A stretch of DNA of 64,000 nt, taken from contig CAMATH010000018.1 in assembly GCA_945860955.1 (NCBI GenBank), positions 1 through 64,000 on the forward strand. Direction: 5' to 3'. Numbering within the stretch: position 1 is the stretch's first letter; each line of letters opens with the position of its first letter. Below the pieces are notes generated by a model. The model was given only the letters and a program-made list of their open reading frames with translations, searched no databases and was not told the DNA's origin. The position numbers were made by a program, and so were the translations under genes. This document shows, piece after piece, positions 1 to 64,000 of the stretch. Source of the DNA: Planctomicrobium piriforme (GTDB lineage: Bacteria > Planctomycetota > Planctomycetia > Planctomycetales > Planctomycetaceae).

Positions 1-144
1 TGCCGGAAACTGGGCGTCAGTTTCTGCGAGTATCTTCGCGATCGACTGAGCGGAACGGGACTCATCCCTCGTCTGTCGGATCTCATGCGGAAGGCGGCTG
101 AGGCGACCGAAGCGACTGCGACCCCCGCACCCGAGACCGGATAA
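1..144 (+). CDS. Transposase-like C-terminal fragment (runs off the window start)
   Basis: An open frame enters from the left edge and stops with TAA at 142-144, giving the last 47 residues of a protein. It reads KLGVSFCEYLRDRLSG, then an IPRLSDLMRKAA segment and an Ala/Thr/Pro-rich tail. This pattern resembles the extreme C-terminus of IS66-like transposases common in planctomycetes. The assignment rests on the short motif only, because the DDE catalytic core lies outside the window. I cannot tell whether the element is intact. The gene fragments that follow (263-574 and 702-857) fit a site disturbed by transposition. Confidence 0.45.
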   Translation, partial: CRKLGVSFCEYLRDRLSGTGLIPRLSDLMRKAAEATEATATPAPETG

Positions 145-262
145 TGGCAGCGGCCTGAGGCAACTTCTCCACCTCCGTAAACTCGCGCACTCAATCGACG
201 CCTGCGACGAGCGCCGCCGGACCGCGCGCCGACCGCGGGGTTATTGAGCAGTTGCGATCCGA

Positions 263-574
263 GTGACCACCAAGAATGGCGACAAGAAGTCCGCCACCCA
301 TGTCGAAGCGATCGACAAGAACGAAATGTTCGCGAACACCCATGACGGCAAGGTCGTCAGTGTCACCGGCGACTCGCTCAAGATGACTGACAAAGATGGC
401 AAAGAGCATTCGCACACCCTCTCGGCCCACCCGGCGATTTGCTGTGACGGCAAGGAGTGCAAACTCAGCCAGTTGAAGTCGGGAATGAAGATCCGCGTCA
501 CGACCAAGGCGACCGACAAGCACGTACTCACTGTGATCGAAGCGATCGACAAGAACGCTGAATTCGGCAGCTAA
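263..574 (+). CDS. Small charged hypothetical protein with fused repeat of its own tail
   Basis: This 103-residue ORF begins with GTG at 263. It is Lys/Asp-rich, has a central CCDGKEC cysteine motif, and has no signal peptide or membrane segment. I recall it as a small planctomycete family of unknown function, typically starting near an NTHDGKVV motif. Here that motif comes only after about 25 residues, and the first 20 or so residues resemble the protein's own C-terminus: VTTKNGDKK...EAIDKN at the start against VTTKATDKH...EAIDKN at the end. The natural start may therefore be the internal ATG of Met23 (329), with the front part being the tail of a lost upstream copy. No good Shine-Dalgarno precedes the GTG. 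Confidence 0.6.
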   Translation: MTTKNGDKKSATHVEAIDKNEMFANTHDGKVVSVTGDSLKMTDKDGKEHSHTLSAHPAICCDGKECKLSQLKSGMKIRVTTKATDKHVLTVIEAIDKNAEFGS

Positions 575-701
575 AGCGTGGCCGATTGGCAAACGGAATC
601 AATACGCCTGTGTCCAGGGGCTGGCGAATGGCCAGCCTCTGGTTTCGTTCAGTGCATCCCCGGTTCATCAATGTCCAGCAAGACCATGTCGACCGAACAA
701 C

Positions 702-857
702 AGCATCGTTCAATACGAGGGCGAGTTGAAGACCGGCAAATACCTGGTGATCGTCGAGGGTTCCCCAGGTGAAATTCAACATGCCGAGAAACTTCTCGAC
801 AAAACGCAGCACGAGCCCAAGACGCCAAGCCGCGAACCGGTGCCTGTTGTTGCATAA
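702..857 (+). pseudogene. Relic of a YflT-like/general-stress protein C-terminus
   Basis: One frame from about 702 to the TAA at 855-857 reads VQYEGELKTGKYLVIVEGSP followed by a segment containing HAEKLLDKTQ. This matches, in pattern, the end of the stress-type protein at 2643-3161 (FVTQFDHELQSGKILVLAEV). No start codon, signal or N-terminal domain can be traced upstream in this frame, so I read it as the 3' remnant of a related gene. The assignment is inferred from similarity within the window and from recall of the family pattern, in which a Tyr/Phe-x-x-x-Leu-x-x-Gly strand precedes a terminal helix. Confidence 0.5.
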
Positions 858-898
858 CGTTTCACCGTTTCGAATCGCCTGCGAGTACTCGAATCGCC

Positions 899-2464
899 AT
901 GAAGACTATGGACCAGACCGTTTCCGCCTGGATGGGAACGGGCGAGATTCCCTCGGAGTCGCGCCTCACGGCGGACATCGAGACCAATGTCTGCATCGTG
1001 GGGGCGGGAATCGCCGGGCTGTCGACAGCCTATCTGCTGCTTCAGGAGGGGCGCTCCGTGGTGGTTCTGGATGACGGTCCGATTGGCGGCGGACAGACGG
1101 AACGCACGACCGCGCACCTCTCCAATGCGATTGACGCCCGCTATGTGCAGATTGAAAACTGGCACGGGGTTGAGGGCGCACGGCTCGCCGCGGAAAGCCA
1201 TTCTGCGGCCATCGACCGCATCGAATCGATCGTGGCTCGCGAAAGCATTGACTGCGACTTCGAACGGCTGGCTGGTTATCTCTTCAATCCTCCGGGAGAA
1301 GCGCCGGATCTTTTGGAGCGTGAACTGCAAGCGGCTCGGCGTGCGGGATTGAACGACGTGGAAGTTGTTTTACGCTCGCCTTTGGGGGCATTCGATACCG
1401 GGCCCAGTCTCAGGTTTCCGCAGCAGGGGCAACTGCACCCGCTGAAATACATGGCGGGTCTGGTGAATGCGATTCGAAACCAGGGCGGAAAAATCTTCAC
1501 ACAGACTCACGTCGACAAAATTCAGCACGGACCCCCGGCGCGAGTTCACACCCGCGAAGGGGCAACGGTTTCAGCCGGTTCGGTCGTCGTCGCGACGAAT
1601 TCACCGTTCAATGATTTGGTCACGATCCACACCAAACAAGCCGCGTATTTGACGTATGCGCTCGGTTTCGCCGTCCCCCGGGGCGCGATCCACAAGGCGC
1701 TCTATTGGGATACTCAGACTCCTTACCATTACGTTCGGTTGATGGCGATGCCCAAGGTCGATTCCAACGGAAACAGCCTAGGAAATCCGCAGTCGGAAGA
1801 GCTGTTGATCGTGGGGGGCGAGGACCACAAGACGGGGCAGTCGAGCGATGCCTCCGCGCGATACCCCCGACTCGAAGAATGGACTCGCGCTCGATTTCCA
1901 GAAGTCACCGCAATTCGCTGCCACTGGTCGGGACAAGTATTGGAGACGATTGACGGCCTGGCGTTCATTGGAAGAAACCCCTTGGATGGTCCGAATGTCT
2001 ACATCGCGACCGGTGACTCGGGTCAGGGGATGACGCATGGAACGATCGCCGGGATTCTCTTGACCGACTTGATCGTCGGTCGGAAGAATTCCTGGGCCGC
2101 GTTGTACGATCCGGAACGAAAGTCGCTGCGCGCCGCAGGACGATTCCTTCGGGAAAGCGTCAATGTCGCCCTACAATACAGCGACTGGATCACACCGGGA
2201 AACGTCGCATCGATCGACGACATCGCTCCCGGCGCGGGTGCCGTCGTTCGAAGGGGACTGACGAAAATGGCGGCGTGCCGGGACGACCAGGGAATGGTCT
2301 ACAAATTCTCGGCGATCTGCCCGCATCTGGGCTGCGTCGTGCAGTGGAATCCGGGCGAAAACAGTTGGGATTGTCCGTGCCATGGATCGCGATTCGACAA
2401 ACAGGGACGTTTGCTGTGCGGGCCGGCCAACACCGATCTGACTCCGATTTTCGATGTAAGTTGA
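899..2464 (+). CDS. FAD-dependent oxidoreductase with C-terminal Rieske domain
   Basis: This 521-residue protein belongs to the DAO-type flavoprotein family fused to a Rieske [2Fe-2S] domain (YhfW-like architecture). Near residue 30 it has the dinucleotide-binding motif IVGAGIAGLSTAYLL, followed by the acidic end of the second strand (VVLDDG). A second FAD-contact region, ATGDSGQGMTHG, lies near residue 370. The C-terminal 80 residues carry both Rieske cluster boxes, CPHLGC and CPCHGSRF, so all four cluster ligands are present. The family is predicted to oxidise an amine or similar donor and pass electrons to the Fe-S centre; the substrate is unknown. ATG 899 is used, with a second in-frame ATG three codons on. 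No signal peptide is visible, so it is probably cytoplasmic. It is monocistronic, with a hairpin just downstream. Confidence 0.88.
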   Translation: MKTMDQTVSAWMGTGEIPSESRLTADIETNVCIVGAGIAGLSTAYLLLQEGRSVVVLDDGPIGGGQTERTTAHLSNAIDARYVQIENWHGVEGARLAAESHSAAIDRIESIVARESIDCDFERLAGYLFNPPGEAPDLLERELQAARRAGLNDVEVVLRSPLGAFDTGPSLRFPQQGQLHPLKYMAGLVNAIRNQGGKIFTQTHVDKIQHGPPARVHTREGATVSAGSVVVATNSPFNDLVTIHTKQAAYLTYALGFAVPRGAIHKALYWDTQTPYHYVRLMAMPKVDSNGNSLGNPQSEELLIVGGEDHKTGQSSDASARYPRLEEWTRARFPEVTAIRCHWSGQVLETIDGLAFIGRNPLDGPNVYIATGDSGQGMTHGTIAGILLTDLIVGRKNSWAALYDPERKSLRAAGRFLRESVNVALQYSDWITPGNVASIDDIAPGAGAVVRRGLTKMAACRDDQGMVYKFSAICPHLGCVVQWNPGENSWDCPCHGSRFDKQGRLLCGPANTDLTPIFDVS

Positions 2465-2499
2465 AATCATCGCCTGTCATCGTTCCACGGTCCCCAGAA

Positions 2500-2522
2500 C
2501 CCATCCGCTCAGGGCGGATGGG
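2500..2522 (+). terminator. Hairpin after the oxidoreductase gene
   Basis: CCCATCCGC (2500-2508) and GCGGATGGG (2514-2522) form a perfect 9-bp stem with a 5-base loop, 36 bases after the oxidoreductase stop. No T-run follows, so this may be a factor-dependent or weak terminator, or simply an mRNA-stabilising hairpin. Confidence 0.4.
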
Positions 2523-2642
2523 GCCGTCGCCAACACCCACTGCCATCCGGCTTTCCCAAGACTCCATCCTGCTCAGTGCAATTTCGCGTTTACGGCCGCG
2601 TTGAGTCTACTCGGCAACATCTCTCATCCCAGGAACTATGCG

Positions 2643-3161
2643 ATGTCATCGCCTGCGGTTTTGGAAAAAGCGTTTCGAGCCGGCCTATTCGATTCTCTGG
2701 CGTCGGCCGATCGAGCGGTAGAACGATTGCTGGCAGCGGGATTTCCAAAAAGTCAGATTGCGGTACTTTGCACGGATGAAGCCAAAGAGAAGCACTTCCA
2801 GGAATTGGGGTATCAGCCTCCGACCGAGTCGGAAGCCCCCGACGGCGTTTCGGCGGGAGCTTTTGTCGGCGCGACAATGTGCGGCTTGGCTGCGATCGCT
2901 GTCAGTGCGGCGACGGGCGGCGTACCGCTGATCATCGCGGGGGCCGCAGGGGTCTCTGGGGGAAGCGTCATGGGCGGATTCCTGGGAGCGATTATGGAAG
3001 GCGAGGCCCATAATGAATTCGTCACCCAATTTGATCACGAATTGCAAAGCGGAAAGATTTTGGTTCTGGCCGAAGTACAGGGATTGGACAACGGCCTGCA
3101 ATTGGCCGAAGCCGCCACCATTTTGTCCGGACCGCTATCCCACGAGTCGCTCCCGAGATAG
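2643..3161 (+). CDS. General-stress-type protein (YflT-like domain plus glycine-zipper membrane segment)
   Basis: This is a 172-residue protein from ATG 2643; the longer TTG-started frame at 2601 has no support. The N-terminal part (AGLFDSLASADRAVERLLAAGFPKSQIAVL) has the alpha/beta pattern of YflT/heat-induced stress domains, in which a helix precedes a buried strand. Residues of about 75-120 are very rich in Gly and Ala (AAIAVSAATGG, GAAGVSGGSVMGGFLG), typical of a glycine-zipper hairpin that inserts in or lies on a membrane. The C-terminal part repeats a strand-helix unit (HELQSGKILVLAEV). The function is unknown; the family is linked with stress responses. A decayed C-terminus of a related gene lies at 702-857. 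It converges with argS, 8 bases away. Confidence 0.7.
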   Translation: MSSPAVLEKAFRAGLFDSLASADRAVERLLAAGFPKSQIAVLCTDEAKEKHFQELGYQPPTESEAPDGVSAGAFVGATMCGLAAIAVSAATGGVPLIIAGAAGVSGGSVMGGFLGAIMEGEAHNEFVTQFDHELQSGKILVLAEVQGLDNGLQLAEAATILSGPLSHESLPR

Positions 3162-3169
3162 TAGCCCGC

Positions 3170-5143
3170 CTACATCTTCTCAATCGTCTCGATTCCCAGC
3201 AGCGACAACCCCTGTCCGATCGTCCGCGCGGTGAGGTCGGCGAGCAGTAGTCGACTCGCGCGTGACTCGTCATTGTCGGCCTTGAGAACCGGGCAATTCT
3301 CGAAAAACGTGCTGAAGCAGTTCGCCGTCTCGAACAGATAGTTCGTCAGCAGATTCGGACGGTAATCCACCACCACCCCGTCGAGAGTCTCATGAAAACG
3401 GACCAGTTGCAGCGCCAACGCGCGCTCGGCGGGATGCTCCAGTCGAATGGATTGTGAACTCTGCCTCAGCGCGACGCGGTCGATATCCCCCCGCCGAAAG
3501 ATTCCGCAAACGCGGGCATACGCATACTGCATGTAAGTCGCGGTATCCCCCGACAACGCGAGCATTTTGTCCCAACTGAAGACGTAGTCGGTCTCGCGGT
3601 TTTGCGACAGGTCGGCGTACTTGATCGCGCCGATTCCGACCGATTCGGAAATCTCGGTTCGGGTCGCTTCGTCGAGTTCCGCTCCCTGCGGTTTCTGGCT
3701 CTCGTTGTCATCGACGATCTTGCGAGCCCGCGTCACCGCTTCGTCGATCAGCGATTCCAGCCCGACGGTGTCTCCCGAGCGGGTTTTGAACGGCCGACGG
3801 TCGTCCCCCAGAATCGTTCCGAAGCTGACGTGGCGCAGGTCGACCTTGTCGTAACCCCAGCGACGGGCGGTCTCAAACAGAAGTTTGAAGTGGTCCCCCT
3901 GACGGGCGTCGACAACGTACAATACGACATCCGCCTTCAGCCGATCGACCCGGTCACGAATCGTCGCGAGGTCGGAGGTGGCGTACGTATATGCACCGTC
4001 CCGCTTGCGGATTATGAATGGAGCGTCGACTCCAGGAATGAACACGCAGATCGCGCCGTCGCTCTCGACGGCCAATCCCGCGGCTTTCAAGTCTTCGACG
4101 ACGCTGGCGAGCATCGGCTGGTAGTGGCTCTCTCCCAATGCCAGATCGAACCGCACCCCGAGTCGGTCGTACATCCGCCCCAGCGCCGCCAGGCACTCGG
4201 GCATGAACTGGTTCCAGAGCGCGATGTTCGTGGGGTCGCTCGCATGCATCCGCGACGTCTCCAGTCGCGCTTCCTCGATGATCCCGGGATGTTGTCGGGC
4301 CAAAGCGAGCAGTGTCGCGTCTCCCTCGACAGCGGCGATTTTCTTCGCCGCCGACGACACTTTGTCACTCACGCCGGCCTGTTCACTTGCGAGCTGCTTC
4401 AGGGACTTCTTCCGCGCCTCCTGCTCCTTCTTGTCGGTTGGCATGGGGGACTGTTGCGCCGTCCGGTTGCGGGATTCCACATCCGCGAGTTTCTCACGCA
4501 GGCCGGGCAGCTCGGCGGCCGCCTCGTGGTACCCTTCGAGTTGACTCACCAGCCGATACAACCGCGCGAGTTCCCCCACTGGGTTGGCGTCGTAGGCCGC
4601 CGAGTCGAGAAAGTGCTTGTACCCATAAATGATCATCCCGAATTGCGTTCCCCAGTCGCCGATGTGGTTGTCGCTGATCACATCGTGCCCGAGGAACTTC
4701 AAAACCCGGTACAGCGCGTCACCAATCACGCTGCTGCGCAGGTGCCCCACATGCATCGGCTTGGCGACATTGGGGGACGAAAAGTCGACGATGTACTTGC
4801 GCGGTGCCGGGACCGGGTTCACCCCACACCGCGCATCATGAGCCTGCGCCGTGACCTGGGTCGTGATCCAATCGGTTTTGAGTCGCAGGTTGATGAAGCC
4901 GGCACCCGCGACTTCCGGCGGTTCGCACAGGTCGGCGAGGGCGACTTTGTCGGCGATTTCCTTTGCGAGGGCCAACGGATTGACTCCGCGCTGCTTCGCG
5001 AGGGACATCGCGAAATTCGCTTGAAAATCGCCGTGTTTCGCGTCTTGCGCAGGACGGATGAGCGTTGTCAGTGTCTCGGGGGCGTCGGAGTAGCCCACGA
5101 GGACGGTGTGAAAACGGTCCCTGATTTCCCGCAGAATGTTCAT
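3170..5143 (-). CDS. argS: Arginyl-tRNA synthetase
   Basis: This cytoplasmic class I aminoacyl-tRNA synthetase charges tRNA-Arg with arginine. It has 657 residues. The N-terminal Arg-S domain (about 1-90) is followed by SPNVAKPMHVGHLRSS, with the HIGH signature at 131-134. The active-site loop late in the catalytic domain reads FKTRSGDTV in the KMSKS position, the relaxed form usual in ArgS. The C-terminal DALR anticodon-binding domain ends in LSLLGIETIEKM. The protein is about 80 residues longer than E. coli ArgS. Much of the excess is a Lys/Glu/Gln-rich helical insert around residues 205-265. ATG 5143 gives a standard N-terminus. rsfS lies upstream on the same strand, 123 bases away. Confidence 0.97.
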   Translation of the reverse strand: MNILREIRDRFHTVLVGYSDAPETLTTLIRPAQDAKHGDFQANFAMSLAKQRGVNPLALAKEIADKVALADLCEPPEVAGAGFINLRLKTDWITTQVTAQAHDARCGVNPVPAPRKYIVDFSSPNVAKPMHVGHLRSSVIGDALYRVLKFLGHDVISDNHIGDWGTQFGMIIYGYKHFLDSAAYDANPVGELARLYRLVSQLEGYHEAAAELPGLREKLADVESRNRTAQQSPMPTDKKEQEARKKSLKQLASEQAGVSDKVSSAAKKIAAVEGDATLLALARQHPGIIEEARLETSRMHASDPTNIALWNQFMPECLAALGRMYDRLGVRFDLALGESHYQPMLASVVEDLKAAGLAVESDGAICVFIPGVDAPFIIRKRDGAYTYATSDLATIRDRVDRLKADVVLYVVDARQGDHFKLLFETARRWGYDKVDLRHVSFGTILGDDRRPFKTRSGDTVGLESLIDEAVTRARKIVDDNESQKPQGAELDEATRTEISESVGIGAIKYADLSQNRETDYVFSWDKMLALSGDTATYMQYAYARVCGIFRRGDIDRVALRQSSQSIRLEHPAERALALQLVRFHETLDGVVVDYRPNLLTNYLFETANCFSTFFENCPVLKADNDESRASRLLLADLTARTIGQGLSLLGIETIEKM

Positions 5144-5266
5144 CGCCCGAATCTTCTCTTTAGAAAGGAGTGGATCAGGCCGAACACTCAGCAGTCGTGG
5201 AACCGCCTTCTGGCAAGAGCTGAAGTGGATTTCAATCCGCCGCTCGACCCGCCGTCGAACCCAAAC

Positions 5267-5695
5267 TCAAACACGCTCCGCATCGGATTCGACCGGAACC
5301 GCCCGGACCGAACCGGCGGGTTGCCAATCGACGCGGGGAGCCTCGGCCCACAGATTTTCGAGATCGTACAAGGAGCGGGCTTCCGGACTGAAAACGTGCA
5401 ACACCACGTCGCCAAAGTCCATCAGCAGCCACTGCGTGCTGTCTTCCCCTTCGACTCCCAGCCGACGTGAACCTTCGGCCTTGAGCTTCGCGTTGATTTC
5501 CGCCGCCATGGACTTCATCTGCCGCGCGCTGGTCGCCGTCGTGATCACGAAGTAATCGACGATCGGAGTGCTGGCGGTCATATCGAGAACCACGGTGTCT
5601 TTGCCGCGCATCGCCTCGGCGGTCTGCGCGGCAAGCCGCGCCAGCGGAAGGCCATCGGCCTGACGCGACGCGAGGGTGGCGGGTTCTTTCTGCAA
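5267..5695 (-). CDS. rsfS: Ribosome silencing factor RsfS (Iojap/YbeB family)
   Basis: RsfS binds L14 on the large ribosomal subunit and blocks subunit joining in starvation. Family motifs are clear: KDTVVLDMTASTPIVDYFVI, then the TATSARQMKSMA helix, and the end segment WLLMDFGDVVLHVFSPEAR followed by LYDLENLW. The frame is open upstream to 5869, but that extension is Arg/Ser-rich and overlaps a palindromic repeat region. I chose TTG at 5695 (142 residues, normal family length), with the purine-rich AGGGAGAG upstream; the start is uncertain and TTG 5746 is another option. A roughly 25-residue tail follows the conserved domain. argS follows on the same strand. Confidence 0.9.
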   Translation of the reverse strand: MQKEPATLASRQADGLPLARLAAQTAEAMRGKDTVVLDMTASTPIVDYFVITTATSARQMKSMAAEINAKLKAEGSRRLGVEGEDSTQWLLMDFGDVVLHVFSPEARSLYDLENLWAEAPRVDWQPAGSVRAVPVESDAERV

Positions 5696-5815
5696 TGTAG
5701 CGATCGTGAGACTCTCCCTGGAATTGTGCAGTTTAGGTGTTAACAAATAGTACGACGATTGGGAAGGGACCAGGGTTCGCGCACAATCCAGGCGAGCGGG
5801 GCTGTCGGTTTTGTA

Positions 5816-5869
5816 GCGACGACGCTCCGCGGCGTCGCTCCGGTTGTGGTTCCCGCGAAGCGGAACCAC
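5816..5869. repeat. Two adjacent palindromes (REP-like)
   Basis: The first palindrome, CGACGC-6-GCGTCG (5820-5837), sits inside a 23-base sequence (5816-5838) found identically at 51871-51893. The second, GTGGTTCC-8-GGAACCAC (5846-5869), directly follows it. Together they resemble dispersed repetitive extragenic palindromes. They lie in the gap between the ketosynthase-like gene and rsfS and could also act as a bidirectional hairpin after the former. Confidence 0.6.
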
Positions 5870-5948
5870 AGCCGGCTATGGCAAACACGCGACCGGATCG
5901 CCTCAATCGACAGCCCTCTGCAACCCCTTACTCTCGCGCGAAAATCCG

Positions 5949-7253
5949 CTAAACCGCGCGAAAAATCGCTGCCGCGCTTTGCCCCAGCGCCGTCCGGTTG
6001 ACCGACAGCGCCGTCAGATTCCTCAGCCGGGCCGGCTCATTCGCCACCACATTCAGTCGACACAGCGGGTCGGGAGTCGTGTAGTTGAGCGTCGCCGGCA
6101 CCAGTCCCTCCCGCAGTGCCAACAGACTTCCAGCCAGTTCCACCGCACCCGAGCCGGCGTCAAACGAGCCAAAATAGCTCTTCATGCCGGTCACCGGAAT
6201 CCGCCCCGCCAGATCCCCAAACACCCGATGATACGCCCGCGCTTCGATCCAGTCGTCCCGCAATGTCCCTTTCCCGTCGGCGTTGATGTGCCCGAGTTCT
6301 CCCGGATCCACATTCGCCTTTCGTAACGCCGCTTCGATCGCCCGCACCAGCCCCGTCCCCTGCCGGGCGTTGTCGATGCCCGAACCGTCGCAACCCCCTC
6401 CCACACCCAGCACCTCGGCGTAGATCTCGGCCCCGCGCCGCCTTGCGCATTCGTATTCTTCCACCACAAATGCCGCCGCCCCCTCCCCCAGAATGCAGCC
6501 ATCGCGGTACATGTCGAACGGACCGTGGAAATCCCGCGGATCGTCGTGGCGCGACAGGTCCGGCCCCAGTGTCAATCGGGCGACGTCGTGCGGATTGAGT
6601 TCCGAACCACACGCACCGACGATCATCGCGTCGGCGACTCCCCGCGTGATCGCGCTGACCGCCTCCCCCAACGCCAACAGCGCCGACGCCTCGCGACTGG
6701 TGATTGTATTGTTCGGTCCCCGCGCGTCGTGTTCGATGGCGATGTGGCAGGCGGGCATGTTGGGCAACTGCGGCAGCAACCACAACGGGTAGATGTGGGC
6801 CATCGCCTCTTCGCCGAACCGTTCGAATTCGAACGAGGTCTCCCGGGCGCACGATTCCGCCGCCCGCACCAGCTCCTGGGGTGTCGGCGAAATCCGGCCC
6901 GCGCCAAAGACCACGCCCAGCCGATCGGGGTCGATTTCTCCCAGCCCCAGTCGCGCGTCATCCATCGCCAAAGCGGCGGCCCCGACCCCCAGTTCTATGT
7001 CCCGCGACATCACCTTCTGGAGTTTTTTGTTTCGCAAGAACTGGGCGGGTTCGAACCCCTCGATCTCCGCAGCCAGCTTGCAGGGGAGCCGCCCCGCGGG
7101 AATTGACTTGAGCGGCCCAATGCCCGATCGCCCCTCGACCAAGTTCGTCCAGAGCGCACTCCGCCCGATGCCGGCCGCCGAGACGACGCCGACGCCGGTG
7201 ATCACCACCCGGGATGATCGCGGCTTCAATGCTGACTGAACCAAGATGGGCAC
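5949..7253 (-). CDS. Ketosynthase-fold protein lacking the catalytic triad (chain-length-factor-like)
   Basis: This 434-residue protein has the thiolase fold of FabF-type beta-ketoacyl-ACP synthases. It opens with VVITGVGVVSAAGIG and keeps the GPN loop, a DGCILGEGAAAFVVEE strand and the final SGAVELAGSLLALREG helix. However, all three catalytic positions differ from FabF. The nucleophile position in GPNNTITSREAS is Glu188 instead of Cys, the first His of the NAHGT motif is Asp326 (NADGKGT), and the second His of KSMxGH is Ser363 (KSYFGS). It therefore cannot condense acyl chains in the usual way. A chain-length-factor, scaffolding or decarboxylating role is possible. The GTG start at 7253 is preceded by no strong Shine-Dalgarno. 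No acyl carrier protein or partner synthase lies nearby. It is probably cytoplasmic. Confidence 0.85.
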   Translation of the reverse strand: MPILVQSALKPRSSRVVITGVGVVSAAGIGRSALWTNLVEGRSGIGPLKSIPAGRLPCKLAAEIEGFEPAQFLRNKKLQKVMSRDIELGVGAAALAMDDARLGLGEIDPDRLGVVFGAGRISPTPQELVRAAESCARETSFEFERFGEEAMAHIYPLWLLPQLPNMPACHIAIEHDARGPNNTITSREASALLALGEAVSAITRGVADAMIVGACGSELNPHDVARLTLGPDLSRHDDPRDFHGPFDMYRDGCILGEGAAAFVVEEYECARRRGAEIYAEVLGVGGGCDGSGIDNARQGTGLVRAIEAALRKANVDPGELGHINADGKGTLRDDWIEARAYHRVFGDLAGRIPVTGMKSYFGSFDAGSGAVELAGSLLALREGLVPATLNYTTPDPLCRLNVVANEPARLRNLTALSVNRTALGQSAAAIFRAV

Positions 7254-7577
7254 CTGGACTGTTCGGAATCACACGGCCCGGCAGAACGCCAAGCCGTCAT
7301 CACGCTCGAATCGCGCTGTGAGCTTCCGTGCAAGGTCTGTCGTTCTCTATCGGCCAGCCGTTCCCGCCGAGTTCGCGTTTCAGGAAGAAGTTCCTGTCAT
7401 CGGAACCCCGCATGATGAACTTTTGACCACAAAGGACGAGGCCTGTGTTAAGAATTACACAGCAGTTCCGAATTCGTGTCAAGTTGGGTAAGCCCGTTGC
7501 GACCGCTCTCTTTTTTCTTCGCGGCAGGAACGGTACCATCGTGCACGGATCAAGAACCTTCGATAGGAGCCTTCGCA
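7254..7577. other. Divergent intergenic region
   Basis: This region separates the ketosynthase-like gene (minus) from the PQQ-propeller gene (plus) and should hold both promoters. A TTGACC at 7423-7428 looks like a -35 element, but the nearest -10-like TTAAGA is about 19 bases on, so I do not call a promoter. I saw no gene or repeat. Confidence 0.4.
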
Positions 7578-9083
7578 ATGCGTGGCGAGACAGAGGTCGG
7601 CCGACTCCCGGGAATTTCGCGACTTGGTTTGACCGCGCCCTATTGGCGGTGGTGTCTCTTGTCGCCTTTGGTCGTGGCGCTGGGGGCCGTGACCGCCGCG
7701 ATCGGCCAGGCGCAGGCTGAGGACTGGCCACAATTTCGTGGTCCGAACGCGAGTGGCGTCTCAACGTCGACCTTGAGGCTGCCGGTCGAATTCTCGTTCG
7801 AAAACAAGGTGCAGTGGCAGGCGACGCTGGGAGACGGAGTGAGTTGCCCGATCGTGTCACAGGGGCGTGTCTTCGCCACCGGAATGGCTGACACGAAGAA
7901 ATTCGCCATCATGGCGTTCGACGCGGCTGACGGGTCGGCGATCTGGCGCCGGGAATTTGACGCTGGCAAACTCCCCCGCATCACTCCCCCCAACAGCCAC
8001 GCCTCGTCGACTCCTGCCACCGATGGCAAACGGGTCTACGCTTATCTTAGTACGATGGGGATGATCGCGGTCGACGCCGCTTCGGGTAAGCACCTCTGGA
8101 CCGCACCCATCCAGCAGCCGGCCTATCTGATGGACTGGGGAGCCGCCTCCTCCCCCATTGTTCATGACGGTATGGTCATCTTCTGCCAGGACGATGATCT
8201 CGCCCCAATGCTCTACGCGATCGACGCCGAGACCGGAAAACTCCGCTGGAAGACCGAGCGTCCCGACATGCTCGGCGGCTACGCTGTACCGGTCATCTGT
8301 GAAGCGAACGGTCAAGTGGACATCGTCGTCTCCGGGACTGGCAAGCTGAAGGGGTACAACCCGAAAGACGGATCCGAACGCTGGACCTGCAACTCGCTGA
8401 TCCGCACGATGATGACCTCCCCTGTCGTTCGCGACGGCATCATCTACATCTCGTGCCAGAGCTACGGTGATGAGAAGCGCACCCTGAAATTCGCCCTTCT
8501 GGAATGGCTCGACACCAATCAGGACGGCGTCCTGACAAAAGAGGAGGTGCCCCCGGAATTCCGCAAACGGTTCGACGTTTCCGACCGTGACCATGACGGC
8601 GTGTTGAAAGATGCCGAGCTCGACACGGCGTTCCAATCCCCGGAAAACATGGTGGGGGGCGGGACAACGATTCAAGCGGTCCGGGGCGGCGGCCAGGGGG
8701 ATGTCACCAAGACGCACCTGTTGTGGAATCTCAAGAACACCTCCCCGTCGAATATGGTTTCGCCTCTCGTCGTCGGTAACCAGTTGTTTGTCGTGAAGCG
8801 GGGGGGGATCTCGAGTTGCTTCGACGTCCGGAATGGCGACACGTTCTGGAAGATGTCGCGGATCGGCAACCTGGGTGACTATTACAGCTCGCCCGTGGCG
8901 GGGGACGGCAAGATTTACGTCACCGGTGAGAACGGGTTCATCACCGTGCTGGCCCAGGGAGAGAAGCTCGAGGTTCTCGCCAAGAACGACATGGGTGAGC
9001 CCTGCGTGGCAACCCCCGCGATCGCGGACGGCCGAATCTACATTCGGACGCGCGAGAAGATCTTTTGTGTGGCGGAACATTAG
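7578..9083 (+). CDS. Secreted PQQ-type beta-propeller protein with inserted EF-hands
   Basis: This 501-residue exported protein is made of PQQ-like beta-propeller blades. ATG 7578 has AGGAG seven bases upstream and opens a long N-terminus with a hydrophobic stretch (LLSPLVVALGAVTAAIGQAQA) that acts as signal peptide or anchor. Planctomycete hallmarks follow: EDWPQFRGPNASGVS, then repeated blade motifs such as VFATG, WRREF and LYAIDAETGKLRWK. Near residue 310 two EF-hand loops interrupt the propeller (DTNQDGVLTKEE and DRDHDGVLKDAE), suggesting Ca2+ binding. These relatives are generally not proven dehydrogenases, so cofactor binding is unknown. It stands upstream of the glycosidase-like gene at 9156 with a 72-base gap, possibly cotranscribed. 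Confidence 0.85.
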   Translation: MRGETEVGRLPGISRLGLTAPYWRWCLLSPLVVALGAVTAAIGQAQAEDWPQFRGPNASGVSTSTLRLPVEFSFENKVQWQATLGDGVSCPIVSQGRVFATGMADTKKFAIMAFDAADGSAIWRREFDAGKLPRITPPNSHASSTPATDGKRVYAYLSTMGMIAVDAASGKHLWTAPIQQPAYLMDWGAASSPIVHDGMVIFCQDDDLAPMLYAIDAETGKLRWKTERPDMLGGYAVPVICEANGQVDIVVSGTGKLKGYNPKDGSERWTCNSLIRTMMTSPVVRDGIIYISCQSYGDEKRTLKFALLEWLDTNQDGVLTKEEVPPEFRKRFDVSDRDHDGVLKDAELDTAFQSPENMVGGGTTIQAVRGGGQGDVTKTHLLWNLKNTSPSNMVSPLVVGNQLFVVKRGGISSCFDVRNGDTFWKMSRIGNLGDYYSSPVAGDGKIYVTGENGFITVLAQGEKLEVLAKNDMGEPCVATPAIADGRIYIRTREKIFCVAEH

Positions 9084-9155
9084 AGTCGGCGGAAGGCTGA
9101 TCGAACGAATTTCCATGGCCCGGTTCGACGCTTGAATACGAAAGAGAGTGACCCT

Positions 9156-11360
9156 GTGAGTCGCTGGCGCGTCTGTGAAATCCTGTGTGGAATTCTGCTG
9201 GTCGCCTGGGCGGGATCCCCCGCGTTCGCCGCCGGTCCCAAGGTGGCGATTGTCGTCGACGCCAAGGCACCAACTCTCGAACGGACGGCGGGAACGGAAC
9301 TCGCCGGCCTACTCGGCAAGCTGTATGACGCCGACGCGAAAGTCGTCGCGACAATTCCCGCCGACGAAACCCCCACGATTGTCATCGGATCCCCCGCCAC
9401 AAACCCCGCGCTCAAACCGCTCGCCGCCGGCTGGCCGAAACTGAGCGACCAGGGGCATCTGGTCCGCAGTTCGAAACTGGGGAATCGCCCGGTGCTGTTG
9501 GTCGGCGGGGGGAGCCCGGTCGCCACGCTGTGGGCCGCGTACGAGTTGGGACACCAGTTTGGCGTCCGCTACATGCTGTATGGCGACGTCATTCCCGAAG
9601 AACCGGCCCCGTTCCGTCTCGACGGTTTCGACATCCTCCTTGAACCGAATTTGAAGCTGCGCACGTGGCGCACGGTGAACGATTTCCCCATCGGCCCCGA
9701 ATCCTGGGGACTGGAAGAGGAACAGAAGTTCGTCCGCCAGCTTGCCAAGCTGAAGTACAACCGTGTGCTGATTTCGGTCTACCCCTGGCAGCCGTTCGTG
9801 CATTTCGAGTTCGAAGGGGTGGCCAAGCAGTCGTCCCTGTTGTGGTTTGGCTATCAGTACCGCGTCGACGGAGACGCCGCAGGGCGCGGTGTGTTCAAAG
9901 GAGCCAAGCTGTTCGAAAACCCGGACTTCGCCGGCAAGACAGCGTACGCCGACCGGATCGCTGCGGGCAAACGGCTGGTCGGCGGAATCATCGACGCGGC
10001 TCACGACTTGGGAATGACTGCCGGCATCTCCATTTCGCCGCTCGAATTTCCCAAGGAGTTTGCCGCCGTTCTTCCCGGTGCGCAATCGGTCCATCAGCTC
10101 GAAACCCTCACCATTGGTCCCGGCCCGATGCAGAAGCCGGGGGACAAGACGCTGCACGCTTTGGCCCAGGCACAAATCCGTGGCTATCTGGACGCCTATC
10201 CGACACTGGACGTGTTGTATCTCACGCTCCCCGAGTTTCCCGGCTGGGCCGAACACCATGCCGAGGCGTGGAAACGGCTGGCCGGCCGATCAAAACTGGG
10301 GAGCGACATCACACTTGAAAAACTGACCGAAGCGGCTCGCAATCGCAAGACGATCGCGTCGGGGGAGCGGGGGGTCGCCGCCTTTCGCGGCAATGTGACC
10401 GCACTCGATTTTCTCCAGACACTGCTGGCCGATCCCGAGACGTTGAAGCGGCCGGGCGGGGGACAAGTGGAAACGGTACTGATCGACGCCGACCCGGCTC
10501 TGTTTCCCGTTCTCGATCGAGTCGCTCCCGCAGGGGCGCACACGTTGAATTTCATCGACTACACCGCGCTGCGGAGTGTCGCGAGCAGGGAGCTGCTGGC
10601 GGATATCCCCACCCGAAAGATTCCCAGCAGCCTGATCCTGACGCTCGCCGACGACAATGTGGGAATGCTGCCGCAGTCGTCGGTGACGGCGCTGCACGAA
10701 CTGACCGCCGACCTGCGAAAACATGGTTTCGAAGGGTTTTCAACGCGGTACTGGATGCCGGGCGATCTCGATTTGAGCGCATACTATCTGAGCCGGTCGA
10801 GCTTTGACTCGGGGGCGACGCCGACACAGTCGCTGCACGATCTGGTCGCGCCGTTGTGCGGCGAAGGAGTGGTCGATCGGGTGCAGTTGGTCTTTGACCA
10901 CATCGAACAGGCGACCGCGCTGATCGAAAAGAACGACATCGGCTTTTCGTTCCCCATTCCGGGAGTGGTGCTGAAACACTACGAAAGCGGGACGGAGGTT
11001 CCCGCCTGGTGGGGCGAAGTGAGCGCGGCGTATCTGAACGCGATGAACGAGGCGTATCGCGCGAACCAGCGCTCCCGGCTCGAAGGACGCAGTTTCACGC
11101 TGTATCTGGCGCGACGCCTGGATTTCGCGTTCAATTACATGACGGCGATGGAAGCGGTCAAAAAGGCGGGGATCGCCAAACGGGCGGGAGACAAAGAGAC
11201 GCACGCGACCCAATTGCAGGCCGCCGTCGACGCCCTACACGACGCTCTCAACGCGCAGGCGGCCGTCGCCCGCAGCAACAGCGACCGGGGAGTGATCGCG
11301 GTCCTCAACGAGTACGGTTATCGACCGTTGAAGAAGGAATTGGAATCGCTGGAGGAATAG
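9156..11360 (+). CDS. Secreted glycoside-hydrolase-like protein (alpha-glucuronidase-type N-terminus)
   Basis: I use GTG 9156 (734 residues), preceded by AAAGAGAG, because it opens a clean signal peptide (ILCGILLVAWAGSPAFA). The longer TTG frame at 9132 adds only a polar stub. After cleavage, residues of about 25-150 (VAIVVDAKAPTLERTAGTEL..., IVIGSPATNP, LLVGGGSPVATLWAAYELG) match the alpha/beta domain that precedes the catalytic barrel in alpha-glucuronidase, GH20 and GH84-like enzymes. A barrel-like region follows (LRTWRTVNDFP, KYNRVLISVYPWQPF). The exact family and the catalytic acids cannot be fixed by eye. The likely role is processing of an exogenous polysaccharide in the periplasm. Its stop lies one base from that of the convergent MscS-type gene. 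Confidence 0.7.
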   Translation: MSRWRVCEILCGILLVAWAGSPAFAAGPKVAIVVDAKAPTLERTAGTELAGLLGKLYDADAKVVATIPADETPTIVIGSPATNPALKPLAAGWPKLSDQGHLVRSSKLGNRPVLLVGGGSPVATLWAAYELGHQFGVRYMLYGDVIPEEPAPFRLDGFDILLEPNLKLRTWRTVNDFPIGPESWGLEEEQKFVRQLAKLKYNRVLISVYPWQPFVHFEFEGVAKQSSLLWFGYQYRVDGDAAGRGVFKGAKLFENPDFAGKTAYADRIAAGKRLVGGIIDAAHDLGMTAGISISPLEFPKEFAAVLPGAQSVHQLETLTIGPGPMQKPGDKTLHALAQAQIRGYLDAYPTLDVLYLTLPEFPGWAEHHAEAWKRLAGRSKLGSDITLEKLTEAARNRKTIASGERGVAAFRGNVTALDFLQTLLADPETLKRPGGGQVETVLIDADPALFPVLDRVAPAGAHTLNFIDYTALRSVASRELLADIPTRKIPSSLILTLADDNVGMLPQSSVTALHELTADLRKHGFEGFSTRYWMPGDLDLSAYYLSRSSFDSGATPTQSLHDLVAPLCGEGVVDRVQLVFDHIEQATALIEKNDIGFSFPIPGVVLKHYESGTEVPAWWGEVSAAYLNAMNEAYRANQRSRLEGRSFTLYLARRLDFAFNYMTAMEAVKKAGIAKRAGDKETHATQLQAAVDALHDALNAQAAVARSNSDRGVIAVLNEYGYRPLKKELESLEE

Positions 11361-11361
11361 C

Positions 11362-14300
11362 TCATCCCGCCTTCAACGGCACGTGGGGCCGGGGCGGTGA
11401 TTCCGGGGCTCGTTCGGCTCCCGCACGCGCTGAATCGGCCGCCGCTGGTTGTTCGTTGCTCCCTGTCGTCGGGACCACGGGAGGCTGGACGGGGATGGCG
11501 TTGACGGGAGTCGCCGGAGGCTTGGCGGGAGTGGTGGGCGGAACCGTGGTCACGATACCGGCTTCCTGAAACTCCCGTTTGATCAGCGTCAACAATTCGT
11601 GCCGAACCTGGGAGGTGACGTCGCAACTCGCGACACACACACGCAGGGTGAAGCTGAGGGCGTTGTCGGTGAATTCTTCGAACTGCGCCGCCGGCGGGGG
11701 CTGTTTCAACACCAGCCGATGTTTCATCGCCACCCCCAGCAGCAGTCCCCGAGCGAAATCGGGGTCGGTCCCCATCGCCACGCGGACTTTCAACGTCAGC
11801 CGGGTGAGCGTGTTGGTGAGCGTCCAATTGATCACCCGGCCGGTGATGAGTTCCTTATTGGGAACGATCAACTCACGCAGTTCGCCGTCGGTGATGGTGG
11901 TCGCCCGCATCCGGATTCGGGTGACCGTTCCGGTGACGTCACCAATCGAAACGATGTCGCCAATCCGTACGGGGCGTTCGAACAGCAGAATCAGCCCCGA
12001 GACAAAGTTGGCAAAGATCTCCTGCAGTCCAAACCCCAGTCCGACGGTCATCGCCGCCACCAGCCAGTTTAATTCCGCCCAGCCAATTCCCAACTGACTG
12101 AACGCGGCCAGCACCCCCAGCACAATCACGCTATACCGGCAGACCGCTGCGACCGCGTAGCGTCCCCCCGCGTCAAGCTGGGTCCGCGACAGGAAGCCGA
12201 CGTCCAGTAATTCCGGCAACGTCCGTTCGCAAAACCAGGTGAAGATCCCAATCACGATGGCAACCGCCACGCCAGCGACTGTAATCAACCCGGCTGTTCC
12301 CTCGTCGTCGGTCGAATCGAGAATCCGAAACGGGTGCGGCCAGAGTTCAATCGTCTGAAAGATACGCAAAGCCGGCAGTACCTGTCCCCAAATCCACCAG
12401 CACCCCATCACAAACAGGGCGACGGTGGCCATTCGCAGCAAGTGCCTAAGTTGGGCACCGCCACTTTCAATTGTCGGCAACCCCCCATTGGACTCTTCGT
12501 CGGCCGCGATGGCACCAGCCAAAGTCGTACCAAACCGCGGCAGAACCCAGCCAACCGTCAATCGTTCGACAATGCACAGCGCGCCCCACAAGCCCAGCAT
12601 CCCCAACAACCGGACTTCGAGCTGCACCGCGGTGTAATGATAACCCCAGAGGGAAAGCCCGGCGAAAACCAGGGGAATCGCGACAGAAACGGCTGGCCAG
12701 AGACTCCCGACCGAGCGCCGCCATTGCGATTGACTGAGGGAGACATTATCGCTGGCCGCCTGGGGTTGTTCTGGTGCCAGTCGACGCAGAGCCCACCACA
12801 AGAGAATCTGCAGACAGACGAATGCGAACCGCCCGAGCGCGCTGCGGACGAGATCCCCCGCGAAGTGGATTCCCCACATGGTGAGGAACAACAACGGCAC
12901 GCCCCACCAGCTCAGGATGCGGGCGACCCGTCGCCAGGCCGAAACCCGTTCCACCTGCCAGGCCAGCAGGGTCGGATTCAGCGAATTCAGCCGAGTCCCC
13001 ATCCGTACGATTCGCAACGGGAACAACAACAGCGCCGCCGACTGCATTCCCCGCCCCGCGGCGGCCGTTAGTTCGTTCAGATTGATTGCCACGACCCGAC
13101 TTCCGAGAAACCACAAGACCAACGGAAACGTGATCGCTCCCGTCCAGACCACGGTGATCGCCAGTCGATACCGATCGCCATCGGTCGCGCTGCGGCCCGT
13201 TTCCGCCCGCAGTTGATGTTGCCTGCGCCGGCCCAGTAGAAACGCTCCCCCGGCCGTGACCAGCGCTAACAGATACACTCCGGGATTCGTCTGGACATCC
13301 TGGGCGATTCCAACCCCAACGCCACTCCAGAACGAAGGACGCAACAAATCCGAGACGGCCTGAAACAGCCGGGGACCGTCCGCCGACTGCGGCGGGACCG
13401 TGCTGCGAATCCACAACACATGCTCGTCGCAAAAGCGGGCGTATTCCTGCGTCTGGCGAAAAAGTTGCCGTTCCGCGGTTTCGAGTTCCATCAGCGATTC
13501 GAGGTACCGGCCCGTGTCGCCAATCAAACCGTCGAGGTAGCCCCGCCGGGAATTCAGCAGCGATTGAAGGCTGTCGGTTTCCGTCTTGGTAAGCGTCACC
13601 CCGTTTTTTGCCAGCTCTTTTTTCTCGCGCGTAACTGCGGTCGCCAGGTCCGCGAGTCGGCTGCGGGCCTCTTCGTGGTCGGCCAGTTGAAGGCTCAGTT
13701 GAGCCGTTTCATGTTCCCGTTCGCGCGACCGCTCTTTGAGTCCCGCCGCACTGGGAAGACTCTCCCTGCGTCGACGCAACACGACCGCGACGGTTTCGGT
13801 GAAACCCGCCTTTTTTGCCCGGCTGGAGATCTTCTCGAATTCTTCGAGCAGTTCGGACGATTGCGCGTCGACGGCGTCGGACTGCTTTCTCGCAAGTTCA
13901 ATCTTGCCGGCCAGCCCCTTGCGTTCCCGCGTGTATTCGGCGTTCTTCTCGGCGAACCGGCGAACCGCGTCGGGAACCGCATCGACCTGCCGCGCCGCCT
14001 CATTCGCTTCGGTGTCGACCTCGCTCTGTCGGCGGGAGTTGACCCCTTCCTCCCAGGCGGCGACGAGTGACTTGGCGTACTCCAGTTCCACGGCAGCCAG
14101 GTCGCGGCGCGCGACCATCAGTTCCGCCGTCTCTTTGTAGGTGATCTGTTCCTGCTGCAGCAGTTCCAGTTCGGCGGACGTCGCCCGGCGGCGGGCGGAG
14201 AGCAGCATCTGGTCGGCTTCCTGCTGCGCTTCGGAAAGATCTTCGCTGGAACCCCGTTTGAGCTGCTGGTCGATCTCGTCGCGCTCTTCCTCGAGTCGGG

Positions 14301-14925
14301 CGTACTGGTTGGGAATCTCCTGGCGCCGGGAAGACCGGCGCGTCATTTCCGCCTCCGCCTCTTCGTGTTTCTGCCGCCAATCTTCGAGCGTGGCCTCGGC
14401 GTGACTCAACCCCTCTTCCAATTGCGTCAGCGGGGCTTGCGGATCGACCAGTGTCGAGGGGGTCGGCCGGGACGCGACAAGCTGCGCCTGAGTCGCTGCG
14501 AGTTCTTCGGGTTCCAGCTCGGCGAGTTTGCGGAACTTCTGTTGCCGATGTGAGAACTCGCGTGCCTCGGCGAGAGCGTCGAGCGTCCGTTTGTAGGCGT
14601 CGATGAGGGTGGTTTGTTCCTCGGGCTCCAGGTCTGAGTTGCCTTGCGCGCGTTGGATCCGGGCTTTGACAACCGCCTCGGAAACCGTCGACAGATCCTC
14701 CGCGTCCTCCGCGTGATCCGCGTCATCCGGGACAGTTGTGGGAGGTTTCGGCGCGGGTTGTAGCTCGGCTTCCGCCACTGCGGGCTGTGTCGGCTTGGGC
14801 GGTGTCTTTTGTCCCCCGTTCGCGGGACGCTGGGCGACAGCGAGCGCAGGCAGAGTCAGACAAACCAAACAGACGACGATCCACCGCCGAACTCTGGGGA
14901 ATCCCCACATCGCGCAACCATCCAT
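11362..14925 (-). CDS. Large MscS-family mechanosensitive channel (MscK/MscM-like)
   Basis: This 1187-residue inner-membrane channel is predicted to release solutes on hypo-osmotic shock. ATG 14925 has a strong GGAGGTG upstream, and the protein starts with a signal peptide (WIVVCLVCLTLPALAVAQ). A long periplasmic coiled-coil region (about 70-520, rich in Glu, Gln, Arg and Leu) is followed by about ten membrane segments. The MscS core near residues 920-1120 has the pore helix (LVAAMTVGLGFGLQEIFANF) and the beta-domain sequence (RPVRIGDIVSIGDVTGTVTRI, LIVPNKELITGRVINW). The last 50 residues are Pro/Ala-rich and disordered. The size and layout match MscK-type channels rather than small MscS. It appears monocistronic. 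Confidence 0.92.
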   Translation of the reverse strand: MDGCAMWGFPRVRRWIVVCLVCLTLPALAVAQRPANGGQKTPPKPTQPAVAEAELQPAPKPPTTVPDDADHAEDAEDLSTVSEAVVKARIQRAQGNSDLEPEEQTTLIDAYKRTLDALAEAREFSHRQQKFRKLAELEPEELAATQAQLVASRPTPSTLVDPQAPLTQLEEGLSHAEATLEDWRQKHEEAEAEMTRRSSRRQEIPNQYARLEEERDEIDQQLKRGSSEDLSEAQQEADQMLLSARRRATSAELELLQQEQITYKETAELMVARRDLAAVELEYAKSLVAAWEEGVNSRRQSEVDTEANEAARQVDAVPDAVRRFAEKNAEYTRERKGLAGKIELARKQSDAVDAQSSELLEEFEKISSRAKKAGFTETVAVVLRRRRESLPSAAGLKERSREREHETAQLSLQLADHEEARSRLADLATAVTREKKELAKNGVTLTKTETDSLQSLLNSRRGYLDGLIGDTGRYLESLMELETAERQLFRQTQEYARFCDEHVLWIRSTVPPQSADGPRLFQAVSDLLRPSFWSGVGVGIAQDVQTNPGVYLLALVTAGGAFLLGRRRQHQLRAETGRSATDGDRYRLAITVVWTGAITFPLVLWFLGSRVVAINLNELTAAAGRGMQSAALLLFPLRIVRMGTRLNSLNPTLLAWQVERVSAWRRVARILSWWGVPLLFLTMWGIHFAGDLVRSALGRFAFVCLQILLWWALRRLAPEQPQAASDNVSLSQSQWRRSVGSLWPAVSVAIPLVFAGLSLWGYHYTAVQLEVRLLGMLGLWGALCIVERLTVGWVLPRFGTTLAGAIAADEESNGGLPTIESGGAQLRHLLRMATVALFVMGCWWIWGQVLPALRIFQTIELWPHPFRILDSTDDEGTAGLITVAGVAVAIVIGIFTWFCERTLPELLDVGFLSRTQLDAGGRYAVAAVCRYSVIVLGVLAAFSQLGIGWAELNWLVAAMTVGLGFGLQEIFANFVSGLILLFERPVRIGDIVSIGDVTGTVTRIRMRATTITDGELRELIVPNKELITGRVINWTLTNTLTRLTLKVRVAMGTDPDFARGLLLGVAMKHRLVLKQPPPAAQFEEFTDNALSFTLRVCVASCDVTSQVRHELLTLIKREFQEAGIVTTVPPTTPAKPPATPVNAIPVQPPVVPTTGSNEQPAAADSARAGAERAPESPPRPHVPLKAG

Positions 14926-15239
14926 GACAGCACCTCCGTCGAGTCAATGCGGGAGGATATGGAATTGGCCCCGACGGGGAAAGAGCGATTCACTGCACGA
15001 TTGAGGTGCTGATGTGCAACACACGCCAAGAACGAAGCTCCCAGTCCAGTCAGGCTTGCGTGTATCGCAGTTTGCAACACAACGGCGGGAACGAGATTTT
15101 CCATGGCGCGATCTGAGACAAAACGTACAGAATCCAGGACCAGTCCACTGATGGTTCGTCTGAACGCCGAGAGTAAACTGGCGCTGACAACCGCGGCTGG
15201 CCAAACGTTTGCACTCGTTTCGGAGCATCTCGACTGCGG
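14926..15239. other. Intergenic region upstream of the MscS-type gene
   Basis: The stretch between the small membrane protein gene and the channel gene contains only the Shine-Dalgarno GGAGGTG of the channel near 14931-14937 (minus strand). The ORFs seen here lack start signals and have no recognisable domain. No repeat was found. Confidence 0.4.
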
Positions 15240-15476
15240 TCAGTCCCCAAAAAAAATCCGCACCATGGGATACAGAATGCGAAACACGAGCTCGTCGCCC
15301 AGGACCAGGAGGAACAGCATCACATAGAACGCTGTGATGGTCCCCATGCCCCAAGCGGTGTTTCGCGCCCACCGTTCCCGCCGATTGAACAGACGAACCG
15401 CCAGCCAGAGTCCGAACGCCACCCAGGCGACTCCGAACAACGCAACGGCGAGTTCTAGAAGATCCGTTTCGCTCAC
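15240..15476 (-). CDS. Small two-helix membrane protein
   Basis: This 78-residue protein starts at GTG 15476 with AGGA four to five bases upstream. It has two clear membrane helices, LLELAVALFGVAWVAFGLWL and TITAFYVMLFLLVLGDELVF, separated by a short basic loop (NRRERWARN) that by the positive-inside rule should face the cytoplasm. I do not recognise the family. The amphipathic charges and composition argue for a real gene rather than a shadow, because no plausible gene overlaps it on the other strand. Confidence 0.6.
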   Translation of the reverse strand: MSETDLLELAVALFGVAWVAFGLWLAVRLFNRRERWARNTAWGMGTITAFYVMLFLLVLGDELVFRILYPMVRIFFGD

Positions 15477-15623
15477 TGGTTCCTACTTTCGCGACGCGAT
15501 AGCCTATCGTCTCTCACGAGACTGCCCCCCAAATTGTGTTTTGAGGCCCTCTGCAAACTACCGCACACATGGCGCGCAGTCAAACTGCGTTCATTCCACA
15601 ACCCCCACCCCACACCGACTCTC

Positions 15624-16595
15624 ATGCCTGTCACCCGGTTCGCCATCATCCTGCTGGTTATCACTTCGGCTTGGTTTGCCACTCGGTCGGCAGACGCCCA
15701 AGAGCGACCCACGTTCCGCCAGACGCTGCAAGCCCGTCAGCGCGAGACTGTCAAAGTCGTCGCCGACTACATCGCGAGTCACCCCGAGGGGGATGACGCA
15801 GACGAAGCGAGAACCTGGGTGTTTGAAACCGTGATCGCGGGTGGATTCGAACAGGAAGCGCTTTCCGTGGCTCGGTCCTGCCTCGAACGCCCCCAAGTCG
15901 ACCCGGCGCTGCGCACGCTGGCGCTGCAGGTGGTCTGTGTGGGGGCCGCCCGGCAGGGGGATCTGGTTGCGGCGCAAACTGTCTACGCTCAATACGTGCG
16001 GGGATTTCGTGTGCAGTCGCCGTTCAAGGCCCTCGACGTGGCGTCGGTCCTCGCCGCCCGCGCCCAGCTCGCGGGAGACCGGGAAACGATTCGCGGAATT
16101 TACGACGCGTTTTCATCGCAATTCGCCTTGAATTCCCAGGCGACTGAAATCGTCGAAAATCGACTCGCCAGGATGGACCTTCTGGGGAAACCCGCGCCGG
16201 CGATCCAGACGACCGATCTGGAGGGACAGGCCGCCTCCCTCACTGACTTCGCGGGCAAGGTGGTCCTGGTCGACTTCTGGGCGACAAACTGCGCCCCGTG
16301 TATCGCCGAGTTCCCCAATCTGCGCCGGCTGTATCGCCAGCACCAGGGGGCCGGCTTCGAGATTCTGGGAGTCAGTTTCGACGACAGTCCCCAATCGGTC
16401 GCGTCCTTCGCAAAACAGCAACAGCTTCCGTGGCGGCAAGTGATGAATCCAGGGGGCCGGGGAGGAATCGCCGACAAGTTTCAAACCCGCACCATCCCCG
16501 CGCTGTTTCTGGTCAACCGCAAAGGCGAGATCGCGTTCGTGGATGTCCGCGGCGACGAGTTGCGGGAAGCGGTGGAGAAACTTTTGAAGGAATAG
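15624..16595 (+). CDS. Exported thioredoxin-like (TlpA/ResA-type) protein
   Basis: ATG 15624 begins a signal peptide (RFAIILLVITSAWFATRSADAQ), giving 324 residues; the longer GTG/TTG-type extension upstream is not supported. Residues of about 30-180 form a helical, TPR-like or helical-repeat region of unknown role. From about residue 190 the AhpC/TSA-Redoxin fold appears: GKPAPAIQTTDLEG, then VVLVDFWATNCAPC with the redox pair Cys223/Cys226, then ILGVSFDDS, and a cis-Pro segment (TRTIPALFLVN). It is predicted to be a membrane-anchored or periplasmic thiol-disulfide oxidoreductase. Similar architectures are widespread in planctomycetes. Confidence 0.88.
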   Translation: MPVTRFAIILLVITSAWFATRSADAQERPTFRQTLQARQRETVKVVADYIASHPEGDDADEARTWVFETVIAGGFEQEALSVARSCLERPQVDPALRTLALQVVCVGAARQGDLVAAQTVYAQYVRGFRVQSPFKALDVASVLAARAQLAGDRETIRGIYDAFSSQFALNSQATEIVENRLARMDLLGKPAPAIQTTDLEGQAASLTDFAGKVVLVDFWATNCAPCIAEFPNLRRLYRQHQGAGFEILGVSFDDSPQSVASFAKQQQLPWRQVMNPGGRGGIADKFQTRTIPALFLVNRKGEIAFVDVRGDELREAVEKLLKE

Positions 16596-16668
16596 TTCGT
16601 CGCACGTTGAGTTGGGTTGCTTTGCAACCTGGCAACCAAGGAATACCATTCAAAAGGACCATATCCCA

Positions 16669-16818
16669 ATGAATCGCCGTGAATTCCTCCGCCGTGGCGC
16701 GCTGTCGGCACCCGGTCGAAAACCGGTGGTGCCGGACGACATGGGAAAGCTGATCGTTCCCGGAATGAGCCGACTGTTTTACCTGCGGGATCACAACGGG
16801 ATTGAACTGGCGGAGTGA
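16669..16818 (+). pseudogene. Truncated Tat-signal mini-ORF
   Basis: A 49-codon frame starts with MNRREFLRRGALSA, a twin-arginine-like leader nearly identical to that of the amidohydrolase at 17248 (MNRRELLRGGLLSA). The 5' DNA is also similar over about 40 bases. After the leader it continues with a short segment (DDMGKLIVPGMSRLFYLRDH) and stops. No hydrophobic core or catalytic domain follows. I interpret it as a gene remnant whose leader joins the end of an unrelated or collapsed frame. Translation as a short peptide cannot be excluded. Confidence 0.5.
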
Positions 16819-16918
16819 CCGCCATTGATTCCGCAGCGAGACTCCGTCATTGTGCCGTTTCGCCTGGAATGGGCCATCAAAAGCCTTGCCATCGCCCCCC
16901 ACGCTTCCCAACACTCCG

Positions 16919-17251
16919 ATGCCAAAACAGTCCCTCGAAGTCCGGTACCTGGCGCGACTGTACGGAATTCGTCACGTCCCAAACCCTTTGTCCGCCATGA
17001 TACGAGCCCTCGCGCTCCGCTGGTCTCTATTTGGCGGATTTCTCGGCGCATTGGCGTTTGTCGAGTATTTGCAGGGCAATTTTCACCTTACGGAATTCAC
17101 AGCGGGCATGGTAATTGGGCTCATTCTCTGCGACATAACCCGATGTCGTTTCGCCGCCAGACTTTGGCCGCTGACCTGCCAAATCACCGATTGGAACCGG
17201 GTTGAGTCACTCCTGAAAGAACTCCGTTCGAAAGAGCCCCCCCCCAAATGA
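16919..17251 (+). CDS. Small membrane protein upstream of the amidohydrolase
   Basis: This frame from ATG 16919 encodes 110 residues with two hydrophobic segments (LRWSLFGGFLGALAFVEYLQG and FTAGMVIGLILCDITRC) and a charged C-terminus ending in KEPPPK. I do not recognise the family. Its stop overlaps the ATG of the next gene by four bases (ATGA), so the two are probably translationally coupled. ATG 16997 (MIRALALRW) is an alternative start giving 84 residues; no good Shine-Dalgarno decides between them. Confidence 0.5.
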   Translation: MPKQSLEVRYLARLYGIRHVPNPLSAMIRALALRWSLFGGFLGALAFVEYLQGNFHLTEFTAGMVIGLILCDITRCRFAARLWPLTCQITDWNRVESLLKELRSKEPPPK

Positions 17252-18912
17252 ATCGCCGTGAACTCCTCCGTGGCGGCCTCCTGTCGGCCGCTGGCCTTGC
17301 TCTTCCCGCCGCGCTCTTCCAGTTGACCGCCTGGTCCGCCGACGATCCGTTCGATCTGGTGATCGCCAACGGAACGCTGGTTGACGGAACGGGAGAGAAA
17401 CGTTTCGTCGCCGACCTGGGTCTCCGCGCGGGTCGCATCGCGAAGATCGGCAACCTGGCCGGTGCCGACGCGAAGCAAACTCTCGACGCCACCGGGCGGA
17501 TCGTCTCGCCCGGATTCATCGATATTCACACCCACAGCGACCGCACGCTGTTGAATGATCCCAAGGCCAAAAGCGGTGTCCGGCAGGGGGCGACGACACA
17601 TGTCGTCGGAAATTGTGGTGCCTCTCCCGCGCCGTTGTCTCAGCCCGGTCAGGTGGCCGGCCGAACGCTGCAATCGTATGGAGACTTCCTTGATGCCGTC
17701 CGTGAATCGGGGGTGTCGATCAATGTCTGCGGTCTGGTCGGGCACAACACGGTCCGCGAGGCGGTGATGGGGATGCAGAACCGCCAGCCGACCGAGGTTG
17801 AGCTGCGAAAAATGCGAGACCTCGTCGACGACGCGATGAAATCGGGGGCGGTGGGACTCTCGACCGGGCTGGTTTCTCCCCCCGGGTCGTGGTCGAAGAC
17901 CTCGGAAATCGTGGAACTCGCTCGGGTCGCGGGTCGACGCGGGGGGATGTACGCCAGCCACATGCGCGGCGAGGCGTCGACCCTGGTGGACAGCGTGCGC
18001 GAGGCGCTGACCATCGGTCGCGAGGGACTGCTGCCGGTGGAAATCTCGCACCACAAGGCGGCCGGTCGCGAAAACTGGGGAAAGACGCGGCAGACTCTGC
18101 CAATGATCGAAGCGGCCGTTCGCGACGGTGTGACCGCCCGGCTCGATGTCTACCCGTACCGCGCGGGAAGTGCCGGCCTGTCGCAACTGGTTCCCCCGTG
18201 GGCGCATGAGGGGGGATCGGGAACGATGCTTGATCGGTTGAAGAACCCCGAAACCCGCGCCCGGATCGCGCTGGAAATGGAAGATGGCGCACCCGACTGG
18301 CCGAACTTCTTTCATATCGACTGGGACGACATCCAGATCACGACCGCCACCACGCAGGGGAATCGCCGCTGGATTGGGAAAAAAGTCGGCGAGGTCGCTC
18401 GCGCTCGTGGCTGCTCGGGGGTGGAAGCGTGTATTGACCTCCTGCTGGAGGAACGGGCCTCAATCGGGATGATCAATTTCATCATGGATGAAGACGAAGT
18501 GCGAAGGGTTCTCAGTCATCCCCTTTCGATGATTGGCTCGGATGGATTCGCGCTGGCGGCGGAAAAGGCCCAGGGGTCGCCGCACCCGCGCTGCTACGGC
18601 TGTTTCCCCCGGGCGCTGGGGATGTATTGCCGGGATCTCAAGCTGTTTTCGCTGGAAACCGCCGTCCACAAGATGACGGCGATGCCGGCGGCGCAACTGG
18701 GTCTGGCCGACCGCGGCGTCTTGCGAGAAGGGGCCGCCGCCGACATCGTGGTCTTCGAGTTCGATCGCATCATCGACAAGGCGACGTTCGACTCGCCGCA
18801 TCAATACCCCGAGGGAATCGACTGGGTGCTGGTGAACGGGGAAGTCGTGGTCGATCACGGACGACACACCGGGGCGAAGGCAGGGCGGGTTCTCAGTCCT
18901 CAGCGAGGTTAA
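17248..18912 (+). CDS. D-aminoacylase / N-acyl-D-amino-acid deacylase family amidohydrolase
   Basis: This 554-residue metal-dependent hydrolase removes acyl groups from N-acyl-D-amino acids, or a related dipeptide or urea bond, depending on subfamily. The leader has RR and a hydrophobic core (MNRRELLRGGLLSAAGLALPAAL), suggesting Tat export. The amidohydrolase fold starts with DLVIANGTLVDGTG. Strand one carries the metal-binding HxH, His94/His96 in SPGFIDIHTHSD, and the family segment GATTHVVGNCG follows. Downstream are the ISHHKAAGREN histidines and the DGFAL segment with the metal Asp. The C-terminal composite domain ends with ADIVVFEFDRI. It is coupled to the small membrane protein before it by an ATGA overlap. 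Confidence 0.88.
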   Translation: MNRRELLRGGLLSAAGLALPAALFQLTAWSADDPFDLVIANGTLVDGTGEKRFVADLGLRAGRIAKIGNLAGADAKQTLDATGRIVSPGFIDIHTHSDRTLLNDPKAKSGVRQGATTHVVGNCGASPAPLSQPGQVAGRTLQSYGDFLDAVRESGVSINVCGLVGHNTVREAVMGMQNRQPTEVELRKMRDLVDDAMKSGAVGLSTGLVSPPGSWSKTSEIVELARVAGRRGGMYASHMRGEASTLVDSVREALTIGREGLLPVEISHHKAAGRENWGKTRQTLPMIEAAVRDGVTARLDVYPYRAGSAGLSQLVPPWAHEGGSGTMLDRLKNPETRARIALEMEDGAPDWPNFFHIDWDDIQITTATTQGNRRWIGKKVGEVARARGCSGVEACIDLLLEERASIGMINFIMDEDEVRRVLSHPLSMIGSDGFALAAEKAQGSPHPRCYGCFPRALGMYCRDLKLFSLETAVHKMTAMPAAQLGLADRGVLREGAAADIVVFEFDRIIDKATFDSPHQYPEGIDWVLVNGEVVVDHGRHTGAKAGRVLSPQRG

Positions 18913-19066
18913 GTAGCCGGTCCCTTTACAATCGGCCCGACGAGTTGTAAACCACTAGAGAGCGTATCGGCGGATCGAACCGACAGGCTGGCGAGTCCTG
19001 CCCGGTTTGGCCGACAGGTAATCTGGCATCTGCATGACGCGCCAACACAGGGACGGCCTTTGGCCG

Positions 19067-19086
19067 GAACCGCTTGCGAGCGGTTC
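19067..19086. other. Perfect hairpin upstream of the ABC ATPase gene
   Basis: GAACCGCT-TGCG-AGCGGTTC forms an 8-bp stem with a 4-base loop, 92 bases before the ATPase start. It lies in a 266-base gap after the amidohydrolase. There is no T-run. It could be a leader hairpin or a dispersed palindrome. Confidence 0.35.
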
Positions 19087-19178
19087 GAACGGCCAGTGCG
19101 TACCAGCGAAGTTCCGTGACGTTTCGGCGTCGCTTGTCCATTTTTGACCACTGCACCAACACAGGGAGCAATCGCCCC

Positions 19179-19919
19179 ATGAGCAAACCGGGCGCTGAGC
19201 TGATGATCGAGGCCCAGGGGTTGTGCAAATACTACGGCCAGTTCGCGGCCGTCGAGGACGTCACGTTCTCGATCCCCAGCGGGCAGGTGACCGCCTTCCT
19301 TGGACCCAACGGTGCCGGGAAGTCGACGACCATGAAAATCCTGACCGGATTCCTGTCGGCGACACAGGGCCAGGCGCGGATCGGCGGTCACGATGTGTAC
19401 ACCGATCGGATCGAGGCGGCCAAACTGATTGGCTACCTGCCCGAGAATGGACCGCTGTACCTGGAGATGACCCCGCGTGGCCTGTTGCGGTATCTGGGGG
19501 CCGCCCGCAATCTGTCGGGAGCGTATCTCAACGAGCGGCTTGACTATGTTGCCGAGCGCTGTTCGCTGACACAGGTGTGGGGCAAACCGACTGGCAAGTT
19601 GTCGCGCGGTTTTCGTCAGCGGGTGGGGATGGCGCAGGCGCTGCTCCATGATCCCAAAGTGTTGATCCTGGACGAACCGACCGCAGGGCTGGACCCGAAT
19701 CAGGTTCACGACGTTCGCGAACTGATTCGGGATCTGGGAAAGACCAAGACAATTCTTTTGTCGACGCACATCCTTCAGGAAGTGCGGGCGGTTGCCAGTC
19801 GGGTGATTCTCGTCAACGAGGGACGTCTGGTCCTGGATGGCGCGGTCACCGATCTGGGGGCCGACGAAATCGAAATGGAAGCCCGTTTCCGAAAACTGAC
19901 CCGCCGGCAGGTCGCCTGA
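19179..19919 (+). CDS. ABC transporter ATP-binding protein (GldA-like)
   Basis: This 246-residue ATPase drives the transporter encoded downstream. ATG 19179 has AGGGAGC at the right distance; the longer frame to 19074 is unsupported. The motifs in order are Walker A GPNGAGKST, a Q-loop region at LIGYLPENGPLY, a signature-like LSRGFRQRVGMAQAL in place of strict LSGGQ, Walker B VLILDEPTAGLDP, and the H-loop STHIL. The family resembles GldA/NatA/YadG-type single-domain ATPases, whose partner permeases are of the ABC-2 type. It is first in a same-strand run with the permease-GldG fusion (20039) and the DUF4340 protein (22831). Confidence 0.93.
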   Translation: MSKPGAELMIEAQGLCKYYGQFAAVEDVTFSIPSGQVTAFLGPNGAGKSTTMKILTGFLSATQGQARIGGHDVYTDRIEAAKLIGYLPENGPLYLEMTPRGLLRYLGAARNLSGAYLNERLDYVAERCSLTQVWGKPTGKLSRGFRQRVGMAQALLHDPKVLILDEPTAGLDPNQVHDVRELIRDLGKTKTILLSTHILQEVRAVASRVILVNEGRLVLDGAVTDLGADEIEMEARFRKLTRRQVA

Positions 19920-20038
19920 CCCGCCTCGAGCCGTCTCGCAGACCGAGACGTGCGACCGAGACTGGCCGATGGAGCGCCAGCTCGCGAAATTCCAACCGAC
20001 ACAGCCCGCCTCACTTTTCGTCTTGGGAGAACTGAACC

Positions 20039-22714
20039 ATGAATCTGCGCCTGCACGTCATTTGGGCCGTGTTCAAGCGCAACTTTCTCAGCTACTTTTC
20101 GGGACCGCTGGGATACGTGTTCATCGTCGTGTTCGTGGCGATTGGCTCGTTTTACGCGTTCAACACCGAGTTCTTCGCCAGCAATCTGGCGAATTTGAGT
20201 AAGCTGAACGACGTCTACCCGATTCTGCTGCTCCTGTTCGTGCCCGCCATCACCATGGCGGCGTGGGCCGAGGAGCGCAAACAGGGGACCGACGAGTTGC
20301 TCTTCACGCTCCCCGCCGCAGATTTCGAAATCGTGCTGGGGAAATATCTGGCCGTCTTGGGGGTCTACACGGTCGCGCTCCTGTTTTCCCTGTCGCACCT
20401 GGTGGTGCTGACGTTCCTGGGGGGGTTCGACGTCGGATTGATGTTCTCAACCTACGTTGGTTACTGGGTGATGGGCGGGGCGCTGCTCAGTTGCGGCATG
20501 GTCGCCTCGGTGCTGACCAGCAGCGCCACAGTGGCGTACATTCTGGGAGCGATCCTGTGTTCGATCCCCGTGCTGCTGATTGAGCGGATTTCCCCCTCCA
20601 GCCGGCTGCTTCAGGGGCTTTCGGTGCAGGAGCAGTTCCGCGATTTCGGCTTGGGGATGTTGCCGTTGGGCGGGATTCTTTATTTTGCCTCGCTCACCGC
20701 CTTCATGCTCTACCTGAATCTGGTTCTGGTGAGTCGCCGGCACTGGCAGGGGGGGCCGCATGGAACGGCGATGTGGCTGCATTATCTGCTCCGTTCCGCC
20801 GCATTTGCCGTCGCACTGATCGGCGTGAACGTCATCGCGTCGCGTGCCACCCAGCGGGTCGACCTGACGAGCGAACACCTCTACAGCGTCTCGCCCGCGA
20901 CCCGCAAGGTGATCGATGGGATCGCCGCCGACCGGCCGATCTTGATCCAGGCGTTCATCAGCCCGAGTGTGCCCCGGGAACTGTCGCAGTCGCGCACGAC
21001 CCTGGTTGGACTGCTTCGACAGTTTGATCAAATGGGAGGCGACAAGGTTCGAGTTCGATTCGTCAGCACAGAGAAGTACACCGATTCGGCGGACGAAGCC
21101 AAGCGGTACGGGATTGAGCCTCAGGAAATCCAGACGATGGTGGGTGGCAAGTTCACTCGCGAAGATGTCTTCCTGGGAGTGGTCGTCACCGGTTCGGTCG
21201 ACGATCAGGTGATCATCCCGTTCATCGACAAGGGAACGCCGGTTGAATACGAACTGACCCGTTCCGTCCGGACGGTTTCGGGAGGATCCCGCAAAAAGCT
21301 GGGAATTCTGCGGACCGACGCCCAACTAACGGGGGGCTTCGACATGCAGGCTTTCCGCCAGTTGCCCGAATGGCGGATCGTGCAGGAATTGAAGAAGCAG
21401 TACGACGTGCAGGCGATCGGTCCTGACGAACTGGCGGACAAAGAGGATCTCGACGTACTGCTGGCGGTCATGCCGTCATCGCTCACCGATCCCGAGCTGG
21501 ACAACCTGGTGAAGTACATCGAGGCGGGCCATGCCACCCTGGTGGTCGACGACCCATTTCCACGGTTCCATCCGAACTTGGCCCCGAAGAACCCCAAGCC
21601 GAAACCGGGGGGGAACAATCCGTTTGGGGGCGGTCCTCCTCCGCAACCCAAAGCGGACATTTCCCGCCTGACCCGCGCGCTGGAAATCGCCTGGGACTCG
21701 GGTGAGTCGGTCTGGGACCGTTATGACGCCCACCCGGAATTGAAGGATCTGTTCGATTCGTGGCAGTTGTTCAACGTGGTGTACATCACTCCCGCGAACG
21801 AAGCCCGCGACGCGTTCAGCAAGAACAGCAAAATCACCAGCGGCATGCAGGAGATGATGCTGTTCTACCCGGGTACGATGAAACCTGTCTCGGGGATGAA
21901 ACTCAACTTCGAGCCGCTTCTCCGCGGCAGCGTCGCGTGTCGCACCTACAAGTGGGACGAATATGTTCGCGGCGGCATGATGGGGATGATGGAAATCCTG
22001 AATCCCCCCGATCGGGATCCGAGCGACGATGTGCGGGCTCCCGTGATCGCCGCCCACATCACTGGGCCGGCGAAATCGGGCGAGGGGAAGTCCGACAAGA
22101 AGATTAATGTGGTCTTCGTCGCAGACATGGACATGATCTCGAACGAGTTTTTCTTCATTCGCGATAAGGAATGGCAGGATCTGAAGCTCGACAACATCGC
22201 CTTCGTGATGAACGCGATTGATGATCTGGCTGGCGACAACGCCGTAATCGACCTCCGCGTCCGTCGTCCCCAGCATCGCACGCTGACGACGGTGGAAACG
22301 CGTGTCCGCCAGTTCAAGGAAGACGAGGCGAAGGCGGCCGAGAAAGCCGAGAAGGATGCCAAGAAGGCACTCGAAGATGTGACCACAACCCTGCAGAAGG
22401 CGGTCGATCAGATCAAGGAACGCGAAGATCTCGATCCGCGTCAGAAGATGACGATGGCGCGGACCGCCGAGGAGAACAAGATTCGCGAGCTCGACGTTCG
22501 CAAGGCGAATATCGACAACGAGAAGAACAAGACGATCAAGGGACTGAAGGACAAGACCGAGCGGGAGGTGAATCGGATCACCAATTCCTTCCGCGCTTTG
22601 GCATTCCTGCTGCCTCCGATCCCGTCGCTGTTTCTGGGATTGCTCGTGTTTGTTGTCCGTTCGTCGAATGAACGGAAGGGAATGAACCCCGATCGCATGG
22701 TCAGCAAACGCTGA
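20039..22714 (+). CDS. ABC-2 permease fused to GldG-like substrate-binding-type domain
   Basis: This 891-residue membrane protein joins two modules that are often separate, GldF and GldG. Residues of about 1-245 are an ABC-2-type permease with six membrane helices (GPLGYVFIVVFVAIGSFYAF, PILLLLFVPAITMAAWAEE, TVALLFSLSHLVVLTFLGGF and others). After another helix (FAVALIGVNVIASRATQRVD) comes the GldG/DUF7088-type extracytoplasmic domain (LTSEHLYSVSPATRKVI..., ILIQAFISPSVPRELS). A long charged coiled coil (about 750-855) and a final membrane helix (LAFLLPPIPSLFLGLLVFVV) close it. The Gly/Pro loop near 525 is low complexity. In Bacteroidetes these genes serve gliding; here the function is unknown, possibly export or envelope work. 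Confidence 0.9.
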   Translation: MNLRLHVIWAVFKRNFLSYFSGPLGYVFIVVFVAIGSFYAFNTEFFASNLANLSKLNDVYPILLLLFVPAITMAAWAEERKQGTDELLFTLPAADFEIVLGKYLAVLGVYTVALLFSLSHLVVLTFLGGFDVGLMFSTYVGYWVMGGALLSCGMVASVLTSSATVAYILGAILCSIPVLLIERISPSSRLLQGLSVQEQFRDFGLGMLPLGGILYFASLTAFMLYLNLVLVSRRHWQGGPHGTAMWLHYLLRSAAFAVALIGVNVIASRATQRVDLTSEHLYSVSPATRKVIDGIAADRPILIQAFISPSVPRELSQSRTTLVGLLRQFDQMGGDKVRVRFVSTEKYTDSADEAKRYGIEPQEIQTMVGGKFTREDVFLGVVVTGSVDDQVIIPFIDKGTPVEYELTRSVRTVSGGSRKKLGILRTDAQLTGGFDMQAFRQLPEWRIVQELKKQYDVQAIGPDELADKEDLDVLLAVMPSSLTDPELDNLVKYIEAGHATLVVDDPFPRFHPNLAPKNPKPKPGGNNPFGGGPPPQPKADISRLTRALEIAWDSGESVWDRYDAHPELKDLFDSWQLFNVVYITPANEARDAFSKNSKITSGMQEMMLFYPGTMKPVSGMKLNFEPLLRGSVACRTYKWDEYVRGGMMGMMEILNPPDRDPSDDVRAPVIAAHITGPAKSGEGKSDKKINVVFVADMDMISNEFFFIRDKEWQDLKLDNIAFVMNAIDDLAGDNAVIDLRVRRPQHRTLTTVETRVRQFKEDEAKAAEKAEKDAKKALEDVTTTLQKAVDQIKEREDLDPRQKMTMARTAEENKIRELDVRKANIDNEKNKTIKGLKDKTEREVNRITNSFRALAFLLPPIPSLFLGLLVFVVRSSNERKGMNPDRMVSKR

Positions 22715-22830
22715 TTCACTGAGGATCGCGGTCGTTGACAAGGTCAAATTCAATCGTCTCGTGACGTCGCCGTTGGGGAATAATCCTCGCGGCGACCCCA
22801 CCACAGTCGACTTTTACAGGATCGTTCAGC

Positions 22831-24981
22831 ATGTCTGAAACAGCACGCAGCGTCACATTCGTGATCGTGGCCGTTGTTTCCGCCGGGGTCGCCTGGTTCG
22901 CGAAACCGCCCGATAACATCACCCCCGAGGATATGCGCAGCGCAAAACTCGGGAAGCCGTTCTTCCCGGAGTTCGAAGATCCGAACGCGCCGACCTCGAT
23001 TCGCGTCGTGTCGTACGACGAGAAGCAGGCCAAGTCGCAAACGTTCGCGGTTGAGCAGAAGGACGGGTTGTGGCGGATTCCATCGCGTCAGAACTACCCG
23101 GCCGACGCCGCCGACCGACTCGCCAAGACCAGCACGTCGCTGATGGGGGTGATTCGTGAGGAGTACATGCCAGGCGGAGAGGCCCGGCATGAGGAGTTTG
23201 GCGTTCTCGACCCGGTCGAGTCGGATGTCACCAAGCTGAAGGGACGCGGCCAGCGGGTCACCCTCGCCAAAGGGAGCGATGTCCTGCTCGATTTGATTAT
23301 CGGCAAGCCAGTCCGCGAACGCCCCGGTCATAGATACCTGCGTCGGGCTGACGAGAAGTCGGTGTACGTCGCCAAGATCAATCCCGACCTGTCGACAAAG
23401 TTCTCGGACTGGGTCGAGACAAATCTTCTGAAAGTGTCACGCGACGAACTGGCGACTATGGAGATCGACAACTATTCGATCAGTGAGGCGAACAATGGCA
23501 TGGGCCGTATCGAAGCGGGCGAAATCGTCCGACTGGCACGTGACAAATCGAGCGATCCCTGGAAACTGGATGGCCTGGACGACCCCGAAAAAGAAGTCGA
23601 TACTACCAAGACCAATGACATGGTCAGCACGCTGGTCGACTTGAAGCTGACCGGAATCCGGCCGAAGCCCCCGGGACTCAACGTCGATCTCACCATTGAC
23701 CGCAAGGTGGTGAAGCAGCAGGTTCAACTGGAGCTGCTGGTCGCCGACATGGCGTCGAAGGGCTTTATCCCCGGACCGGGGAAGAACGAAGATGATCCCG
23801 CCCGCTTGTACTCCAAGCTGGGGGAAGTGCGGCTGACAACGAATAAGGGCCTGGCCTACACGCTGCGGTTTGGTGACGTTTTCACCGGCAGTGAGTCGGA
23901 GATCGAATCGGGAACCGCGGACGCTGCGGACAAAAAAGAGGAAGACAAAAAAGAAGGGGAAGACGCCGACAAAGAGGCTCCCAAGAGCAGCCGCTATTTG
24001 CTGGTGTCGGTCGCGTTCGATGAAGGCTTGTTGGGACCGAAGCCGGAGAAACCCGAACGACCAGCGGCCCTCGACGAAAAAGAAGAGGCGGCGGTCATCC
24101 TTCGGAAGGAAGCGTCGCTGATCGCGACGGTGGAGCCAAAGCCGTTTGATCCGTGCGGCCAGGATGCCCCCGCTGCGCAAGAGGCGGTTCAGTCGGAGGA
24201 GGATCCTCAGGCGAAACCCCCCGCAGAGCCGACGTCGGATGCCGCGACTCCGGAGAAGAAAGAGGACGCGAATCCCGCGGAAGGGGCCGACGAACCCCAG
24301 CCGGCCGTTGGCGCACCCGCCGCGTCGGACGCTCCTCAAGACCAGGAAGACCCGGGGGACAAAGCTGCCCCCGCCGCCGAGCCGAAAAAGCCCGCTGCGA
24401 AAACCAAGCAGGAGTTGGAGCGGGAGTACAACGCACTCGTCGCGCGGTACGAAGGGGACTTGAGCGATTGGGAAGCGAAAGCGAAGGCCGGGCGCGAGAA
24501 GGCGGAGGAACTCAATCGGCGGTTCAAGGAATGGTACTACGTGATCGCGGCGGACAACGTCACCAAATTGCGATTGTCGCGCGAACAGCTCATTCGGGAC
24601 AAGAAAGCCGACAACGGTCCTCCTGGAGGAGGCGGCGCACCGTTCGGTGCGGGTGGACTTCCGGGCGGAATGCCCCATGGTCCGTTTGGGCCAGGGCGTG
24701 GCAAGCCGGTGGCGGACGAATTGGATGAGGAAATGAGTCCGGACGACGCTGCGGACGCGGAAGGGGACGCGAAGCCCGCCACCGATGAGTCGCCCGCGAC
24801 GACCGAAGACGCGTCCACTCCCAAACCGGACGGCGAACCGGCGGAAAAGCCAACTCCTCCCGTTGAGCCCGCCCCTGAAAAGGGTGAGCCGAAGGACGGT
24901 TCGCCTGAGGAGAAAAAGCCAACCGAACCAGAACCGGCGGCGACTGACGACAAACCTGACGCTCCAGCGGTTCCGGAGTAG
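22831..24981 (+). CDS. DUF4340 protein with long acidic/proline-rich C-terminus
   Basis: This 716-residue protein has one N-terminal membrane helix (SVTFVIVAVVSAGVAWFA), and its bulk should lie outside the cytoplasm. The DUF4340 pattern is visible: FAVEQKDGLWRIPSRQNYPADA, then VTLAKGSDVLLDLIIGKPV, then RHYLRRADEKSVYVAKI-like strands and a second similar unit from about 200. From about residue 355 the sequence is low complexity, rich in Glu, Lys, Pro and Ala, with a Gly/Pro patch near 595-620 (GGGGAPFGAGGLPGGMPHG). DUF4340 genes commonly sit next to Gld-like ABC genes, as here. It ends the apparent operon; the terminator follows 61 bases after the stop. Confidence 0.88.
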   Translation: MSETARSVTFVIVAVVSAGVAWFAKPPDNITPEDMRSAKLGKPFFPEFEDPNAPTSIRVVSYDEKQAKSQTFAVEQKDGLWRIPSRQNYPADAADRLAKTSTSLMGVIREEYMPGGEARHEEFGVLDPVESDVTKLKGRGQRVTLAKGSDVLLDLIIGKPVRERPGHRYLRRADEKSVYVAKINPDLSTKFSDWVETNLLKVSRDELATMEIDNYSISEANNGMGRIEAGEIVRLARDKSSDPWKLDGLDDPEKEVDTTKTNDMVSTLVDLKLTGIRPKPPGLNVDLTIDRKVVKQQVQLELLVADMASKGFIPGPGKNEDDPARLYSKLGEVRLTTNKGLAYTLRFGDVFTGSESEIESGTADAADKKEEDKKEGEDADKEAPKSSRYLLVSVAFDEGLLGPKPEKPERPAALDEKEEAAVILRKEASLIATVEPKPFDPCGQDAPAAQEAVQSEEDPQAKPPAEPTSDAATPEKKEDANPAEGADEPQPAVGAPAASDAPQDQEDPGDKAAPAAEPKKPAAKTKQELEREYNALVARYEGDLSDWEAKAKAGREKAEELNRRFKEWYYVIAADNVTKLRLSREQLIRDKKADNGPPGGGGAPFGAGGLPGGMPHGPFGPGRGKPVADELDEEMSPDDAADAEGDAKPATDESPATTEDASTPKPDGEPAEKPTPPVEPAPEKGEPKDGSPEEKKPTEPEPAATDDKPDAPAVPE

Positions 24982-25042
24982 TCTCCGCGAACGACATCGC
25001 TCGGGGTCGACGAGTCGCCCCGCAGCAAAATCCCGACACTTG

Positions 25043-25078
25043 CAGCCCGCGTCGCATAGCGACGCGGGCTGTTGTTTT
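25043..25078 (+). terminator. Rho-independent terminator of the ABC/DUF4340 operon
   Basis: CAGCCCGCGTCGC (25043-25055) and GCGACGCGGGCTG (25059-25071) form a perfect 13-bp stem with loop ATA, followed directly by TTGTTTTT. This is the clearest intrinsic terminator in the window. Confidence 0.85.
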
Positions 25079-25243
25079 TACGGGCGAGCGGGGAGCGTTA
25101 GCTCCCTGTCTGGTCCCTCGTTGACCCCATCCCCAAGCCCCTCCTTTTCAGAAAAAACCCGTATCCATTTCCCGCCTCCACGGCATGTTCCCAATGAGAG
25201 GTCTATTCCATGTGACCTACCGGCACCAACAACACCCCACATC

Positions 25244-26545
25244 ATGAACACACGTCCCGTGGCCCGCGTCTGCCGGCGACTGTTCGCCAGCCTGTTGGCC
25301 GTCGTGGTTTGCACTGTCGGTTTGGCTGCCGAGCAGAATCCCCCGCCAGATTCTACCATCCCCCGTTCATCCCGGATTCGGCCGTTTCAACCCGATCGGT
25401 TCACAAAAACCTTTCAAGGGACGCGAGAGGATCTCAAACGGCGTGCGCTGGACGAGGCGGAGAAGTTTCATCGGGAAGATCCCAAACTCCCCGATGCGCT
25501 ACTGACGGCGATTCAGCGGGAAGTCGACAGAAATCGTACCGGCGAAAGTCTGCGTCGAGCGACGGCTCTGTATTGCCGACTCGACCAGCCGGACCTTACC
25601 AGACAGCAGGTGGAGCTGATCAGGTCGTCCAATCTGCTGGTCGCATTCACGGCGGCCGATGTTCTTTCCTCGCGCGAAATCCACGACGCCCTGGGGCCGA
25701 TTGTCGCGCTCCGGGATCGTCCTGAGTATCGGGCCGGATACGCGTATCGGCACGCGGTGGTCACTGTGGTGGGGCGGTTTCAGGATGGAGCCGCCGTCGA
25801 TTTTTTGATTGAAGAAGTCGAAAGAAACCACGGCCAGTTGCGGTTCGAAGCGGGACGCCTGCTCACCCAACTGACCGGCGGCGACGCGGGAGGACGTCCG
25901 GAGGAGTGGAAACGGTGGTGGAAGGATCGCCGGTCGCAGTTCGACTTCGCCCAGATCGACAAAGCAGCCGTCACCGCCCGACTGAAAGATCCCCTCCCCT
26001 GGACCGATGTGTTGCCCGTGTTCTTCGGAGCGCCTGTTTATGCCCAACGGGTGGTGTTTGTGATCGATCGATCGAAGAGCATGGCGTCGTCTGTCAACGA
26101 AGTGACTCGGCTGGACGAGGCGGTCGCGGAACTCGAACGGGCGCTGCAGGCGCTTCCGGCGGATGCCTGGTTCAACGTCCTGGGGTATAATCACGTGGTC
26201 GAGAACTTTCAGCCCCGGTTGGTTCCAGCGACGCCAGAGAACAAGTCGTTGGCGCTCCGATACGCTCACGCGCTGTATGCCGACGACCGGACCGCGATTT
26301 ACGACGCGCTGGAAACGGCGCTTTTGGTCGACGACAATCTGGAAGCGGTTTATTTTCTGTCCGACGGTGAACCAACCGCCGGGCAGGTTCTTTCGCCTGT
26401 CGAAATCGCCCACCAGATCACGCAGATGAACGCTCCCCGTCGGACCGCCATCTACACGTTGGGAATTGACGCGACAGGACAGTACGCTCAGTTGCTGGTG
26501 GAACTCGCCAAATCGAATTTCGGCGCGTTCATTCCCCTTCGTTGA
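25244..26545 (+). CDS. Secreted von Willebrand factor A domain protein
   Basis: ATG 25244 begins a signal peptide (RLFASLLAVVVCTVGLAA) and gives 433 residues; the much longer upstream frame overlaps the DUF4340 gene and is rejected. The middle (about 70-240) is helical, with HEAT-like patterns (VAFTAADVLSSREIHDALG, AAVDFLIEEVERNHGQLR). The C-terminal VWA domain carries the MIDAS motif DRSKS in VVFVIDRSKSMASS, the conserved Thr region (DDRTAIYDAL) and the Asp in YFLSDGEPTAG, so metal-dependent ligand binding is plausible. The partner is unknown. It is followed after 16 bases by a coiled-coil protein gene, probably cotranscribed. Confidence 0.85.
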   Translation: MNTRPVARVCRRLFASLLAVVVCTVGLAAEQNPPPDSTIPRSSRIRPFQPDRFTKTFQGTREDLKRRALDEAEKFHREDPKLPDALLTAIQREVDRNRTGESLRRATALYCRLDQPDLTRQQVELIRSSNLLVAFTAADVLSSREIHDALGPIVALRDRPEYRAGYAYRHAVVTVVGRFQDGAAVDFLIEEVERNHGQLRFEAGRLLTQLTGGDAGGRPEEWKRWWKDRRSQFDFAQIDKAAVTARLKDPLPWTDVLPVFFGAPVYAQRVVFVIDRSKSMASSVNEVTRLDEAVAELERALQALPADAWFNVLGYNHVVENFQPRLVPATPENKSLALRYAHALYADDRTAIYDALETALLVDDNLEAVYFLSDGEPTAGQVLSPVEIAHQITQMNAPRRTAIYTLGIDATGQYAQLLVELAKSNFGAFIPLR

Positions 26546-26561
26546 ACGGCGAGGAGTGCCG

Positions 26562-28031
26562 ATGCCTGATCACCACGCGGATTTCTGGAACCCACGACCG
26601 ATTTTGGGGTGTCCCGCGACGAATAGGCCGGGTGCCGTTTGTCGTGTCGCCGTCGTTCTGATGGCGCTGACTGCGGGTGTTGCATCGGCCGATGACCCAG
26701 TGCTGGTTCCTGCGACGAACGACGGACCGACGGTGGCGTCGAAACGGACGGAACGGGCGCTGAGAGAACTATTCGCGGCGGGGTACACACCCGGACCGAA
26801 ACAACTGGCGGCTGTGCAGAAGCTGCTGGCTCCGCTCAGGCAGGAATTGCGTGACGACCCCCGGCTCGATTATTTGCTGGGTGTCGTCGAACTGCGGCAA
26901 GGGCAGCTGAAGCCCGCGGCGGCTCAGTTTGAGTCGTACATTCGCCGATCGGATGAGACCGACTGGTCGGCGTGGCAGGCGATGATCTGGGCGTTGTTCG
27001 CCGACAAGCAGTACGACGCGGGCCTCAACCGACTGATTGAGTACGGTCAACTGGTGGCGGGGATGTCGCAGGAAGATGAGGCGACCGACGCCCAGCGTGA
27101 TGCCGCTCAGTGGATGGGAGAGATGATCGAAGGGCTGGAGCAAACGGTCGAGGCCTCGCAAAAGAAGTCGCGAGCCCTGATTGAAGAACAGTCGGGTCGA
27201 TTGCGGGAACTGTTGAACGACGAGTTGTATGAGGCGTTCGAAGCGGGTCGGGAAAACGTGCGTGAACGGGTGTTGGCTCTGGACTGGAAGGTCGACACCG
27301 CGCAAGGGGGAAAGGCGCGGAAGGACGAGGAGGCGAAGCGAAAGCGTTCGCGGCGGGTCACCGAGCAGTTCGAAAACGCCGAGGAGGAGCGGAAGGAGAA
27401 AGAACGGTCCGCCGACGAATGGAAGAAGTGGCTGGAGAAGAACCTGACCGATGTGGACAAGCAACTGGGGCGATTGGAGAAGGACTATCGCTATCTCGAA
27501 CAACGGTCGAAGTCATTGATGCAGTCGATTCTCACTCTGGAGCAGGAGGCCGCCATCATCTCTCAGTGGCCAGTTCTCCCGGGACGCGATCTCTATCAGC
27601 AGCAGCAGCAGCAACAACAGGGCATGGGCTATTTCCAGAACGACGCCCAGAAATCGTCGGCGTTGACACAATTGCAGACGCGCAGCTACGTGAATCAGAT
27701 CGAGTACAACATGTCGCTGGCGCGGCTTTCCGATACGTCTCGGCAGGGGAGTGAAATGCAGCGGTCCCGCGCCCAGATCGTGCAGCGGTATGAAAAGGCG
27801 ACCGGCGATCTTTCGCGGCAGAAGGGGGAAATCGATCAATGGGAATCGCGTTTGAACGCGCAGCAGCGAAAGCTGGCGACCAAACCGCCGGCCGCGAAAA
27901 AGCCCGCGGGGAAGCCAGTTCCCCGTTCGTTCAAAACCCTGTGCGCGGTCGACTTCGAAGTGGAACAGCAGCGCGTCTACGCGCAATTCGGCCTGAAACC
28001 GCCGCTAAAGCAAAGGGCACCTGGCATGTAG
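26562..28031 (+). CDS. Exported TPR/coiled-coil protein
   Basis: ATG 26562 has GAGGAG six bases upstream and gives 489 residues. An N-terminal hydrophobic segment (VAVVLMALTAGVASA) after about 30 polar residues looks like a signal peptide. Residues of about 65-165 (LDYLLGVVELRQGQLKPAAAQF) have a TPR-like pattern. From about 170 to 460 the protein is a nearly continuous coiled coil (KSRALIEEQSGRLRELLNDE, RRVTEQFENAEEERKEKE), broken by an eight-glutamine run. I do not recognise a catalytic domain. A structural role in the envelope, together with the VWA protein upstream, is an inference from context. Confidence 0.72.
   Translation: MPDHHADFWNPRPILGCPATNRPGAVCRVAVVLMALTAGVASADDPVLVPATNDGPTVASKRTERALRELFAAGYTPGPKQLAAVQKLLAPLRQELRDDPRLDYLLGVVELRQGQLKPAAAQFESYIRRSDETDWSAWQAMIWALFADKQYDAGLNRLIEYGQLVAGMSQEDEATDAQRDAAQWMGEMIEGLEQTVEASQKKSRALIEEQSGRLRELLNDELYEAFEAGRENVRERVLALDWKVDTAQGGKARKDEEAKRKRSRRVTEQFENAEEERKEKERSADEWKKWLEKNLTDVDKQLGRLEKDYRYLEQRSKSLMQSILTLEQEAAIISQWPVLPGRDLYQQQQQQQQGMGYFQNDAQKSSALTQLQTRSYVNQIEYNMSLARLSDTSRQGSEMQRSRAQIVQRYEKATGDLSRQKGEIDQWESRLNAQQRKLATKPPAAKKPAGKPVPRSFKTLCAVDFEVEQQRVYAQFGLKPPLKQRAPGM
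27597..27620 (+). repeat. Glutamine-coding CAG/CAA run
   Basis: Eight consecutive Gln codons (five CAG, two CAA, one CAG) lie inside the coiled-coil gene. It is a short simple repeat that could vary in length between strains. Confidence 0.85.
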
Positions 28032-28071
28032 ATTGGCGCTGGCCTCCGCGTAATCTCCGGCGCGGTGCGTC

Positions 28072-29022
28072 TCAATTGCATTCTGCCACCAGCGGGCCGG
28101 CGAGTTCATTCAAAAAGAACAACCGCCCCGGGAGCGTTGGCATGTAGGTCGACGGAATCCAGGTTGAGGGACCGTGACGCAGCGTCATCCACAGACTCAA
28201 CCCCTGCCACATCATGCCGCGCGCCAATGTCCCGTCGGCCCCTCCGATGATTCGGTCAGCGGTGAGAAACAGCCCGGGGCCAATCGTGTTGGCGAACGCC
28301 GGCACCAGCGTCGTGCGGCTCTTGAAGCTGGTGATCGCATTCTGCTCAATGGTCAGAGGGTGCAGCTTCGCCCCGAGTCGGTGAGTCTGCGACTTCCACT
28401 CCTTTTCCGACGCGAATTCGGCAGCGAAATGCGGTTCCCAAAACGCGATGTGGCACACCCGACCGATACCGAAGATGACGATCAGCTTCGCCCCGACAGC
28501 ACGCAACTCACCCATTCTGTCGGCATACGTAGGGAGCAGTTTTTTGGTCGCGAAGAAGCGTTGTTTGGTCGGGATGGTCAGTTTGCCCAATGGGCCGTAG
28601 AACGCCTGCTGCATCGCGTACTGGAATGAACCGGTATTCGATGAGGGGAGCGTTTCCCCGTTCGCGTCACTCCATTCATCCATATTGAAGCCGGTGCAGT
28701 GATCGCACGGAACGCCCCATTCGCTGAGAAAATAGACCGCCCAGCGGTACATTCCCATCGGGCCAACCGGCAGGATGAGGGAGAGCTTTTCGCCAGCGTC
28801 GCGAGCCTGCTTGATCCGCAACGCGATCTCGTGCCCCAGCATCATGTCGAAGTCGGTCACCGTGGCGCACGGAATGGGGGCGAATCCCTTGTTCCACCAC
28901 TTTTGCCGACGTGTGATCGACGTCGGGTCCGGATCGACACAGGCATCGATTTTCGCCAGATCCCAGCCAGCGGGGAAAAAGCCTTCCATCAACGATCCAG
29001 ACAGGGTACTCAAGAGATCCAT
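28072..29022 (-). CDS. NagB-like glucosamine-6-phosphate deaminase homologue with altered active site
   Basis: This 316-residue NagB/SIS-like sugar phosphate isomerase fold protein retains FNMDEW with Asp115, the counterpart of the proton-transfer Asp72 in E. coli NagB, and the motif [13 protein letters not shown] with His191 and Glu196. In E. coli the same motif is GxGxDGHIAFNEP. Here the catalytic-triad Asp is Val189 and the following Gly is Cys190. A phosphate-loop-like segment ([16 protein letters not shown]) is present, as is the [14 protein letters not shown] segment late in the protein. Deaminase activity is therefore doubtful; a related sugar isomerase or lactonase-like function is possible. 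It is divergent from the GGQ-protein gene, 215 bases away. Cytoplasmic. Confidence 0.82.
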
Positions 29023-29237
29023 CAGCGGCTCCGGCGGAATTGCGACTCGGGATTGCGGGCGAACAGGTGAATCTACACAAATTCCGGCGCGGCTTCACTG
29101 GAACCAGAAGGAATCTGTGGAAGGAGAGAGCCAAGGATTGACCGGATTGTATTACGATAGCCCCCCGTGCCGACGAACGGATCACCGCGACACCGCATAG
29201 AATCGAACCACTGCCCGCGCCGTTACCGACCTCCACC

Positions 29238-29747
29238 ATGCATCCCGCGACACTGCCAATCGAAACGCTGACGGCCGACTGCCAGCTCCGGTTCACCCGG
29301 CGCTCCGGTCCGGGGGGCCAGAACCGGAACAAAGTCGAAACCGCGGTGGTGGTGACGCACGTCCCCAGCGGGATCACCGCGGAAGCCAACGAACGCAGAA
29401 GTCAGCACGAGAATCGCGCGGTCGCGTTGTTCCGATTGCGGGTGAGTCTGGCGATCGCATTGCGCACGGCGGTCAATTCTCTCGGAGCCGACCGAGTCTG
29501 CAGCGCGTTGTGGCAGTCGCGCTGCCGGGGGGGCAGAATTCAAGTCAATCCCACCCACGACGACTTCCCGGCGTTATTGGCGGAATCGCTGGATACGATT
29601 TGGGGTGCGGATTTCGATCTTCGCGTCGCCGCCGAGACGCTCGGTTGCACCTCCAGCCAGCTTGTGAAGTTTTTGCAACTGGAACCGCGCGCATTGGCGG
29701 CGGTGAATGCCGAAAGAGCGACGCGTGGACTGCGCAAGTTGATGTGA
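29238..29747 (+). CDS. Stand-alone GGQ-domain release-factor-like protein
   Basis: This 169-residue protein contains only the peptidyl-tRNA hydrolysis domain of class I release factors. The motif RRSGPGGQNRNKVETAVVV has the catalytic Gly26-Gly27-Gln28, and VPSGI and RSQHENRAVALFRL follow as in RF domain 3. The stop-codon-recognition domains are absent. It is similar in size to ArfB/YaeJ, but the end lacks a long Lys/Arg tail; instead it has a helical C-terminal extension (about 95-169, AAETLGCTSSQLVKFLQLEP) that looks like a small DNA/RNA-binding helix-turn-helix. It may act in rescue of stalled ribosomes, by analogy only. ATG 29238 is used. Confidence 0.85.
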   Translation: MHPATLPIETLTADCQLRFTRRSGPGGQNRNKVETAVVVTHVPSGITAEANERRSQHENRAVALFRLRVSLAIALRTAVNSLGADRVCSALWQSRCRGGRIQVNPTHDDFPALLAESLDTIWGADFDLRVAAETLGCTSSQLVKFLQLEPRALAAVNAERATRGLRKLM

Positions 29748-29760
29748 CGATTTGTGCAGT

Positions 29761-29804
29761 CAAAAAAAGAAACGCTCCGACCAGGGGCGTGGCCGGAGCG
29801 TTTC
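29761..29804 (-). terminator. Rho-independent terminator of nrdJ
   Basis: Read on the minus strand, GAAACGCTCCG pairs with CGGAGCGTTTC (29794-29804 with 29769-29779) in an 11-bp stem with a 14-base loop, followed by TCTTTTTTTG. It lies 140 bases after the nrdJ stop and 14 bases after the GGQ-gene stop, so the hairpin might also serve the plus strand, though no T-run exists in that direction. Confidence 0.75.
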
Positions 29805-29943
29805 AGGCGCGGGCTTGAGAGCATCCGTGCAGGATCCATTCCCTCAGCCCGCAAAACGGGGTCGATTCCGTTGTCGTCGTGACCTGTTCGACCCTCGGCG
29901 TCGCCTTGCAGCGACGGCTTGACGTAATTCCATCAGTAAGGCA

Positions 29944-32900
29944 TCACGAGCAACCCATGCTGTTGCCGCAGTTGTGACACAAGTAGCAGTTCCCATTCCG
30001 CACCGTGATCGCCCCGCAGTTGTCGCAGGCGGGAGCGTCGGCTTGGAACTTGGCGAACTGCAGGCTGCGAACCTGCGGTCCGTCGCCCGATTCCGGTAAC
30101 CCATCCGAACGGCTCTGTCCGGCGGCCGACGGACCGCTCAGAATCTTCATCCCCGGCGTGTCTACGGCTGCAGTCGCCGATCCTTCCGTGCCGCTTCCGT
30201 GAGCCGAACCACTGCGGTTGGGGGCGTTTTGATCGCGGAAACCGGGAATGAACTCCATGCCGGCCCAACGGAAGATGTAGTCGGGAACACTCTTCGCATT
30301 CGGAATATCGGGGTTCCCGGTCCAGCCCGACGGTTCAAACCGCATGTGGCTGAACTTGTTGACCAGAGCGTCCAGCGGAACGCCGTATTGCAGCGCGAGC
30401 GATGTCAGCGTGCCAACGGTATCCATCAGCCCGCCAATCGTACTCCCTTCTTTCGCCATGGTGATGAACAACTCACCCGGCTTGCCATCCTCGAACAATC
30501 CAACCGTGGCGTACCCTTCGTGACCACCGACCGAAAACTTGTGAGTCAGCGAACGACGGGTCGCCGGCAGGTGCCGACGGAACGGAGCGGGACTCGGCGG
30601 AGCGATCACCACCGGTGTGGCGGTCGGAGCAGGTGCCGCAACCGGCGCGGGAGCCACTGCGACAGCGTTCGCCGCGGCGGCGTCCAACTGCTTCTTGCGG
30701 TCCCCTTCCTTCGAGGTCGCCAGCGGCTGGCTTCCCTTCGAGTTGTCGCGGTAGATCGCCAGTGCCTTCAGCCCCAGCTTCCACCCTTCAATGTACGCCG
30801 CTTCGATATCTTCGACGGTCGACTCTTCGGGCATGTTGACCGTCTTCGAGATCGCTCCCGACAAGAACGGCTGAGCCGCCGCCATCATCCCGACATGCGC
30901 CCGCCAGTGGATCGACCGGTTGCCGTTCCGCGCTTTGAAGGCACAGTCAAACACCGGGAGATGGGCTGGCTTGAGACCGGGAGCTCCTTCGATCGTGTCC
31001 TGCTTGTCGATGTAGGCGATGATCGCGTCGATCTCCGACTGCGAGTACCCCAGCGTTTTCAACGCGTGCGGCACCGTGCGGTTGACGATCTTCATCATCC
31101 CGCCGCCGGCGAGCTGCTTATACTTCACCAAGGCGATGTCGGGTTCAATCCCGGTGGTGTCGCAATCCATCATGAATGCGATCGTGCCAGTCGGGGCCAG
31201 CACCGTTGCCTGGGCGTTGCGGTAACCGTTCTGTCGACCCGAAACCACACATTCATCCCAAACCTCGGCTGCGGCGTCTCGCAGATATTGCGGACAGGCC
31301 GGGTGGATCTGCTTGGTGGCGTCGCGGTGCATTTCCATGACCCGCAACATCGGCTCGCGATTCTCGGCGTAGCCGGCGAACGGACCGACATTCCCCGCGA
31401 TCTCACTCGATGTCAGATATCCCTGGCCGTTGAGCAACGCCGTCAGGGCTCCGCACATCCCGCGACCCGCGTCGCTGTCGTAGGGAATTCCCATCGTCAT
31501 CAACAGGCTTCCCAGGTTCGCGTACCCCAGTCCCAGCGGCCGGTACCGGTGGCTGTTCTCGGCGATCGATGGCGTCGGGTAGCTGGCGTGGTCGACCAGA
31601 ATCTCCTGAGCGGTCAGGAAGATCGCGGCGGCCCGACGGAACCGGGCGACGTCAAACGTTCCCGTTTCGGTCATGAACTTCTTGAGGTTCAAGCTCGACA
31701 GGTTGCACGCCGTGTCGTCGAGGAACATGTACTCGCTGCACGGATTGCTGGCGTTGATCGGCCCGCTGTTCGAACAGGTGTGCCAGCGGTTGATCGTCGT
31801 GTCGTACTGCACGCCGGGGTCGCCGCAGAACCAGGTTCCCTCGGCCATCTTTCGCATCAGGTCGCGGGCGTTGTATTCCGGCCCCGCTTTCTTCGGATCG
31901 GTGACCCAATGCGTCTTCCACATGCCGTCGTTGGCGACCGCGCTCATGAACTCGTCACTGATGCGGACCGAAAGGTTCGCGTTCTGGAACATGATCGAGC
32001 TGTACGCTTCGCCGTTGAAGTTGGCTTCGTACTCGCCCGAGGCGATCAGAGTGCGGGCTTTCCGCTCTTCCTTCGCCTTGCATTGAATGAAGTCGAGGAT
32101 ATCCGGGTGCCAGTCTTTCAGACTCTGCATCTTCGCGGCCCGGCGGGTCTTGCCCCCCGACTTCACAACGGCGGCGATCTGGTCGTAGACTCGCATGAAC
32201 GACAACGGCCCCGATGGAGTGCCACCGCCGGACAGTTTCTCTTTCGCGCTGCGAATCGTCGACAGGTCGGTCCCCGTCCCGGAACCGAACTTGAACAGCA
32301 TCGCCTCGCTGGTCGCGAGACGCATGATGTCTTCCATGTTGTCTTCAACCGACTGGATGAAGCACGCCGACGCCTGCGGATACTCGTACGATGTATCCGG
32401 ACGCTGAATCGAGCGGGTCTCGACATCCCAGCGGTAATTCCCCCGGCTGCCGCGAACGCCGTACTGCTGGTACAGCCCCACGTTGAACCAGACCGGTGAA
32501 TTGAAACAGCCGTGCTGGTGCAGGCAGAGCCACGCGAGTTCGCGGTAGAAGTTCTCGCCATCTTCCGGCGAAGCGAAGTAGTGGTCTTCCAGGCCCCAGT
32601 CGGCGATGGTGCGGGCGACGCGGTGGATCACATGCCGGACGCTCTGTTCGCGTTCCGCCGTTCCCGCTTCGCCGTAGAAGTATTTGCTGACCACAACGTT
32701 CGTGGCGAGCGGACTCCACGACGTGGGAATTTCGCAATTTTTCTGTTCGAACAGCACTTTGCCGTTCTCGTCCTTGATCTGCGCCGACCGCAAGTCCCAC
32801 TGGACTGTTTCGAACGGATCGACCCCGTCGGGACAGAAATAAACCGGAACCCGCATGGCCTTCGCTCCATTGAGAGAGTGCCCGTTCAGCGAACCACCGC

Positions 32901-32961
32901 CGGACGCGCCCCCGCTGTGGGGACCGCGGTCGAGAGAAGCGTTTCCGTGCTTTGTACGCAT
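29944..32961 (-). CDS. nrdJ: Vitamin B12-dependent (class II) ribonucleotide reductase
   Basis: This 1005-residue enzyme reduces ribonucleotides to deoxyribonucleotides with adenosylcobalamin as radical generator, in the cytoplasm and with or without oxygen. The active-site set is visible: Cys200 (QASACFIQSV) and Cys419 (DDTACNLSSLNL) as the redox pair, and Asn406-Pro-Cys408-Ser-Glu410 with the thiyl-radical Cys408. The substrate loops FKFGSGTGTDLSTIRS and TGTIAFMMDCDTTGIEP fit class II enzymes. A Pro/Ala linker near 740-780 leads to a C-terminal region ending in a four-Cys zinc ribbon (CDNCG...CYLCHNCG), typical of long NrdJ. ATG 32961 has AGGA upstream. No metal-dependent class I or III reductase lies nearby. 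Confidence 0.97.
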   Translation of the reverse strand: MRTKHGNASLDRGPHSGGASGGGSLNGHSLNGAKAMRVPVYFCPDGVDPFETVQWDLRSAQIKDENGKVLFEQKNCEIPTSWSPLATNVVVSKYFYGEAGTAEREQSVRHVIHRVARTIADWGLEDHYFASPEDGENFYRELAWLCLHQHGCFNSPVWFNVGLYQQYGVRGSRGNYRWDVETRSIQRPDTSYEYPQASACFIQSVEDNMEDIMRLATSEAMLFKFGSGTGTDLSTIRSAKEKLSGGGTPSGPLSFMRVYDQIAAVVKSGGKTRRAAKMQSLKDWHPDILDFIQCKAKEERKARTLIASGEYEANFNGEAYSSIMFQNANLSVRISDEFMSAVANDGMWKTHWVTDPKKAGPEYNARDLMRKMAEGTWFCGDPGVQYDTTINRWHTCSNSGPINASNPCSEYMFLDDTACNLSSLNLKKFMTETGTFDVARFRRAAAIFLTAQEILVDHASYPTPSIAENSHRYRPLGLGYANLGSLLMTMGIPYDSDAGRGMCGALTALLNGQGYLTSSEIAGNVGPFAGYAENREPMLRVMEMHRDATKQIHPACPQYLRDAAAEVWDECVVSGRQNGYRNAQATVLAPTGTIAFMMDCDTTGIEPDIALVKYKQLAGGGMMKIVNRTVPHALKTLGYSQSEIDAIIAYIDKQDTIEGAPGLKPAHLPVFDCAFKARNGNRSIHWRAHVGMMAAAQPFLSGAISKTVNMPEESTVEDIEAAYIEGWKLGLKALAIYRDNSKGSQPLATSKEGDRKKQLDAAAANAVAVAPAPVAAPAPTATPVVIAPPSPAPFRRHLPATRRSLTHKFSVGGHEGYATVGLFEDGKPGELFITMAKEGSTIGGLMDTVGTLTSLALQYGVPLDALVNKFSHMRFEPSGWTGNPDIPNAKSVPDYIFRWAGMEFIPGFRDQNAPNRSGSAHGSGTEGSATAAVDTPGMKILSGPSAAGQSRSDGLPESGDGPQVRSLQFAKFQADAPACDNCGAITVRNGNCYLCHNCGNSMGCS

Positions 32962-33598
32962 CGTGCGTTCCTAGGAGAGTTCCTGATGTGGATGACGCCC
33001 CGGCAGATGGCCCTTGATTATCGGCCAATCCCCGCCACAAGCTGTACGCAAGAGCACCGGAGTTCGTCAAGAGAAAACAACGACAGACCCACAACCTATG
33101 GTGGTTTGACCAATTCTGGCCACCAGAAGTTGTGTTTGGCTCAAGATCCGCATCATAAACTCGCCCAACAGATTGTCAAGCAATTGTCCGTTTCGACCGT
33201 GCGAGAAATGGACAACAATCCGCCCTAACTGAAATCCCTGAAAAGGGTTTATCGATTTTCAAAAAATGAAGAACTCGTGAGATTTTTTTTCCAATTTTCC
33301 ACACGATTCCCACAGGTTATTCACAGGTTGGGATTCATCCTGTTTCACAACATGCCTGTGGTTCACATTCCGCTTGGACGGCGTGCGTAGTGCGAAGTTG
33401 GCGGCGGATACCCGTTGTCGCCGCTTCCCGCCGAGTGATGAAGCCGTCCAAAGTGTTGATGTCGCTGATGGTATCCGCACCCTTCGCCCCGTCGATCGCC
33501 CCGTCGAGCCATCTGTTCAGAAAAGTCGATTCGTTGTAGGATTGAGGTTCGGCACGACCGCACGATTACATCGACTCCAGCGTTTTCCGCGAACTTCC
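32962..33598. promoter_or_regulatory. Divergent nrdJ/aminotransferase intergenic region with DnaA-box-like array
   Basis: This 637-base region is the longest AT-enriched stretch in the window. It holds TTTTCCACA (33295-33303) and TTATTCACA (33317-33325), both exact fits to the E. coli consensus TTWTNCACA, plus TGTTTCACA (33341-33349) with one mismatch. All three are on the plus strand, spaced 22 and 24 bases. An A/T-rich tract (33251-33300) precedes them. Another inverted repeat, TGGTGG-15-CCACCA, lies at 33099-33125. DnaA control of ribonucleotide reductase genes is known in E. coli. I looked for the B12 box of a cobalamin riboswitch before nrdJ and did not find it. Confidence 0.45.
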
Positions 33599-34837
33599 AT
33601 GCGCAGCGAATCCGAGACACCCCAGTCCGACAACCCATTTTCCATTCCGGTGGCGAGCCGAATGCGGCGTTTGCCTCCGTACTTGTTCGGCAAGATTAAC
33701 AAGCTCAAATACGAAAAGCGGGTGGCAGGTGTCGATGTCATCGATCTGGGGATGGGGAATCCGACCGATCCCCCCGACCCGATCGTATCCGAGAAACTGG
33801 CCGACGCGCTGCAGGATCCGCGGAATCACCGCTATTCCGTTTCGACGGGGATCACAAACCTGCGAAAGGAAGTCGCCGCCCGATACTGGAAGCGGTACGG
33901 CGTCCGGCTCGATCCGAATACGGAGGTGATCGCGACGATCGGGTCGAAAGAGGGATTCAGCCACATGTGTCTGGCGCTGATGGGGCCGGGGGACACGGCG
34001 ATCGTTCCCTCTCCCTATTTTCCGATTCACGTCTACGCGGTCGTGCTGGCATCGGGGAATGTGATCACGCTGGATGTCCGTGACCCGCAAAAGTTTCTGG
34101 ACCGGATCGCGTACACGTGCGAGCATCTGTATCCCAAGCCCAAGGTCGTGATCGCGAATTTCCCGCACAATCCTTCGTCGACCGTCATTGAACAGGACTT
34201 TTTCGTCGATCTGGTGCGACTGGCGAAGAAATATGAATTCCTGGTGTTGTCGGACTTTGCCTATGCCGACATCTGCTACGACGGGTACAAGGCTCCCAGT
34301 TTCCTGGCGACACCGGGGGCGCTCGATGTGGGGGTGGAATTCACCACGATGAGCAAGAGCTACAGCATGGCTGGCTGGCGAATTGGCTTTTGCTGTGGAA
34401 ACTCCGAGATGGTTCGCGCGTTGGGAACGATCAAGGGGTATTACGACTACGGAATTTTCCAGGCGATTCAGATCGCGGCGATCATCGCGATGCGGCATTG
34501 CGACTCGGCGATTGAAGGACTGGCCGCCGAGTACCAGGAGCGACGGGACGTATTGTGTGACGGACTGGAACGCCTGGGCTGGGAAATCGACCGTCCCAAA
34601 GCGGGGATGTTTGTGTGGGCGAAGATCCCCGCCCCATGGAATGAAATGGGGTCGATCGACCTGGCGATGAAGCTGCTGGACGAAGCGGGAGTCGCGGTCA
34701 GCCCGGGCCGCGGGTTTGGCGACGACGGCGAAGGGTATTTGCGTCTCGCACTGGTCGAAAATCAGCAGCGATTGCGCCAGGCGGTTCGCGAGATCGGTCG
34801 CTGCCTGAAACGCGATCCCCAAGCTCCGCAGGAATAG
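33599..34837 (+). CDS. PLP-dependent class I/II aminotransferase (AlaC-like)
   Basis: ATG 33599 gives 412 residues, the normal length for the family; the frame runs open to 33374 only through the AT-rich intergenic region. Fold type I features are seen: substrate-site [56 protein letters not shown] with the conserved Asn, [12 protein letters not shown] with the PLP-ring Asp and Tyr, and [15 protein letters not shown] with the Schiff-base Lys. The closest recall is alanine-forming transaminase AlaC, with LL-diaminopimelate aminotransferase the main alternative. It converges with the decarboxylase gene. Confidence 0.92.
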
Positions 34838-34851
34838 GAGCTTGGCGTCGT

Positions 34852-34880
34852 GAAGCCGGCGTCAAACGCGCGCCGGCTTC
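34852..34880. terminator. Convergent-gene hairpin
   Basis: GAAGCCGGCG (34852-34861) and CGCCGGCTTC (34871-34880) form a perfect 10-bp stem with a 9-base loop, midway in the 56-base gap between the aminotransferase and decarboxylase stops. It is probably a bidirectional terminator, although neither side has a T-run. Confidence 0.5.
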
Positions 34881-34893
34881 GCCGCGCTCAAGA

Positions 34894-37149
34894 TCAATCC
34901 TGTCCGACGCAATCGACGAACATTCGCAGCCGGCCGTCGATCACTTTTTCGGTCAGGCCGTGGATGTCGGTCTCGAAGCCCGGGAACGATTCGTTGAAGA
35001 TCCGGGCGAATTGCAGGTACTGCACAATCGTGCGATTGAACCGCTCGCCCGGAATCAACAGCGGAATTCCCGGCGGGTACGGCGTCAACAGAACCGCAGT
35101 GATCCGCCCTTCGAGGTCATCGATTTCGACCCGTTCGATTTCACGATGCGCGACTTTGCTCCAGGCGTCGGCGGGCTTCATCGCCGGGATCATGTTCGAC
35201 AGGTACATCTCGGTCGTCAGCTTGGCGATGTCGTTCGCCTTGTAGACCCCATGAATCTGGTCGCACAAGTCGCGCAGTCCGATCCGTTCATAGCGCGAAT
35301 GTCGGGCGGCGAATTCCGGCAAGACCCGCCACAACGGCTGATTCCGGTCGTAGTCGTCCTTGAACTGCTGCAGCTCGGTCACCAGCGTGTTCCATCGCCC
35401 TTTGGTGATGCCGATCGTGAACATGATGAAAAACGAGTACAGGCCAGTCTTCTCGACGATGATCCCATGCTCGGCCAGGTATTTGGTGACAATCAACGCG
35501 GGGATTCCCCGGTCGGCGAATTTGCCGTCGATATCCAGCCCCGGGGTGATGATCGTCGCCTTGATGGGGTCGAGCAGGTTGAACCCCGGAGCGAGATTGC
35601 CGAAGCCGTGCCAGCGGTCGTTCCCCTTGAGCATCCACGCTTCGCGGTCTTCCAATCCCTCTTCCGAGAGATCGTCCGGTCCCCAGACCTTGAACCACCA
35701 GTCGGTTCCCCATTCTTCGTCCACCTTGCGCATGGCACGGCGGAAGTCGAGCGCCTCCAGCAGTGATTCACCAACGAGCGCCGTCCCTCCAGGAGGCTCC
35801 ATCATCGCCGCCGCGATATCGCATGAAGCGATAATCGCGTATTGCGGCGATGTCGAGGTGTGCATCAAGTACGCTTCGTTGAACAGATCTTTGTCGAGGT
35901 GCCGGGTTTCACTGTCCTGAACGAGAATCTGCGACGCCTGCGACAACCCCGCCAGCAGCTTGTGGGTCGACTGTGTCGAGAACATCATCGATTCGCGGCA
36001 CCGGGGCCGGTCGGCACCAATCGCGTGGTAATCGCCGTAGAAATCGTGAAACGCCGCGTGCGGCAGCCACGCTTCATCGAAATGCAGCGTGTCGATCTTT
36101 CCGTCGAGCAGTTCCTTGATCGTCTCGACGTTGTACATGATGCCGTCGTAGGTGCTTTGGGTGATGGTCAACACCCGTGGCATCACCCCGGCCGACGCCC
36201 GCGCGAACGGATTTGCTTCGATCTTTTTGAGGATGTTTTCGGGCTTGAATTCCTCCAGAGGAATCGGCCCAATGATGCCGAAGTGGTTGCGGGTCGGCAT
36301 CAGAAAGACCGGAATCGCACCGGTCATGATAATCGCGTGCAGAATCGACTTGTGGCAGTTTCGATCGACCACCACAATGTCATCGGGCGCGACCGTCGAG
36401 TTCCAGACGATCTTATTCGAGGTCGACGTTCCGTTCGTGACGAAAAACAGATGGTCGGCGTTGAAAATTCGGGCCGCGTTCCGTTCCGAGGCGGCGACCG
36501 GCCCGGTGTGATCGAGCAACTGTCCGAGTTCATCGACTGCGTTGCAGACATCGGCCCGCAGCATGTTCTCGCCAAAGAACTGATGGAACATCTGCCCCAC
36601 GGGCGACTTGAGGAAGGCCACGCCGCCCGAGTGACCCGGGCAATGCCACGAGTACGACCCATCCTGCGCGTAGTGCATCAGCGCCCTGAAGAACGGCGGC
36701 GCGAGCGAATCGAGGTAGCCCCGCGCTTCGCGGGCGATGTACCGCGCCACGAATTCGGGGGTGTCTTCGAACATATGAATGAAGCCATGCAGCTCCTTCA
36801 GCACGTCGATCGGAATGTGTCGGGAGGTGCGGGTTTCGCCATAGAGAAAGATGGGAATGTCGGCATTGCGCCACCGAATCTCCTCGACAAATTTCCGCAG
36901 CTTCTGCAAGACCTCCTGCATTTCCGCGGGCGAGCCACCGCCAAATTCTTCGTCGTCGATCGACACAACAAAGGTCGAAGCGCGACTCTGCTGCTGGGCG
37001 AAAGAGGACATATCACCAAAGCTGGTGACCCCGAGCACCTCCAGCCCCTCATCCTCAATGGCCCGGGCCAGCGCCCGCACGCCCAGCCCACTGGCGTTTT
37101 CGGAACGAAAATCCTGATCGATGATAACGATGGGAAAGCGGAACTTCAT
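34894..37149 (-). CDS. Orn/Lys/Arg decarboxylase (class III-fold, E. coli LdcI/AdiA type)
   Basis: This 751-residue PLP enzyme decarboxylates a basic amino acid (Arg, Lys or Orn) to agmatine, cadaverine or putrescine. The N-terminal wing domain (about 1-130, IVIIDQDFRSENASGLGVRAL) is flavodoxin-like. The core has CPGHSGG, FFVTNGTSTSNK, HKSILHAIIMTG and LHFDEAW with the PLP-binding Asp and His. The family signature STQSTHKLLAGLSQAS places the Schiff-base Lys at 397. The C-terminal domain ends in PYPPGIPLLIPGERF, typical of the group. The size matches the decameric inducible enzymes. The substrate cannot be told by eye. ATG 37149 is the natural start. It is monocistronic. Confidence 0.94.
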   Translation of the reverse strand: MKFRFPIVIIDQDFRSENASGLGVRALARAIEDEGLEVLGVTSFGDMSSFAQQQSRASTFVVSIDDEEFGGGSPAEMQEVLQKLRKFVEEIRWRNADIPIFLYGETRTSRHIPIDVLKELHGFIHMFEDTPEFVARYIAREARGYLDSLAPPFFRALMHYAQDGSYSWHCPGHSGGVAFLKSPVGQMFHQFFGENMLRADVCNAVDELGQLLDHTGPVAASERNAARIFNADHLFFVTNGTSTSNKIVWNSTVAPDDIVVVDRNCHKSILHAIIMTGAIPVFLMPTRNHFGIIGPIPLEEFKPENILKKIEANPFARASAGVMPRVLTITQSTYDGIMYNVETIKELLDGKIDTLHFDEAWLPHAAFHDFYGDYHAIGADRPRCRESMMFSTQSTHKLLAGLSQASQILVQDSETRHLDKDLFNEAYLMHTSTSPQYAIIASCDIAAAMMEPPGGTALVGESLLEALDFRRAMRKVDEEWGTDWWFKVWGPDDLSEEGLEDREAWMLKGNDRWHGFGNLAPGFNLLDPIKATIITPGLDIDGKFADRGIPALIVTKYLAEHGIIVEKTGLYSFFIMFTIGITKGRWNTLVTELQQFKDDYDRNQPLWRVLPEFAARHSRYERIGLRDLCDQIHGVYKANDIAKLTTEMYLSNMIPAMKPADAWSKVAHREIERVEIDDLEGRITAVLLTPYPPGIPLLIPGERFNRTIVQYLQFARIFNESFPGFETDIHGLTEKVIDGRLRMFVDCVGQD

Positions 37150-37489
37150 CGGGTGCTCGGCACGGAGATGGGAACGCGAGGGAAGTCGAGATTCTAGTCG
37201 CCATTGCCAGTGATCGGAAAGAGAGGGGAAAAATCACTCGGGTGAAAACGGGTGGATGTTCGCCGATATGTCGTACGTCCGAGACTGGACAAACCTTGCG
37301 TAACCGATGCCATCGGGCTCATCCTTTCCGCCGCGAGTTGTCCCGTCAGTAGTCATTCCCGGAACCGGCTCATAGAATCATCTCTTCACTCGTCACTCCC
37401 GCCGCGCCCGATCTGGCCGGCATCAAACACATTTCCGGTGTGCCAGTTCACGCTCTGGTTCGCCGCCGCCAACACGAGGAACCGCATCA
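37150..37489. other. Divergent intergenic region
   Basis: This 340-base gap between the decarboxylase (minus) and the mch-cluster genes (plus) must carry both promoters. I see no convincing -35/-10 pair, riboswitch or repeat. AGGAA before 37490 is the only clear signal. Confidence 0.4.
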
Positions 37490-38164
37490 ATGCTCCGTCT
37501 CGCCTGTGGCCTGCTGCTGTGCTTACTGTGCCTGCGGCCAGCGCTCGCCTCCGAAAAAAAGGTTGAACCCCTGGCCGAAGCCCCGGTCGGCCTGTCCGAA
37601 GAGGTTGCCGCCACCATTCAAGAGACAGGCTTTCGTATTTCGGACGATGCCGGAGTCATCTGCGACGTCTGGCTGGCGAAAGAACTGCCACTGAAACCCA
37701 AATTCAAACCGACACTGCGCGTCAAGTACCCGTTTCAAATCGGGCAACTGGTCGGCGCGATTCGCTATCCCGAGGGGGCCAAACCCACCGATTTTCGAGG
37801 TCAGCCGCTGAAGCCTGGCCTGTACACCTTGCGATACGGCCTGCAACCCGACGACGGGAACCACTTGGGAACGAGCGACATCCGCGACTTTCTTGTTGGG
37901 TGTCCTCCAGATAAGGACGTCAAACCGGCACGCGTGGAAGACCTGAAAAAGCTGTTCAAACTCAGTGCCGGGGCGGCGAGGACAACCCATCCCTCGATCT
38001 ACCTGCTGGCTCCCCCGCCAGAAAAACCGTCCGACGCTCCGACCGTCACGACCGACGAAGAGAAGAAGCAAACCTCTCTCGAAGCGTCGATCGCCGGCAA
38101 GAGTGGCGACGAAAAAGTCGTTGTTCCGGTGCGGGTCGTGGTGCAAGGCAAGACCGAAGGGTGA
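37490..38164 (+). CDS. Exported hypothetical protein, first gene of mch cluster
   Basis: This 224-residue protein starts at ATG 37490 with AGGAA upstream. A strong signal peptide is present (RLACGLLLCLLCLRPALA). The mature part has beta-rich segments, VICDVWLAKELPLKPKF, QIGQLVGAIRYPEG and LKPGLYTLRYGLQPDDGNH, a pattern I recall from secreted planctomycete proteins of unknown function. Its Lys/Glu/Thr-rich tail ends with VVVPVRVVVQGK. The next gene starts 4 bases after its stop, so the genes 37490-40593 look like one transcription unit. Confidence 0.75.
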   Translation: MLRLACGLLLCLLCLRPALASEKKVEPLAEAPVGLSEEVAATIQETGFRISDDAGVICDVWLAKELPLKPKFKPTLRVKYPFQIGQLVGAIRYPEGAKPTDFRGQPLKPGLYTLRYGLQPDDGNHLGTSDIRDFLVGCPPDKDVKPARVEDLKKLFKLSAGAARTTHPSIYLLAPPPEKPSDAPTVTTDEEKKQTSLEASIAGKSGDEKVVVPVRVVVQGKTEG

Positions 38165-38168
38165 TGCG

Positions 38169-38765
38169 ATGCGGAGTTCGCTCTGGTCACTGTGCGCCAC
38201 CGCCGGTGTTTTCGTCGGCGGTTTCGCTCTCGTTCACCACGTGGTTCTTCACGCGGGTCAACGGGACGACTTCCCGTCCGTCCCACCCACCGCTGAAAAA
38301 GCCAAGCCTGCCGACGAGAAGCCCGCCGCCACCACCGAGGCAGTCGAGAAAGTGCTTCTGAGCGGTGAAGTCTTGTTGCTTCCCGAGGTCTTTCGCCGGA
38401 AGGGAGTGAAGAGTTACGCCGACGAGATCGAAAAGCAGGTGGTGCTGCTGACATCCGAGGGGGACGTTGTGCCTCTGGTTCCCGATTGGCGGGGGCGGGC
38501 GTTTTTTCAGGATGAACGATTGCGGGGCCGGCCGGTCGAGCTGATCGTCAACCGTCGCCCGGGTGTCCCCTGGGTAAGCGTGTTGTCGATCTACGCCCGG
38601 GACGAAAAGGACAAGCGGGTCGTTGTCGACTACTGGTGCGATGTCTGCTCCATCCCCATGTACGAAATCAAAGAGTGTGAGTGCTGTCAGGGGCCCATTC
38701 GTTTGCGGTATCGGCCGCAATCGTTACCCAAAGATGTGAAGTCGGCAAAGAAATCGGGATCATGA
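38169..38765 (+). CDS. Membrane-anchored hypothetical protein with four-Cys motif
   Basis: ATG 38169 gives 198 residues; the longer frame overlaps the previous gene and is rejected. An N-terminal hydrophobic helix (SLWSLCATAGVFVGGFALVHH) anchors or exports it. A beta-rich domain follows (VLLSGEVLLLPEVFRRKGVK, VVLLTSEGDVVPLVPDWRGR, RPVELIVNRRPGVP). Near the end, YWCDVCSIPMYEIKECECC holds two CxxC-type pairs that could bind a metal. I do not recognise the family. Its stop overlaps the mch start by four bases (ATGA), implying coupled expression with mch. Confidence 0.72.
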   Translation: MRSSLWSLCATAGVFVGGFALVHHVVLHAGQRDDFPSVPPTAEKAKPADEKPAATTEAVEKVLLSGEVLLLPEVFRRKGVKSYADEIEKQVVLLTSEGDVVPLVPDWRGRAFFQDERLRGRPVELIVNRRPGVPWVSVLSIYARDEKDKRVVVDYWCDVCSIPMYEIKECECCQGPIRLRYRPQSLPKDVKSAKKSGS

Positions 38766-39715
38766 ATCATCGGCTGAACGCGCGTGCCGCGAACTTGGTG
38801 GAAACTCTTCTGGCCTCGGCCGACTCCCTGCGAATCGCCCTCCAGGAAATTCCGGGTGGCGGTCGCGTGATCGACTGCGGGGTTGCCGCCGAAGGGGGGT
38901 TGGGGGCGGGGCTCGCATTGGCCCAGGTCTGCACTGCGGGCCTGGCCGAGGTGTCGCTGGTGCCTGGCGAGATCTTTGGCACCGGTTGGCCGCACCTGCT
39001 GGTGGCGACCGATCACCCGGTCGCCGCCTGTCTCTTCAGCCAGTACGCCGGCTGGCAGATTGGCGTCGAAAAGTTCTTCGCGATGGGTTCGGGCCCAATG
39101 CGAGCCGCCTCCGGCCGCGAAGAACTGTTCAAGAAACTGAATTACAAAGAGACTCCCGACGTGGCGATTGGTGTGCTGGAAGGGCGCAAACTCCCGACCC
39201 CCGCCGTCATGCAGTATCTCGCCGAACGCACCGGGGTACCGGCGGCCGCGACAACCCTGCTGATCGCCCCAACCGCCAGCATCGCCGGCAGTGTGCAGGT
39301 GGTCGCCCGCGTAGTGGAAACTGCGTTGCACAAGCTGCATGAGATCGGTTTCGACGTGAATCGGATTCGGTCTGCGACCGGGTCGGCTCCCATCGCTCCC
39401 GTCGCCAAAGATGATCTCTCGGGGATCGGTCGCACAAACGACGCCATACTTTACGGCGGTCGGGTGACGCTGTTCGTGCGCGGGGACGACGTGTCGATTT
39501 CGGAACTCGGCCCGCGCGTGCCGGCGATGTCTTCGTCGGCGCATGGCCAGCCGTTTCTAGCGATCTTCGCCGCCGCCGGGCACGACTTCTACAAAATCGA
39601 TCCGCACCTGTTCAGCCCGGCGGAAGTGGTGTTTCACAATCTCGACACCGGTGTCGTGCAGAAGTTCGGCAAAATCGCCCCGGAAGTTCTGCGGGCGTCA
39701 TTCTTTGGTGAGTGA
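38762..39715 (+). CDS. mch: Methenyltetrahydromethanopterin cyclohydrolase
   Basis: This enzyme interconverts methenyl- and formyl-tetrahydromethanopterin in archaeal-type C1 metabolism, which also occurs in methylotrophs and planctomycetes. The 317-residue length fits the family. Recognisable blocks are the Gly-rich DCGVAAEGGLGAGLALAQVC, GTGWPHLLVATDHPVAACLFSQYAGW, FFAMGSGPMRA, VLEGRKLPTPAVMQYLAE, TASIAGSVQVVARVVE, and the late GRTNDAILYGGRVTLFV. The start ATG 38762 overlaps the previous stop, and its own stop overlaps the next ATG. In planctomycetes the H4MPT pathway is thought to detoxify formaldehyde. Cytoplasmic. Confidence 0.95.
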   Translation: MNHRLNARAANLVETLLASADSLRIALQEIPGGGRVIDCGVAAEGGLGAGLALAQVCTAGLAEVSLVPGEIFGTGWPHLLVATDHPVAACLFSQYAGWQIGVEKFFAMGSGPMRAASGREELFKKLNYKETPDVAIGVLEGRKLPTPAVMQYLAERTGVPAAATTLLIAPTASIAGSVQVVARVVETALHKLHEIGFDVNRIRSATGSAPIAPVAKDDLSGIGRTNDAILYGGRVTLFVRGDDVSISELGPRVPAMSSSAHGQPFLAIFAAAGHDFYKIDPHLFSPAEVVFHNLDTGVVQKFGKIAPEVLRASFFGE

Positions 39716-40593
39716 TGCGACTGGCCATTCTGTCGCACCCGGAAAGCTGGTATCGACGCGACCTGGAGCGAGCCGCGACTGCGCGGGGCCACGCGGTCGT
39801 GGGATTGCCCTTTGAAAAGCTGACGGCGTTTGTCGACCAGCAGGCGGCCCGGGTCGACGGATTCGAAACCGATTTGACTCAGATCGACGCTGTCCTGGTG
39901 CGGACCATGCCTCCCGGCTCGCTTGAGCAGGTGGTGTTTCGCATGAACCTGCTGGGACAGCTCGAGACGCGGGGGGTGCGGGTGTTAAATCCCGCGAAAG
40001 CGATCGAGTGTGCCGTCGACAAATACCTGACCACCGCCCGCTTGCGGCAGGCGGGACTCCCGGTTCCCGCCACCATTGTGTGCGAAACCGCCGACGCGGC
40101 ACTCGCGGCGTTCGATCAGCTCGGCGGAGATGTCGTCGTCAAGCCGTTGTTTGGCGCCGAGGGGCGCGGCATCGTCCGGGTCAGCGATCCCGACATGGCG
40201 GTGCGCGTGTTCCGCACGCTGGAGCGAATTCAGGCCGTGCTGTATCTGCAGCGATTTGTGCCACACGAAGGATATGACATCCGGGCGATGGTCCTGGATG
40301 GCGAGGTGATTGGCGGAATGCGGCGGAGCAATCCGAATGACTTTCGAACCAACGTCTCACGGAGCGCGGTCGCGGAACCATTCGAGCTAACGGAAACGCA
40401 ACGTGACTGGGCGGTGCGCGCGACCTCAGCGGTCGGTGCCAGTCTCGCGGGAGTCGATATCCTCTATGATCGTGACGGAACGGGGTACGTCATCGAAGTG
40501 AACGGCGTCCCCGGCTGGCAGGCGTTTCAACGGGCGACAGGAATTGACGTGGCCACCCGGGTGATCGCGAGTCTGGAATCACACGGGAGATAG
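39715..40593 (+). CDS. RimK-like ATP-grasp ligase
   Basis: This 292-residue ATP-grasp enzyme joins an amino acid (often Glu) to a carboxylate via acyl phosphate. ATG 39715 shares bases with the mch stop (TGATG). Typical parts are the N-terminal RLAILSHPESWYRRDL Rossmann-like domain, NPAKAIECAVDKYLTTARL, the ATP-binding VVVKPLFGAEGRGIVRV, VLYLQRFVPHEGYDIRAMVLDGE, and the Mg-binding end motif YVIEVNGVPGW with Glu and Asn. RimK-like genes next to mch resemble MptN-type ligases that add glutamate to tetrahydromethanopterin, so cofactor tailoring is a fair inference; the true substrate is unproven. Confidence 0.9.
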   Translation: MRLAILSHPESWYRRDLERAATARGHAVVGLPFEKLTAFVDQQAARVDGFETDLTQIDAVLVRTMPPGSLEQVVFRMNLLGQLETRGVRVLNPAKAIECAVDKYLTTARLRQAGLPVPATIVCETADAALAAFDQLGGDVVVKPLFGAEGRGIVRVSDPDMAVRVFRTLERIQAVLYLQRFVPHEGYDIRAMVLDGEVIGGMRRSNPNDFRTNVSRSAVAEPFELTETQRDWAVRATSAVGASLAGVDILYDRDGTGYVIEVNGVPGWQAFQRATGIDVATRVIASLESHGR

Positions 40594-40738
40594 AACTTGG
40601 TTGCCGCCACACTGAACACAACGACATGTCGAGAAAAATGAATTGGCAGATGCTGATCTGAATGGGAGAATCGGATAGACTTTCAGTTCGCCACTCCGAA
40701 ATCCACCACGGGTCGCGTTCCCGTTCGAGGTCCACAAC

Positions 40739-42211
40739 ATGCCGCAGATCCCGCAGATGCCCCGGACACATCCGGTTCACCGTCGCGATGTCCTTCAGGC
40801 GGGAATGATCGGGGCACTGGGACTGTCGGCCGCCAGTGTCGCCGGCTTGCGACAGCAGTCGGCCAACGCAGGGACGACACCGGCCCGCCCCCGTTCGGTG
40901 ATCTACCTGTTTCTGACGGGGGGACCGTCGCAGCACGACACCTTCGACATGAAGCCCGAGGGGCCTTCGGACTTCAAGGGGGAATTCAGCCCGATCGCGA
41001 CGAATACGCCGGGGATTGAAATCTGCGAACACATGCCGATGCTCGCGGAACGGAGCCACCTGTGGTCGCTGGTCCGATCGCTCACGCACACCCGCAACGG
41101 CCACGATGACGCGACGTACCTGATGCTCACGGGAAAGTCGCTGCTCCCCCCGACGTTTCGCGCGAACAAGCCGCAAACGATTGACCAACCGTCGATTGTC
41201 TCGATCGCCGGCGCGAAGTGCGCCCGACGGAACAACATGCCGTCGAGCGCCGTCCTTCCCGAAAAACTCTATCACTCCAACTCGGGAATCTATCCGGGCC
41301 AGTTCGCCGGCCTGCTGGGGGCGCAGCATGAGCCGTACTTCATCGAAGCGACTGACAAGCCCCACGCCTACCATTCGTATTCCGGCGCGTTTCCCAAATA
41401 CTTGTTCAACCTGCACAAAGGACAACCCGCCGACCGCGACACCTGGCGATTCGAAGTTCCCGCGTTGACGTTGCCGGAGGGGGTGTTTGACAACCGCTTT
41501 CAGAATCGTCGGCAGTTGCTCGACATCGTTGATCACCAGCGGCTGTCGCTGGAGCAACATGCGTCGGGGGGCGCCTACGACCGCATTCGCGAGTCGGCGA
41601 TTTCGTTGATGGCCGATCCGAAAGTGCGGGCGGCGTTCGATGTGCGTAAGGCCGATCCCAAGATTCTTGAGCGGTATGGTGACAACTCATTTGGCTGGTC
41701 GCTGTTGATGGCCCGCCGGCTGGTTGAGGCGGGGGTCAACATGGTCCAGGTCAACATGGGGAACCTGGGCTCGTGGGATCTGCATGGCAACAACTTCCCG
41801 CTGCTCAAGAACTTTCTCTTCCCCCCAACTGACCGCGCCGTGTCGGCTCTGCTCGACGATCTGAACGAGAGCGGCTTGCTCGAGACGACCTTGGTGGTCA
41901 TGGCGGGTGAATTCGGCCGCACGCCGAAAATCACCCACATCGCACCAGAAATCTACAAACTTCCCGGTCGCGACCACTGGGGGGCGTTGCAGTCAGTCTG
42001 GTTCGCGGGAGGGGGCGTTCAAGGGGGTAATGTCATCGGTTCGTCCGATCGAAATGGTGCGTACCCCACCAGCAGCCCACAGACGCCCGAAACGTTCGCC
42101 GCCACGATTTACGAGGCTCTGGGGATTCCCCGCGAGGCGGTCTGGCACGACGTGACCGGTCGCCCCTATCACGTGTACGACGCGCAGCCAATCGAAAAAC
42201 TCATGGGCTAA
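40739..42211 (+). CDS. DUF1501 protein (secreted sulfatase-like)
   Basis: This 490-residue DUF1501 protein belongs to a planctomycete-expanded family with an alkaline-phosphatase/sulfatase-like fold. The leader HRRDVLQAGMIGALGLSAAS has a twin-arginine pattern. Core motifs follow: SVIYLFLTGGPSQHDTFDMKP, RSLTHTRNGHDDATYLMLTG, LVEAGVNMVQVNMGNLGSWDLHG, and LVVMAGEFGRTPKI leading to the DHWG segment. Family members usually pair with DUF1553 genes, and one lies at 44663. The start ATG 40739 is followed by a second possible start at residue 7. Its stop overlaps that of the convergent zinc-ribbon gene. Confidence 0.9.
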   Translation: MPQIPQMPRTHPVHRRDVLQAGMIGALGLSAASVAGLRQQSANAGTTPARPRSVIYLFLTGGPSQHDTFDMKPEGPSDFKGEFSPIATNTPGIEICEHMPMLAERSHLWSLVRSLTHTRNGHDDATYLMLTGKSLLPPTFRANKPQTIDQPSIVSIAGAKCARRNNMPSSAVLPEKLYHSNSGIYPGQFAGLLGAQHEPYFIEATDKPHAYHSYSGAFPKYLFNLHKGQPADRDTWRFEVPALTLPEGVFDNRFQNRRQLLDIVDHQRLSLEQHASGGAYDRIRESAISLMADPKVRAAFDVRKADPKILERYGDNSFGWSLLMARRLVEAGVNMVQVNMGNLGSWDLHGNNFPLLKNFLFPPTDRAVSALLDDLNESGLLETTLVVMAGEFGRTPKITHIAPEIYKLPGRDHWGALQSVWFAGGGVQGGNVIGSSDRNGAYPTSSPQTPETFAATIYEALGIPREAVWHDVTGRPYHVYDAQPIEKLMG

Positions 42212-42513
42212 CCGGGCCACCCAAACATCCAGAAATAGACCATCAGCAGGCAGACAATCACCGTCGCGACGATCCACCACGGTTTCCGCGAGCCGACGTT
42301 CTCCTCCTCGGTGATGTAGTTCTTGCAGTGCGGGCATTGCGGCGCGTCGTGGGCGATCTCCATGCCGCAATACGGACAGGGGACACCGTCATCGTCCTCA
42401 TCATCCGAATCTTCGGAATCATCCAACTCCTGTTGCGAATCCTTCGTCCACGTTTCGTCGCTCCAGTTGTCGTCGGAATCGTCGTCTGTGACGTATTTGT
42501 CGGTCTTCGTCAC
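42208..42513 (-). CDS. Small zinc-ribbon, single-helix membrane protein
   Basis: This 101-residue protein starts at GTG 42513 with GAGGTG at good spacing. The first 40 residues are strongly acidic (Asp/Ser/Glu runs). A CPYCG...CPHCK zinc ribbon follows at about 46-65, then a membrane helix near the C-terminus ([17 protein letters not shown]). It is the last gene of the DUF1553-NTase-DUF1501 row, and its start overlaps the DUF1501 stop (GTGA). The function is unknown. Confidence 0.78.
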
Positions 42514-43964
42514 GCCAGCACCTCGGGGACCACTTTTCCATGCACGTCGGTCAGGCGGTAATCACGCCCCTGGAACCGGAACGTCAATCGGGTGTGGTCA
42601 ATTCCCAGACACGACAACATCGTCGCGTGAAGATCATGGACGTGCACCGGATTCTCGGCGATGTTGTACGAGAAGTCGTCGGTTGTCCCATAGGAAGTTC
42701 CCGGTCGGATCCCTCCTCCCGCGAGCCAGATGGTGAAGCAGCGGGGGTGATGGTCGCGACCATAATCTTCGGCCGTCAGTTTTCCCTGGCAGTAAACCGT
42801 GCGACCGAACTCGCCTCCCCAGACCACCAGGGTGTCGTCAAGCAGGCCCCGTTGTTTGAGGTCGGTGACCAGCGCGGCGGAAGCGCGATCGGTATCGCGA
42901 CTCTGCCCCACGATCTGTTTGGGAAGCGTGACATGCTGGTCCCAACCGCGATGGAAGAGCTGCACAAACCGCACTCCTCGCTCTGCAAGCCGTCGTGCCA
43001 GCAGGCAGTTGTAGGCGTAGGTTCCGGGCTTGCGGGCATCTTCGCCATACAACTCGAAGATGTGCGCCGGCTCGGCGGAGACATCCGTCAGTTCCGGCAC
43101 GGACGACTGCATGCGGAACGCCATTTCGTACTGTGAGATCCGGGTGGCGATCTCGGGATCTCCCTGATCGTCGAGCTTGATCTGATTGAGTTGCGCAAGA
43201 TCATCGAGAAATCCCCGCCGGGTTTCGCGATCGATTCCGGGGGGATTCGACAGATACAACACGGGATCACCGACCGAACGGAACTTCACTCCCTGGTAGC
43301 GGGTGGGGAGGAAGCCACTGCCCCACAGTCGGTCGTACAGCGGCTGATCGTTCGGGTTGCCACTCCCCTGCGAGATCATCACGACAAACGCCGGCAGGTT
43401 CTGGTTCTCGCTCCCCAGTCCGTAAGAAAGCCAGGAACCAATGCTGGGTCGGCCAGCGAGCTGCGCTCCCGTTTGAAAAAATGTGACCGCCGGGTCGTGG
43501 TTGATCGCCTCGGTATGCAGCGTCTTGATGAAGCAGAGATCGTCGGCGATTTTGGCCGTGTGTGGCAGCAGTTCGCTGACCCAGGCACCGCTCTTTCCCT
43601 GTTTGGCGAAGGCGTACTTCGTGGGGGCGACCGGAAAATTGGTCTGGGTCGCGGTCATCCCCGTCAGGCGTTGACCCCGACGAATCGAATCGGGAAGTTC
43701 GGTCCCCCGCAGATCGGCGAGCCCCGGTTTGTGATCAAACAAATCGAGCTGAGACGGTGCGCCCGACTGAAACAAGTAGATCACCCGTTTGGCCTTCACC
43801 GGGAGATGAGGCAAGCCCGGCAGCCCCCCCAGAGCAGGTGCCAGTGCCGCGTTCTCGCCCCACGCGGTGCCGGCCCCTCCACCACAAAGTGACGCGAACG
43901 CCCAAGACGCGAGCGCACCGCCGGCCCCCGAAAACAACTGTCGACGAGAAAGTGGCATGTTCAT
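42510..43964 (-). CDS. DUF1501 protein, second copy
   Basis: This 484-residue DUF1501 protein is distinct from that at 40739. The Tat-type leader is [27 protein letters not shown]. Family motifs are [55 protein letters not shown] and [17 protein letters not shown], with the late [15 protein letters not shown] block. The MNMPLS start offers ATG 43964 or the second ATG two codons on. It follows the nucleotidyltransferase-like gene after 67 bases, and its partner DUF1553 protein is encoded upstream on the same strand, the usual arrangement. Confidence 0.92.
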
Positions 43965-44031
43965 GGTTGGCGACTGTTGGCGGGACGAAAAGGAGAGAAC
44001 GAAGGGGATACTTGGGGACGAAACAGGAAGT

Positions 44032-44652
44032 TCACAAGCGGCTCTGTTCCCGCAGGAGCGCGCTGAGCCGTTCCGACAATTCGGCGGGGAGTTCGGGGAG
44101 CAGGTTTTGAGTCACCAAACCGACATCAATCATGTCGCGTAGGTGAACCCGATCCTGATCCCGGTTCGCCATGAGTTTCATCCGCACCAGCGCGGCCAAC
44201 TTCACGACGGGCCGGGAAGCGATTTCCTCACTCTCGGCCACCAAGGGAGCGGGCCACCCATTTTCTGGCCGAACACGTTCCCCGGACCAGAGCAGGTGAA
44301 CTCCCCGCCGGGGATTGGGATCGGACTGCTCGAGGAACATCCCCACACCAATCGCCTCGAAATAGTCAAATCCCGCGCCATGGGCCGCTTGGCGGGCACG
44401 CGGTAAATCGGACCGATCCAACAAAATGTCAACGTTGTTCGTTGTGCGGACCGCCGCGGGGTCAACGGTCGCCACCCACAACGCGACCGCCTGTCCCCCA
44501 ACCAGAGCAAACGGAATCCCGGCCTCTTGCAGCGCCGAACAGATTCGCTCCAGGCGATTGGTGACTTCGTCAAGTGCCATGACATATCGACTCCACGGAT
44601 CAGCAGACGCGACCGACGGGAGGGCGTCGGCAGTCAACATCGATTCACTCAT
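44032..44652 (-). CDS. Nucleotidyltransferase-fold protein (DUF6036-like), DxD altered
   Basis: ATG 44652 gives 206 residues and lies 10 bases after the DUF1553 gene stop; the longer frame overlaps that gene. The minimal nucleotidyltransferase pattern is present: [15 protein letters not shown] with Gly52-Gly53, then [12 protein letters not shown]. The expected catalytic Asp-x-Asp is Asn73-Val74-Asp75, so the first metal ligand is replaced. C-terminal helices follow ([27 protein letters not shown]), as in proteins related to AbiEii/MNT nucleotidyltransferases. No partner antitoxin gene is adjacent. It may be inactive or have a shifted metal site. It is probably cotranscribed with the secreted-protein genes around it. 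Confidence 0.72.
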
Positions 44653-44662
44653 TGTGGCCCCT

Positions 44663-47600
44663 TCACTCTTTCGTGATCGCTTCATCAAGGTTGAGGAGAA
44701 GACCACACAATGCCGTCATCGCCGCGTGTTCCGTCACGTCGAGTCCTTCCTCCCGCGGAAATTCTCCCACCTTCAAGAGGCTCTCGGCTGTTTCCGGGTT
44801 TTGGCGGTAATGCTTGAGATTCCGTTCCCATCCCGCACGCAACACGGCCAGTTCCGCGTCGCGCGGCGGGCGGCCCAGCACCCGCCGAAACGCGAACGAG
44901 ATCCGCTCCGCCGGTGTTGCCCCCCCCTCGCGCAACGTCCGCCCCGCCAACACTCGCGCCGCCTCGACGAACGACGTCTCATTCATCAGCGTCAGCGCCT
45001 GCAGAGGGGTGTTCGTTCGCGTCTCCCGCACAATGCACGTCTCCCGGCCGGCCGCGTCGAACGTGATCATCGTCGGGGGGGCGATCGTTCGCTTCCAGAA
45101 CGTGTACAGGCTCCGCCGATACAGATCGGAACCATGGTCCTGGGTGTACTCCGTGTCGCTCAGCTCCTTCCACAACCCCTCGGGCTGATACGGCTTCACC
45201 GAGGGGCCACCCAGTTTTTCGACCAGCAGGCCCGCGGCAGCCAGTGCCTGATCGCGTACCATCTCGGCGGCGAGCCGCACTCGTGGTCCCCGCGCCAGCA
45301 GCCGATTCTCGGGATCGCGGCGGATCAGCTCCGGATTCGTCTTCGAAGATTGTCTGTACGTCGACGAAGTGACAATCGCCCGGATCAGCGCCTGGACATC
45401 CCACGCATGATCCTTGGGGACGGCACCCCGGATCTCGGGAGTCTCCTGCGGACTGCTTTGAAACTCCACCGCCAGCCAATCGAGCAGTTCCGGGTGACTG
45501 GGCCATTCCCCCTGCGAGCCGAAATCGTCGACCGATTTCACCAGTCCGATGCCAAACAGCATCTGCCACAGCCGATTCACGGCCACTCGCGATGTCAGCG
45601 GATGCCGCTTGTCGACCAGCCACTGCGCCAGCCCCAACCGATTCGCCGGCGCGCCGGTGGGAAACTCAGACAAAACCTGCGGCACGCCCCGCGCGACTGG
45701 TTCGCCCGGCCGGTCATAGACCCCGCGAATGAGCACGTGCGCTGGTTTGGGCTGCGGCAACTCCTCCATCACCATCGTCGTTGGAAAAATGTCGAGCAGT
45801 TCGAATCGCTCCCGCCGCAGGGCCAAAAGGGTCTCGCGCGCCTGACGCAATTCTTCGGGGGCGGCTTGTTCCAGATAGTACGCCGCCAGTTTCCCCCGCT
45901 GCGCCTCCGAACGCTGGCCGGCGGGAACCGCCAGAATATGTGACAGCGAATCCGCGACGGCGACGATTTGCGCGTCCGCCGGCGACAACGCCACCGTGTA
46001 CGTCCGCACGTCGTCAATCAACCCGTGGAATCGCCCTTGCGGGCCGTTTCCGCCCCCAATCCGGAACGGCTCCTTCGAGGCGAAGGTCTGATTCAACAGA
46101 TCGAGGTTCACCTTGAGTTTCAACGGCCGGCCGTCCACGTAGATCGCGACTCCCGACGCCACCCGCGAACCGTCGTACGTCGCCAGCACGTGGTGCCACT
46201 CCTCCCCCTCGATCGGCTCCTCCGTTTCGACCCGCAACGCGTCGTCGAGCCAGCGCTTCACCAGGTTGAGCTGCAGTCGGCCATTTTTCAATACGAACGC
46301 GTAGCCGTCGGCCTGGTCGGCGTCGGTCATCCGGGACACGATCGTCCCCCCCTCTGCGCCCGTCGGGTTGATCCACGCCGACAGTGTGAACGCGTCGTAG
46401 AAGCCGAAATTCGCGGTATCCCCGGCTTCGACAAATCGCGTCCCGTCAAACACCGCAGCCTGACCGAACCGACCGCCAGCGAACGCGGGTTCCCCTCTCA
46501 CAAACCACGGGTCGTCGACCGACCGGACTGTCGACCCCGGTGCGGCGCTCAAGAGATTCGACGTCGCTCCCGGTCCCTGCGACTTTCTCGCCGCGAAGTC
46601 TCCCGCTCCGTTCGCCACAGGCCCAGTCGACTCGAGCGAGCCATTCAACGGCCAATGCCGCGCCAGATCGCGATCAATCGTCCAGTCGGGCAGTTTCACG
46701 TCCGTGATCGTGCGCTCCCACGCCGACTGCAACGCGGGGAGCTGAATTTCGAACTCGGCGTATTTCGCCTGCGCGACCGCGAGCTTTCCTTCCAGCTTCG
46801 TCAATGAAAGCTGCTGGTCCCGTGTGGGGGACTTGATTGACGGAGGGGAATTGCCGTACTTCCAGGCCCGGCCGTATTCCGGAATGTTGTTGAAGTACGC
46901 GTACGCCTGATAGAACTCGCGCTGCGACAGCGGGTCGAACTTGTGATCGTGACAGCGGCCACATCCCATCGTCAGCCCCATCCAGACAGTAAATGTCGTC
47001 TCGACGCGATCGACCACATACTCAACCGCATACTCCTCCGGGATGATCCCCCCTTCGCCATTCCCGCGATGGTTGCGGTTGAATCCCGTGGCGATTTTCT
47101 GGTCCAGCGTCGCGTTGGGAAGCAGGTCCCCCGCGAGTTGTTCGACCGTAAACCGATCGAACGGCATGTTGTTGTGATAGGCCTCCAGCACCCAGTCGCG
47201 CCACCGCCACATGAACCGCTCGCCGTCGCTCTGATATCCGCTGGTGTCGGCGTAACGGGCACCGTCGAGCCAACGCACCGCCATCCGCTCGGCGAAGCGG
47301 GGTGACGCCAGCAGGCGATCGACCACCGCCCGATAATTAGCTTCCGAAGGGTCGGCGACGAAGGCGTCCACCTCGGCCGGCGTCGGGGGAATTCCCGTGA
47401 GGTCGAGTGTCACCCGTCGCAGCAATGTCGTCGGGTCGGCTTCTTTTGAAGGGGCCAATCCTTCCTTTTCGAGCCGCGCGAGGATGAACGCGTCAATCGG
47501 ATTCCGCACCCAATCCTGGCGGGAAACCGGGGGAATCGCCGGGGCTTCCGGGGGAAGGAAGGACCAGTGTTTCTGCCACGTCGCCCCCTGAGAGATCCAG

Positions 47601-47971
47601 GTTTTCAACAACTCCAACTGGCCGGCCGACAGCGGTTTGCCAATCGAATCGGGGGGCATGCGTTCCGCGGGGTCAGACGAGAGAATTCGGGCCAGCAGCT
47701 CACTCTCGTCGGGTTTGCCCGGCACAACTGCGCGCCTTCCCCCCAGGTCGGCATGGGCTCCGACTTCGGTGTCGAGACGGAGATCGGCTTTGCGCTGGAC
47801 CGAGTCGGGACCATGACATTGAAAGCAATGGTCGGCGAGAATCGGCCGAATGTCGCGGTTGAATTGAATCTCAGTCGGCGGATCGGCCAGCGCGGTTCCA
47901 CCGAACAGCGTGGCAACAGAGGCGACCAGACTGAAAACGGGCCACCAGACACTGCGGAATACGGCGGGCAT
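44663..47971 (-). CDS. PSCyt1-DUF1549-LamG-DUF1553 exported protein
   Basis: This large exported planctomycete protein has 1102 residues from ATG 47971 (AAGGA upstream; the longer frame to 48055 lacks a leader). After the signal peptide (FSLVASVATLFGGTALA) comes the planctomycete cytochrome c domain with one heme motif Cys49-x-x-Cys52-His53 (HCFQCHGPD) and a downstream ERMPPD Met. DUF1549 follows (NPIDAFILARLEKEGL, RRVTLDLTGIPPTPAEVDAF). A LamG/concanavalin-like domain (about 490-690, FTLSAWINP...WHHVLATYDGS) interrupts, then DUF1553 ends it (RLGLAQWLVDKRHPLTSRVAVNR and similar). It is probably periplasmic and involved in polymer binding or redox, though the activity is unknown. Confidence 0.93.
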   Translation of the reverse strand: MPAVFRSVWWPVFSLVASVATLFGGTALADPPTEIQFNRDIRPILADHCFQCHGPDSVQRKADLRLDTEVGAHADLGGRRAVVPGKPDESELLARILSSDPAERMPPDSIGKPLSAGQLELLKTWISQGATWQKHWSFLPPEAPAIPPVSRQDWVRNPIDAFILARLEKEGLAPSKEADPTTLLRRVTLDLTGIPPTPAEVDAFVADPSEANYRAVVDRLLASPRFAERMAVRWLDGARYADTSGYQSDGERFMWRWRDWVLEAYHNNMPFDRFTVEQLAGDLLPNATLDQKIATGFNRNHRGNGEGGIIPEEYAVEYVVDRVETTFTVWMGLTMGCGRCHDHKFDPLSQREFYQAYAYFNNIPEYGRAWKYGNSPPSIKSPTRDQQLSLTKLEGKLAVAQAKYAEFEIQLPALQSAWERTITDVKLPDWTIDRDLARHWPLNGSLESTGPVANGAGDFAARKSQGPGATSNLLSAAPGSTVRSVDDPWFVRGEPAFAGGRFGQAAVFDGTRFVEAGDTANFGFYDAFTLSAWINPTGAEGGTIVSRMTDADQADGYAFVLKNGRLQLNLVKRWLDDALRVETEEPIEGEEWHHVLATYDGSRVASGVAIYVDGRPLKLKVNLDLLNQTFASKEPFRIGGGNGPQGRFHGLIDDVRTYTVALSPADAQIVAVADSLSHILAVPAGQRSEAQRGKLAAYYLEQAAPEELRQARETLLALRRERFELLDIFPTTMVMEELPQPKPAHVLIRGVYDRPGEPVARGVPQVLSEFPTGAPANRLGLAQWLVDKRHPLTSRVAVNRLWQMLFGIGLVKSVDDFGSQGEWPSHPELLDWLAVEFQSSPQETPEIRGAVPKDHAWDVQALIRAIVTSSTYRQSSKTNPELIRRDPENRLLARGPRVRLAAEMVRDQALAAAGLLVEKLGGPSVKPYQPEGLWKELSDTEYTQDHGSDLYRRSLYTFWKRTIAPPTMITFDAAGRETCIVRETRTNTPLQALTLMNETSFVEAARVLAGRTLREGGATPAERISFAFRRVLGRPPRDAELAVLRAGWERNLKHYRQNPETAESLLKVGEFPREEGLDVTEHAAMTALCGLLLNLDEAITKE

Positions 47972-48169
47972 CGCGGCCGATCCTTGGGGCGGGAGAAGAG
48001 CATGGGGGGGAGGGCGAAATCCAGCAGGGGAATTGTAGCGAGTCGGCCCGCTCAAGGGAGAGTGTCTGTCGGGTTCTCAGGTCGCTGGCGTCGCCGTATG
48101 ATCTGCGTGCGGACCGCTCGTCGGGACCGCCGCGCATCGCTTCTGCCACCCCCAACCCAGGCCTGTTTC

Positions 48170-50251
48170 ATGTTCCGATCGGCTTTTGCCGGCTGCAGCC
48201 GACTGTTCGGCTTCGTCTTGATTCTGTTGGGTCTGGTGGTCCATGCGGGAGTGTCTCCCGCGAAGACTTTCGCGGCGGAGGAGAGTTGCGAAATCCTCGA
48301 GATTACCCAAGACACCAAACTTGACCCCAAGAAGACCTATGGGTCACTCGTCATCCGGGAATCGAACATCACTCTGGACGGACAAGGTGCCTGGCTGATC
48401 GGTCCGGGGGGAGACACGCCCAAGTCATTCGTCGGTCGGGCGATCCTTGCCGAGGGGGTTCACAATGTGACAATCCGCAATGTCAACGCGAAGGGGTGGG
48501 AGACCGGTCTGGTGCTGCGAAACTGCCAGGAGTGTCTCGTCGAAGGGTGTGACTTCTCCAAGAATTTTCATGATCCAGGTTTTGGGTGGGGAGAGAATGG
48601 CCGACGCGGCGGAATTCTGCTGGAACGGGTTTCGAAATCCACATTGAAGAAGAACCGCGCCAATCAGGTTTGGGACGGCTGCGTGCTGGTCGACAGCAAT
48701 CACAATTCGCTCGAAGAGAACGATTTTTCACACACTTCCAACACCTGTCTGAAACTCTGGCATTCCTCAGACAACACGTTCCACAAGAACAACTTCAGTT
48801 ACGGGATTCGCAAGGATCCCGGCGAGGTTCATGCCCGCGATTCCACTTCCGTGCTGATCGAAAGTGGCTCGAACGAGAACCGTTTCACGAAAAACGATTG
48901 CACCCACGGCGGCGACGGGATTTTTATTCGGGTTCTCAACGGCTGGGTCAGCACCGGAAACAACTTCGAAGAAAACGACTGCTCCTACGCGAACAACAAC
49001 TGCGTCGAGGCGTGGTCTCCCAGAAACACCTACATCCGCAACAAAGCGAATCACGGCAGCTACGGTTTTTGGCTGGGAGCCTCGGATCAGACGGTCCTCA
49101 TTGACAATGAGGCATCCTTTAACGGGCTGGCCGACGGCAACCACAATTCACCCCACCTGCCTCACAATGGGCATGCGGGAATCGTCTTCATGTTCGGCCC
49201 TTCCAGTCACACCATCGTCCGCGGGAACCGGTGCGAAGGGAACAACGGTGCGGGAATCGCGCTGATCGGCGATCAGGGATCCAAAGGAAAGAAGTGGAAG
49301 GCGTTTCACTGGATCATCGAGCGGAACCACCTGGAACAGAATCGTTGGGGGATTTTCGCCCAGCACGCTGACTGGATCGATCTCGCGGGAAACACCTACG
49401 TCGGCAATGCCGACGGAATGTTCCACAACGCGGGAAATGTGGCGCACGTCACCGACCATGGGGATGACCCCCAGGTCAAACACCCTCCGATCGCGAAACT
49501 GGTGGGACCGACTGTGGCGCGTGTTGGCGAACCCTTCACTCTCGACGCGGGGCAGTCCGCGGACCCTGCGAACAGATCGCTGACCTACCGGTGGGACTTG
49601 GGAGACGGGACATTCGCCACGACGGCACGCGTGGAACACACTTTCTCTGCTCCCGGCTTCTACCGGATTGGCCTGACTGTGAACAACGGCACGCTCTCGG
49701 ACCTGGCATGGCGCGATTTCTACGTAGTGGAAGACCTCACGGAACAGGCGACGGAAGACTCCGCCGACCGCTGGACCTGGAGCGATCCCGGCTCGAAGGT
49801 CTCATTCACCCGGGACGAACGGACGAAGATCGCGGGCAAGGCGTCGCTGTCGGCGCTCGCGGAACCGTACAGCGGGGGTCGGCTGAATCTGGTGTATCCC
49901 AAAACCCACGACGCCGCCTGGAGTCTGGAAGGGCGAACGCACCTGGTGTTTTGGATCCGCACGTTGAACGAGAACATTCCCGCGTGGCAGGGGGAGAATC
50001 CGGTGGTCACGCTGCATGAGAGCGCCGATCGCTCGCTGACACTGACCCCCAAAGGAGACTTCCTGAGTTCCCCTCCCTACATCGAAGCCCGGGAAGGCTG
50101 GGTCTACTTCGCCGTCCCGCTGGCGGGAAACGACGAATGGATCCGCACGGGCGACGATCTTCGGCAGGTGAAATGGTTGTCGATTGGCGTCGATTCGTGG
50201 GGAGCGCCGCCGCTGCGAATCTGGCTCGACGGATTGGGGTTGAAGAAGTAG
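48170..50251 (+). CDS. Secreted right-handed beta-helix protein with PKD domain
   Basis: ATG 48170 begins a signal peptide (RLFGFVLILLGLVVHAGVSPAKTFAA) and gives 693 residues; the frame upstream of it is antisense to the DUF1553 gene. From about 40 to 410 there are many short Asn-rich coils typical of NosD/Pec-lyase-like beta-helices (NVTIRNVNAKGWETGL, NHNSLEENDFSH, NNCVEAWSPRNTYIRNKAN). Near 445-530 a PKD-like domain follows (AKLVGPTVARVGEPFTLDAG, YRWDLGDGTFATTARVEHTF). A C-terminal beta-sandwich (ARE GW-rich, about 560-690) may bind carbohydrate. A polysaccharide-degrading or epimerase role is likely, but catalytic residues are not identifiable by eye. Confidence 0.86.
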   Translation: MFRSAFAGCSRLFGFVLILLGLVVHAGVSPAKTFAAEESCEILEITQDTKLDPKKTYGSLVIRESNITLDGQGAWLIGPGGDTPKSFVGRAILAEGVHNVTIRNVNAKGWETGLVLRNCQECLVEGCDFSKNFHDPGFGWGENGRRGGILLERVSKSTLKKNRANQVWDGCVLVDSNHNSLEENDFSHTSNTCLKLWHSSDNTFHKNNFSYGIRKDPGEVHARDSTSVLIESGSNENRFTKNDCTHGGDGIFIRVLNGWVSTGNNFEENDCSYANNNCVEAWSPRNTYIRNKANHGSYGFWLGASDQTVLIDNEASFNGLADGNHNSPHLPHNGHAGIVFMFGPSSHTIVRGNRCEGNNGAGIALIGDQGSKGKKWKAFHWIIERNHLEQNRWGIFAQHADWIDLAGNTYVGNADGMFHNAGNVAHVTDHGDDPQVKHPPIAKLVGPTVARVGEPFTLDAGQSADPANRSLTYRWDLGDGTFATTARVEHTFSAPGFYRIGLTVNNGTLSDLAWRDFYVVEDLTEQATEDSADRWTWSDPGSKVSFTRDERTKIAGKASLSALAEPYSGGRLNLVYPKTHDAAWSLEGRTHLVFWIRTLNENIPAWQGENPVVTLHESADRSLTLTPKGDFLSSPPYIEAREGWVYFAVPLAGNDEWIRTGDDLRQVKWLSIGVDSWGAPPLRIWLDGLGLKK

Positions 50252-50337
50252 GAATCGGTCCACAAACAATCTCGTGGCTCGCGATCCTCCCGCGGCGAAG
50301 TCGAACCAGTGCTTCGATCTACTGACCGTTGCGCACT

Positions 50338-51690
50338 TCAAAGGTCGGGAGACGCCCGGGCGGCTTGTAACAGCCGTTTTCGTTCCTGGCGGGAGGCCCG
50401 TTTCCACTCCGGCGACTGCCGCAGTTCGGCTTCCGTCTTTCGAGAGGGAGGAGATGGGTCGACCGCCGGTCGGGGCGGACTGGTATCCAGCTCGCGAAAC
50501 GTTCGCTCCTGGTTGTCGCGGGCTTCGGGCCAACGGGCGGGTTCGTGGCGAGGACGTTCCTGCGCGCGGTCGAAAACGGCGGGGTGAGTCGGAGTTGCGC
50601 CTATTGGGATGCGGTAGTCGATAACCGATTCCTGGCGGGTGCGGCTCGGCGACTCAGTCGGGTCTGGGTTCTCGTTCTCGTCCAGACTCAATACCGGGGG
50701 CGTTATGACTGGCATCACAAAAGCCCGGTCCGGCTGCCCTGGCCACAAGTTGAGCGGGCGGGGATCGTCCCAACCGGGGATCATCCAGGAGATTCCGTTC
50801 TCTCCCACAGAGAAGCCGATTGTCGGTGGTTTTCGGCAGACTTTATGGGAAATAAGATCGTAGCGACCGAGGTTGGACGCGTTTTTTTCGATGTGCCAGA
50901 GAGAGGCGGCCGACTCAACCAGCATCGAACTGCCATACGCCTTTGCCAGTGTGACATGTTTCGCCGACACTTTGGTCGTCGGCACCTTGAGGGGCGTCAC
51001 CAGCAGAATCGCCATGTGGCGTTGGGCCGCGAGGCGGTTGAGTTGATGGAGCAGCGTGCGCATCTCCGGCTCCCGCCACTTCGCGACCTGCTGCGGGAGT
51101 GCTTCGATAACGAGTAAGGCGATTGGGTCAGTCGGCGACGAGGGCGCTGACCCCGGTTGAGCGACAGGACCGGCCCCGTTCAGAGCCCACTGGCGCAACA
51201 GCGGAAAGTCGGCCGGCAGTGCCAGAGACCGCTCGACCGGGTCGCCATCCAGGCCAGCGGGTTCGATGACGCCACTGGAAAACTGCACCCGATCCAGCCG
51301 GCCACCGGCGTGCGCGACCAGTCGCCCGAAATCCCGCCGGGGATCGCCACCAGAGGTCACGACGGCCACCCGTGGTCCCGGTTGCGAATTCATCGAATCC
51401 GCCGGCTGCGTCCGACAGGGAAACGCGATTCCCAAAGAGACCCGGGCGACAACGTCGGCGATTAGTCCCGAAAAATCGCTCCCCGAGGGGGTCCCCAGAA
51501 CGGTGACCTTCCCCCGAGGGAGCCACCCGTACCAGATCCAATCGGGTTCGAGCAGTGTCTTTTCATTGAGATTCCAGTTGCGAATGTACGGTTGTTGATC
51601 CCACTGTGGTGTCGGTCCAGAAGTCGGATCGTGCCGCTCTTCGGGACCAGTCTGGTCCGAAAGGGGCAGGGGAGTCGTCGGTGAATTCAT
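50338..51690 (-). CDS. RepA/AAA_25-like ATPase homologue with eroded P-loop
   Basis: This 450-residue protein follows the layout of plasmid RepA-type/AAA_25 RecA-fold ATPases: an entry segment LLEPDWIWYGWLPRGKVTVLG, AARVSLG-like VVARVSLGIAFP, VAVVTSGGDPRRDFGRLVAHAGG and IALLVIEALPQQ in the Walker B place, then HMAILLVTPLKVPTTK. The P-loop, normally GDPGxGKS, reads GTPSGSDFS and lacks the Lys. ATP hydrolysis is therefore doubtful. The last 120 residues are Pro/Arg/Glu-rich and probably disordered, ending in a basic coil (KRASRQERKRLLQAARA). The upstream DNA has direct repeats (51748-51790). It is cytoplasmic; a DNA-related role is inferred from the fold. Confidence 0.65.
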   Translation of the reverse strand: MNSPTTPLPLSDQTGPEERHDPTSGPTPQWDQQPYIRNWNLNEKTLLEPDWIWYGWLPRGKVTVLGTPSGSDFSGLIADVVARVSLGIAFPCRTQPADSMNSQPGPRVAVVTSGGDPRRDFGRLVAHAGGRLDRVQFSSGVIEPAGLDGDPVERSLALPADFPLLRQWALNGAGPVAQPGSAPSSPTDPIALLVIEALPQQVAKWREPEMRTLLHQLNRLAAQRHMAILLVTPLKVPTTKVSAKHVTLAKAYGSSMLVESAASLWHIEKNASNLGRYDLISHKVCRKPPTIGFSVGENGISWMIPGWDDPRPLNLWPGQPDRAFVMPVITPPVLSLDENENPDPTESPSRTRQESVIDYRIPIGATPTHPAVFDRAQERPRHEPARWPEARDNQERTFRELDTSPPRPAVDPSPPSRKTEAELRQSPEWKRASRQERKRLLQAARASPDL

Positions 51691-51747
51691 GGTACACCTT
51701 GCTCAAAGTCAGGTTGAACCGCGCCGTGTGCGTGTGGCTATATGTTC

Positions 51748-51790
51748 CAGTATACTCCTGTATTTTTCAGGATTCAAGAGAACAGTATAC
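51748..51790. promoter_or_regulatory. Direct CAGTATAC repeats in an AT-rich promoter region
   Basis: CAGTATAC occurs at 51748-51755 and 51783-51790 in the same orientation, 35 bases apart, and each contains the palindrome GTATAC. Between them CCTG(TATTTTT)CAGG-like dyad symmetry occurs at 51757-51771. The spot lies 60-100 bases before the RepA-like gene (minus strand), in the only strongly AT-rich part of the local gap, so it could be the promoter with an operator. Confidence 0.4.
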
Positions 51791-51870
51791 GTTTTTCCAT
51801 TTTTTTGGCGGTGCGGGGTGTGGGAGGGGGTAAGAAGCGGCGAAGAGGGCCCGCTTGGGGGGGAAATGGC

Positions 51871-52078
51871 GCGACGACGCTCCGCGGCGTCGCGCCCGAC
51901 GGCGCCGCCGGCGGTCAGGGGAGGTGACGCAGCTCGGCTTGCATCGGATCCTTCTCCCCGCTTTCGGGGAGAAGGTGGCCGACAGGCCGGATGAGTTGAG
52001 GAGCATCTGGTTGTCGGTCGCGAGCATTTCGCGACTCCCGAAATCCATTGGAAGCGATCGCCAATAGTTGGCGATCGC
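51871..52078. repeat. Cluster of three perfect palindromes
   Basis: The gap between the RepA-like and zinc-ribbon genes contains three hairpins. The 23-base sequence 51871-51893 (GCGACGACGC...GCGTCGC) is identical to one at 5816-5838. CCTTCTCCCC-6-GGGGAGAAGG lies at 51950-51975, and GCGATCGCCAA-TAG-TTGGCGATCGC (11-bp stem) at 52054-52078. None has a T-run. They look like dispersed REP-type palindromes. Confidence 0.6.
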
Positions 52079-52266
52079 CCGCCGTAGAATCGTCAACAGA
52101 GAAAGTTGCGAATACGCTGCAGTGTGTGAATCGAGTCATAAAAACTGGCCTCAATGTCTACAAATTCTACAAGATTCTTGAGTTTTTTTGTCATGACAAT
52201 CCCCCGGACGCGCATCGACCGGCGAAATTGTCACGCACGGCACATGGTTCGACGGCGAACCGGGTA

Positions 52267-52500
52267 TCAACCCGTTTCGTCGTGTTTCCCGCCGTAGAGG
52301 GCGATTCTGCCGCACGCCTGGCACATGAACGCGTTGACGGGGCCGGCGGTCGGGTACTTGCCGGTCCAGAAGCTGAGTCGATCGTCCGGCTGCCGGTATT
52401 CGAGCGAACTCGGGTACGCGCGCCCCAGCTTGTCCATAACAACGATCGGCGACATTGGTCCCTGACAATCCCCACAGGTCCGCCGCAGTTCATCTGGCAT
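52267..52500 (-). CDS. Small zinc-ribbon protein
   Basis: This 77-residue protein is taken from ATG 52500 (preceded by GAAGAG), leaving out an 11-residue N-terminal extension of the longer frame. It begins MPDELRRTCGDCQGPMSP and ends with VNAFMCQACGRIALYGGK, so two CxxC knuckles frame about 50 residues with a conserved-looking LEYRQPDDRLSFWTGKYPT segment. The four Cys probably bind one zinc. I recall similar short proteins in planctomycetes but no function. It stands alone between palindromes and an empty gap. Confidence 0.72.
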   Translation of the reverse strand: MPDELRRTCGDCQGPMSPIVVMDKLGRAYPSSLEYRQPDDRLSFWTGKYPTAGPVNAFMCQACGRIALYGGKHDETG

Positions 52501-53017
52501 TTCACAACTCTTCGGAAAAGCTCGGCGGTCCAACGACCGCTGTTGACTGAACTACTGGCTCACATGCGATTCACGTCTGGACGCACCGTGAGGATAGTCA
52601 GGCGGCTGGGGGTGTCAATTCCAACCCGGAAACCCAGATGGACTGCGTTCGGTCGTGTGAGTCGACCAGTGAATACGGTTTGCAGAACCGCCATCCAAGT
52701 CGCCGCGGAACTGTTGGGAAGAACCCTGAAGTGACCGAGGGAATTCGCCGCGAATTGCAGCCCGGCGGTTATGGAATTCGGTTGGCTCGTGGCACTCCCG
52801 GATTGGGAGAGCGTCGACACCGAGTGCGTTGGATGCCGCCCCACGACCCGGTCGCCTTCGAGTTCGACGGGCGGTGTTTTGTTTGTCGTCTCGAAAGGGT
52901 GCGGATTGCGAGATGAGTTGTGCCGGTGTATGAATCCGGCATGTCGCACCGATGTGTCGGTTGCGGAGAGAGATCAAGACGTGGCGCCAACCGCCCAATT
53001 CGACAGGACGCACGGAA
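52501..53017. other. Gene-poor gap
   Basis: Several ORFs of 60-130 codons cross this stretch on both strands, but none has a start signal, composition or motif that supports coding. One plus-strand frame ending at 52734 has a helix-like tail (AIQVAAELLGRTLK), which I could not assign. No repeats were seen. Confidence 0.4.
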
Positions 53018-53503
53018 ATGGACTACACCACGTCGCTGCCATTTGGCGGCAGCAATGAGGCGGCATTGCGATTGGCCGAATCGGCTCTGACCGGAGTCGG
53101 GTTTCAGATCACCCGGCGCACGGCGCGGTCGGTGGAGATGGCCGGCCCGGGGATGAACAACAACCGGCAGAGTCCCCTCGTCGGCGCGTCCCAGATTCAT
53201 CTTGAGTGTAAACCCGGGGAACTGACGCTGGAGGCGAATTTGGGAGGAGTGAAGCGCATGACGCGATTCGTCACACTGTTCCCGATCGGTCTTGTTTTGT
53301 GCCTTGGGGTGGTACTCTCGGTGGTGTTTGGATTTCTGTTCGGTCCTGGCACCTGGATCACCGCCGTGGCGGGGGCCGGAGGGGCGAACGCGGCGGTGTG
53401 GCTGCTACTGGGTCCGCTGATTGCCAGAGGGATTCGCGGCCGGACCATCAAGGCGCTGGATTCGCTGCTGGCGAACATGGTCGCCGTCGGCACGAACGCG
53501 TGA
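53018..53503 (+). CDS. Two-helix membrane protein of unknown function
   Basis: ATG 53018 gives 161 residues. The N-terminal 90 residues form an alpha/beta region (AALRLAESALTGVGFQITRR, HLECKPGELTLEANLGGVKR) that looks like a small DUF1499- or bPH2-like soluble domain. Two membrane helices follow (FVTLFPIGLVLCLGVVLSVV and ITAVAGAGGANAAVWLLLGP), then a basic end (RGIRGRTIKALDSLLANM). I do not recognise the family. It is monocistronic and converges with the DUF6288/SASA gene. Confidence 0.68.
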   Translation: MDYTTSLPFGGSNEAALRLAESALTGVGFQITRRTARSVEMAGPGMNNNRQSPLVGASQIHLECKPGELTLEANLGGVKRMTRFVTLFPIGLVLCLGVVLSVVFGFLFGPGTWITAVAGAGGANAAVWLLLGPLIARGIRGRTIKALDSLLANMVAVGTNA

Positions 53504-53576
53504 GCCATTCGGCAGGTCGCCCGCCGCTCGACCGGATTTCGATGAGTACACAGCGATCCACCAAAAGAACCGGTTC

Positions 53577-56009
53577 TTACCGGGCCGAGGTGGTCGCCGT
53601 TCGAAGCGTGTTCATCGCCGTCCCCATCGCCTCGCCGATCAGGTAATAGGTTTCGGCGTTGGTGTTCCAGTGGTACGCTTGGCCGGACGGTGAATCGGCT
53701 TGGTCGCGCCAGAATTCCTTTGTGCCGACAAACGCCACATTGCCCCGGAACTCCTCATACTCCGCCACGGCGGCCTGGGCCTTCATCAACGAGAGCGCCC
53801 GCGGGTGTTTTTCCTCCTTGCCGCTCATTCCCGTCTCGGCGATCACGAACGGGAGATTCTTCACGCCGAGATCCTTGCGGATGTCTCGGATGAAGTTGGC
53901 CAGATTCTGTTCGTACTCGTCGTTGAAGGCTTGATTGACACGGTCGTTCCACCCCTGGTGCCACCCAAACCCGGCGATCTCGTAACCCCGATCGCCGAAC
54001 TCGGGGAACTCTTTCGCCAGGTCGCCCAGAACCCCCTTCGTTCGCTGCACCACCTCGGTGTAGTACGGCCCGACTTCTCCCCCCGAACTGGGCGGGCGGA
54101 AGTCCTTGGCCAGACTCTTCCCGCCCCACGCGAGTTTCACGAGCAGAACAGGCTCCGCCGTGACCTCACCGACGACGTGCCCGAACCCCAGTTCCGGCCC
54201 GATTCGATCGTCTTTCGCCCCGTAGCCCACCGTGAGCTTTCCCTTGCGATCAAGGTAGTGAATCCACACATCGTCGCGAACGGCCCATTCACCATTCTGG
54301 CCGAGTAGATGCTTGTACTTGTCGGCGGTGGCTGGTGCTTTGGTCAGGTATTCCAGGCTCCCTTTTCCCTCGTTCCGCTTCGGGTCGGCCTGAATGAATC
54401 CCTGCCCCTCCATATTCGACTGTCCCGCGAGGATGTAAACCTGAATCGGACCGCGACTCGTCACAGGCTCGTCGTCTGGTTTCCGGGGTTCGTCGGCCTC
54501 TTTCCCAGTGAGGATCAGGCTACGCCTGGGGATCGCCAGAATGAACGCCACGACCGACGAGGCTGTCATTCGGGAATCGGCGCCATAGCCGGCGTTGTCC
54601 CGGTTCGGCTGATAATAGAAACTTCCGTCGGTGCAATGAGCCAGCGTGAACCACCAGCGGTTGGCGTCCATCAGCCGGCGAAAACTGTCGGGATCAAGGT
54701 TCGCCGCGAGCGCCGTGTACGCCATTCCCATGGGCGGCGAACCGTGCGTGTCGGGAAAGCTCTGGGGATGCCGGCCAATCACCCGGGCGTGAGCCATCGC
54801 CCGTTCACGATAGACAGGATCCGCATACGGGCTGAGGAAGTTGGCGATGCCAGCGGCACCCGTTCTGCCCATGTCGGCCCAATTGTCTGGCCCCCCGCCG
54901 ATCTGATCGCCGTACCAGAGGTACCCGTTTTTCCCCGTCCCCTTCTTGAGGAATTGGTACGCCGCGTCATGGCGTTCTCGGTCGACCTGGATTCCGCAGC
55001 GATCCATCAAGGAATAGGCCAAGGCCCCCTGCCCGGTGAGCATCGCGATGGGACCATAGCCTTCGAATCCGGGGTTGTGGCCCCACCCACCGTGCGAATC
55101 TTTCGGCCCTTTGGGATAGGAATCGGGGTGAGAGACCTTCGCTTTGGGATTGATCTGCGACATGTGCAGATACTGGCTCTTCGCCAGATGGTCGTGGACC
55201 TCCTGCAATTCCGGCAGCACCCATTTCTCTTGCGTCGCGAGGTGATACTCGCTGAGAACGATCGCGGCGCTCATGTAGTTCCAGTTGATCAGGTCGAACA
55301 GCCGGCGGTCCTTCGCGCGGGTCTCGCGACAGTGATACCGCACGTTCGCTTCGACGGCCTGTCGATACTTCGCTTCGCCGCTGGCCAGAAGCGCCAGCGG
55401 AGCAAACGTGTTGTGGACCGGATCGCCGAACGAACCGTCGGACGCCTGGTGTTGAACAAGGTATTCCAGCAACTCGGCCAGAATCTTGTCCGACTTGGCG
55501 CAATGGGCCGGAAAGGTGGAGGAGTACGCTCCGTATTTCCGCCCGACGTCGAGTTCGACTTCCTTGATTTCACCTTCGCGGCGAACTGTGAGCGGGAACT
55601 TCCCCTCGCGGGGGTCCCCCTGGCACGCTTCCAATTCGTCGGCGAATTCCGAGATGGGCCCATGGGCGCCAAAGACGCTTTCGCCGTACCCGTTGCGGTG
55701 CGGATTCTGGAACATCTGTCCGCCGACGCCGACAATCAGGTCGCCGACCATGACCTGGCCGTCCGCAGGCGAGCCGGGGAACACGTACTTGACCAGCAAC
55801 GCCTTGGGGTCGTCGGGAATCAGCCGTGCCCGCAGACCGGTGATGCCGAGGTTGTAGAACCAGCCGGGAACCTCTGCGTCGGGTCCGGAATCGGCCCGTT
55901 GCCCCCAGGGGCTGTCGTCGTCGTGATAATGAACCTGCGCCACCGCAGCAGTTGCCAGGAAGAGAATGATCGGCAAAACGGGGAAAATACTGAGCCAGCG
56001 GGACGTCAT
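53577..56009 (-). CDS. Exported PDZ-DUF6288-SASA esterase fusion
   Basis: ATG 56009 (GAGAAA upstream) starts a signal peptide (WLSIFPVLPIILFLATAAVA) and gives 810 residues; the longer frame adds an unsupported 48-residue stub. Residues of about 50-170 are a PDZ domain (LLVKYVFPGSPADGQVMVGDLIVGVGG). About 180-500 is the alpha-toroid-like DUF6288 region (QHQASDGSFGDPVHNTFAPLALLA, SHGGWGHNPGFEGYGPIAMLTG). From about 520 a sialate O-acetylesterase (SASA) domain appears, with the nucleophile motif VYILAGQSNMEG and the late WHQGWND block. A role in deacetylating a polysaccharide outside the cell is likely; the three-domain fusion is unusual. Confidence 0.85.
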   Translation of the reverse strand: MTSRWLSIFPVLPIILFLATAAVAQVHYHDDDSPWGQRADSGPDAEVPGWFYNLGITGLRARLIPDDPKALLVKYVFPGSPADGQVMVGDLIVGVGGQMFQNPHRNGYGESVFGAHGPISEFADELEACQGDPREGKFPLTVRREGEIKEVELDVGRKYGAYSSTFPAHCAKSDKILAELLEYLVQHQASDGSFGDPVHNTFAPLALLASGEAKYRQAVEANVRYHCRETRAKDRRLFDLINWNYMSAAIVLSEYHLATQEKWVLPELQEVHDHLAKSQYLHMSQINPKAKVSHPDSYPKGPKDSHGGWGHNPGFEGYGPIAMLTGQGALAYSLMDRCGIQVDRERHDAAYQFLKKGTGKNGYLWYGDQIGGGPDNWADMGRTGAAGIANFLSPYADPVYRERAMAHARVIGRHPQSFPDTHGSPPMGMAYTALAANLDPDSFRRLMDANRWWFTLAHCTDGSFYYQPNRDNAGYGADSRMTASSVVAFILAIPRRSLILTGKEADEPRKPDDEPVTSRGPIQVYILAGQSNMEGQGFIQADPKRNEGKGSLEYLTKAPATADKYKHLLGQNGEWAVRDDVWIHYLDRKGKLTVGYGAKDDRIGPELGFGHVVGEVTAEPVLLVKLAWGGKSLAKDFRPPSSGGEVGPYYTEVVQRTKGVLGDLAKEFPEFGDRGYEIAGFGWHQGWNDRVNQAFNDEYEQNLANFIRDIRKDLGVKNLPFVIAETGMSGKEEKHPRALSLMKAQAAVAEYEEFRGNVAFVGTKEFWRDQADSPSGQAYHWNTNAETYYLIGEAMGTAMNTLRTATTSAR

Positions 56010-56149
56010 CGCATTTCTCGAGGTGGATTGGTTTAGCGTGAACTGGCAGAGCCGATGGTCAGAGATCGGGAGAACGGAAAGACATCCTGTCAAATGAGTC
56101 GCGGCATCGTGCCGGAAAGGTTGATCGCATGGGGGGCAATCCCGAAAAG

Positions 56150-57901
56150 TCATCCAAACCGTATGCCGAAAAGCCCGCCAGTTTCTGTTGCGTCGGTCAA
56201 GCGTGGTTGAACGATATACGGTGTGGGATCGAACTCTGGAGGCACCGCGTCCGAGTTCATGGTCACGATGTACTGCCAGCCGATTCGCGTGGTGGTATCC
56301 GCCCCGATGACGAGAGCTTTGGCGATTTGCCGTTCATCGACACCATCGAACAAATGGCTGTCATGGACGAAGAACCCCGGCCCAATCTTGCGCTCGGCAC
56401 ACAGCCGGGCAATCATCATATCGAAGCAAAAGATTTGCATGTTGCTAATCCCCTTGCTCTGGGCGGCATGAATGTTCACGTCGAACTTCGGTCCATTCGT
56501 TTCCGGGCTGATCGTCAGGATTCCGGGGTTTTCGTATAGAGCTCTAGAGATTTCCCCGAAGGCGAGAACTGCCGCTTTGATGCGGTCTTTCTGTTCGTGG
56601 TAGTCCTGTCGCAGCCGCGTCAGCAAACGGCCGCGCTCGATATCCAATTCCGTCTTTCCGCTTTCCAGATTTTCCGCGGTCTTGAGCCGTTGCCGAAGTC
56701 CCTCGACCTCGGCACCCAGGCGGGTGACTTCGCCTTGAAGAAGCGTGAATTGTTCCAACGCACCGTGAGTCTTAAGCAGGTTGAGGATTTCGCCCCGGCG
56801 AGCGTCGCGTTCACCTTTCTCCCGCTCTCGCTCCTCGATTCGGCGTTGGGCGTCTTGTTGCTCTTGCTGCAAATACGAACGGCGATTGGCAATTACGGAT
56901 TCGTGGAATCGCTGAACCTCATCGTACCGCCGCAGAGCCACGCCCGGCAGCAAAACGCCCGCTTCCTGGTAAAGCTGGTTCAGATCTGTCAACGGCGGCG
57001 GTGTCTCAGATTCGATGGACTTTCCAAGTTCCGCGAAGAGTTGCCGATCAAGGGTGTTTTCGTTCACCAAGACGTTGAGCCGTTGTGTCAGTTCTGACGC
57101 TTCGCATTCCAACTCCCGATATTGAGGAAGAACGCGGAAGTTATTCACCTGCTCGACCGCTTGCTGATGGCGGTCTTCAAGCAGGGTCAGTTGGGTTTGC
57201 AGTTCAGCGGACTTGCCGACGAGATCGCCGAACACGCCTTGCGCCCCGGCCTTGCGGATCTCATTCAGCCCTTTCTCTTTCTCCCGAACGACTTGCCAGC
57301 CCTGCGGGATGCTCCAATCCAACCCCAAAAGGAACGAAATCGCTACCTGCTGATCCCACGGCTGTTGCATCGCCGAATGTTGAAACGCTGATGCAAATCC
57401 CTGAGAAGACTGCCGGCGTGTGAAGTACGGCAACAAGGAGCGGAGCGTCGGCCTGAATTTTGGGGACTCCTCCTCCTCATCTTCTGCGATGCCGAACATC
57501 AACTGCGCGAGAACGGTTTTCCAGTTCGTATTCGAGATCTCCAATCGGCCAGAACTCTTTTTCCGTTTCGGAGCCACTGGCCAATGTTTTGTCTCGCCAC
57601 CTGCGACGACAATTGTGCTTGGGCTGGAGCCACTTCGCTCCACAGCGATGCGGTCCCCACCCAGGTCGAAATCGAGGCCGAAAGACGCATTGACCAACTC
57701 GGGTATCCGGAATATCGACTCTGGGCCACAGTTGCCGCCGGTCAGGAAATGGAGCAGTTCGACGAAGCTGGACTTCCCCGCTCCGTTGCGCGTTTGGCGA
57801 TCTGTCGCCCCTGGACTCTTATCCGCGAGTACGAAGTTGAGCCCCTCACGGAAGGACAATTCCTTGAAGCCTTCCAGGTCACTGTAGACACGATGGATCA
57901 T
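56150..57901 (-). CDS. DUF2326 SMC-like ATPase of a putative ABC-3C system
   Basis: This 583-residue SMC/Rad50-like ATPase carries a Walker A at about 39-46 (RNGAGKSSFVELLHFLTGG), preceded by FREGLNFVLADKSPGATDR. A coiled-coil middle (about 210-440, rich in Glu, Gln and Arg) leads to the DUF2326 C-terminal domain, with the NIHAAQSKGISNMQIFCFD segment and a Walker-B-like FFVHDSHLFDGVDERQ. DUF2326 ATPases are the ABC component of the ABC three-component systems described from comparative genomics. The ATG overlaps the stop of the middle component (ATGA). It is presumably activated by invading DNA or another trigger and controls the effector upstream; this is inference. Confidence 0.85.
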   Translation of the reverse strand: MIHRVYSDLEGFKELSFREGLNFVLADKSPGATDRQTRNGAGKSSFVELLHFLTGGNCGPESIFRIPELVNASFGLDFDLGGDRIAVERSGSSPSTIVVAGGETKHWPVAPKRKKSSGRLEISNTNWKTVLAQLMFGIAEDEEEESPKFRPTLRSLLPYFTRRQSSQGFASAFQHSAMQQPWDQQVAISFLLGLDWSIPQGWQVVREKEKGLNEIRKAGAQGVFGDLVGKSAELQTQLTLLEDRHQQAVEQVNNFRVLPQYRELECEASELTQRLNVLVNENTLDRQLFAELGKSIESETPPPLTDLNQLYQEAGVLLPGVALRRYDEVQRFHESVIANRRSYLQQEQQDAQRRIEEREREKGERDARRGEILNLLKTHGALEQFTLLQGEVTRLGAEVEGLRQRLKTAENLESGKTELDIERGRLLTRLRQDYHEQKDRIKAAVLAFGEISRALYENPGILTISPETNGPKFDVNIHAAQSKGISNMQIFCFDMMIARLCAERKIGPGFFVHDSHLFDGVDERQIAKALVIGADTTTRIGWQYIVTMNSDAVPPEFDPTPYIVQPRLTDATETGGLFGIRFG

Positions 57902-58143
57902 GGTGCTACCTTTTCGATTCTTCCACGCTCATTCTTGATCGCGTTCATCAGAAACAGCAGATCGAGCGATAGCACGAACCAGTCATACGTCAACGGAGCA
58001 AGCCCCGTTTGGGCCGACCGCGAGGACTGCAAATCTTGCCAGAGCCGGGAGACAGTTTTGGGTTCGTCCGCCAAACGAAGAATCTCCGCACCAACGTAGA
58101 GTAAGGAACGATCCTGACTGAGCCGCTTCGTAGGAAGAATCAT
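57898..58143 (-). CDS. ABC-3C middle component (MC6-like)
   Basis: ATG 58143 gives 81 residues. The start overlaps the effector stop and the stop overlaps the ATPase start, each as ATGA, so this gene is embedded in a coupled operon. The pattern MILPTKRLSQDRSLLYVGAE, then TYDWFVLSLDLLFLMNAIKN with a short end, fits the small winged-helix-like middle components, as I recall the MC6 type. These are thought to bridge the ATPase and the effector. The longer frame from 58182 would overlap the effector by 43 bases and is less likely. Confidence 0.8.
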   Translation of the reverse strand: MILPTKRLSQDRSLLYVGAEILRLADEPKTVSRLWQDLQSSRSAQTGLAPLTYDWFVLSLDLLFLMNAIKNERGRIEKVAP

Positions 58144-59051
58144 TGTGCGGACTCCTCTTGAGGTCGCTCGAAAATGTCGCACTCCTCAAACAAGTACGCC
58201 AACACGGTCAGTGATGCCACCTGACGTGAGGGGGTCGCGAAAGTGGTTCCATTCCCAATGAGTTGCAGCTCAGCGAAGATTTCGTCGGGCGTGCGGTTGG
58301 CGTTTCGTAACGCCTCGTACTCGCCGCGAAACGCCTGTGCGACCCGATCACCGAGTTCCGGATCGTGGTGTTTCCCGAAGAAATCCCGTACTTTGTTGCT
58401 TGAACCCATTCCGAATTTCAGCAGCCGTTCCACGCTATCGGAAAGCGAGTTCGCTTCCAACTTCCGAGGAGGAACGGGGCGGATGTCGTCGTTTTGCAAG
58501 GATCGTCGTTGTTCCAATGTTCGAAGCACCATTTCCACTTCGGAATACGAAACATTGATCAGGTCCGTTCGAGATGGTATAGGGCCGAGGAGCGACGCGA
58601 GTTCTGGGAATGCGAGTTCAAACACGACTCGCCGCAACTCTTCAAAACCCCAAGACCGAACGCAAACGTTCTGATTCCGGCTATCGAGGTCCAGGAGTTT
58701 TTTCGTAACGCCGGGACCGAGACCCTGCCTCGAATTATGAACAAACACCCATGTGTCGAAGTGATTCGACCAATGGGATAACGCGCCATTGTAATCCTCG
58801 TCGATCTTTGCGATGGTCGCCGCTTCGTTCATTTCACTCGGTGCGTAGACTTGGAACAGTGTTCGCATCGAACGGAAAAATCCATCATTCTTCCGGTCAC
58901 CTTGCTTCCCCCAGGGGCGCGTGCGGATGAAGTCGCTGGGATACCTCTTCTCCATGATCGACGAGAACAAATCCTGAAACGCCTCTCCTCGGCGTTCAAG
59001 GAAAGCAATCAGGAACACCTGTTCGTAAAAGACTCGCGAAAAATGGTCCAC
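58140..59051 (-). CDS. ABC-3C effector/C-terminal-domain protein
   Basis: This 303-residue protein starts at GTG 59051 and is the first gene of the three-gene operon. The N-terminal half contains GEAFQDLFSSIMEKRYPSDF, GDRKNDGFFRSMRTLFQVYAP and HFDTWVFVHNSRQGLGPGVTKKLLDL. The spaced Glu, GD...KNDG and QVYA elements resemble a restriction-endonuclease-like core, but I cannot prove catalysis. The C-terminal half (YSEVEMVLRTLEQRR to LAYLFEECDIFERP) is helical and fits the ABC-3C C-terminal domain that couples to the middle component. Only about 10 codons lie upstream before a stop in this frame. The effector is proposed to act on host or phage nucleic acid when triggered; no partner toxin is seen. 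Confidence 0.78.
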   Translation of the reverse strand: MDHFSRVFYEQVFLIAFLERRGEAFQDLFSSIMEKRYPSDFIRTRPWGKQGDRKNDGFFRSMRTLFQVYAPSEMNEAATIAKIDEDYNGALSHWSNHFDTWVFVHNSRQGLGPGVTKKLLDLDSRNQNVCVRSWGFEELRRVVFELAFPELASLLGPIPSRTDLINVSYSEVEMVLRTLEQRRSLQNDDIRPVPPRKLEANSLSDSVERLLKFGMGSSNKVRDFFGKHHDPELGDRVAQAFRGEYEALRNANRTPDEIFAELQLIGNGTTFATPSRQVASLTVLAYLFEECDIFERPQEESAQ

Positions 59052-59612
59052 GGTAGTTCTCGTGCATGGTCACTTCTGTGGCCGCCGGTAAGCGGGAACA
59101 GCCTCGATTGGCATTCCCGCCAGAACGTAGCACCAGCCGCACATCATTGCCACCCTACTGCCACTGAATATTACGGCGACCGAATCGGTGAACCGCTGAA
59201 AATCGTTCCGGTCTCTGACGAACGGTCCAATTCGTCGAACGGGACTCGAGCCCGACGATTCGGCGGTTCGCGCCAAATGAGTCGCCCCGAAGCAGAACCT
59301 GAAGAGGAAACTGGCCACTCAAAGTACAGCGAATTGTAGTCCTGGGGACGATTTCGCCAAGGTTCGCACTCCTTTCAAAGGGAGACGCGGCTGCCACAAA
59401 GTGGTTTCTGCCTGCGGTACCACTGGCATGACCCGTCGATGCGGGCTCGGACACTTCCCGCATTTCGCTGTCGGAGGGATTGGTTGCCCGCCGGCCAAGC
59501 CATTCCGCTCAAGTTGCCCATTTTATTTCAAACCGCCGGCGTTGCGGGTCCGCTCAGCCGGCTCTGCTTGTATTCCCTGCCCCGGGAATCGACGCGAAAG
59601 AACGGGTCGGTT
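59052..59612. other. Upstream region of the ABC-3C operon
   Basis: This 561-base stretch lies between the effector start and the transposase relic and should hold the operon's promoter. I found no convincing promoter, operator or gene, and the ORFs crossing it look like noise. Relic transposase DNA adjoins it. Confidence 0.4.
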
Positions 59613-59981
59613 TCAACTTTTGCCACGCCGGCCTGGGGCGGAATCTGTCGCAAAAACTTCCCGGCTCGCTCTGATCCCCGGGATCCACCGACTTCCTCGG
59701 CGGTCGGCCCCCTGTGTCCTTGTCGTCGGTCTTCCCGCCGCCCGGCGGAATCGGCCGTGGAAGCCCTGGAGCATCTGTCTCCAACTCTCACCCGCCAGTC
59801 CCAAGCGCTCCCAGATGGCGGGTTGATTCTCTGCGATCGCCCCCCGTTTGTCGCTCCGCCACTGGCGTCCGCTCCATTCGAGCAGCTCCAGGTACGACGC
59901 CAACGACATTTCGAGACACCCCTTGTTCGAAGCCCGGGCCGCCGGGACTGGCCGTTGCTCATGATCGCGAATGCCATACTG
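59613..59981 (-). pseudogene. C-terminal relic of a RAYT-like transposase
   Basis: The minus-strand frame bounded by a stop at 59982-59984 and the stop at 59613 reads ARASNKGCLEMSLASYLELL, then EWSGRQWRSDKRGAI, WERLGLAGESWRQML and FHGRFRRAAGRPTT. I recall this pattern as the C-terminal part of planctomycete REP-associated tyrosine transposase (Y1_Tnp) proteins, which have about 300 residues. The catalytic HUH N-terminal part is missing, so it is a broken copy. It lies upstream of the ABC-3C operon and may mark the edge of an acquired segment. Confidence 0.6.
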
Positions 59982-60209
59982 TCAGATGCGAATACGCCCG
60001 CCAGCAACTCGCTCCGGTCCCGAAGCCATTGGTTGCGGTGGTCTTAACACTCACAACGCCGCCCAGGTGCGCTCCTCGGTACCGCACAACCAAGCTCGCC
60101 ACACGCAGCGATTGATGCCGTGATAGATTCCGACCTCAGTCGGGTCGAAAACTTCGATTCGAGGCAACCGGGACATGGTTCCGCCCCAGCGAGCACGGGA
60201 CTCATTTTC

Positions 60210-60623
60210 CTACATGGCGGCACCGGGATAATCCTTGTCGCGAAACACCCACAAAGGATCTTTGCCGACGACGATATAGTTGACCTCCACAGGTGCCGTC
60301 CCCCCAGCGAGCTTGAGCTTCACCTGGATTTTGCGAGACGCACCGAATTCTTCCACCGTCCCGATTTCGAAGTCACTCAGTTTCGCACCCCCCTCCCATT
60401 CGGTGTCGACTACCTGCAACGCGGGAGTCTGTTCAAATCGGCCCGGTCCGGCCCGGCCCCCCTTCCAGGCCGACAGCGCGGTCTCAAGTGCCGATTTCGC
60501 AACCACTTCCTGAGGCTTGTAACTCTCCTCAGATGCTCCCCGGCCACACCCCCCGGCGAACACCGAAGTGAGAATCAGCGCGAGCAAAAGCGCAATGGGC
60601 GTGGAGCGAAAAAGAGAACGCAT
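60210..60623 (-). CDS. Small lipoprotein
   Basis: ATG 60623 gives 137 residues with a lipoprotein signal (SLFRSTPIALLLALILTSVFAGGC), in which Cys27 follows FAGG, an acceptable lipobox. The mature part has two beta-rich stretches (LQVVDTEWEGGAKLSDFEIG and RKIQVKLKLAGGTAPVEVNY) and ends in DPLWVFRDKDYPGAA. I do not recognise the family. It is encoded downstream of the RND pump on the same strand, 121 bases away, and may or may not be related to it. Confidence 0.75.
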   Translation of the reverse strand: MRSLFRSTPIALLLALILTSVFAGGCGRGASEESYKPQEVVAKSALETALSAWKGGRAGPGRFEQTPALQVVDTEWEGGAKLSDFEIGTVEEFGASRKIQVKLKLAGGTAPVEVNYIVVGKDPLWVFRDKDYPGAAM

Positions 60624-60743
60624 GATGTTCGCAGTCCTGTCGACAAAGGGAATGAGACGGAATTCTAGAGAACCGTGTGGAGAACACAAACTCGCCAGCG
60701 CCCCTAACGGAAAATTGCCGTCGTCAATTCCGCGGCTGCCAAT

Positions 60744-63700
60744 TCAGCCTGCGACCTTGACGCCTCCCGGGTTCTGGCGATTCAGCCGTTCCCACCGCCG
60801 ACGGCGCACCAGATAGAACACGATCGGCAACAAGAGATCGATGACTTCGTCCGCAACCAGAATGCCTCCCAAGACCGGGGCGGCCATGGGGCGAATCACC
60901 TCGGCTCCGACGCCCGATGCCCACAACATCGGTGCGAGACCCAGCAGCGTGGTCGCCTCGGTCAGCAGTTTGGGCCGTAGCCGTTGAACGGCACCGGTGA
61001 GAACGGCGGAACGCAGGTCCGCGAGCGACATCTTCTCCAACCCCCCCGCCTGTTTGACCGCTTCGCGGAGGTACACCAGCATGATCATTCCCGTCGCTGC
61101 CGCCATGCCAAAACAGGCGATGTACCCGACCCCGACCGCCATGGAAAACGGAAACCCGAACAGCCACTGGAACACCACGCCACCCGCGAGGGCTCCGGGA
61201 ACGGCCAAAAGCACCGCCGTCGCATCGGCGAAATCGCGATAGGTGAAGTACATCACCAGGAAAATCAAAGCCGCCACTAAAGGCAACAGCAGCCATAGCA
61301 TTCGTCGGGTCGCCGCCCCGTGTTCAAATTGCCCGGTCCATTCAATGAACATCCCCTCCGGCAACTCGACCCGACCCGCCACGATGCGTCGCGCATCTTC
61401 GACAAACGCTTGCGGGTCGCGTCCCTGCACATTGAGCCGCACATAGTTCCGCAGCATCCCCTGTTCGCTCTTGATGGTCGCAGGCCCTTCGACAAACGCG
61501 ATGCGGGCGACATCTCCCAGTGAGACGAATGAAACCTGTGATCCGGCCGCCAGCGATTGAGTGTCGCTGGCCGCAGTGGTCACCTGGGGAGGCCGCGCCC
61601 GAACGGGAATCCGCCGGATCGACTCGAGGTCCGCCGTCCACTCGGAAGTCAGTTGAATCCGGACCGCGTTTCGAACCATCCCTTCCGTCGCGGCGGGAAC
61701 GGTGCGACCGCCGAATGCGAGTGCGACCGATTCGTTGAGATCACCGACGCTCACGCCGAAATCCGCCGCCCGTTCGCGATCGGGGACGATCTCCAGATAT
61801 CCCTTTCCGCGCAAGGGATCCGCGATCACATCGACCGCGCCCGGAAGTTCTTTGAGAACGGCGGCGACCTGTTCCGAGACCTCCACGATATCGTCGAGAT
61901 CGCTGCCAAGTACCCGCACTCCGATTTCGGAATTCACGCCGGTCGCCAGCATATCCACCCGATTCTGGATCGGCATCGTCCAGACATTCGTCCAGCCGGG
62001 CATTTGCAGCGACTGATTCAATTCGCCGTCGTAACTGCCTGAAAGTTCTTCACGGGGACACGGATGCAGTGACAGCCGCGCCGCGAAGTCGCGGGACAGT
62101 TCAGTCAGCATTCGGTCGAATTCCGGATGAGGATCGAACACCGGGAGCGAGCGGGATGCCGTTGCATGATGGGAACCCGCTGCGGGTTTTGGCGCTTCGG
62201 CGGTCGGCGACGACTCCAGACCGCGACGAAACCGGTCGATCCGCTCCAGATTGGCCGCCAGTCGAGGATCCAGCAGCACGGCACGATCGAGCAACTCTTC
62301 CGCCGCGAGTCGCGTGAACAGCACCGACGCGCGAGTTCTGATTTCAACGTTGAGTTCGCGGAGGTTTTGTCGCCACAACCGATGGGCCTCTTTCTTCGCG
62401 GACCGTTGCAGGCGTTCTGCCGGCCCCTCCGGTCGGAGACCAAACAGTTCGCCGAGCGCGGCCCCCGCATCGCCCAGCGCCCCCCGGTCTTGCCCCGCTG
62501 AGGTGCTTTGTTCCGAACCGGTCTCGCGGGATGCGAATTGGGCAACAGCGTGCCGCCAGAGCTGTTGCGCGTCCTCCAGCGTCAGACCATTTTGCGTGTC
62601 GGGCGGGAGCATGGCCGGCGCGTTGCGCACAGCGAGGGCAATCGTTCCCGCGTCCGGAAACGTGACGATCGTTCCCGAACGCTGGAGTTCCCTGGCGGCG
62701 GCCTCCATCACGTGTCGACGCACATCGAGCGCCAAACTCCGCAGAAAACCCTGATTTCGGTGATAACAGAATTCCCGCTGCTGGGCGTTATAACGTGGCA
62801 GGGCGGCGGCAAGAGCCGCCTCAACCTGCGAAATCCTGGTGTCAGAGCCATCGGCCGGCTCAATCATTGCCAGCGTTTCCATCCGATCCCGCGTGATTCG
62901 AACCTGTTCGGACGCCGCCGATCGCGCGATCTTTCGCTGTGGCCAAAACTCCCTCGGCCGAAACATGATCATGGTCTCGATCATGTCGAGCGGGGCGGGA
63001 TCGAACGCCGTTTCAGCCCGGCCCGCCTTACCGACGACCATGTCGACTTCGGGAAACCGGCACAACAACATGTCGCGCGCCTTGAGGTCGTCTCCAGACT
63101 GAATGCTGAACGCGCGCGGCACCGTGATCGGCATGTCCATCAACATGCCTTCGTCCAGCGGCATGCGAAGCTCCGTCGACAGCGGCGTGATCCCACGTTC
63201 CAAGAGCAACGCGACGCCGACCAAGAGAAGAGGGCCGGCGACTCGCGATGCCCGTCCGCGAGCGGCCCAGACTGTCGCGACGACGCCCAGGGCGGCGAGG
63301 ACGGGAACCAGGTTTTTCGCACCGGCGGCGCACACCGCGACCACCAGCGTCACCCACAATGTCCAGACCAGAATCAACGGTCGATCGAGCAGGTATTCGA
63401 GAACGGGGCGATACACTTCGATCACCCCACGCACAATCCCACTGTCCGATTCCCGCCGCATGCGGCCCTTGAGGCAGACCGTACACAACGCGGGGACCAA
63501 CGTGATCGCGAGAACCGCCACCGCCGCCAGGGCCAGACATTTGGTGACCGCCAGCGGACGATACATCCGCCCATCGATTCCCCCGAGCGCGAACACCGGC
63601 AGAAACGACAACAGCATGACCAGCACCGAACCAACGATTGGCCGCCCCACCTGCCGACACGCTGGCAGCACATACTCGCGGATATCGCCCTGAACCGGGG

Positions 63701-64000
63701 AATCCCCGAATTTCTCCCGCAGATGATGCATCGAGTTCTCGACCATCACGATGGACGAATCGACCAGGACGCCGATCGAGATCGAAATCCCCGCGAGCGA
63801 CATGATGTTGGTTTGCACGTCGGCGATCCCCAGACGGCGCAGCGTCCACATGCCGGCGAAGCTCAACAGGGCGGCGAGCGGCAGTGTGACTGCGATCGCG
63901 AACGACGCCCTCAGGTGCAGTAGGACCAAGAGGACGCAGACCACCGCGGTCACAATCGCCTCGACCAGCGTCCCCGTCACGGTCTGCACGGCCCCTTCGA
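60744..64000 (-). CDS. CusA-like heavy-metal efflux RND permease, 5' end outside the window
   Basis: The frame is open from 60744 to the window edge (at least 1085 residues), lacking an initial portion. This inner-membrane proton-driven pump exports metals such as Cu/Ag or divalent cations in a tripartite complex. The visible signatures are the TM4 block SIGVLVDSSIVMVENSMHHL with the proton-relay Asp, the membrane run LVMLLSFLPVFALGG, the porter segment PLDEGMLMDMPITVPRAFS, GKAGRAETAFDPAPLDMIET, and MPIQNRVDMLATGVNSEIGV. About 300 extra residues (62025-62936) separate the last two blocks, where known CusA has about 20. The C-terminus is complete (RFRRRRWERLNR-like end). The membrane-fusion partner gene must lie beyond the window. 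Confidence 0.92.
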   Translation of the reverse strand, partial: EGAVQTVTGTLVEAIVTAVVCVLLVLLHLRASFAIAVTLPLAALLSFAGMWTLRRLGIADVQTNIMSLAGISISIGVLVDSSIVMVENSMHHLREKFGDSPVQGDIREYVLPACRQVGRPIVGSVLVMLLSFLPVFALGGIDGRMYRPLAVTKCLALAAVAVLAITLVPALCTVCLKGRMRRESDSGIVRGVIEVYRPVLEYLLDRPLILVWTLWVTLVVAVCAAGAKNLVPVLAALGVVATVWAARGRASRVAGPLLLVGVALLLERGITPLSTELRMPLDEGMLMDMPITVPRAFSIQSGDDLKARDMLLCRFPEVDMVVGKAGRAETAFDPAPLDMIETMIMFRPREFWPQRKIARSAASEQVRITRDRMETLAMIEPADGSDTRISQVEAALAAALPRYNAQQREFCYHRNQGFLRSLALDVRRHVMEAAARELQRSGTIVTFPDAGTIALAVRNAPAMLPPDTQNGLTLEDAQQLWRHAVAQFASRETGSEQSTSAGQDRGALGDAGAALGELFGLRPEGPAERLQRSAKKEAHRLWRQNLRELNVEIRTRASVLFTRLAAEELLDRAVLLDPRLAANLERIDRFRRGLESSPTAEAPKPAAGSHHATASRSLPVFDPHPEFDRMLTELSRDFAARLSLHPCPREELSGSYDGELNQSLQMPGWTNVWTMPIQNRVDMLATGVNSEIGVRVLGSDLDDIVEVSEQVAAVLKELPGAVDVIADPLRGKGYLEIVPDRERAADFGVSVGDLNESVALAFGGRTVPAATEGMVRNAVRIQLTSEWTADLESIRRIPVRARPPQVTTAASDTQSLAAGSQVSFVSLGDVARIAFVEGPATIKSEQGMLRNYVRLNVQGRDPQAFVEDARRIVAGRVELPEGMFIEWTGQFEHGAATRRMLWLLLPLVAALIFLVMYFTYRDFADATAVLLAVPGALAGGVVFQWLFGFPFSMAVGVGYIACFGMAAATGMIMLVYLREAVKQAGGLEKMSLADLRSAVLTGAVQRLRPKLLTEATTLLGLAPMLWASGVGAEVIRPMAAPVLGGILVADEVIDLLLPIVFYLVRRRRWERLNRQNPGGVKVAG

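Follow-up and report, generated by a model that had tools for sequence, protein, structure and literature searches.

A planctomycete FabF-like protein with an acidic residue at the nucleophile position, a candidate chain-length-factor-like subunit

In KSQ loading decarboxylase domains, the ketosynthase (KS) cysteine is replaced by Gln and both histidines are kept. Another replacement, that of FabF Cys163 by an acidic residue, has been known in kind since 2009 among planctomycete FabF paralogues: the section on these paralogues in Rattray et al. (PMC2649909) tabulates two R. baltica proteins, NP_866153 and NP_865682, with Glu or Asp at this position. According to that section, NP_866153 has the pattern Glu/His/Asn with the Lys retained, and both proteins cluster with unusual paralogues of Kuenenia, which are suggested to act on a different substrate and to have a different function; the same section proposes no partner or mechanism for the R. 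baltica proteins. Kuenenia also provides a paired arrangement, as kuste3605 and kuste3606, a FabF and a non-canonical FabF, are found in a cluster with ACP and FabZ (PMC4790861, Table 2; the available text of PMC2649909). The contacts between such enzymes and their carrier protein are described for FabF, in which Lys65, Arg68 and Lys69 bind AcpP, most contacts being made by the protomer opposite the cross-linked one, and K65E and K65A/K69A mutants show reduced cross-linking (available text of PMC7138838). In the ishigamide complex, the chain length factor (CLF) is contacted by ACP, mainly via helix II (available text of PMC8358021). No function assigned to the planctomycete acidic-site paralogues was found in the open-licence literature that we searched.

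The DNA analysed here, hereafter the window, is the whole stretch of 64,000 nucleotides and corresponds to bases 1-64000 of contig C18 in a planctomycete draft genome of 8.4 Mb (282 contigs, 98.9% complete). It encodes a FabF-like protein whose orthologues form our group A. We call acidic type the set of related proteins to which group A belongs, and X the intact Cys-His-His ketosynthase adjoining acidic-type genes. The features of the window gene are:

5949..7253, minus strand: open reading frame with a GTG start, FabF-like acidic-site (putatively non-catalytic) ketosynthase homologue of 434 aa, group A orthologue
7014..7025, minus strand: Lys77 to Lys80, basic ACP-docking residues predicted from FabF, at FabF Lys65 and Arg68
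6894..6896, minus strand: Arg120 codon, at FabF Ile108
6777..6782, minus strand: Trp158-Leu159, at FabF Phe133-Val134
6690..6692, minus strand: Glu188 codon, at the FabF nucleophile Cys163 (acidic in 35/35 other orthologue rows)
6276..6278, minus strand: Asp326 codon, at FabF His303 (His in 30/35 other orthologue rows)
6165..6167, minus strand: Ser363 codon, at FabF His340 (His in 19/35 other orthologue rows, Asn in 10)
5982..5993, minus strand: Thr421-Gly424, replacing the GFGG gating loop (FabF 399-402)

The window also encodes a FAD-dependent oxidoreductase (DAO) fused with a C-terminal Rieske domain (899-2464, plus strand), a 742-aa protein without any Pfam match at 1e-5 (9132-11360, plus strand) and a mechanosensitive channel of 1187 aa that has MscS porin and transmembrane domains (11362-14925, minus strand).

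FabF Cys163, His303 and His340 align on Glu188, Asp326 and Ser363 of the window protein, both in phmmer alignments (five best FabF sequences shown, including 4ls5, 1j3n, 5sxo and 3o04) and in a MAFFT alignment with E. coli FabF, in agreement with the replacements proposed by a first-pass annotation of the sequence. A Cys-His-His set at shifted positions, which would have overturned that proposal, is ruled out by the same alignments, and the GFGG gate is absent as well. The ketosynthase fold, which the first-pass annotation held to be retained, is indeed recovered. Both ketoacyl-synthase Pfam domains are detected (PF00109, 118.4 bits; PF02801, 77.9 bits), and an AlphaFold2 model obtained with 33 orthologues (mean pLDDT 86.8, with residues 1-11 and 145-163 below 50) matches FabF 5sxo with a Z of 59.6 and an rmsd of 2.6 over 399 residues (31% identity). 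The protein scores 292 bits against TIGR03150 fabF, under the curated cut-off of 493.75. It thus shares with FabF and other condensing ketosynthases the thiolase-type fold and both Pfam domains, and lacks their Cys-His-His triad.

Acidic-type relatives are found outside the family of the window genome (f1) and outside its class, in several families of the phylum. Besides the group A gene, the window genome carries a second paralogue (group B) on contig C201, the product of which is 44% identical to the window protein. The 50 acidic-type rows other than group A share 33-45% identity with the window protein. Their Cys site is Glu or Asp in 47 cases (Gly, Ser and Asn in the other three), their third site is Asn in 38, and Glu/His/Asn is the commonest pattern (27/50). 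A pattern scan of the phylum gave matches in 25 of 294 genomes, a lower bound as one exact DNA motif was required, and not all of these matches are confirmed acidic-type genes. A profile scan gave matches in 42 of the 294 genomes at E 1e-110, a figure that mixes acidic-type genes with Cys-bearing ketosynthases and thus provides no acidic-type count. Twenty further regions chosen from the profile-scan matches contained 14 acidic-type genes (one with Asn at the site), four tandems of two Cys-bearing ketosynthases, and X only in two cases.

Fourteen distinct acidic-type loci have an X ketosynthase within approximately 600 bp on the same strand (distances were taken from stop-to-stop frames, so that some pairs seem to overlap). 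Outside family f1, X adjoins the acidic-type gene in 13 of the 18 loci with about 4 kb or more of flank on each side (present in L049, L053, L067, L068, L150, L151, L152, L154-L158 and L161; absent from L052, L070, L153, L159 and L160); this count leaves aside L149, which lies at the edge of a contig, and loci whose flanks reach no more than 1.5 kb. The fourteenth pair, L162 (G316), belongs to family f1. In the two cassettes scanned for ACP and FabZ-like genes, the pair is embedded in a longer array. The order is FabZ-like, short-chain reductase (KR), ACP, FabZ-like, acidic type, X and GH3-type ligase in L152 (4236-10856), and FabZ-like, ACP, FabZ-like, acidic type, X, hydrolase and GH3 in L049. 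We found no product for such a cassette in the literature searched. The planctomycete lipid or polyketide setting that the first-pass annotation had suggested thus receives support, though indirectly, from a clade spread across families of the phylum, often with a true ketosynthase next door and with FabZ-like and ACP genes in two cassettes; as a type, the acidic-site paralogues had been on record since the 2009 table.

The two members of these pairs differ at the positions expected to contact ACP. Both FabF positions 65 and 68 are basic in all 85 acidic-type rows (35/35 in group A), in 11/11 FAS FabF and in 5/5 first genes of f20 tandems, and they are jointly basic in 0/17 X and 0/5 second genes of f20 tandems (acidic type versus X, Fisher p 1e-19, related rows being counted separately). 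As FabF and the first genes of the f20 tandems have the docking lysines too, their retention in the acidic type represents conservation rather than a new gain. In six plasmid KS/CLF-type pairs, position 65 is Arg in 6/6 CLF-type proteins and non-basic in 6/6 KS, while position 68 shows no split (basic in 3/6 CLF-type and 4/6 KS).

A second difference lies between FabF positions 133 and 138, where the acidic type has Trp133 (84/85), Leu, Met or Phe134 (85/85), Lys or Arg136 (78/85) and Leu138 (84/85), and X has Glu134 (17/17), Glu136 (14/17) and Glu138 (17/17). We take residues 133-134 of one FabF protomer to line the acyl pocket of the other protomer, as in the cerulenin complex. At the site of FabF Ile108, which we likewise assume to be part of the acyl pocket, all 35 group A rows have Arg or His and all 17 X rows have Glu; the Arg or His might close the window protein's own pocket. 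Judging from these residues, X seems to have lost the docking surface and to present charged residues toward its partner's pocket, and the acidic type seems to have lost catalysis, each having what the other lost. This complementarity, as indirect evidence, matches the way in which tasks are shared between KS and CLF in their heterodimers.

We consider it reasonably probable that the window protein is a non-catalytic CLF-like subunit that docks ACP and helps to line the pocket of a partner ketosynthase. Having retained the KS fold and the ACP-holding surface, it would join a Cys-His-His ketosynthase, the catalytic partner, in a mixed dimer, hold ACP for the partner's active site and line part of the partner's acyl pocket. 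Since the protomer opposite the cross-linked one makes most of the AcpP contacts, the non-catalytic subunit of such a mixed dimer should be the one to carry the docking patch (available text of PMC7138838). The acidic residue would probably serve as a structural anchor at the helix start, at the former nucleophile position, and not in catalysis, given that the histidines required for decarboxylation are not conserved. The comparison with chain length factors, one option among those listed in the first-pass annotation, is the better-supported reading.

One observation against this CLF-like reading is that group A genes stand alone. Twelve group A loci have 2.6 kb or more of sequence on each side, and none of them shows a ketosynthase within 1.5 kb; any one neighbouring gene is common to at most 4 of 14 loci, and the window gene lies away from a cassette, in a family in which the parts are mostly dispersed. 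We infer that group A still pairs although its gene stands alone. Candidate partners in the same genome are X, on contig C147, and FAS FabF, on contig C72; the choice is uncertain because, in the same family, group B adjoins FAS FabF and not X, as is seen at ten (L071, L072, L073, L118-L123 and L127) out of 21 f1 loci listed once repeats were merged. No second KS was detected near the f1 X loci L163 and L164 in flanks of 7 kb. Besides dispersed copies, some f1 genomes contain acidic-type/X-like pairs: that of G316 (L162) was read, and further ones in G015, G018, G023, G026, G032, G344 and G369 are deduced from neighbouring match positions.

In a first search, 33 of the 37 genomes of family f1, the window's own being counted, had a distinct group A orthologue. 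In a wider draw of 81 family genomes, group A was present at 612 bits or more in 68, with an intermediate match in G354 (546 bits) and 12 others without; among these 13 genomes without a clear group A gene, seven are listed at 90% completeness or more. One core copy of X was detected at 692 bits or more in 76 of the 81 genomes, that is in 63/68 genomes with group A (the exceptions being G002, G005, G011, G344 and G359) and in 13/13 genomes without it. As all 13 of the latter have X, X does not need group A. One X ketosynthase (G379:C245:6258-7544) contains one in-frame TAG, in a draft genome in which an assembly error is possible.

A standalone gene with a retained docking patch would also suit a sensor or regulator of acyl-ACP or ACP, using the KS fold for binding only and perhaps linked to translation, as rsfS (5267-5869) and argS (3170-5143) lie downstream of the window gene on the same strand. 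However, among the 14 loci compared, these two genes adjoin only the window gene and its closest relative (L039), and the next closest (L040) shares only the genes on the opposite side. As this neighbourhood is not conserved, we rejected a translation link through rsfS and argS, and we regard a sensor or regulator as unlikely.

At the Cys site, all of the 35 other group A rows have an acidic residue, Asp in 19 cases and Glu in 16. His predominates at the first His site (30 rows, against three with Asp and two with Gln); at the second His site, which is the third catalytic position, it is kept in 19 rows, the others having Asn (10), Thr (4), Ser (1) or Gln (1). Asp-His-His occurs in nine rows, Glu-His-His in seven and Asp-His-Asn in six, and no other pattern is as frequent. 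Among these orthologues, the window protein and L039 alone have Glu-Asp-Ser, and both His sites are altered in only two of the 35 rows, L039 and L040 (Glu-Asp-Thr). Thus, in these rows, only the acidic residue replacing Cys characterises the family; the three catalytic residues are lost together in the window protein and its two nearest relatives alone. The first-pass annotation had argued from this triple loss to a structural or new function; a structural, non-condensing role is supported, though indirectly, and the triple loss itself proves not to be a family trait.

A homodimeric enzyme with new chemistry could explain why the acidic residue is invariant. By analogy with KSQ, the carboxylate together with His, Lys358 and Glu372 would decarboxylate malonyl-ACP, or hydrolyse or transfer acyl-ACP, and the retention of FabF catalytic-frame residues (Lys358 in 32/35 group A rows, Glu372 in 33/35) and of both histidines in 16/35 rows is consistent with such a role. 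However, decarboxylation by FabF needs both histidines (available text of PMC2649909), at least one of which is missing in 19/35 rows, the window protein having neither. Only 6 of the 50 other acidic-type rows have both, the third site being Asn in 38 of the 50, and the GFGG gate is lost. With histidines drifting in this way among rows, a conserved decarboxylase is disfavoured, and we find new chemistry in general quite unlikely.

The CLF-like reading is also favoured by the selection acting on the gene. When genome contigs were scanned with the window protein alone, two loci matched, L039 (99% identical) and L040 (79% identical), and the dN/dS of the window gene is 0.027 versus the former and 0.156 versus the latter, as is the case for a gene under purifying selection. 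L039 comes from another assembly and carries the same three residues, which, together with the low dN/dS, makes both an error of sequencing and a gene in decay unlikely. We hold it highly improbable that the window protein is an inactive remnant about to be lost: both histidines are gone in its lineage and no clear group A gene was detected in 13/81 family genomes, but dN/dS is low in both comparisons and no in-frame stop was found in the 68 group A rows of the wider draw.

The acidic clade comprises 47 of the 92 rows of our tree, groups A and B included, and has a support of 100/99. Its sister group consists of five Cys-bearing ketosynthases, namely four first genes of f20 tandems and L069, from another family (joint branch 100/97). 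For the X clade, the sister group is formed by the second genes in the f20 tandems (98/93). The simplest reading of this topology is an ancestral tandem pair of ketosynthases, the first copy of which lost its Cys later. Tandems of family f20 were observed in five genomes (L145, L146, L147, L148 and L139); both of their ketosynthases keep Cys-His-His and only the first keeps the basic docking residues. On this pattern, the f20 tandems are likely to be an intermediate preceding catalytic loss in the first copy.

The phylogeny suggested as a check by the first-pass annotation places the acidic clade with Cys-bearing planctomycete ketosynthases and not with CLFs, although the AU test did not reject a topology uniting this clade with the six CLF-type rows (p 0.095), so that an origin independent of CLFs does not follow from it. 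A kinship with the Streptomyces CLF-type L112, supported by 95/96 in a first tree (one long row), was gone after adding a second row of that type, L165, and the f20 tandem KS rows.

A broader scenario can be drawn, possible but doubtful in our view. Planctomycetota would have evolved a CLF system of their own, perhaps independently of actinobacteria, in which one tandem duplicate lost catalysis and kept docking and the other did the reverse. In the window's family, X could then be served by two alternative dead subunits, group B and the dispersed group A, and the Arg or His of group A would face the invariant pocket Glu of X, so that swapping subunits would switch chain length or product. In the literature searched, we found neither X pairing across families of the phylum, nor complementary loss of docking and catalysis, nor ancestral-looking Cys tandems, nor a dispersed subunit A.

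If the CLF-like reading is right, the odd planctomycete FabF genes noticed in 2009 and left without a function would be the non-catalytic half of a split ketosynthase, which is a testable proposition. The split of labour, with one subunit binding ACP and the other condensing, would be readable in sequences and would predict which gene pairs to co-express, and the cassettes would be a pointer to reduced-polyketide or lipid synthesis in the phylum. The window genome also contains a KS domain (L001, G000 contig C86:28290-29006) inside a 3286-aa open frame, which might encode a type I PKS of large size or a protein resembling PUFA synthases.

Among known systems, FabF resembles the window protein in its fold and its docking lysines, and differs in having the Cys-His-His triad and the GFGG gate. 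KSQ domains likewise replace Cys by a larger polar side chain, but the window protein has Glu rather than Gln, and Asp and Ser where the decarboxylating histidines should be. The R. baltica proteins, compared by residue pattern only, are like the window protein planctomycete FabF paralogues with Glu or Asp at Cys163, and the Glu/His/Asn of NP_866153 is the commonest pattern of the other acidic-type rows. The window protein differs from NP_866153 in that the first His is also missing, and it is a family-specific copy. The Kuenenia pair resembles the acidic-type/X pairs, with an intact and a non-canonical FabF inside an ACP/FabZ cluster (PMC4790861, Table 2), but kuste3606 has Val, Asn and Glu at the three sites (available text of PMC2649909), and its cluster includes radical-SAM and desaturase genes that are absent among the L049 and L152 genes scanned.

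The CLFs of type II PKS (Streptomyces L110, L111 and L114; actinorhodin 1tqy_B) share with the window protein a KS fold, the lack of the catalytic Cys and of the GFGG gate, and a basic residue at FabF 65, and relatives of the window protein are, like them, encoded beside an intact KS. The three Streptomyces proteins even have Asp at the first His site, as the window protein does. In contrast, these CLFs replace Cys by Gln and not by an acidic residue, their third site is Arg, and FabF 68 is Pro where the acidic type is basic; the window gene, for its part, has no adjacent KS gene. As the window protein thus has no Gln at the Cys site and its gene no KS neighbour, and as common descent with CLFs stands at the AU value given above, we do not class it as a classical CLF. 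We conclude with moderate confidence that it is of the CLF kind by function, as a new variant.
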